From the NCBI GenBank assembly GCA_004114245.1, contig QZWS01000040.1, forward strand, positions 1 through 35,515: a stretch of 35,515 bases of DNA, given 5' to 3'. This DNA comes from Zoopage sp. CT-All. Its lineage: Eukaryota > Zoopagomycota > Zoopagomycetes > Zoopagales > Zoopagaceae. The notes under the pieces were generated by a model, which had not been told where the DNA came from, made no database searches, and saw only the letters and a program-made list of their open reading frames with translations. The translations under genes and the position numbers were made by a program. Positions within the stretch are counted from its first letter, which is position 1; each line of letters opens with the position of its first letter. Of this stretch, positions 1 through 35,515 are shown one piece after another.

Positions 1-210
1 AGTCCACTGGGACTAGCCTGGTTGGACCAAGACAGTAGAAATGAGGGTGGCACAGCCACTCCCCCCACCAAGGTTGACCCATCTAGGTTAACACCAGTGC
101 ACCTCCGCCAATACATTCAGCTCCTCCCCTGCCCCAGCCCTGCCACTATCCCAGTCCTTGCATTGTCTGCCAATCCCAGTCCTGATTCTGCCTGGGCGTC
201 ACAGTCACAC
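1..210 (+). repeat. Proline-rich repeat fragment, copy 1
   Basis: This stretch is a diverged direct copy of 2485-2722. The two share an ordered series of blocks: CAGTAGAAA..GAGGGTGGC, GACCCAT..GGTNAACACCAGT, CCAATACAT and CTGCCTGGGCGTCACAG. Translated forward, both give a Pro/Ser-rich string without a convincing start. I read it as a piece of a dispersed mobile element, cut by the window edge, and not as a host gene. It lies directly before a LINE relic. Confidence 0.6.
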
Positions 211-229
211 ACCCCTGGTAATCCCTAAG

Positions 230-1030
230 ATCTACTACTTAGGGTTCAATATCAGTGCTCCTTCCAATATTTCTCCCTGGCTATGATGGACATCCTGGGA
301 GATACACCATACTCGGAATCCAAGCTGCCAATGTGGTTGTTTCTGGGGGCAACAGCATTTGCAGGACTTTCTATCAATCAATACTCAGTATGAGATGGAC
401 ACAAGTGGCTCATGGCATCAATCAAAGCAGCCCCTTCACGCGAGGTACCAACACTAGATCTAACAATGCTCTGGCAACAGGTTTTCAATAAAGTTCTCCC
501 ATCAAAGTATCAAGTACAACTATGGTGCTACCACCATCACGGGCAATACACAAATAATATTTGTTCAGCACGTTATCTCTGGATAAACTGCAGCCTGCCC
601 ACTATGCAATCAATCCCCTGAAGATACAGATCATTGTTTTTGGACTTTCCTGCATGCCACAGTACCCTTTTGGCTTTATGTGTGGAGAACCCTGGGCAGT
701 AGCAAGAATAGCTCATCACAAGCCAATTTCTGAAATAGATCTATCCAAACGCAGGGATTATCAGCCCAAGCATGCACTTTAATTTGGGGCATAGGCATAT
801 TTTGCATTTATCAAGCACACACAGAGTGGATCTACAACATGCTTCTAATAGCTCCTGCTGGACTTTGGCAATTGTTCTTAGCAGAGCTTTGTGATGTACT
901 CAATGCCAAATGACAAGCAGCCAATTGACACAATACTCTATGCACCTTCAATGATAACTGGATGGACCTCCAGGACAAATTGAATCAAGTGGCCCCAAGA
1001 CTGCCAAGACCTCTGCTCTAACCATGGTTT
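230..1030 (+). mobile_element. Relic of a non-LTR (LINE) retrotransposon, 3' end
   Basis: A forward reading frame around 587-910, interrupted by stops, contains CPLCNQSPEDTDHCFWTF (596-649). This is the C-x2-C-x8-H-C zinc-knuckle signature found near the C-terminus of LINE reverse transcriptases. It is followed by a Trp-rich tail (LIWGIGIFCIYQ) of the kind seen in fungal LINE-like elements. A TGA near 728 and further stops around 912 show that the copy is dead. Upstream frames at 255-560 are too degraded to place. The reverse transcriptase core itself is not visible. Confidence 0.6.
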
Positions 1031-1229
1031 TTCCCCACAGGGGGTTTTTTAACCCAGGTTAGACAGAGCAAAGTTAACCAAGCAGTGAACCAGCAACCCG
1101 ACACTATTATGTATAGCTTGTATTGATGCTACGGCCCAATACATGTCATTTCTCTCACATATCGGAAAGCACACCACGTGACAAAGTTCACCCATCTCGC
1201 CGCAAGCATCAGAAACATTTAACGGAATA

Positions 1230-1832
1230 ATGACCCTTTGCCGCGCGACATGCATCCTGCTATTTGCCGTCATTGCTGCTAAAAGCGTAGCTGTTGAGGC
1301 AAGCTCCAGCTCCAATGATCTGCTGAAAACGCCAAGTGCCCTGGACCTGAGAGCTTACCATGCCGGTGGATTTGTTCCACAGAGCATGGACGTACAGGCC
1401 CCTACAGAACTTGACGAATCCGATATTGGCTTTGATGGTGCTGGCGTGGGATATCTAGGACATCCTTTTGCCAAACCACGGGCTACCTCCTCCAATGATA
1501 TCACCAAGCGATACCCACCCACTGGCCACGGCGTGACTTGGTCAAAGTTTCCATCCTCTTTCAGTAAAGGCGAGCTTGCTAAGTATGCCATGACTTCACC
1601 GCTGGGTGCCACTCCCATTCAACGCACTTACCCCATTCAAAACCTAAATATGCCATTGACGCACCAAGTCCTTGGTAATAGACACTCCCATTTTTACGGC
1701 ACACACCAGCCCAACTCTCCATCACATCAAGCTACTGTCCTGCAGCAAATTACTCAAAATCCAACTGTGCCACCGGTGTACCAAGGCCTTGGCAGTGGAC
1801 ACTCCCATCCTTACAGCGCACCCCAGCTATGA
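1230..1832 (+). CDS. Candidate secreted effector-like protein with RAYH motif (gene C)
   Basis: A 200-residue intronless ORF. Residues 1-24 form a signal peptide: a short basic start, a hydrophobic core (ILLFAVIAA) and small residues before a likely cut near VEA-SS. RAYH occupies residues 41-44, shortly after the predicted cleavage point. Residues 93-94 are a dibasic KR that a Kex2-type protease could use. The C-terminal third is an imperfect tandem repeat: HQVLGNRHSHFYGTHQ recurs as YQGLGSGHSHPYSAPQ about 40 residues later, rich in His, Pro and Gln. No enzymatic domain or cysteine pattern is visible. The leader aligns with that of genes A (19005-20132) and B (28496-29629) in protein and DNA. 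RAYH is, from memory, a motif of Synchytrium candidate effectors; the effector role is inference. The gene sits between transposon relics. Confidence 0.65.
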   Translation: MTLCRATCILLFAVIAAKSVAVEASSSSNDLLKTPSALDLRAYHAGGFVPQSMDVQAPTELDESDIGFDGAGVGYLGHPFAKPRATSSNDITKRYPPTGHGVTWSKFPSSFSKGELAKYAMTSPLGATPIQRTYPIQNLNMPLTHQVLGNRHSHFYGTHQPNSPSHQATVLQQITQNPTVPPVYQGLGSGHSHPYSAPQL

Positions 1833-1916
1833 GGATCCTTCATTCAACCACGTGGCAAGGGAGTGTCCCGGTTTGTGAGGCATGTTTACTTAGTAGTCTA
1901 TGGGTTTACTTGTCCA

Positions 1917-1934
1917 ACCAACACCAGTGTTGGT
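1917..1934. repeat. Short dispersed palindrome
   Basis: ACCAACAC-CA-GTGTTGGT is a perfect 8-bp inverted repeat with a 2-nt spacer. Together with the flank (CACCAGTGTTGGTCCCAAT) it recurs on the opposite strand at about 20374-20397 with one arm mismatch. Partial matches occur near 18630 and inside the proline-rich repeats at about 90 and 2565. It may be an end or a hairpin of an element shared by these non-coding stretches. Confidence 0.45.
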
Positions 1935-2129
1935 CCCAATATACCTTGTATTGCATCCAATTCTGGCCTCTCACAATCTAAACCTGTCTCTATGGCAACC
2001 AAGTAGTGCAGAAGTTTGACTGTAGTCCCCCAACAATGGAGGAATATCTGCAGACAGCAACCAAGTAATGCAGACATTAATGGCATTTGAATTGTACATG
2101 TTTAGTTACAATGCAGATAATAAAGGAGA

Positions 2130-3501
2130 CTTAAATGCTACTCTTTATTGCGCACTGTCCTCTGCATTTGCTCCATCTGCTCAAGCATGCACAGCACTAG
2201 TGTGGTGTGATTTGCATGCTTCTGGCAATGGTTAACCTGACTAATAACACCCAACTATATCTTTTCCTTGCGTACTGCCAATTCCTACTCCCGCAGCTGA
2301 ATTTCAATATCTCGGCGCTGCTCCTCCTTCTTGTGCGCTGCCAATTCCTGTTCCAGCAACTCAATCTGGCATTCCTGTAGCCGGTTCTGTTGCTCAACCT
2401 GATGCATTGCTGATAAGATAGGGGCCTGTGCACAAGCCTGTGCTTGCAATGTTCAGTGTCAAGCCAGTCCAGGGAGGTCATCAAAATGGGTCTGGTCAAA
2501 CAGACCCAGTAGAAAAGAGGGTGGCCATGCTGCCCTCTCCACCTCGGTTGACCCATTCGGGTCAACACCAGTATGCCCCCACCAATACATCAGCTTCTCC
2601 CCCTGCCCCCAGTCTGCCTCCAGCCCTACCTAGCCTAGCCCCAACCCTGCCTTAGCCCTGCCACCCCCCCAGCCCTTGCACTGTCCGCCGCCTCTAGCCC
2701 CGAATCCGCCTGGGCGTCACAGCACTGCAGCAGCTTCTTAATTGGTTGTTTCTTGCACCTTGGCTGCCACAACTTCTTGGCAATGCTTCCGCTTCCTCCA
2801 CATTATCTGCTCGCTAGTACTGATGGCCATTGAGATATTAGAATCACCAACATCCAAGTACACTGCCACTTGATTTGCAAATGTAGATTGGGCGCAGCCA
2901 ACATCTGCAACCTGCTCCACTTTGCTATCCACATCATTCAGCCAGCACTGGCACTCTGTCTCAGTTGCCTACTAGATCATTAGTATGTAATAAAATGCAT
3001 CAGACCTGCTGCGGCTTCCTTGGCCTCTTCCACCAGCTGGGCGGCTCTCTTCTCAACCTTGGTATATGATGTTGCTACCCCCATCAGCACCAGCACCTTG
3101 TGCATCTTCCTCTCTGCTGCATCCATCAATTGTTTAAGCTGGTCATTGCATGTCTACCCTATCACCTCCACATTAGTCAGTAACTTGAACTTGGCAGCAA
3201 CATGTTCAAATTGGGATAACACCTTCCCTGGCAACCGAAGATGCATCTTGTGGTACAGAGACAAATCCAGCAAGTACATATCATATTTGGGGATCCATTT
3301 CTTGCATTTTGCCTGGGGTTTGGGGGTGTCAGAGGTGCTTGCATATTGGGAAATCAACTCTGGCATAGATGCGTCTTTGGCGGTGGCCTCAACTGCAGCA
3401 CAGGGGTCAGAATTGGTATCTACAAATACATTAGCATCTGTTCTATCCAAAAAGCATAAGTTCTGCTCATGAGAGAGGCGGGGGGTTGGGAGGCGGTCCA
3501 T
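2130..3501 (-). pseudogene. Decayed mobile-element ORF with coiled coil
   Basis: Read on the minus strand, the segment gives several consecutive open pieces broken by in-frame stops. 3501-3154 starts at a Met and contains KKWIPKYDMYLLDLSLYHK, then a stop. It continues in frame through a helical stretch (QLKQLMDAAERKMHK) to about 2990. 2932-2738 is a further piece (VDSKVEQVADVG). About 2410-2280 is a charged heptad-like coiled coil (LLEQELAAHKKEEQRRD). A helical N-terminal part plus a C-terminal Glu/Arg/Lys coiled coil resembles Myb/SANT-like accessory proteins of DNA transposons, but I see no diagnostic Trp repeat and treat that as a guess. The proline-rich repeat at 2485-2722 lies inside this span. 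Confidence 0.4.
2485..2722 (+). repeat. Proline-rich repeat fragment, copy 2
   Basis: This is the second copy of the element fragment at 1-210, in the same orientation and longer by several CCAGCCCTACC-type proline-coding insertions. The shared landmarks end at GCCTGGGCGTCACAG. Its position inside the decayed minus-strand ORF suggests that both fragments come from one element family. Confidence 0.6.
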
Positions 3502-3560
3502 TCCGCTGAGGCGGGCGGCCGAGGATGCTAACGGAATGCTAGCGGAATGGGAACGGAATG
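3498..3560. promoter_or_regulatory. GGAATG/CATTCC cluster with hairpin upstream of PAN6
   Basis: CCATTCCGCT (3498-3507) and AGCGGAATGG (3541-3550) form a perfect 10-bp inverted repeat. Two further ACGGAATG copies lie at 3531-3538 and 3553-3560. CATTCC/GGAATG is the core bound by TEA/ATTS factors (fungal AbaA/Tec1, animal TEAD). The cluster lies 60-120 bp before the PAN6 start, so a regulatory role is plausible but unproven. Confidence 0.4.
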
Positions 3561-3618
3561 ACTTTGCGCAAACACCCTATTGCGTGCAATGTAGCTGTCT
3601 CTTCTCCGCTCGTGCACC

Positions 3619-4554
3619 ATGACCGCAACCACTGTCCTGCGCTCAATCTCTGCAATGCACGCCTTTCGCAGAGCCCTTGGCACCGGCCACCGCATCGGAT
3701 TCATTCCAACCATGGGCGCGCTCCACGGCGGCCATGCGAACCTCGTGCGCACTGCCTTGAAACATTGCGATGTGATCATCATGTCAGTGTATGTCAACGA
3801 GACTCAATTCGGGGCCGAGGAGGATTTGGACCGATACCCGCGGACGCTGGATTCCGACATCAGGCTGTTCGAGGCAATGGTGGCCGAGCACGCCGTCGGG
3901 TTAGAGGGCGACAATGTTGCGCCTCCCGTGGTGGGTGTGTTTGCACCGCCCACGTCAGAGATGTACCCCACGGGGATTCCGGATCCCGAGACCAGCGGGA
4001 CATTTGTCACCGTGCATGGAATCACCAATTGTCTCGAGGGAGGCATCCGGCCTCATTTCTTTCGCGGCGTTGCCACCATTGTGACAAAGCTCCTCAACGC
4101 GGTTCAACCCGATGTTCTCTATCTCGGCCAGAAAGATGTACAGCAATGCGTCGTTATCAAACGCATGGTCCGGGACCTCCTCGTTCCGGTGGAGATTAAG
4201 GTCGAGCCGACAGTGCGCGAGGCGGATGGGCTGGCCATGTCGTCGCGGAATCGCTTTCTAACATCCAATGAGCGAGAGTGTGCCGCGTCGGTTTATCAAG
4301 CATTGTCGCACGCTCGTGCCCAGTTTGATCAGGGACTACGCTCCGTCAATGCCATCCTCCGCACCGTCAATGCTGATCTATCAAGCGGGTTGCCACCAGA
4401 CAGCGATGTCCAGTACGTGAAACTCTCGGACCCCTTGACGCTCCAGGAATTGACAGAGGATATTACGGAAGGTGCAATACTGAGTCTGGCGGTCAGGCTG
4501 CCCGAAAGCGGTACGCGACTCATAGACAATGAGCTGCTAGGATGTGCATTGTAA
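3619..4554 (+). CDS. PAN6: Pantoate--beta-alanine ligase (pantothenate synthetase)
   Basis: Catalyses ATP-dependent condensation of pantoate and beta-alanine to pantothenate, the last step before coenzyme A synthesis. The 311-residue intronless product covers the whole family. IGFIPTMGALHGGH at residues 26-39 holds the HIGH-type nucleotide motif (HGGH 36-39). VYVNETQFGAEEDLDRYPRTL follows the pantoate/beta-alanine pocket signature, with Glu where most homologues have Pro. GQKDVQQ starts at residue 170 and the KMSKS-like MSSRNR at 207-212. A loop of about 30 residues between the DRYPRTL block and the HFFRGVATIV block is longer than in bacterial PanC, as in fungal enzymes. The start fits the family N-terminus. 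The next gene is on the same strand 147 bp downstream. Confidence 0.95.
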   Translation: MTATTVLRSISAMHAFRRALGTGHRIGFIPTMGALHGGHANLVRTALKHCDVIIMSVYVNETQFGAEEDLDRYPRTLDSDIRLFEAMVAEHAVGLEGDNVAPPVVGVFAPPTSEMYPTGIPDPETSGTFVTVHGITNCLEGGIRPHFFRGVATIVTKLLNAVQPDVLYLGQKDVQQCVVIKRMVRDLLVPVEIKVEPTVREADGLAMSSRNRFLTSNERECAASVYQALSHARAQFDQGLRSVNAILRTVNADLSSGLPPDSDVQYVKLSDPLTLQELTEDITEGAILSLAVRLPESGTRLIDNELLGCAL

Positions 4555-4701
4555 GAAATACCACTGATATATAATTGGAAGGAAGTGCTAAGCAGCAATT
4601 GGCCAGATAAGGGGGTGCGATATGCAGAGGTGCCAAGAATACCAGCGGAGTGAAGCATTGCACGCTTTAGGGAGCTCCGCCTACACCATTCATTTGCCAC
4701 C

Positions 4702-5136
4702 ATGTTCACTGCAACACGCGTTGTTCGCGACATTCCCCGTCCAACCTCCGTCCGCTACATGTACAAGATACTTAATCCATCGGAATTCGTGTTGCCGCAG
4801 TCCACTGTGCCGTGGACCTCCAATGATGTCAGCGACGGGTTCATGCACGCGTCGCATGCTGAGCAGCTCGCTCTCGTGCTGAAGCGATTTTACTCGAAAG
4901 CGCAATCCGTGAATATCACCAAAATTAGCCTTGTGGAGGTAGAGGCTGTGGGGCAGGAAGTGCGATGGGAGTGGGCTGGGGCAGGGAAGGATGCCGAGGG
5001 GATCGCCTTGCGAACAGAGTATCCGCATGTGTATGCTCCGATTCCATGGACCGAGAAGACCGTGGTTGGTGTGCGTCTTTTGAATAAGGAGAGTGATGCG
5101 GAGTTTGCACTGGATCCAGCATTCTTCGAGCTGTGA
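4702..5136 (+). CDS. DUF952 family protein
   Basis: A 144-residue intronless protein matching the small DUF952 fold: an N-terminal YKILNPSEF strand, the conserved SDGFMHASHAEQL block (residues about 44-56, the F-x-H-x-S signature), a hydrophobic strand ISLVEVEAV followed by VRWEWAG, and the closing PHVYAPIPW motif near residue 110. The biochemical function of the family is unknown. It is usually a free-standing cytosolic protein in bacteria and fungi. The start is the Met preceding a short basic stretch that could be a weak mitochondrial presequence. Its stop lies only 40 bp from the end of the convergent SFA1 gene, so the two 3' UTRs must overlap. Confidence 0.8.
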   Translation: MFTATRVVRDIPRPTSVRYMYKILNPSEFVLPQSTVPWTSNDVSDGFMHASHAEQLALVLKRFYSKAQSVNITKISLVEVEAVGQEVRWEWAGAGKDAEGIALRTEYPHVYAPIPWTEKTVVGVRLLNKESDAEFALDPAFFEL

Positions 5137-5176
5137 AGAAGCACGGATCAACTTTATTGCAAAAAGTTCACGATGA

Positions 5177-6517
<1,341 letters not shown>

Positions 6518-6671
6518 CTAAATAGCACTATTAAACTGCTTGGTTGGATATATTGGCTTGGTCAGATTGACAGTGACTTGGTAGAGTTGTCCTATCACAG
6601 GCTGCATTTGGACAGCACACAACTTTACACAGCAAAACAGAAAATGTATAATATATAGCAGTGCGCAACAT

Positions 6672-9096
6672 TCAAGGCTCCATCACAGACCCTTTCCGGT
6701 AGGGAGCATGGATAGACGGCTTGCTCGCTCGCACCACCATCATGCTCGATTTGAAATTTGCATCCGCCAGCTGCTTCGCAACATTTCCCAGTACGGTGCC
6801 ATGGTCAGTCTCCCCGCGTCCGAGAATGACCACATCTGATGACGTCAGGTCTTGAACTCTGAGGACCATATCTTTCACGGATGCCGCGTTTTCGATACGC
6901 ATACCACATTCGGCCAACGCCGACTCATCTTCTGCATTTGCCTGAGCTGCTCCGGCAGTGGTATCCAGTGCGCGCACGACAAGTACCTTATGTCCATGAA
7001 TTTGTATCACACGAGCAAGCTGCAGCGCGACACGATCGTCTTCGCCACCGACAAAGAGCACGCGGTACGTCCCAGTCATGGTATTGGGCGATGCGGGCTT
7101 CTCGGAAACAGCATTGTCTTCAATCATGTCCGCGGTGTGGACAACGGTGCCTATGCCACGATCAAGCACGACTGCCACTGGGCCGTGCACGTCACAGAAA
7201 ATGCCCCGAATATATTCAGACTGGTGGCTATTGGATTCGATCTCCTCTGCGAGCGAACGCAGATATTTACCGTCCTCGTTGACAGCGGGTGTCCACGGAA
7301 CGACGGTAAGATCGGCACTAATTTCTGCAGACTGTGTTGCCACGGCGCTGCTGAAATCTTCCGGCGAAGTCACCACTAGGGAACAGTCCAGCGACAGATT
7401 ATACACTCGGGCAAAAGTCCGCAAAACATTGGCTAGGGGATCGACGCGCACCGATTCGTCGGCTTCTGAGTACCGCATAACGGAGGACATGCGCATTGTC
7501 AGCTCCATAAGCCTGACTGCGTGTATGCGAACAGCGCTGCGCTGAGGCGGCGTCATCACGGTCAGCAGCTGCATCACCGTAGGAATATGGCTGATTTGGT
7601 CAACGGCAACCAACATATGCTGCTTTGGCTCGGCATCCTCGCTAGGTGTCGTCTGAAGCAGCGCCGCGCTGGATACACCATCGACGAACGAGCTGCGCCG
7701 GTCCGAGCGAATCGAAGAAGCGAGGCTTATGACGGAGGGGTGAGTGGATTGCATAACGGCGAGGCTGCGGTGCAGCTTCTGCGGATAGATCCACATGACG
7801 ACTGGGCTGGTTATCGCCGTGCTGATGATGGCCATCAGCACCATCATGGAGAAAATCCGAGCATCGAGAACTTTGGCGTCCAACCCGATGTTAAGTACAA
7901 TCAGCTCGACCAGACCCTTGCACGACATGAGCACGCCGATGGTGAAGGATTCGCGCCAAGGAAGGCCCTGGAACTTGGACGCGGCTGTGCAGCCAAACGC
8001 CTTGCCAGCGACGGCACAGACTGTGATGAGCACGACGAATCCCCACGACAGGCCGTCGTTGAGCAGGCCAATTTGCGTTTTGAGTCCCGAGAGCGCAAAG
8101 TATAGCGGCAGAAATAAGATAGATACAAAGTCTTCGACCTTTTCGGCAAGCTTCACTGCGAATCCGCCCTCACTATTTATCATTGACCTGGGGCTAGAAG
8201 GATGACTGAACGACTTACTGGGGAACAATGAGCCCAATAATGAATCCGCCAAAGATGGCATGGACGCCTAGCGCGCTTGTGAAGAACGCCGACGCCAGTA
8301 CGAGGACAAATGTGATCATGACGATGAAGGCTGACGGTCCGCTCTCAGCGAGACGACGCTCGCGGCGCATCAACCAGACGTAGGCTGGTCGGATGGCAAA
8401 AACGACAAAGACAACGTATGCAATCAAGATGAGGAAAATCCACAGCGATTTAAGCGCGTTCTGGGCATGGACAAGCGAGATGACCAGCGCGAGAAGAATC
8501 CAAGCAGCGACATCATCGACTGCGGCTGCAGAGATGGAGAGCAGACCGACGGGGGTGCGAAGGAGATTGAGCTCGGTGAGGATTCGCGCCAGCACTGGAA
8601 AGGCGGTGATGGATAGGGCGACGGCAATGAAGAGATAAAATGTCCCAAAGGAATAGTCTCCTGCGTCGGACGAGCGGATACCATATAGGGCATAGGCAAC
8701 TCCAATGGATATCACGAACGGCACGGTCATGCCCGCCAGTCCAATTACAAACGTCCTGCGCGCGTTCCTCAGCATCACACGGGGATCCAGCTCAAGCCCG
8801 ACCAGAAAGAGAAAGAACACCAGGCCAAAGTTTGCAACCAAATTGAGGAACGGAATGGAGTCCGATGGAAACAGCGCCTGCTGGAAAGCAGGAATGCGGG
8901 ATAGCGCTGACGGGCCGAGCAGGATCCCGCCCACGACTTCGGCGATCACCCGCGGCTCTCGCAGAAAGCTGAGCGGATACTGCAGCAGCCGCGTGAACAC
9001 GATGATCACCAATGCCTGCATGACAAACAGCTGCAGCGGGTCGGCAATGTTGAAGACGAGCGGGTTGCCCGAGAAGAAGTCTGTGCCGTTAACCAT
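6672..9096 (-). CDS. KHA1: K+/H+ (cation/proton) antiporter, CPA2 family
   Basis: A membrane antiporter exchanging K+ (or Na+) for protons, in yeast linked to the Golgi and to pH/K+ homeostasis. Two exons give 792 residues. A 46-nt intron (8173-8218) sits at GLIVP-H-EGGFAVK, exactly inside the conserved transporter core. The first ~400 residues hold about twelve hydrophobic helices with family landmarks: REPRVIAEVVGGILLGPSA, FFLFLVGLELD, AVALSITAFPVLARIL and the acidic pair AVDDVAAW. The soluble C-terminal half has two USP-like alpha/beta modules (HMLVAVDQISHIPTVMQLL; YRVLFVGGEDD). I chose the Met at 9096 because MVNGTDFFSGNPLVF aligns with the family N-terminus. In-frame Mets at 9228 and 9261 would add 44-55 residues with a hydrophobic patch. 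Confidence 0.9.
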
Positions 9097-10338
9097 CTCA
9101 CTTGGTGCTGCTGGAGAGCGGCGGAGCGGGTTTGGGTCGAATGCGGCGCTGCGGAGGGCTGTGCGAGTCGTCGAGCAGCAGGCGAAGGCAAACAATAAAA
9201 TCAATTTCTGAGGATCACAATCGGCCATGCAACGATGTGATTTATGGGAGCAGAATGTCAACGACTAAAAGAGACTCCATAAATGATTTTTTATTAGCAA
9301 TACTGTGTGTTACAATGGATTCTTAATAGAGCAGTCTTGTCTATTTTTTGGCAATGGAATGCAGGTTACACCTGCCATCTCTGCATCCACCTTGCTCTGC
9401 CCATCCTTCTTCATATTACATGAATGACTATCTTCCATTCTTGCCTGCTTTAATGTGTAATAGCATCCCATATAGACTGTGCATATTGCAATTGGGCTAT
9501 TGATCCAGCCACCCATTTCTCCTTATAGCCAGGATCCTACCCATGCCCTTCTACTCAACCACTTCTACCCAATCTTTCCGAACACCACATAGACTGTGGA
9601 CGAAGCTTGTTGACGTCTGGATGGTGGCAGGGATCTTTATAGCCCAGGCAAATCCAATTGCAAAATGGCACAAAAAGTGTAATGCCTGTATTGGGCCTTA
9701 GCATCAATATAAACTACTTATTCTGCTTTAGTGACCTCTGCCCAGCCTGACTTGGGTTAAAACTTCTAATGGAGGAAAACCATAACCAGGGGAGTGGAGG
9801 AGGTATGAGTAGAAAAGGTAGAGTCGAGTAAGAGGGCCACAAAAGGCAATAGAGAGCCAGTGAAGGTGATAGGAGGCCGGTGAAGGCAGTGGGTAGGTGT
9901 TCCAGGGTCTCGGCGGTTTTTGCACCTAACTATGCTTATTTTATCCTCGCAGACACACCCCAAAAGAACATCAGGGTGGATTTCGACCTCTGTACTATGC
10001 TTGGTCACCATTTACCGGACCGCTTCCAGCAGAAATCTTGCCCCTTGCCTTTGGTCGCCTCACCACCAGCGCGACAGGGTATAATCGGGCCGCAGGGTGC
10101 TAGAAAAAGTAAAGCAAGGGCAGAAAGAGGGCATGGGCGGGCGAGGCGGTGGCGGGGAGATGCGGCTTCCAAACGGTGCCGCAGAAAAAAACGGGGGAGA
10201 TCCGCAAAATGGCACAACCCCTTTGTCGAAAAATCGCGTAACTCAGCCTCAAGACATTGCCCGCGCCAATCATCGCGACGCCGTTCTGCCCTCACACTGA
10301 GCGCCGGCTGTGCTTCCGTCGTCAAATATTGGCCGTGA
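9097..10338. other. Intergenic region with a possible retroelement relic
   Basis: No convincing gene. On the minus strand between about 9720 and 9310, broken open pieces (IAQLQYAQSIWDAI, then stops) have the flavour of a copia-type gag fragment, but too little survives to classify. 9850-9900 contains a short imperfect tandem GAGNCNGTGAAGGNNNT. From 10080 the base composition becomes GC-rich, likely the promoter and leader of the gene at 10339. A minus-strand frame at 10005-10664 overlaps that gene and looks like a shadow. Confidence 0.4.
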
Positions 10339-11250
10339 ATGTCCGGGTCCGTGGATCCGACATCGCTCCTGAAGCCGATGATGACGCTGCAGCCCACGAT
10401 GACTCGCCGTCCTCGCCAGTCCTTTCTCCCGACATCCCAGCCGGCGGCGGGCCCTAGCGCTCTTCCCGCACCCACTTTAACCGCAACTCCCACTTTATCT
10501 GTTTCGGCGGCAAGCCCTACCAGCTGGAATCCGGTCACACTCACCGCCACCATTGTCCCGTCCTCCAGAGCCCCAGACAACGGCAGTTCTCGTCCACGAC
10601 AGAACGCTTCCATCACGGGTGCATCAAATATAATCGCATACGTGGGTATAAGCACAGCCTTCACCGTCGCAGCTGCCGTTATTCTCGTCGTTTTTCTACG
10701 CTATCGCCGTCAGGCCATGCAAACTTCTCGTGATGGCATTGTCAGCTTGGACATTCTCCGTCCAACGGCTGATGGTGACTTGGACTCGCAAATTTTGGTG
10801 CCGACACCACGGTCGTCCGCATGGGCCATACATCGACGAGGCGAAAGTCAGGATCCGCTGCTTCGCACAGCAACGGCCACATATCGAGCATCGCCTACTG
10901 ATGAGGGTGCCATCGCAAGATTGCATATACATGCCAGCGAAAGTCCTTCTAATTTCATCATCTACCATCCCGTGTCAAGCTCTTTATCACCGCCGCTAGA
11001 TTCCTTCTACCTGTCTCAGCCATCATCATTGGGTGCCCTTCCACGTAAGCCCGAGGTCACATCACGCCCAATCGCGATCCGTACCTCTACATCATCCTCA
11101 GCCGGATCGTCATACTCCAACAAAGCAAGTATGGAAGGGTGGAAGAATGTAATCAGCAATATCTATCGCGTATCAACCTCCTCCTTCCTGGTTACAGATG
11201 AAGGCGGGTTTGAGCCGTGGCAGGATATAAGACTCGCCGCCTCGAGTTGA
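10339..11250 (+). CDS. Hypothetical single-pass membrane protein
   Basis: I do not recognise the family. The 303-residue product has a Ser/Thr/Pro/Ala-rich N-terminal half (residues about 20-95, with likely O-glycosylation stretches). One strong transmembrane segment follows at about 98-119 (IIAYVGISTAFTVAAAVILVVF), then a basic stop-transfer (RYRRQ) and a ~180-residue Ser-rich tail. This resembles the layout of fungal Mid2/Wsc-type surface sensors, but there is no cysteine-rich WSC domain and no clear signal peptide, so it is only an architectural analogy. In-frame Mets at residues 14, 15 and 21 are alternative starts. The 3' end lies 63 bp from the convergent PRO1 stop. Confidence 0.55.
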   Translation: MSGSVDPTSLLKPMMTLQPTMTRRPRQSFLPTSQPAAGPSALPAPTLTATPTLSVSAASPTSWNPVTLTATIVPSSRAPDNGSSRPRQNASITGASNIIAYVGISTAFTVAAAVILVVFLRYRRQAMQTSRDGIVSLDILRPTADGDLDSQILVPTPRSSAWAIHRRGESQDPLLRTATATYRASPTDEGAIARLHIHASESPSNFIIYHPVSSSLSPPLDSFYLSQPSSLGALPRKPEVTSRPIAIRTSTSSSAGSSYSNKASMEGWKNVISNIYRVSTSSFLVTDEGGFEPWQDIRLAASS

Positions 11251-11313
11251 GGCGCTCACATTGCATTGTTCCATGTATCAGCTGTTATTCTTTAATGTAT
11301 AATATCACACACA

Positions 11314-12745
11314 TCAAGCCTTGGCACACCATGCCTGCCAGTCCTTGTCCGTAATTGTCCGCACCAAATTTTCACGGTGAATGACGCAGTCCGCATCGGC
11401 ATAGCCAAGCACCTCCATGATTTCCTGCGTCCGTCGGCCCTTGAGTCGCACGATTTCATCCGACGAGTAGTTTACGATCCCACGCGCAAGATCGACTTCT
11501 TCCAGCGCGTCGACAACAGTGCCCTTGCGACGAAACACAACTCGGACACACTGCTGTGCGGCAAATGTGCCCTGCACGCCAACGATACCGGCGGCAAAGA
11601 GTGATGGCCGGTGAAGTGAAGAGCCCAGCGCTCTGGCTGCCCCAAGGTCGACGACAAGACATCCAGCCGGGTGCAGACCATGCATAATCCACCATTTTCG
11701 ATCATGAAGTGGAGCAGGCGCGGCCGAGAAATGCGTGCATAGGATGTCTTCTGGTGCAGGCGAGAATCGTGTCGGGTCGGCCGACACACCGGCCTGGACA
11801 ACTTGTGTCTGGAGATGCTCGACAATTTTCTGAATATTTACAGGGTTTGAGCCACGAAGAATGTACGTCTGGCATCCAGCAGCGGCCGCAAGCTCGGCTG
11901 CTACCAGCTTGGTGATCATGCCGCCAGTGCCAAGCGATCCAGCTGGCGCGGTAACAGAGACTGAGCTCAGTCAGCGATTGCATAGGAGGGCAAGACAGTC
12001 TCACTCTGTTGGCGAATAGCGGAGATATCGTCAACGCTTCTCACGGGCTTGGCATCGGGGTTGCTTCGCGGATCAGCGGTGTACAGGCAATCAACATCGG
12101 TCAGGAGGAAGAGCAGGTCGGCATTTATCATAGCTGCCGTAATGGCACTCAAGGTATCATTATCGCCAAATTTGATTTCCTACGATAGTCAAACGGATGC
12201 TCAAGAAAATACAAGCTACCGCCACACTGATAGTGTCGTTTTCGTTGACAATTGGGATAACGCCCATGTCCAGGAGCGTCATCATCGTGTTGCACGCATT
12301 TAGATATTGCGTGCGCTAATGCTCGGCATAAGAAGAATGGCAGTTGATGTAAACCCACATCAGCGAGGTCATGTCGCGTGAGCAAGATCTGCGCGATCGA
12401 CTGTCCAAACAAGGAAAACAGGTCGTCATAGAGGCTCATCAAGCGACCTTGCCCGACAGCGGCCACTGCCTGCTTCTTGGCCATCTCCTGCGGCTTCACC
12501 GGCAGATTCAATGTCCTTAATCCGGTTCCGATAGCGCCGGAGGAGACCAACACGACACGATGGCCCTGCGCCCGCAAGGCGACGCACGATTCCACGACAA
12601 GCGAGAGCGTCGAGAGCAGCGGACGGTGGGTGGTTTCATCGCAGATATTTGATGTGCCGAGCTTGAGGACGATGTTGAGCGCGTTGCGGCGCGCAGCAGG
12701 GAGATGGCGCAGACGGCGCGGGTTGACGGCAGATGACTCGGACAT
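11314..12745 (-). CDS. PRO1: Glutamate 5-kinase
   Basis: Phosphorylates glutamate to gamma-glutamyl phosphate, the committed step of proline synthesis in the cytosol. Four exons (12745-12359, 12315-12220, 12179-12005, 11960-11314) give 434 residues. The introns are 43, 40 and 44 nt, the last with a CTGAC branch site. The amino-acid kinase domain shows [28 protein letters not shown] across intron 1, [26 protein letters not shown] across intron 2, [10 protein letters not shown] and [10 protein letters not shown] after intron 3. The C-terminal ~110 residues ([35 protein letters not shown]) form a PUA domain. The enzyme is monofunctional, as in fungi, and not fused to the reductase as in plants and animals. 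It is divergent from the ubiquitin protease, 236 bp away. Confidence 0.94.
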
Positions 12746-12981
12746 GGATGGGGAGACGGCCGCTTTGTCTCGGACATCGATAAATCGCTAAACTAAACAC
12801 TGTTAGTGTCTTGGAAGCAATTTACATCGCATTTACATCGCATTATCCAAGTAGCGAGCACGCCTTGTGTTTCAGACTGCGGAGTGACAAGGCCAGGTTA
12901 CTCATCGGCCTTTCCGCGGTATCGAACTGGCGACCTCTCCGCGTTCACCTTTCAGCCACGCGGCTTGGACTGCTGTTCGTC

Positions 12982-14487
12982 ATGTCCCTGCTGAGATGGA
13001 TGGGCATGGTTTGCCTGCTGCTCTTGTCAACGCCCATCACCAGCCATCTGCTTAGGGTAGCGCGTCGAGAGTCGCAGATGGCGGCCTTCCCGACGGCGAC
13101 GAGCGCTTCTTCGGGCTGGAAAATGTCCGTCTGCGTTCCCAACTAATGGCGCTCACTGCTCGCATAGTTCGGGAACACCTGCTACTGCAACGCGGTGCTT
13201 CAGTCGCTCTATTTCTGTCGGCCATTTCGGGAGCATGTGATTGGCTACGATATGCGCGGGAGCGGTGATGGTGGCGCGGGTGACAAATCCACGGCTTCAT
13301 CTCCGCTGTCATCGTCCAATGCCGCGTCCAGCCAATCTGCGCACCCGCCAAAGATGGCGGCGACTGGAGTTGCAGACACCATATACGGCATAGAGGCGCT
13401 GGAAAAGACGCTGTTTGGGTCGCTGCGGCTACTCTACGACACGGTCCGCACCCAGAAACGCAAAACAGGCAGTGTTTCGCCGAGCCAGTTCATCACCAAG
13501 CTGCGCAAAGAGAATGGTACATCATACCATCCTGCCTACTGTGCTGCTAGCATTCGTCTAGAACTATTCAGGAGCACGATGCATCAAGATGCTCATGAGT
13601 TTCTAAACTATATTCTCAACACGGTGGCCGAGGATGTTGAGAAGTTCGAGGGTGCGACTGCGAATGCGACCCAAGGTGCTGAATCCTCGACCAAGACCAC
13701 GTCGTCGAATCTATCTTCTGCGTCCGCATCATCCACCTGGGTACACGATCTCTTCCAAGGCGTGCTCACGAGTGAAACACGCTGCTTAACCTGCGAAACG
13801 ATCACCAACCGCGACGAGACCTTTATCGATCTTTCCATCGATATTGAGCAACACACGTCGGTCACAGCCTGTTTAAAGCAATTTTCGGCGCGTGAAATGC
13901 TCCGGCATTGCAACAAGTTTCACTGCGACAAATGCCATGGGCTGCAGGAAGCAGAGAAGCGGATGAAGATCAAACGGCTCCCACGCGTGCTTGCATTGCA
14001 TTTGAAGCGGTTTAAATATCAAGAACGGCTACAACGGTATGTCAAGCTCTCATATCGTGTCGTGTATCCGCAGGAGCTACGCGTATTCGAGACGTGCGAT
14101 GACACGCCTGAATCAGATCGCCTGTATTCGCTGTTCGCCATCGTGGTGCATATCGGTAGTGGGCCGCATCATGGGCATTATGTTGCGATAGTGAAGAGTA
14201 ATGGTCAGTGGGTGCTATTCGACGATGACAGTGTTGAGGTGGGCGACCCCTTTGATCGCTGCTTGTGCTGACCATTGCAGCTGATCACCGAAGCCGATCT
14301 AGCGAATTATTACGGCGACCAGCCATCGATCGGATCCAGCTATGTGCTATTCTATGAATCTGTATCTGAACGCGACGGCACTGGAGGGGATTATGGCCGG
14401 GATTCAACACCTGGCCGTGTCTCAGCAGACGGCGGTGTACCTATGGGCTTGCTAAGCAGAACGCCGACGACTGGGTCCCAGCCGTGA
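12982..14487 (+). CDS. Ubiquitin carboxyl-terminal hydrolase, USP12/46 (Ubp9/Ubp13) type
   Basis: A cysteine protease removing ubiquitin from substrates; this subfamily is activated by WD-repeat partners. Five exons (12982-13008, 13056-13124, 13168-13516, 13562-14238, 14281-14487) encode 442 residues, with introns of 47, 43, 45 and 42 nt. The Cys box FGNTCYCN begins at residue 33 (catalytic C37). MHQDAHEFLNYIL follows intron 3. A four-cysteine zinc finger is formed by CLTC and CDKC. The His box GPHHGHYVAIV carries H354, and FDDDSVE is split by the last intron before GSSYVLFYE. An insertion of about 30 Ser/Ala-rich residues follows REHVIGYDMRG. The second intron has an unusual GTCCGT donor. 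The first exon is only nine codons, so the start is less certain. Confidence 0.92.
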
Positions 14488-14536
14488 CCAGAGAACAATT
14501 GTATCCATATTCTGCTTAAATCACGTAGTATCTGCT

Positions 14537-14892
14537 TTATAACAGCCTGCATCCGTATCGTATGACCATTATCAGACTGCACGCAACCACGTCAGACACA
14601 AACGCAGCGGGAGCGACCCTTACCTCAACACCGCGACAAGGCCCGCGGGCATAAACTTTCCACTCTGCGTGAACCGCCACCCCATCAGTGCCAATAGACT
14701 CGCGCACACGACGAACGCGGGGATTGCGTCGCGCGGGGATGCCGTCGTGCGGTTCGCGGCCATGGCCATCAGCCCCCCAAAGGTCAGCCCCGAGAGCAGG
14801 GACGCAGTGCTTCCGGTGCGCAAGTAGCCGAGGACCCCGCCGACTGCGACCGTTGTCGCGAAGATGTAGCCGCCGACATCAGTGGTGTGCAT
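14537..14892 (-). CDS. TMEM14 family small membrane protein
   Basis: Two exons (14892-14624 and 14576-14537) joined across a 47-nt intron with GTAAGG donor and CTGAC branch site give 102 residues, the usual family length. Four hydrophobic segments are visible: YIFATTVAVGGVLGYL, ASLLSGLTFGGLMAMAA, IPAFVVCASLLALMGW and, completed by exon 2, FMPAGLVAVLSLIMV. GGVLGYLRTGS and FTQSGKFMPAGL are the recognisable family motifs. TMEM14 proteins are mitochondrial inner-membrane or ER proteins; TMEM14C transports a porphyrin intermediate in animals, and the fungal role is unclear. Unspliced, the protein would stop at VLR, losing the end of the last helix. It shares a 52-bp divergent promoter with HAP3. 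Confidence 0.85.
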
Positions 14893-14944
14893 GCTGGCTG
14901 CGATGCTGAACGCTGATTGGCCAGAAGCTGATTGGCCCACCAGC
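14893..14944. promoter_or_regulatory. Bidirectional promoter with tandem CCAAT boxes
   Basis: The whole space between the divergent TMEM14 and HAP3 start codons is 52 bp. It contains a tandem 15-bp repeat, GCTGATTGGCC(A/C), giving ATTGG (CCAAT on the other strand) at 14916-14920 and 14931-14935. CCAAT is the target of the HAP2/3/5 complex, a subunit of which is encoded by the right-hand gene, so autoregulation is an obvious hypothesis. If HAP3 began at an in-frame Met further upstream (14882) these boxes would lie inside coding sequence. Confidence 0.55.
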
Positions 14945-15700
14945 ATGGAAGCCACCGACGCAGCAGGATCCGGCGGCCATCCACGCTCGCACGATCGCCT
15001 GCTGCCGTTCGCCAATGTCGCGCGCATCATGAAAAGCGCAGTGCCTCCCCCCGCGAAAATATCCAAGGACGCCAAGGAAACGATGCAGGAGTGCGTGTCC
15101 GAGTTCATCTCGTTCATCGCGTCAGAGGCGTCGGATCAGTGCGAGAGCGAAAAGAGGAGTGTTATGAAGGGCGAGGACGTGGTTTGGGCGATGCAGCGGC
15201 TCGGGTTGGAAGAGTACGCAGAGGCAATGCGGGTGTATCTGGCCAGCTATCGGGAAGCCGCCAAGGCGGTATGTGCTGCTGCCGGCTTTATGTTCCGTTT
15301 GCTTCAAGTCAGGCTGATGTAGGCTTGTGGAGACCCGCCGGCTCTGGATAGGTCAGCGACGCTGACATCCGAGGATGCGGTGGCTATCGCTCCTACTCCT
15401 CTCAACGCCGCACCAGCGTCGTTTCATTCCTCGCTCACCGCCAATGTGCTTGCGCCAACGATTTCACAAATATCTGCGAGCCAGCAGACATCGTTTCTGC
15501 CATTCGTGTCGCAGCAAGACTCTGCTTCGCGTGCCCGTTTCTTCGGCGAAACATCTCCCTTTGCTCAGCACGATGACCGACAAGGATTGCAAACACAAAC
15601 TGCAGCGCCCGTCTTCGTTCCGTTTCAGAGGAATGCGACGCAAGTCGGGCAAGCATCTTTCGAAGTGATGTTTGGTTTGCACAATGCGGGTGCATCGTAG
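14945..15700 (+). CDS. HAP3: CCAAT-binding factor subunit HAP3 / NF-YB
   Basis: A histone-fold subunit that dimerises with HAP5 (NF-YC) and binds CCAAT together with HAP2. Two exons (14945-15268 and 15323-15700) joined over a 54-nt intron encode 233 residues. The NF-YB domain spans about residues 17-107: DRLLPFANVARIMKSAVP, AKISKDAKETMQECVSEFI, EASDQCESEKRSVMKGEDV and VWAMQRLGLEEYAEAMRVYL. FANVARIM and the CESEKR stretch are the diagnostic DNA- and HAP2-contact blocks. The C-terminal ~120 residues are Ser/Gln/Ala-rich and low in complexity, as expected of a regulatory tail, and I do not recognise a domain there. The start is taken at MEATDAAG; the in-frame Met at 14882 would run through the shared promoter. 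Confidence 0.93.
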
Positions 15701-15873
15701 CCGACGCGCTGAACGAACTGTAGGTGCTGACATCAGTGGTTCTCGGAAATTTATGTACTGTATCCGTCTGTATTTAATAATGAGGCAACATTGGTGGCTT
15801 GCGTAAGCAGCGGTGCAAACCATGGTGGTGTGCCAACGTGGTTGCCTCCGCCCTCCAGTCCAGATATCCTCCC

Positions 15874-17244
15874 ATGTCCGCCATGACAGACACGGCCGCC
15901 GCTTCTTCAGGCATCTGCCACTCCATCGGTTGCATGAAGACTGCGAAATTGCGGTGCCCGAATTGCATCAAGCTGTGCATCGATGAGGGATCGCATTTCT
16001 GCTCGCAGGCATGCTTCAAGTCAAGTTGGTCTGAGCATAAGCTCATCCATAACGCCGCCCCCGTCCTTCTTCAGGGTGCGCATATTTCACACGTATATCT
16101 AGTTTATACTGGCTTCGCTAGGGGGCTCCTATGATCCGTTTATTGGGTATGCGTACACGGGCAAACTGCGTCCAGCGTATCCCCTGAGCGCGACACGCAC
16201 GGTTCCTAGCCACATCCCTCGTCCTGACTATGCCGAAGATGGTGGGATATATTTCTTGTCAAAATAATGTTTCTATGGCTCGACTAGGAATCCCTCACAG
16301 TGAAAGGGAGGCGAGGAGCGCCCAAATCCAGGCGCTCAATCCCGAGGAGACTGCCATCATGCGAAACGTGTGCAAGGTGGGATTGCTTGCAATTTGGCTC
16401 TATGATTTACTCGGATCTGGTAGTTGGCACGCGAGGTGCTTGATGCGGGCGCCAGGGCTATTGCAGTTGGCGTGACAACCGACGACATCGGTGAGCACAC
16501 TTTGTCCTGTAGAAACCTTTCTGAACGTGCGCCCAGATCGCGTTGTCCACGAGGCTTCTATTGCGCGCGATGCCTACCCATCTCCGCTGAACTATCACCG
16601 CTTCCCCAAATCGTGTTGCACATCGCCAAATGAGGTCATCTGCCACGGCATCCCTGACCGCCGTCCGCTTGCCAACGGAGATATCCTCAATATTGATGTC
16701 ACGATTTACAAGGATGGTTTCCACGCGGATCTGAACGAGACGTATCTGGTGGGAGATGTTGACGCCAAGGGGAAAAAGCTGGTGCAGACTGCCCGCGACT
16801 GCCTTGACAAGGCCATTACCATGGGTGTGCCGCTTGATGGTCCAGTACACGATGACATGTCTTGTCTAGTTAAGCCCGGGGTGTTGTATCGTGACTTGGG
16901 CAAGGTGATTGAGAAGCATGCTGACTCGCAAGGCTTTACGGTCGTTCGCGCGTACTGTGGTCACGGAATTGGTCGGTTGTTCCACGGCGCGCCCAATGTG
17001 CCTCACTATGCAAGTAAGCGTGCAACTCACATGCATACTTGCTTTGATTGGTGCCATAGGGAACAAGGCCGTGGGTGTGATGAAGCCGGGGCACACGTTC
17101 ACCATTGAGCCGATGATCTCTGAGGGTCGCTATGATGACTATACTTGGGACGATAATTGGACTGCTGTAACTGCGGATGGAAAACGGAGCGCCCAGTTTG
17201 AGCATACGCTGTTGGTGACTGAGACTGGATGCGAGATCCTGTAA
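15874..17244 (+). CDS. MAP1: Methionine aminopeptidase type 1
   Basis: Removes the initiator Met co-translationally at the ribosome. Seven exons (15874-16075, 16122-16241, 16288-16376, 16424-16490, 16537-16824, 16870-17013, 17060-17244) encode 364 residues. The six introns are 45-47 nt and every junction restores a family motif. The N-terminal MYND-like zinc finger (CHSIGC..CPNC..FCSQAC..HKLIH) marks the eukaryotic type 1 enzyme. Then come [43 protein letters not shown], the metal ligands in NIDVTIY and [27 protein letters not shown] and [10 protein letters not shown]. All five metal-binding residues (two Asp, one His, two Glu) are present. A second Met three codons in (15883) is an alternative start. 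The gene is convergent with CWC2, 126 bp apart. Confidence 0.95.
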
Positions 17245-17370
17245 GGCCTGCTGCAGTTCGCTTAGTATCTCATGCAATGCCTAGAACAGCACGCCTCGCA
17301 GATTCGCCTTGAAGTACCAGCGCAATGCACTGCAGACACTATACTTGGACATTGCCATGTGCTTTACATT

Positions 17371-18402
17371 TCAGTCGCTTCTGTACCCAGATATCAATGC
17401 CAAACTTGAAACAGGTGCTTGCGGGGCTGTGGAACGAACCTTGTCCGCTGTAAAGTGAATACCGCCTGGTATGGACGCGATCATGACCTGGATGTTTCTC
17501 AAGGTATCGGGGTGGAGAAATCCCATCGTTTCAGGGAGCGGGGGTAGCTCGGGAACCGGCGCCTCGATACCTTTCGCCTCACTGGCATCAACCCGCACTC
17601 CCATCTCACCTTCCTCCATCGCTTCATCATACTCCAATTGATGCTGAGCCGGCGGCGCTATCAGGGCCAGCTTGGCAGCCTCGCGTTCTGCTTTAGCCTC
17701 GATCCGCTGCCTCATCTCCTGCTCAGCCTTGCGTCGAAACTCTTCCTTGGCCCTCGGGTCGGGATCCTCGCTCGCCCATCGCACATTGATCATTTCGTTG
17801 GCATCAAGGGATTGATTTGACATGGCCTCCTTGGCAAACTCCGCCTCGTGGCGCCAAGCATATGTCACGAATGAGACGCCGCGGCCCTCGAGCACCTTGA
17901 TGCGGACAATGTAGCCGAACGGATCAAAGTGCTTCCGCAAAACCTCCTCCGCGTCAGGATAATCGGCATTGATCCGACCAACATACAGCGTCGTATGCTC
18001 GCGTAAAAACGACCCTAAACCACCGAGATCCTCCCTTAACTGCGCAAATAGATCCCTGCCAAAGCAGTCTTTGGTCACCGGCACTCGATCGGATGGCTCG
18101 GGCAAGCGATGCCAGTATCGGCACTGATACCCGTGAGGACACGATCCACGGGCAAAAAACAGACAAATAAACGTTTCCTTGCCGCCGGCACGGGTTCTTC
18201 CGGCATCCAACGCGACGTCGACTTTGGTGGTTGGTCGCTGGCGCGAGATCTTGGTGGTGTCGCCGCCAGACCAGCGGTGGTACCAAAGGTTGTACACGGT
18301 GCCCATTGGCGCGGCCATCTGACGATTCGGGCCATGAACTGTCTCCGGATCGACTTGAATGCGTGCCGGCCGGGAGTCCCAGTCTTCGGGGTTCTTGGAC
18401 AT
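17371..18402 (-). CDS. CWC2: Pre-mRNA-splicing factor Cwc2 (RBM22-like)
   Basis: A component of the Prp19-associated complex that contacts U6 snRNA and the catalytic core of the activated spliceosome. The 343-residue intronless ORF has the expected order. First comes the N-terminal Torus region (YNLWYHRWSGGD, DAGRTRAGGKETF). A CCCH zinc finger follows (CLFFARGSCPHGYQCRYWH, about residues 80-98), then the linker DCFGRDLFAQLREDLGGLGSF. An RRM follows (TLYVGRINAD, then RGVSFVTYA as RNP1), and last FAKEAMSNQSLDANEMINVRWASEDPDP. After a charged helix (EEFRRKAEQEMRQRIEAKAE) the C-terminal ~90 residues are poorly conserved. The promoter lies in DNA duplicated in front of RPC2. An intron-rich genome needs this factor, yet the gene itself has none. 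Confidence 0.93.
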   Translation of the reverse strand: MSKNPEDWDSRPARIQVDPETVHGPNRQMAAPMGTVYNLWYHRWSGGDTTKISRQRPTTKVDVALDAGRTRAGGKETFICLFFARGSCPHGYQCRYWHRLPEPSDRVPVTKDCFGRDLFAQLREDLGGLGSFLREHTTLYVGRINADYPDAEEVLRKHFDPFGYIVRIKVLEGRGVSFVTYAWRHEAEFAKEAMSNQSLDANEMINVRWASEDPDPRAKEEFRRKAEQEMRQRIEAKAEREAAKLALIAPPAQHQLEYDEAMEEGEMGVRVDASEAKGIEAPVPELPPLPETMGFLHPDTLRNIQVMIASIPGGIHFTADKVRSTAPQAPVSSLALISGYRSD

Positions 18403-18527
18403 GGTGTTTTGGAATGTCGACTCTCTGCAGCTGACTGCTTTAACCCAGGTGTTGCTGGGTTGTGTAAGATCAGGGTATAGAATCTCTGCATTTGTCAGAA
18501 GGCAAGTTGTGTTTACTCTCCTTTATA

Positions 18528-18831
18528 CTGCTGGATTATTAATGCTATGTCATCACCTTGATGATGTTTTGGTTCTTCTGGGTTGGGCTCCAGGCTGTTG
18601 AGTGTGACAGTCTCTTTTCTTCCTGTCATGTCAACGCCAGTGTTGGCTAATGCACCTAATTGAACTACATTCCCTGATCATACTCTTCACCTATACCTAC
18701 CTCCTCTACCGCCGAGTCAGTCATCACACTTGCCCTCCTTTCATACTGTTGGATTACTAATGCTATGTCACCATCTTGATGATATCTTGCTCATTTAAGT
18801 TCAATTGGGTTCCAGACTGGTGAGTCTGACC
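18528..18831 (-). repeat. Tandem promoter-like module upstream of CWC2
   Basis: Two diverged direct copies (about 18528-18608 and 18735-18831) share, on the minus strand, CAGNCTGGANCCCAA, a CATCA-TGRTGACAT dyad, AGCATTANTAATCC and ACAGTAT(A/G)AAAGGAG. The proximal copy has a proper TATA sequence (TATAAAG, 18531-18537 on the plus-strand coordinates) about 130 bp before the CWC2 start, and is the likely core promoter. The distal copy has the mutated TATGAAAG. A single homologous module stands before RPC2 at 29963-30060. Confidence 0.6.
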
Positions 18832-19004
18832 AAGCCATCGCTCCTGCTAGCTGCTTCTCTCCTTGAACATGTTGTATTGCTTTAGGGGGCCAACAGCTTT
18901 GAATGGGTTGGATTGAAGGAGGCATGTCATAGTCAGCCAGAGGCAGTGGCGTAGAATTACTTGGCTGACAATTAAAGTACAAATACATGAAGCAAGCAAT
19001 CAAT

Positions 19005-20132
19005 TTATTTCACCCTATTTTTAACAGGTCGAAACTTGCCGTCAAAGAAATGGTGCCACACCAAGTGACATTTGTAGTGTCTCATCGATCCAGTAAATCG
19101 AGAGCACCATTGACATGTAAAGCACTTCTTTTCAAAATGTCGATGGCCACTAAACTCATCCAATGTCAGTCCTCCTTTCTGACAAATTAGGCAGCTGTGA
19201 TTTGGCCCCTCGAATATAGTATGCTCTTGGCTACCTTCTGGAAGTATTGCATGATCAAGGACCAGGTGATGAAGGAGATGACGAGGTGCAAAAACTTCGT
19301 CACAACCTTCGAATGGACAGGGAGCTTTAAAATCCGGTAAGTTATGACTTTTCCGAGCATGTGCTTCAATCTTAAGCGGATGTAAAGGCTTACCACACTG
19401 AGGGTGAGGGCAAGGTATAAGAAGCTGTTTCAGGCGGCTTATGGGCACACGACCTTTTAGATCGCTGTTATCGGGCTGCTGCTCTGCGTCCATCGTCATG
19501 GCTGGAGCAATCGGCATATCATTGGGCAATGCTATTTTACCCGGAATGGGAGTGTGATTGTGTTCTAATCCTTTGTCTGCAGTTGAGGGAGTACGGCGGC
19601 CACGTCGCGATCGCTTCTGGGGAGGCGGGCTATCAGGTGCACTATCCATCTCCTTTCTTTTCACTACGGGTGCACTGGATGTTGCATCCAAAGGATGTGA
19701 AGGTGAATCGAGGCTAGGGGGTGGTACTGCTGTGGGTATCGGCATTGGATTCACTGGCTGGTGGTGATGCTTGGTGGGTGAATTGACATCCTCAGCTCTG
19801 TCTGGGGTGGGTGCTTGGTATTCTCGGCGAGGAGGGGAGTGGGCGCTGCCATTATCAGGGACGGGAACTGGAGGCGGTATCCCCCGGCTTTGAGGCGCAT
19901 CAATGGGACCAGGAAGAAGACCGGGGTATAGAGAAGGGAACGGACGCTTGATTCTGCCACCATGTTTATCGTGAAATGCAAGGTTGGCACCAACCACGTC
20001 CCAATAGGCATAGTGGTGCATGTTCTCGTCCGGTTCTCCAGGCAAAGCAGAGCTGGCGCTTGCCCAAACGGTTGCGCTTCTCGCAGTAAAGGCGGCAAAA
20101 AGCATGATGCTAATTACGTAGTAGATTTTCAT
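19005..20132 (-). CDS. Secreted C2H2 zinc-finger protein, effector candidate (gene A)
   Basis: A 375-residue intronless ORF. Residues 1-24 are a signal peptide (hydrophobic core VISIMLFAAF, likely cut near VWA-SA). A YAYW sits at residues 41-44, the position of RAYH in gene C. A dibasic KR lies at 62-63. Residues 75-150 are Pro/His/Ser-rich and look disordered. KRK (158-160) and KRSRRGRR (173-180) form a typical bipartite nuclear localisation signal. From residue 241 there are four C2H2-like units: C241/C246/H258/H263, C272/C277/H289/H294, C314/C317/H330 with C337, and C340/C343/H356/H360-361. A secretion signal together with a nuclear signal and zinc fingers suggests action in another cell's nucleus; this is inference. 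The inverted duplicate is at 28496-29629. Confidence 0.75.
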   Translation of the reverse strand: MKIYYVISIMLFAAFTARSATVWASASSALPGEPDENMHHYAYWDVVGANLAFHDKHGGRIKRPFPSLYPGLLPGPIDAPQSRGIPPPVPVPDNGSAHSPPRREYQAPTPDRAEDVNSPTKHHHQPVNPMPIPTAVPPPSLDSPSHPLDATSSAPVVKRKEMDSAPDSPPPQKRSRRGRRTPSTADKGLEHNHTPIPGKIALPNDMPIAPAMTMDAEQQPDNSDLKGRVPISRLKQLLIPCPHPQCGKPLHPLKIEAHARKSHNLPDFKAPCPFEGCDEVFAPRHLLHHLVLDHAILPEGSQEHTIFEGPNHSCLICQKGGLTLDEFSGHRHFEKKCFTCQWCSRFTGSMRHYKCHLVWHHFFDGKFRPVKNRVK

Positions 20133-20193
20133 TGCTTATTGAATGTCTATGTGATTTCTCTGGTGATTCTGTGGTGATTCTCGAAGGATGTGG

Positions 20194-21799
20194 GTCAGAA
20201 CAAGATTTTTGACTGAAGTCGATGATCTCGCGACATGTTGAACTTTGCAAATCAAACTGAAATATATTTCCTTAAATATAATTAATCTATAGCAGGCTAC
20301 AAATTAAATTGAAAGAAAATCTATTGTGGCCCATTGTGAGGGCTCCAAGATAAATCTGATGAAGCTTGTATGTATTGGGACCAACACTGGTGCTGGTCGA
20401 ATGAAGATAGAAAAGACTGCCATCAGAATCATCTAACTAGTCCTCACACCCATTGTAGTCAACCTAAGTTACCAAGTTGCAGTATTCCTCAATATGGCCG
20501 TTATATAGTACTCCAGTTTCTGTCCTCTCAATGAAAAAGCAGTATGATAAAAGCAAAACTACGACACCACGTATTCCCATGTCGTCCCCGACCATAGTAC
20601 TGACGTGGCTGTCACTGGCTTAACTTCGCAGATCGGACGGGATGCGGTGCTTCTCAGTGCATATGGCCGTAGTTAGAATGGGTTGCTGCAGAATATATAT
20701 AATTCAAAAGCCAAAATTAATGCAAAAAATCAAATTTGCCTATTTTTTGCTCTTGCATGCCTTACAGCAATCTTCCCACCTGCTGGAATACTCCTAGATG
20801 ACCCTGAATCCCCATCTTCTACTAAAAGTCAATAAAATAGATAATGTTTGTTATACTCGTGGATGTGAAAGGGACTTGGGCAGGAATACAATGGAAGTCT
20901 ATGTATTCCTAGTCCCGGAAAACACACCAAAGAGAAAAGAGCACAGTCACAACCCCTGTCATGGCTGTGCACCACAATGTTGTTCATATATCCTTTATCT
21001 CTATATCTAAAATAAAAGTATTGGCTTCTCTTCTTAAGTAATCTGTGTTGTATTGGAGTGAATTTCTTATTGGGGTAGCAGAAAGACATGGAATGCAATC
21101 TGCATTGTGGTGTAGAAGGACGGTTAAGAGCAGTCTCTTTTCTGTCAATCTAAAATATATAGAGAGTTCTGTTGATCCTGACCCCCCCTTCCCTAACACA
21201 TGATGTCATGCCCGCCCCAGGGTAGGGGGACCCGGGGGCAGAATAGGATGTCAATGGTGCTGTGGAGGGGCGGGTAAACTTGTGTTGATATACAAGGAAA
21301 ACACAAGACTGCTTCTACCGGGGTATGATCATGACACATGACACCTTACCCACCCCAGCACCACATGCATTATTTACACAATAAGGCTGCTTAAGCTGGC
21401 TTATATAGCTAGAACTTAGTCTTTGGGGTTTGGGGTTTCTTGACTTTCTTGAGATTCTCAACTTGACAATCTGTAATATGCAAAAAGTCCTAAAATAAAA
21501 TTAATAGTATATAAGCTATTTATGCACTAGTTAGCTAATAAATATACATTGCACTTCACAGTATTACTGACACTGCTTTCATTGCATGCAAACCTTACAA
21601 TATGCATATTCCAACACCTCCTAGGATGCTCCAGAAATGCTACATATGACATACAAAGCTTGTGTTAAATAACCTCCTCAGTACTATTCTTGTCTGCTTG
21701 GAGTAGGTGTTCCAACAGTGCTAACCTAAACGTCTTGCTATACTAGCCTTCCTAATAAACTATAATGCATGACATTCAACACCACTCACAACCGCCACC
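20194..21799. other. AT-rich intergenic region with repeat debris
   Basis: No gene is supported in this 1.6 kb. It contains the dispersed palindrome copy at about 20374-20397, a possible solo LTR (21204-21468), and otherwise short AT-rich sequence with frequent stops in all six frames. Short open frames at 20798-21098 on both strands have no recognisable motif. The first 50-100 bp must include the upstream region of gene A, which shares only its last ~60 bp with that of gene B. Confidence 0.5.
21204..21468 (+). mobile_element. Possible solo LTR
   Basis: A 265-bp segment begins TGTCATGCCC and ends AACTTGACA, so its ends form the short TGTCA...TGACA inverted repeat typical of retroviral-type LTRs. 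It has a TATA-like TTATATAG at about 21401-21408 and a U5-like pyrimidine-rich end (TTCTTGACTTTCTTGAG). No matching 5-bp target duplication is present (CATGA against ATCTG), and no primer-binding site is obvious. It may be an LTR left after recombination, or a chance match. Confidence 0.35.
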
Positions 21800-21886
21800 A
21801 TGGCTAAAGCACCAAAGACATTGCAACAAAAGCTAATGGATCTGGTTGCACAGAGCCATGCCAAAGCAAATAAGGCCGCCACATGA
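21800..21886 (+). CDS. Small ORF with near-ideal start context
   Basis: A 28-residue basic, helix-prone peptide (LQQKLMDLVAQSHAKANK) begins in CCGCCACCATGG, an almost perfect Kozak context that is rare by chance in this AT-rich surround. No family recognised. It could be a tiny protein, a first exon whose partners I cannot place, or the start of a dead element ORF. It ends 30 bp before the peroxiredoxin stop on the opposite strand. Confidence 0.25.
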   Translation: MAKAPKTLQQKLMDLVAQSHAKANKAAT

Positions 21887-21916
21887 CTCACCAGCTTGGC
21901 AGTTTCATACATTTGC

Positions 21917-22639
21917 CTACTCCTTATTCACGCTCTCAAAGTATTCCTTTGCCTCGGCCGCATTCGCCTTCATTGCCTTGCTCCCACGTTTCCAATTCGC
22001 AGGACACACCTCGCCGCCGTGCTGATCCACAAACTGCACAGCCTCAACCACCCGCAGCGTCTCATCCACGCTCCGACCCACTGGAAAGTCATGCACATGG
22101 GCCACGCGCAGCACGCCCTTGGGATCAACGACGAATACACCACGCAGCGCCGTGCCATTGTCATCCAGCACGCCGAATGATCTGGAGATGTCATGGGTGA
22201 GGTCGGCCACCAGCGGGATCCGGAGACCTGCGATGCCGCCTTCGCGCCGCGGGAGCTTCATCCAGGCAAGGTGCGAGTGGGCGGAGTCCACGCTCACGCC
22301 GACGACGTTGGCCCCCAGTCGATGGAATTCCTCGATGCGGTCGGAAAAGGCCAGGAGTTCGGTGGGGCACACAAAGGTGAAGTCGAGCGGGTAAAAGACC
22401 AGCACGAGGTATTTGTTGGCAAAGTCGTGGGAAGAGAGCGTGGCGAGGGAGAGGTCAGGGTTGGCGCAGGCGGCGGACCAGGACGGGGCGGGATGGCGCA
22501 CCCGGGCAACGGGGGCGGGAGGGGCTGCGGTAGACTGGAAATATCGGGCGGCAATGGCCCCAGCGGAGGCGGGCGCGCGCAGAGAGGCGCTGCTGCGGAG
22601 GGCGGGAATAACCCGGCTGCGGACGATATTGCCGATCAT
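21917..22639 (-). CDS. Typical 2-Cys peroxiredoxin, mitochondrial (PRDX3-like)
   Basis: A thiol peroxidase reducing H2O2 and peroxynitrite with thioredoxin. The 240-residue intronless product opens with a ~35-residue Arg/Ser/Ala-rich amphipathic presequence lacking acidic residues (MIGNIVRSRVIPALRSS), pointing to the mitochondrial matrix. The peroxidatic cysteine (about C91) is in FYPLDFTFVCPTEL and the resolving cysteine (about C211) in GEVCPANW, so it is the typical 2-Cys class and not 1-Cys. The GGIAGLRIPL loop corresponds to the GGLG motif and EYFESV near the C-terminus to the YF motif, both linked to hyperoxidation sensitivity in eukaryotes. The Met at 22639 fits the targeting peptide. 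The upstream ~530 bp is shared with the divergent homeodomain gene. Confidence 0.92.
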   Translation of the reverse strand: MIGNIVRSRVIPALRSSASLRAPASAGAIAARYFQSTAAPPAPVARVRHPAPSWSAACANPDLSLATLSSHDFANKYLVLVFYPLDFTFVCPTELLAFSDRIEEFHRLGANVVGVSVDSAHSHLAWMKLPRREGGIAGLRIPLVADLTHDISRSFGVLDDNGTALRGVFVVDPKGVLRVAHVHDFPVGRSVDETLRVVEAVQFVDQHGGEVCPANWKRGSKAMKANAAEAKEYFESVNKE

Positions 22640-22865
22640 GTTGGCGAGAAAACGTCGTCAAGGAGCTGACGTCGCTGCATGCTCCCCGCTTGTGACGCCA
22701 CCAGAGCTTTCTCCAGGGGATGGTTTAGCAAGGCTGCGACCTGCTTTTAATCACTTTATTGAGACTTTTATCATGAATGGGTCCTAGTTGATGGCGATGC
22801 TGCCGGCAAAGCACTACTCACAAGGAGCACTATGGCTTATCGCCGGCCGATCTGCATGCGCATGT

Positions 22866-22925
22866 TATAGCACATTGCATTGCATCGCATCGCATCGCAC
22901 TGCATCGCACTGCGCACTGCACACT
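22866..22925 (+). repeat. Imperfect GCAYY pentanucleotide microsatellite
   Basis: About a dozen units of GCATT, GCATC and GCACT in tandem lie between the divergent peroxiredoxin and homeodomain genes. Unit variation suggests an old, slowly degrading array. It could vary in length among isolates. Confidence 0.7.
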
Positions 22926-23166
22926 TTCATGCTTATGAACTGGTTGTGGTGTCCCGCGATCGGCGCCATAGCAAACAATCTTTCGGGTCCCACGACGGGT
23001 CCCACATCGCCTATAAAATTCAAACCTCCGCCGCCATGCCGCCCCGCTCCGTCGCCTCTCCACTCTCCCGCCGCAACAGCCGCAACCCGCGAAAACCGCC
23101 GAATAATCGCTAATAGCAGCTAATACTCTGCGATCAACCGCTCCTCCGCCGCCGCTGTAATCCACA

Positions 23167-26002
23167 ATGGCTGCGGCCCAAACCGCCTCCTTCAGAAGCC
23201 GTCCAAATACTGCGGCCGGCGAGAATCCGCTCGAATCTGTATCCTTCCCAGTGTCAAATATCGCCATTCCTACTATCTCCACCCGCGATGCAATGGTCGC
23301 GCCCGGTCTGCTTCTTACCCCCGCAGAAGGGCCGACCATGTCTGCTCGCGAGGATGCGTCGTCGCCGTTCAATGGCAAGACTATGGCTGCGTCTCCCACC
23401 AGCAACACCGCTTATTTTAAACCGCAGATGCTGCAGCGCCAATGGCTGGGTGCGATGGTGTCGTCGATCCATCGCCCGCAGCTGTCCACGTCCTCAACCG
23501 CCACCTTCTTCCACGGTGGCATGCACAGTCACCGGAGCAGTATCGCGGCATCCCCCGCACAGACTCCCTACCACGAGCATCCCGCTCCCGTCGGCTCCGA
23601 AATGGCACAGCACTCGGCAAAGGCGCATGCGCAGTTCGGATATACCGTTCTGCCCACCGCATCGCTGTCATCCGATTCATCCGGATCAATGTCCCACTAC
23701 CACCAGGCCGTTCGCAAGATCTCGCTGCAAGGGAGAAATGCTGTTACTTCTTCTGTCAACGCGCTAAGCATGAGTCCTTCCGCAAAGCCATTGCACCGAG
23801 CCCTGCCCTCAGAGGTGGTGGATCGTCGATATTCGCCAAAACTCTCCCAGAAGCATGAATTTGCAGGACCGGAAGAGACAGAGGCAGTGCGTCGCGAAGC
23901 ATATGACAAAATTGCAGCGGCCACGATTGCGTCGATCTTGCCGCAAAAGACCTGGCATAACGCCAGCGAGGAAGCCGTTCCAGCCACGAACGCTTTTGCC
24001 TCCCGGCCAAATACCTGCGCAACCGCTATTCCAATTGAACGGAAAGCGTCGCCGCACTACCTAGATGTCCTCTCGGTGGAGTTTGACCGTGCTCGTGGGT
24101 ATCCATCGCAAGGCACGCTTCAATGCCTAGCTCGTGACCTCGGTATGACGGTGCACGAAGTTCAGGTAACGAAGCCCGGATTTGGCGAGCTTACCACTCA
24201 CTATTATCTAGACCTGGTTTGACAAGCGTCGCAAGCGCATGATCATGGAGCAATCACAAGGAGCGACCCCGGCAACCTTCAGCCCACCCTCTGGATTTTG
24301 GCCGCATCACCATCAGCAGCAATACCACTGGCCCAGTGCAGCGGCTCCGCAGCCGAATTTTGCCCCGTTTGGGCTTGTTGGTCCCGGCCAACCGGCGCCG
24401 ATGCAGCCTGTCGCTTACATGCCCGTCATGACTCAGAACGGGTTGATTATGATGCCTGTCGCGGGCACCTCGCAGCCTATCGCACCAGCAGCAAACGTCT
24501 TTGGCCATCCCATGCCTTACGCCCCAGCTCCCGTTGGATACCCGTTTCCCGACTTGACCGGCATGTATCCCGCGGCTTCGAATCATCCTGTCAATGTCTC
24601 TACCCAACAGCACTTTTCGACCAGCAACGAGCAAACGAGCAGGACTCAAGGCGATAGAGCGGCTGTTCAGCCCAGTGCCATCGCCCAGCACGCACCGCTT
24701 CATCAATACCCTGATACGAAGCGATCGCGCCCCGCCGATTTACGCAGCCCTCCCGCGCCGCCCTGCGACTTTGCTCAGTCTGATGAGGCCGCAGTGAATT
24801 GGTCACACGACGTCCAGACCCAGCAGCAGCCATCCACTCATGCGATTGCCAACGTCTCCTCGCTCGATCCGCGATCGAAGCTTGGTGTATTTGCCGGTGC
24901 GCACAACGTCGATCACAGAAAGCGCACTATCGACGAGTCCATCAGCGCATCCGAAGTCCCTACGGACCAGACCAGTTCTGACGAGTTTCGCTGGCTGCGC
25001 AATTGGATCCAAACTGGACACTATCTTGATGATCGCAGAGTCCTTCCGCGGGCGCAGCTCGATCCAAAAGATGAGGCTGAGATTGCCGAAATTGCAACCC
25101 GTGAGATTCAAGCTCGAGCTGAGCGAATTCGACAATCCTGCAACGGGAGTGCGGTCCGTCATTTCACCCCACCAAATCTGAATGCTGCAGATGCGACATC
25201 AACCTGTGGCGTGGTCGGACAATCTGAAGATGGCGAAGTTAAATGTCGACAGATATTTATGCACAACAAGCGCTCTAGTGATGCAAGCTTGGCCCTGACG
25301 TCTCCGCGTCAGCATGGTCGACGATTCTCTCCTCGTGGGCACGGAGCTCTGCCGATGAGTCTTGGAACGCCGCGGGACTTTTCGCCATTAGGAAACGTGA
25401 TAGGAACCGTTCCGTTTTCGCACCAACTGAAGCCAATGCCACCATTGGCTCGCATTGAAAGCAGAGCACTATCCCCTAATGATAAGCGGCAGCACACCGG
25501 AACTGAATTCGACTCGGCTCGCTCCGGCGATCGCGAGACGATTCCGTGTAAGCGCGTGCAGTACGCTGCTCGTCGCAAAGTGAGCCACCGAGCGGAACGT
25601 GACCGACCGTCAAGTATCGAGGAGGAAGCGCTTTCTTTTGCTGAAGCGCCCGAGTCATCGAGCAAGAAATATTTGCGGACACTGCGCAAGGTTAGTACGG
25701 GCGAGTGGGTCACACGGAAAGCAAAGATTATAATTCAACGCGTCCAACCTCGCCAGAATGCTACGGTATTGCATCGACGGTCATCGACTGCAAACAAGAT
25801 CGTTGTCCCGACGGCCCAGGACTCCCCTTTGGCTGTTGAAGCGAATGCCCCGACGAGGAGCAAGCGTTCCTTCGCAGCACTACGCTCCTTCACCGGACCC
25901 AATCGAAAGGCTTCTTTGGCTCCCAATACCAAGGAAACCACTAGCGCGCCGCCATCGCTACCAAAAAACTGGCGTAAAATTCTACATACATGGCAGCGAT
26001 AA
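23167..26002 (+). CDS. Homeodomain protein with non-canonical recognition helix
   Basis: Two exons (23167-24165 and 24212-26002) joined over a 46-nt intron encode 929 residues. The intron sits inside the homeodomain: ERKASPHYLDVLSVEFDR, GYPSQGTLQCLARDLGMT and VHEVQ come from exon 1, and TWFDKRRKRM from exon 2. The domain spans about residues 282-342. W48, F49 and R53 are kept, but position 51, normally an invariant Asn that contacts adenine, is Lys (K338). The N-terminal 280 residues are Ser/Ala/Pro-rich. The region after the domain is Pro/Gln/His-rich (HHHQQQ), and the C-terminal ~150 residues are basic (KKYLRTLRKVSTGEWVTRKAK). I recognise no second domain. Nuclear regulator is the likely role; targets are unknown. 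Without the splice both halves look like unrelated hypotheticals. Confidence 0.8.
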
Positions 26003-26655
26003 AGCGCCTGTTGTTAATAGTTCCGATTCGACCGCGTCTGATCTATATCAGATGGCGCATGACATGCGCCAATGACGGTTCTATCGGAGGCGAATGTCTC
26101 CTTCGGTCAAGCTTGTGCCGGATTCTAAGCCAGCTGTGCAGTATCTCTCACTGCATGGTGCCAAGCTATCGACCTCCCTTACCACCCGTGTGCCCGTGCC
26201 GGATTTAAAGCCAGCCGTACATTGTATTCGCTTATTGATTCTAAGCAGCTGTACGGTGCCGGGCCGCGACGTATCTCTTACTTCCTGTCTATTCTATCAG
26301 CCTCGTCAGCTATGTGATTATGTATCTTGTTGCTTAGCAATTAACGTACGGCCCCTATTGGCCATAAATACATTTACAATTCTAGAACTTACTGTTTGAC
26401 TGTTTGTGTAAGGGCATGCTTTAGATTGTTGCGTATATCCTGCAGGGATAGTGTTGTTGGATTGAGATGTTTGGCGGATGTTTTTTGAACCTTTAAATAC
26501 ATTTAGTATATTAGTATTGACATAGTAAGAAAAGTGCAATATCATTCTAATCCCATTCAATCAATAGTTGCTACGCCTATGTCAATAGTCCGAGCCGTTT
26601 CCCGATTTGACTCTCGATCTGCCCACAATGGGTGGCTGTCTCCCATAACATCAGA
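26003..26655. other. Intergenic region with a short direct repeat
   Basis: No gene seen. GTGCCGGATTCTAAGCCAGC (about 26109-26128) recurs as GTGCCGGATTTAAAGCCAGC about 90 bp later, with a third partial GATTCTAAGCAGCTGT near 26237. The rest is AT-rich and probably holds the 3' UTR of the homeodomain gene and the promoter of the ATG14-like gene. Confidence 0.5.
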
Positions 26656-27981
26656 ATGCCGCAGATCCCATGCGGCGTCTGCAATCAGCAACACACTTCG
26701 TTTCTATGCTGGAGCTGCATCGGAATCATGTACAAGGCCATCTTTTCCCATTAGACCTCACAGCCTTGCGATTTAGACTAGCTGAGCACAGGACGCGAGC
26801 AGCGCGGCGACGCCAAGATCGCGACAGCGCTCTCGTCAGCCTCTCCTCCGCCTTCATCGGCAAGCCATTTCGATTGGCTATGGTGAGAGCGGACGTGGAG
26901 GTGCGTAAGCAGCGGATTGAAGAGAAACGTGGCAAGCTACGGCGACTTGAGACGCTTTGGCACTCGGGTATGTCGTGTGCCATATCCCACTCATATCTTT
27001 GACGGATGTCAATCGGGCTGGCGTTCAGAGAATGGGCGATTGAATCAGATACGAGAGTGTTTATCTGACGCGAAAGAGGTGATTGTGGGGTCTGAGGCGT
27101 TCGCAGCCGAGGTGCAGCAGGGAATGGACGATCTGGCGCAGTTCGAGGCGCATACGCGGTTGGCAGCCTCCCGTGAGATTCTCAAGGTGCTACGGCGAGA
27201 CCTCTCGAAGGGCATAGCTCGGTCTTTTATGCTTTCCCGACGCGAGCATCATAACATGGGCACAGAGGTGGTGACAATTCATGACCGTGAGCTCGACATT
27301 GCTCGTCTTCTTGCCCCAGAAACCGCATACATCTCAGACGACATCGAAGAGTTCAACATCGTGGCTGAGCATACTGCACGGCTCATAGCTATTCTCGCTC
27401 GGTATCACAATGTTCCGTTGCCGTACGAAATCGTCCAGAAGGGTCACGAAATTCGTCTGCGGCCAGCGTACGGGCTGGTAGAGTCTCGACACAGTGTGGG
27501 AATACGCGCTCGGGTTCAAGCTACTGGCTCCAAGTTTGGCGGTGTCAGGATGGGCAGCGTGAGACTGGATGCCTCTGGGCTGATGCAGGGGTTGAGTATG
27601 CTGTGTGCAGACGTCATGGAGCTGTGCCGCTACACGGGGGTGTCTGCGTCACTGGCTTGGGCAGATGTGCTTCGTCCGTTGTATAATCTCGAGCGATGCT
27701 GTTCATCGACCCAGTCCATGCCGCCTGATCGTCGACAGCAGCGACTTGGTGACGGCTCGTCATCGGAGGTTGCCAGTTTCGAATACGCAGGCATTTTGGC
27801 GATGATGCACACTCTTGACTCGCCCTCCAAGCCCATTGCAGGTCCACCAGGGCCATCTGGAGAATCTCCAGCCAGTAGCATGGTGATCACCGAGGCAATA
27901 GATTCGTGGGACCTAGTCGATGTCGTGCTTCCGCCCACCCCAGCCGAGCTGGCATCTCTGGAGCGAGGTCAGCAGCGATAA
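26656..27981 (+). CDS. ATG14: Atg14/UVRAG-like subunit of a PI3-kinase complex
   Basis: Atg14 directs the Vps34 lipid kinase complex to autophagosome formation sites. Three exons (26656-26729, 26777-26967, 27029-27981; introns 47 and 61 nt) give 405 residues. The first exon yields an N-terminal CGVCNQQHTSFLCWSC, the CxxC...CxxC pair typical of Atg14. A long charged helix follows across exon 2 and into exon 3 (AEHRTRAARRRQDRD; VRADVEVRKQRIEEKRGKL), a coiled coil for Vps30/Beclin binding. The C-terminal half has DDIEEFNIVAEHTARLIAILARYHNVPLPYEI, the conserved block of the Atg14/UVRAG family. No C2 domain is present, arguing against UVRAG/Vps38. The last ~90 residues are low complexity. Splice sites were placed by frame and motif, so exon 1 is the least secure part. 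Confidence 0.72.
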
Positions 27982-28181
27982 CTGATAAGGGTTTAGACCA
28001 CATTAGAAAGGCTCGGTAGCCATAGTGAGGTGAAATATGTATAAATTACATCAGCGCTTTACAGTTTGCTCCAGGTAACATAGGCAGGAATTCCATGGCT
28101 TTTGCAGATAAGAAGGGTATTTAGAAAGCACAGGGTTTTGGTTGATGTGAATTTTATAGATATTGGATAGGAAGCTTAGTA

Positions 28182-28361
28182 CAGAGTTCTTCCTTGATAT
28201 AATGACACCTAATTGTTCAGCAGTTTAATGTCACTATATCAAGGGTGTCACTATGTTAAGGGAGAAATATAAATGTTCAAATCTAATTGTTCAGTGGTTT
28301 GATGTCGCTATATCAAGGATGTCACTATTCTAAGGCGTCACTATATCACGAGAGAACTCTG
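28182..28361. mobile_element. MITE with Tc1/mariner-type ends
   Basis: A 180-bp element has ~29-bp terminal inverted repeats that begin CAGAGTTCT and include TGATATARTGACRCCT (five mismatches between the ends). It is flanked by TA on both sides (28180-28181 and 28362-28363), the target duplication of Tc1/mariner elements. The inside is a diverged direct repeat of about 55 bp (CTAATTGTTCAG..GTTT.ATGTC.CTATATCAAG). It has no coding capacity, so it is non-autonomous. It lies 135 bp before gene B, inside the probable promoter, and is absent from the matching place upstream of gene A. Nothing else is recognised between 27982 and 28434. Confidence 0.75.
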
Positions 28362-28447
28362 TACACGTTATTTGTTGTCCCTCTGAACACGGGGACAACA
28401 TTTGCTTTTACTATTTTTGCTCTGATCATCCCCACCACATCCTTCGA

Positions 28448-28480
28448 GAATCACCACAGAATCACCAGAGAAATCACATA
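28448..28480 (+). repeat. 11-bp triplicate in the leader of gene B (also gene A)
   Basis: GAATCACCACA, GAATCACCAGA and GAAATCACATA stand head to tail, ending 15 bp before the start codon. The same block is conserved exactly in front of gene A at about 20148-20180. It may be a regulatory site or part of the 5' UTR. Confidence 0.5.
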
Positions 28481-28495
28481 GACATTCAATAAGCA

Positions 28496-29629
28496 ATGAA
28501 AATCTACTACGTAATTAGCATCATGCTTTTTGCCGCCTTTACTGCGAGAAGCGCAACCGTTTGGGCAAGCGCCAGCTCTGCTTTGCCTGGAGAACCGGAC
28601 GAGAACATGCACCACTATGCCTATTGGGACGTGGTTGGTGCCAACCTTGCATTTCACGATAAACATGGTGGCAGAATCAAGCGTCCGTTCCCTTCTCTAT
28701 ACCCCGGTCTTCTTCCTGGTCCCATTGATGCGCCTCAAAGCCGGGGGATACCGCCTCCAGGTCCCGTCCCTGATAATGGCAGTTCCCACTCCCCTCCTCG
28801 CCGAGAATACCAAGCACCCACCCCAGACAGAGCTGAGGATGTCAATTCACCCACCAAGCATCACCACCAGCCAGTGAATCCAATGCCGATACCCACAGCA
28901 GTACCACCCCCTAGCCTCGATTCACCTTCACATCCTTTGGATGCAACATCCAGCGTACCCATAGTGAAAAGAAAGGAGATGGATAGTGCACCTGATAGCC
29001 CGCCTCCCCAGAAGCGATCGCGACGTGGCCGCCGTACTCCCTCAACTGCAGACAAAGGATTAGAACACAATCACACTCCCATTCCGGGTAAAATAGCATT
29101 GCCCAATGATATGCCGATTGCTCCAGCCATGACGATGGACGCAGAGCAGCAGCCCGATAACAGCGATCTAAAAGGTCGTGTGTCCATAAGCCGCCTGAAA
29201 CAGCTTCGTATACCTTGCCCTTACCCTCAGTGTCACAAGTCCTTTGATCTGCTTGATATTGAAGCACATGCTCGGAGTAGTCATAGGTCAACGACGTTTA
29301 AATTTCCTTGTCCATTCAAAGGTTGTGACAAAGCTTTTACTCCTCGTTCGTTTCTTTTTCACCTAGCCACTGTTCATGCGATACTTCCAAAAGATAGCCA
29401 GGAGTATGAGATATTCAAAGAACCAAGCCACCACTGCACGGATTGTCAGAAAACGGACGTGAAATTAGATGAGCTTGGTTTACATAGACATGGAGATAGG
29501 TTATGTTTTACATGCCAATGGTGCCCTCGATTCACTGGATCGAGGAGAAACTATCAGCTTCACTTGCCGAGGCACCATTTCTTTAATGGCAAGATGCGAA
29601 ATAGTAAGCAAAAGGGTGAAATGAATTGA
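28496..29629 (+). CDS. Secreted C2H2 zinc-finger protein, effector candidate (gene B)
   Basis: A 377-residue intronless paralogue of gene A. The first 226 residues (signal peptide, YAYW, dibasic KR, Pro-rich linker and bipartite nuclear signal) differ from A at only four positions. From about residue 227 the two proteins differ at roughly 60 of 149 positions. All four zinc-finger-like units are nevertheless retained with the same spacing (two CX4C-X11-HX4H units, one CX2C-X12-H unit, one CX2C-X12-HX3-4H unit). The C-terminus is basic. The changes fall between the ligands, so the fold looks selected while the surface varies. A MITE lies in the likely promoter. The stop is 532 bp before RPC2 on the same strand. 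A role in host manipulation is inferred from architecture only. Confidence 0.75.
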   Translation: MKIYYVISIMLFAAFTARSATVWASASSALPGEPDENMHHYAYWDVVGANLAFHDKHGGRIKRPFPSLYPGLLPGPIDAPQSRGIPPPGPVPDNGSSHSPPRREYQAPTPDRAEDVNSPTKHHHQPVNPMPIPTAVPPPSLDSPSHPLDATSSVPIVKRKEMDSAPDSPPPQKRSRRGRRTPSTADKGLEHNHTPIPGKIALPNDMPIAPAMTMDAEQQPDNSDLKGRVSISRLKQLRIPCPYPQCHKSFDLLDIEAHARSSHRSTTFKFPCPFKGCDKAFTPRSFLFHLATVHAILPKDSQEYEIFKEPSHHCTDCQKTDVKLDELGLHRHGDRLCFTCQWCPRFTGSRRNYQLHLPRHHFFNGKMRNSKQKGEMN

Positions 29630-29962
29630 TTGCTTGCTATCGTGTGTTTGTACTTCAATTGTCGGCCAAGTGAGTCTACGCTGCTGACTATGGCGTCTCT
29701 CCTTCAACCCAACGCATTCAAAGCTGTATGCGCAGCTCCAACAATGCCACAGTGCCGCGTTGCAACCTTGAATGGGATGCCCCATACTTCAGTGCCTTGC
29801 CTCCACCTCCTCCTCCTCACTCCCCTAACGCAATACAGCATATTCAAGGAGAGAAGCGGCCGGCAGAAATCAGACATTGGCCCCAACACCAGCCCCAGCC
29901 TCACACCCCCACACCCCACACTGTAGTCACGCAATCTCCCTGTTGTGATAAGAGCGACGGCT

Positions 29963-30060
29963 TAGTCAGACTCAACAGCCTGGAACGCAACAGAACCCAG
30001 AAGAACCAAGACGTCATCAAGTGATGACGTAGCATTAGTAATCCGACAGTATAAAAGAGA
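29963..30060 (+). promoter_or_regulatory. RPC2 promoter module with CRE-like palindrome and TATA box
   Basis: Homologous to the modules upstream of CWC2. It contains a perfect dyad ACGTCATCA-AG-TGATGACGT (30011-30030), each arm carrying an ATF/CREB-type ACGTCA half-site. AGCATTAGTAATCC follows, then TATAAAA at 30050-30056, about 110 bp before the RPC2 start. In both CWC2 copies the dyad has decayed, so the CRE-like version is specific to RPC2. Confidence 0.55.
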
Positions 30061-30161
30061 ACGAGCGCAACTTGTCTCCTGACAAATAGAGAAATTCTAT
30101 ACCCTGAACACATCTGTGATCTTACAAAACCCAACACTCCCAACCCCTGACTGCCCCCAAC

Positions 30162-33100
30162 ATGGCCCAGCCGCTGGCCGCCGTGCCAACCATCGAGGCA
30201 AGCCCCCTTGCTGCCCGCCCACTCATTCCAACGCGCAAAAGGACAAGTGGAGGCTGGTGCCGGCGTTTCTGCGCGTCAAGGGCCTCGTCAAGCAGCACCT
30301 CGACTCGTTCAACTTTCTCTGCGACCACGAGCTGGCCGCGATCCTGCGCGCCAACTGCAAGATCACCTCGGACGTCGACCCGTCGTTCTTCCTCCGGTAC
30401 ACCGCGATTCGCGTCGGCCGGCCGGACCGCGGCGGCACGGATGCCGACGTCGCGAACAAGATCATCACGCCGCACGAGTGCCGCCTCCGCGACCTCACCT
30501 ACTCGGGCGAGATTCTGGTGGACATCGAGTACACCCGCGGCAAGCACACCGTCCGGCGCCGCGGCGTTCCGATCGGCCGGATGCCCATCATGCTGCGCAG
30601 CGACAAGTGCGTGCTGAAGGGGTGCGACGAGGAGCTGCTGGCGCGCTACCAGGAATGCCCGCTCGATCCCGGCGGCTACTTTGTCGTCAAGGGGACCGAG
30701 AAGGTCATCCTCGTGCAGGAGCAGCTCTCGAAGAACCGCATCATCGTCGAGGAGGACAGCAAGGGCCTCTTCGTCGCGTCCGCCACGAGCTCGACGCACG
30801 AGCGCAAGTCCAAGACGTATGTCCTGCTCAAGAACGACCGCGTGTTCCTCCGCCACAACTCGATCGGCGAAGACCTGCCCGTGGTGGTGGCGCTGCGGGC
30901 GATGGGCATCCAGTCCGACCAGGAGGCGGCGATGCTCGTCGGCGGCGGCGACTGCGCCATCCTGGACAAGTTTGCGCCGTCGATCGAGGACTGCTCCCGC
31001 CTCGGGATCTTCACGCAGAAGCAGGCGCTGGAGTACGTCGGCTCGCGCATCAAGATCCCGCGCCGCGTCAACGGTCAGCGCCGGCCGGCGTCCGAGGAGG
31101 CGCTGGACATCCTCGCCGCCGTCATCCTGGCGCACATCCCGGTGCCGCGCCTCGAGTTTCAGCCCAAGGCCGTCTACATCGCGCACATGGTGCGCCGCGT
31201 GCTGCTGGCCTCCATCCCCCAGTGCCGCAAGCACCAGCTCGACGACCGCGACTACGTCGGCAACAAGCGTCTGGAGCTTGCCGGCCAGCTGCTCTCGCTG
31301 CTGTTCGAGGACCTGTTCAAGAAGTTCAACGCCGACGTCAAGGCAAGCATCGACAAGGTGCTGCGCAAGCCGAACCGGGCGCAGGAGTTTGACGTGCACC
31401 CGCAGCTGCTGTTCCACGCGGCGCACATCACGTCCGGCTTTGTGCGCGCGATCAGCACCGGCAACTGGACGCTGAAGCGGTTCAAGATGGAGCGCGCCGG
31501 CGTCTCGCACGTCCTTTCGCGGCTGTCGTGGATCTCGGCGCTTGGGATGATGACGCGCATCTCGTCGCAGTTCGAAAAGACGCGCAAGGTGTCCGGGCCC
31601 CGCGCGCTGCAGCCCTCGCAGTGGGGCATGCTGTGTCCGAGCGACACGCCCGAGGGCGAGGCGTGCGGCCTGGTCAAGAACCTTGCTCTGATGACGCACA
31701 TCACGACGGACGTTCCGGAGCGCCCGCTGGCCGCGCTGGCCGTGATGCTCGGCGTGCAGGACGCCACGCTGCTCTCGGGCCGCGAGATCTACGCCGAGGG
31801 CACGTACCTCGTGTTCCTCAACGGCCAGATCATTGGCGTGCACCAGCGGCCGCACAAGTTCCTCGAGGACTTTCGCGTTGTGCGCCGCGCGGGCCGCCTC
31901 TCGCCGTTCGTCAGCATCTACCTGAATGCGCACCAGCGCGTGATCTGCATCTCGGGCGACAACGGCCGCATCTGCCGCCCGCTGCTGATTGTCGAGAACG
32001 GCGTGCCCCGGTGCACGCAGCGCCACATCAAGGTGGGTCTGGCTGGTTGCTAATTGCGTACTGACGCGCGTTGCAGAGGCTGATCGCCGGCACGATGACA
32101 TTCGACGACTTTCTCAGGCGCGGCCTCGTGGAGTACGTCGACGTCAACGAGGAGAACGACGCCAACATTGCGGTCTACGAGCGTGACATCACCGCGGCCA
32201 CCAGCCATCTGGAGATCGAGCCGTTCACGATTCTGGGCGCCGTCGCCGGCCTGATCCCGTATCCGCACCACAACCAGTCGCCACGCAACACGTAGACCCG
32301 GCACCCAGCACCCGGCACCCAGCGCTGACGCCTTGCCTTGCAGATACCAGTGCGCCATGGGCAAGCAGGCGATTGGCGCGATCGGCTACAACCAGCTCAA
32401 CCGCTTCGACACGCTCCTGTATCTCATGGTGTATCCGCAGCGGCCCATGGTTGCGACCAAGACGATCGAGATGATTGGCTACGACAGGCTACCCGCGGGC
32501 AATGCCGCGGTGGTTGCCGTCATGAGCTACAGCGGGTACGACATTGAGGACGCGCTGGTCATCAACCGGGTGAACATGCCATCCGAACGCATGCGCGGTG
32601 CTCATCCTGCCTAGTCCTCGATGGATCGCGGCTTTGGCCGCTGCCAGGTCATGCGCAAGTACACGGCCATGGTGAAGAAGTATCCCAACGGAACGTATGC
32701 CGCCTGTTGCTCGCATTGCTAACACGCAGCCATGCTAGCTTTGACCGCCTCGCCGACCCGGGCAAAGACCCCGCGACGGGCCTGACGCTAGAAAAACACG
32801 CGATCCTTGGCGCCGACGGCATTGCCGAGGTGGGCGAGAAGATCCGGCCCGGCCAGGTGTACATCAACAAGCAGACGCCGACCAACGCAAACGCCGATCT
32901 GAGCATCGGCGTCAATCCGCTGGACACGCTGTTCAAGAGCACGCCCATGACGTATCGCTCGTCCATTGCGGGCTACGTCGACAAGGTCGGCGGAGGCCTT
33001 GCCATTGCGCGGCACACTCACGCATGCTAGGTGCTGCTCACGACGGGCGAGAACGACCAGACGCTGATCAAGGCGCTGATCCGCCAGACGCGGCGGCCCG

Positions 33101-33875
33101 AGATCGGCGACAAGTTTAGCTCACGCCACGGCCAGAAGGGCGTGTGCGGCATCATCGTCGAGCAGGAGGACATGCCGTTCAACCTGCAGGGCGTGTCGCC
33201 GGACATCATCATGAACCCGCACGGCTTTCCCAGCCGCATGACCGTCGGCAAGATGATTGAGCTCCTGGCCGGCAAGGCCGGCGTGCTCCGCGGCACGATC
33301 GAGTACGGCACGGCCTTTGGCGGGAGCCGGGTCGAGGACATGAGCCGCGTGCTGATCGAGCACGGATACAGCTACTCGGGCAAGGACTATCTGACGTCGG
33401 GCATCACCGGCGAGCCGCTGACGGCGTACATCTTCTTTGGCCCGGTCTACTACCAGAAGCTCAAGCACATGGTTGTCGACAAGATGCACGCCCGAGCCAG
33501 GTGTGTGTGCAGTGTGCAGTGTGCTTCCTTGTTCGGCTCACGCCGTGGTGTAGAGGCCCGCGGGCCGTCCTGACCCGGCAGCCCACGGAGGGCCGCTCCC
33601 GCGACGGCGGTCTGCGGCTGGGCGAGATGGAGCGGGACTGCCTGATTGGCTACGGCGCGAGCCAGCTGCTCATCGAGCGGCTGATGATATCGAGCGACCA
33701 GTTCGAGGTGAGCGTCTGCGAGTCGTGTGGGCTGCTGGGCTACGAGGGCTGGTGCCAGCACTGCCGCAGCGGCAAGGCCATGGCATCGCTGCAGGTTCCG
33801 TATGCGGCGAAGCTCCTTTTCCAAGAGTTGCAGAGCATGAACATTGTGCCTCGGTTGATTCTCGAGGATTACTGA
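30162..33875 (+). CDS. RET1: RNA polymerase III second-largest subunit RPC2
   Basis: Forms half of the Pol III cleft for tRNA, 5S and U6 synthesis in the nucleus. Eight exons (30162-30197, 30242-32032, 32077-32291, 32344-32569, 32615-32694, 32739-32985, 33031-33500, 33554-33875) encode 1128 residues. Intron lengths are 44, 44, 52, 45, 44, 45 and 53 nt. Intron 1 appears to be GC-AG (GAG-GCAAGC). Landmarks in order: [97 protein letters not shown] at the intron 5 junction, [56 protein letters not shown] and the C-terminal zinc site [16 protein letters not shown]. Exon 2 is extremely GC-rich at third positions. Confidence 0.96.
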
Positions 33876-33900
33876 ATGCATTCGTCGCGATAGTTTGGTG

Positions 33901-34120
33901 CTGCGTGGATTGAATGGGACTGCGTGGATTGAATGGGTCTGCGTGGATTGAATGGGACTGCGTGGATTGAATGGGTCTGCGTGGATTGAATGGGACTGCG
34001 TGGATTGAATGGGTCTGCGTGGATTGAATGGGACTGCGTGGATTGAATGGGTCTGCGTGGATTGAATGGGACTGCGTGGATTGAATGGGTCTGCGTGGAT
34101 TGAATGGGTCTGCGTTTGCT
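33901..34120 (+). repeat. 19-bp minisatellite with 38-bp higher-order period
   Basis: Eleven full tandem copies of CTGCGTGGATTGAATGGG(A/T) and a partial twelfth start 25 bp after the RPC2 stop. The last base of the unit alternates A,T,A,T through ten units and ends T,T, so the array grew by amplifying a 38-bp dimer. It is otherwise almost perfectly homogeneous. It separates the convergent RPC2 and DENND6 genes. Confidence 0.9.
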
Positions 34121-34163
34121 GAAGTACACGGTCATCCTGGCTCTACGGAACCTTGGAGGCTTA

Positions 34164-35515
34164 TTACTCTCTCTCGTCGCGATAGTTCTCTTGAACATAT
34201 GATACAAGATTTATGCCAGCAAGCGCTGCTCGGTAGAAGCTGGTCTTGGAGCTGGGGTTCGTGAGTCGGATATTGGGGGAGCTGCCCGGATGCTTGCTGA
34301 CGAATTGCACGCAGTCGGCGGTGTTGAAGGGAGTGGTGTTGCCTCCAGCAGGTCTACACACATGGATGGAACACAACACACTGGCAACACTGCTTACTTG
34401 GCGATCGACTTGGCATATGCCTTGATGGGATCCAGAAAGGCCGTTGTCAGTTCCCAGAAGAGTCGTTGGATGCTGCTGCAGACGGATTGCACTAAGCAGT
34501 GTGACCAGGATCGCCCGAGCAACACGCGGGTTACCATCATTGGTCTCCATCGCCTTGATCAGACTGAGCACAAGTGCATCGTCGCGCGCAAACACCCTGT
34601 GCCGGGCGCTGTAGAAGCCCTACCAAAATGAGCTGGCTATACTCGACTGGGCTGCCCATACCCGGCTGAGCTGGGACTTTCGGCTCGCTTGCATCGGCCC
34701 AACTCTCATGCCGGGCAGCGACTTGATCTGCGTCCGTGCCCCGTCCAGATAGATAATGTGCGGCCAGTGGGCCAGGCGATCGGCCACCAGCGGGTCCGTC
34801 ACGCCAACGAGCGCGCCAGTGCACATCTGTTTGTCGGAAAAGCTGGGCAGGTCGGGTCCTGGAGCAGCAGGTACGGCCGCATGTCGCCGGCGAATGAGAC
34901 CTGGCAGGTGGTGAGTTAGTTGGCGTGGCAGTGAAGGGCAGGCGAACGGGGTGGGCCAGCTCGGAGAGGCACGACACAAACCACGACACGGTCGCTGCAT
35001 CGGGCCCGACCACCAGCAGCGACTCGGACAGCAGAAGAAGCTCCCAGCAGTGCCAAAGCACGCCGATGCGGTCGCGGATGGGGCCGAGCAGGGCGGCGGG
35101 GTCTGTGCCATGAAGGACGCGCTCTGGCCCGTGCGGGCGCAAGGCCAGCCGGATGGAGCCGTCCAGGAACGGCAGGTGGGCTTGGGCGGTGGCACCAAGC
35201 GGATCCGGCCACGAGAGTATGTCGCTCCAGCAGCGCTGCACGACCTGCAGCTCGGCAAGCTCGCCCTCCTTGTCGAAGCAGGCCGCGGACAGCCGCTCAA
35301 CGATGTCCCGGCAAAGACGCTGTTTGGTGGTCTCCCTGGATAGCAGCACAACGGCCTTGTGGAAGTGGCCGCGCCGGGCAGAGGCATCGCGCCGATTGAC
35401 GCTTGCGGCGTAGCCGGCCAGAACACGGGCGCCAACACGCACGCGGAACGAGTACGAGACGCCTCTGCCCGGCGCTGCCTTGGATTCTTGGGAATTCGGG
35501 AGCGCGTAGAACCCG
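34164..35515 (-). CDS. DENND6: DENND6-like DENN-domain protein, 5' partial, with frameshift
   Basis: DENND6/FAM116 proteins are Rab exchange factors (Rab14 in animals) for endosomal recycling. The gene enters from the right edge with YALPNSQESKAAPG and YSFRVRVG. RGHFHKAVVLLSR, VLWHCWELLLLSESLLVVGP and, across a 47-nt intron (34901-34947), AHP-VSFAGDMRPYLLLQDP follow the family closely. Near 34854 the frame shifts by one base with no possible intron. The following LVGVTDPLVADRLAHWPHI resumes the family pattern. Further introns at 34620-34661 (42 nt), 34492-34534 (43 nt) and 34354-34397 (44 nt) connect FARDDALVLSLIKAM and QRLFWELTTAFLDPIKAY. The C-terminal end is uncertain: the frame runs to 34164, but a last intron may start at GTATCA (about 34203). 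The break is either an assembly or read error, or a real lesion. Confidence 0.72.

Follow-up and report, generated by a model that had tools for sequence, protein, structure and literature searches.

An inverted pair of secreted-type zinc-finger genes in Zoopage with a near-identical 5' part and diverged fingers: probable gene conversion after an old duplication

Results and discussion

In the zoopagalean fungus Zoopage sp. CT-All we observed that two inverted genes coding for putatively secreted proteins with C2H2-like zinc fingers are nearly identical in their 5' part but strongly diverged in the finger-coding part, at silent as well as at amino-acid-changing sites. The cause of this contrast is recombination rather than selection, and we propose that the pair probably goes back to an old duplication that was followed by a recent ectopic gene conversion of the 5' part. 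The window analysed, 35,515 nucleotides in length, is an entire contig (QZWS01000040.1, here C288) from an 8.62-Mb genome in 419 contigs (GCA_004114245.1). Pantothenate synthase points to an early-diverging fungus with no named organism close to it: among 120 matches listed, the best named ones belong to Syncephalis, Thamnocephalis and Tieghemiomyces (46-49%), and a tree of 29 rows joined the sequence to a single one of them and gave it no firmer place. A radial-spoke search was negative both here and in the controls, and so carries no weight.

Anatomy and surroundings of the gene pair

Both open reading frames were recovered where the original prediction had placed them and in the inverted orientation it had described: gene A at 19005..20132 on the minus strand (375 aa) and gene B at 28496..29629 on the plus strand (377 aa), each a single ORF with the same layout of a signal-peptide-like start, a proline-rich spacer, a basic stretch and four C2H2-like fingers. 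As an inverted repeat the two measure 1165 nt (91%), with 8241 nt separating the arms. The signal-peptide-like segment, delineated by inspection and by alignment with other family members, covers residues 1-27 in B (28496..28576, plus strand) and 20052..20132 on the minus strand in A. Inspection further revealed the basic clusters KRK and KRSRRGRR at residues 158-180, which constitute a stretch resembling a bipartite NLS (28967..29035 on the plus strand in B); a search with one such pattern gave no match.

The fingers occupy 29216..29575 of the plus strand in B (residues 241-263, 272-294, 314-332 and 340-360) and 19053..19412 of the minus strand in A, and the predicted conservation of the zinc-ligand Cys and His positions between the two holds throughout (16/16). 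In both proteins two fingers are spaced Cx4Cx11Hx4H, one Cx2Cx12Hx3H and one Cx2Cx12HxH; overall this agrees with the ligand rule Cx2-4C...Hx3-5H, which the irregular Cx2Cx12HxH finger does not fit. Profile searches against PDB matched the fingers to nucleic-acid-binding C2H2 proteins of solved structure, namely ZIC3 (2.2e-5), TFIIIA (4.7e-4), YY1 (0.0014) and SALL4 (0.018). The Pfam C2H2 models stayed below their gathering score, the best for B being zf-C2H2_4 at 15.8 bits against 27, and A matched only DUF4729, likewise below the cut-off (19.4 against 26); we therefore term the fingers C2H2-like. An AlphaFold model of the finger region was poor (mean pLDDT 46).

The neighbours of the two genes are ordinary genes. 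They code for a zinc alcohol dehydrogenase (5234-6436), a Torus/RRM protein (17374-18402) that is presumably a Cwc2-type splicing factor, a peroxiredoxin (21920-22639) and an RNA polymerase second-largest subunit with Rpb2 domains 1-4 (30116-32050), which we take to be the Pol III form. The window also holds a third member of the family, a truncated 200-aa ORF devoid of fingers at 1230..1832 on the plus strand.

A step in divergence at the first finger

The expectation of a frozen N-terminus and a fast-changing finger part was confirmed: A and B differ at 4 residues up to residue 226 (positions 89, 97, 154 and 156) as against 59 in the next 147, giving a total of 63 up to residue 373. At the nucleotide level, with gaps left uncounted, no difference is present in the 5' leader (0/61), and the two differ at 6/687 nucleotides in codons 1-229, at 110/446 in codons 230-377 and at 13/97 in the next 97 aligned bases of the 3' flank. 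The best single cut falls at the first zinc finger, at position 29221 of B (29201-29233 being within 2 log units of it), with 8/787 differences on one side of it and 127/516 on the other; the log-likelihood ratio for this change-point is 101.2, as opposed to a maximum of 9.9 in 1000 shuffles. The predicted position of the step needs a small correction: over all nucleotides the break falls at codons 236-246 instead of 230, since only two changes (codons 230 and 238) precede codon 243. The near-identical tract accordingly spans 28435..29233 on the plus strand in B, with its 3' limit between 29201 and 29233, and 19395..20193 on the minus strand in A, where the limit, converted by hand from the B coordinates, lies between 19395 and 19427.

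Homology between the two genes begins 61 bases before the ATG, is near-perfect as far as the first finger and then drops; at this lower level it takes in the rest of the coding sequence and several hundred bases after it, pieces of a solo LTR among them. In B the diverged 3' flank homologous to that of A lies at 29630..29866 on the plus strand (aligned pieces extending to 29727 and at 29822-29866), and the solo LTR, a 196-bp element of the form TGTTG...CAACA on the plus strand (29941..30136), is bracketed by a 5-bp target duplication, CTCCC, at 29936-29940 and 30137-30141; diverged pieces of the same element are found on A's side at 18470-18608 and 18738-18843. The homology hence stops at -61, right beside the most similar part, yet extends past the diverged part. 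This configuration counts for conversion, as a recent whole-gene duplication would predict the reverse.

Silent sites and tests for recombination

Synonymous and nonsynonymous divergence along the codon alignment of A and B gave low dS in the 5' part and high dS in the 3' part, the signature of recombination rather than of selection. Codons 1-229, with 2 silent and 4 other changes, have a dS of 0.012; for codons 230-373, with 26 silent and 85 other changes, the value is 0.37, and it rises to 0.65 in codons 281-325. This contrast supports the first of the three options in the original prediction, namely that gene conversion homogenised the 5' part. The corresponding counts of changed silent codons, 2/215 in the 5' part and 11/84 in the 3' part, differ with a Fisher probability of 2.4e-5 at a cut picked after the data had been seen. 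A block test likewise recovers a tract of low silent divergence within the otherwise diverged pair, spanning codons 2-269 (p 0.0033, the floor for 300 shuffles), though the longest-silent-run test, with only 13 silent codons differing, misses significance (p 0.078). By silent sites alone the low-divergence block thus reaches codon 269, inside finger 1, and this measure gives no sharp boundary between tract and fingers; if the tract did reach that far, finger 1 would show an excess of amino acid changes, and such an excess in codons 238-269 is not significant (p 0.23).

Contig C131 ends in a third copy that has the leader and the first 52 codons in common with A and B; 3 of these codons are changed silently and 6 otherwise, indicating that this stretch tolerates change and that the identity of A and B in it is recent. 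Contig C15 was considered as the continuation of the C131 gene and rejected, as it begins at the fingers and resembles C270; the latter has fingers without the 5' module, preceded by other sequence.

The gene family in the genome

A genome search for further members, seeded with the one on contig C98, yielded 72 matches with E values no higher than 0.01, those at the bottom of the list being weak; manual grouping condensed them to 42 loci, which lie on 33 contigs. Internal stops interrupt 17/72 match rows, and one of the 18 members aligned, that on C54, is without an ATG at the aligned start. The readable members share a leader from near -60, a signal-peptide-like start, a Pro/Gln/His-rich spacer and at least one Cys/His finger module, with some being truncated; finger modules are also duplicated in tandem (C350). 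In the 20 of 22 modules that are 56 residues long, the five Cys never vary, nor do three of the four ligand His, the fourth being present in 19/20; the count ratio over these 20 modules is 0.74, and no site among the 56 stands out after allowing for 56 sites. Protein searches initiated with B and with an alignment of six family members returned no relatives elsewhere at E 0.01 by a method that requires common 5-residue words and similar length and can thus miss distant relatives. As the homology of the listed family pairs begins near -60, a retrocopy origin was considered. No poly(A) or common 3' end was seen by eye in seven 3' flanks, and some family members share more upstream sequence than -60, so that such an origin is no more than conceivable.

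The related genes seem to display weaker signs of the same patchwork. Among five intact members, with the broken ones and that on C345 left out, dS in the 3' part exceeds that in the 5' part in 9/10 pairs, the exception being C350/C161. The block test gave p<0.05 in 4/11 pairs, which are not independent of one another (A/B 0.0033, C98/C262 0.0066, C262/C79a 0.020 and C161/C262 0.030), and the three low-divergence blocks outside A/B all precede the first finger; after correction for 11 tests A/B alone survives, with 0/10 of the remaining pairs. By the run test 2/10 pairs other than A/B have p<0.05, of which C98/C262 (0.0021) survives correction for 11 tests and C262/C79a (0.0065) does not. At the DNA level, the two members of a pair resemble each other more in the spacer than in the first finger in 20/28 pairs, the 28 being those with a spacer identity of at least 0.6 among the 55 pairs of 11 loci (11/16 loci with modules were used, one having been dropped as the same gene and four for a module too near the locus start). 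In the other 8/28, finger similarity equals or exceeds that of the spacer; 6/8 of these have a spacer identity <0.65, and the two further exceptions are L049/L054 (spacer 0.74, finger 0.81) and L064/L066 (0.97 and 0.99).

Alternative explanations

We weighed several other accounts of the A/B contrast. The gene might have been duplicated recently as a whole, with the fingers and 3' flank of one copy subsequently replaced from a third, diverged family member. Such a replacement would produce an identical step in dS, and further family members also look mosaic. However, the C-terminal exchange with a third member entertained in the original prediction finds no donor in the genome, in an assembly that may be incomplete: outside the pair the best finger matches are those on C270, C15 and C6, at 31-32%. 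Moreover, a recent duplication should leave shared flank past the similar end, where the homology instead stops at -61, and we regard this account as unlikely.

A second account invokes fast diversifying selection on the fingers of an otherwise uniform gene pair. It draws on a dN/dS of 2.1 in codons 230-280 and on the distribution of changes over the DNA-contact positions of C2H2 fingers: positions -1, 3 and 6 are changed in 9/12 cases as against 42/93 elsewhere, with position 2, itself changed in 0/4, counted among the latter. These changes hint at an altered DNA-binding specificity, but the enrichment falls short of significance (p 0.068), as does the high ratio (p 0.45). No positive selection was detected in the fingers, where dN/dS is about 0.8 (0.81 for codons 230-373), so that the second option of the original prediction, diversifying selection, lacks support; in the 3' part, silent sites have changed in no different proportion from other sites (p 0.42), and across the wider family the finger count ratio given above also speaks against it. 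Furthermore, silent sites and the noncoding 3' flank are diverged too. We consider selection very improbable as an account of the pair, and as the only cause it is ruled out by the step at silent sites.

That the copies are chimeric or collapsed in the assembly would be in line with its fragmentation and with the way C131 breaks off within 55 bases that match A and B exactly, much as short-read assemblies do at repeats. Nevertheless, A and B have 6 differences within codons 1-229 and different surroundings on one contig, and a comparable asymmetry between spacer and finger recurs in other family pairs, making an artefact a slight possibility. Finally, extreme nucleotide-level constraint on the 5' part in the complete absence of recombination, suggested by the similarity of the leader and signal segment across the 18 members compared, is exceedingly improbable given the silent and other changes in C131, which covers only the first 52 codons.

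Proposed history and its implications

We therefore return to the probable sequence of old duplication and recent conversion. Based on the diverged 3' flank common to A and B, the old duplication would have taken in the gene together with several hundred bases downstream. Later, across the 8.2 kb that separate the inverted copies, ectopic gene conversion would have overwritten the leader, signal-peptide-like start, spacer and basic stretch of one copy with those of the other, in a tract that set in where homology ends (-61) and stopped approximately at the first finger. The event itself and its direction are our reconstruction. Its effect would be to hold export and targeting constant while the fingers keep drifting, with their metal ligands held. 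From their anatomy, the proteins would most likely be exported via the signal-peptide-like start and bind DNA, perhaps inside the nucleus of a host; by the same token secretion, nuclear targeting, DNA binding and an effector role are all predicted properties.

If this is right, conversion has respected a domain border, keeping the delivery half uniform and leaving the recognition half free to vary, in a large family of secreted-type finger proteins for which two protein searches returned no relative. A wider and rather doubtful conjecture is that exported finger proteins form a large orphan repertoire in this early-diverging fungus, with their export and targeting half repeatedly rewritten by conversion, so that secreted proteins of new DNA-binding specificity would be generated continually. 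Under this conjecture some broken copies could serve as donors, and finger modules would duplicate and drift; its logic would resemble that of antigen-variation archives but be directed at the host genome through one delivery cassette.

Comparison with known systems

Given a signal-peptide-like start and a basic stretch that precedes the fingers, A and B are most simply read as exported proteins that would enter a nucleus, as for MoHTR1 and MoHTR2 of Magnaporthe oryzae, which are reported to be secreted, to combine a C2H2 finger with flanking basic regions, to occur in rice nuclei and to be tied to promoter elements (PMC7672089). For these, secretion, nuclear localisation and binding have been tested, whereas for A and B they are predictions from sequence; by description they are also set apart, MoHTR1/2 being likened to a single-finger factor (GAGA) and A and B having four fingers and a long Pro-rich spacer. 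The ZiF-fold effectors of Magnaporthe are, judging from the titles, another diversified family of secreted proteins with a zinc-finger-type fold (PMC11213319, PMC9618136). The term segmental gene conversion appears in two papers on the Babesia ves1 genes, likewise a multigene family (PMC12064010, PMC4066756); their products are surface antigens, in contrast to the secreted-type finger proteins A and B, for which no programmed switching was seen. A survey of mainly open-access literature, mostly at the level of title and abstract, returned no secreted C2H2 family with conversion confined to the 5' half.

The closest likeness is to AvrPm17 of Blumeria graminis, where secreted-effector genes are reported to occur as inverted copies in segments of 2,300 bp lying 4,769 bp apart, gene conversion between the copies is proposed, and the family has 69 members in B.g. 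tritici (PMC9335242). Two inverted copies close together, a proposed conversion and a large family are thus common to both cases. As described there, the two AvrPm17 copies of any one isolate give the same protein, and it is entire variants that conversion spreads; unlike them, A and B, which we liken to that system by description and not by sequence, would have undergone a conversion that halts close to the edge of a domain, with the half beyond it still diverged. That account already describes conversion for inverted effector duplicates, and what appears to differ here is the stop of the tract near the border between the delivery part and the fingers.

Homology onset and duplicated modules in the zinc-finger family

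Among the family pairs listed, homology begins about 60 bases 5' of the ATG, and comparison by eye placed an exact CACCACGTG at about -60 in 8 of 18 family members, with a variant of it in others. Upstream of about -60 the sequences of these 18 members are mostly unrelated, with further similarity being common to some of them. Tandem repeats with a 17-base unit of the TGTCACTATATCAAGGG type lie upstream of gene B (28229-28348); elsewhere in the window, we observed a minisatellite with 11 copies of a 19-base unit (33901-34115).

At L011/L043, loci on contig C350, three finger modules occur in tandem. As modules 1 and 2 have the same protein sequence throughout the finger part and end with the same stop codon, it appears as if the stop codon had been copied along with the module.

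The solo LTR and its matches

The solo LTR of 196 bp is flanked by a perfect 5-bp target duplication (29936-30141, duplication included). The likely ATG of the gene for the second-largest subunit of RNA polymerase lies 25 bases past its end, being placed at 30162 on the assumption of a short intron. A query containing this LTR returned at least 49 matches, part of which are not LTR (40 of 84 candidates scored). The 28 fetched loci hold 35 LTR matches, 24 of them full-length, and exact target duplications flank 12 of these 24. In a raw count, six of the 28 loci (L016, L023, L027, L038, L039 and L040) display a sense ORF 50-194 bases 3' of the LTR, with a start that is signal-peptide-like by eye.
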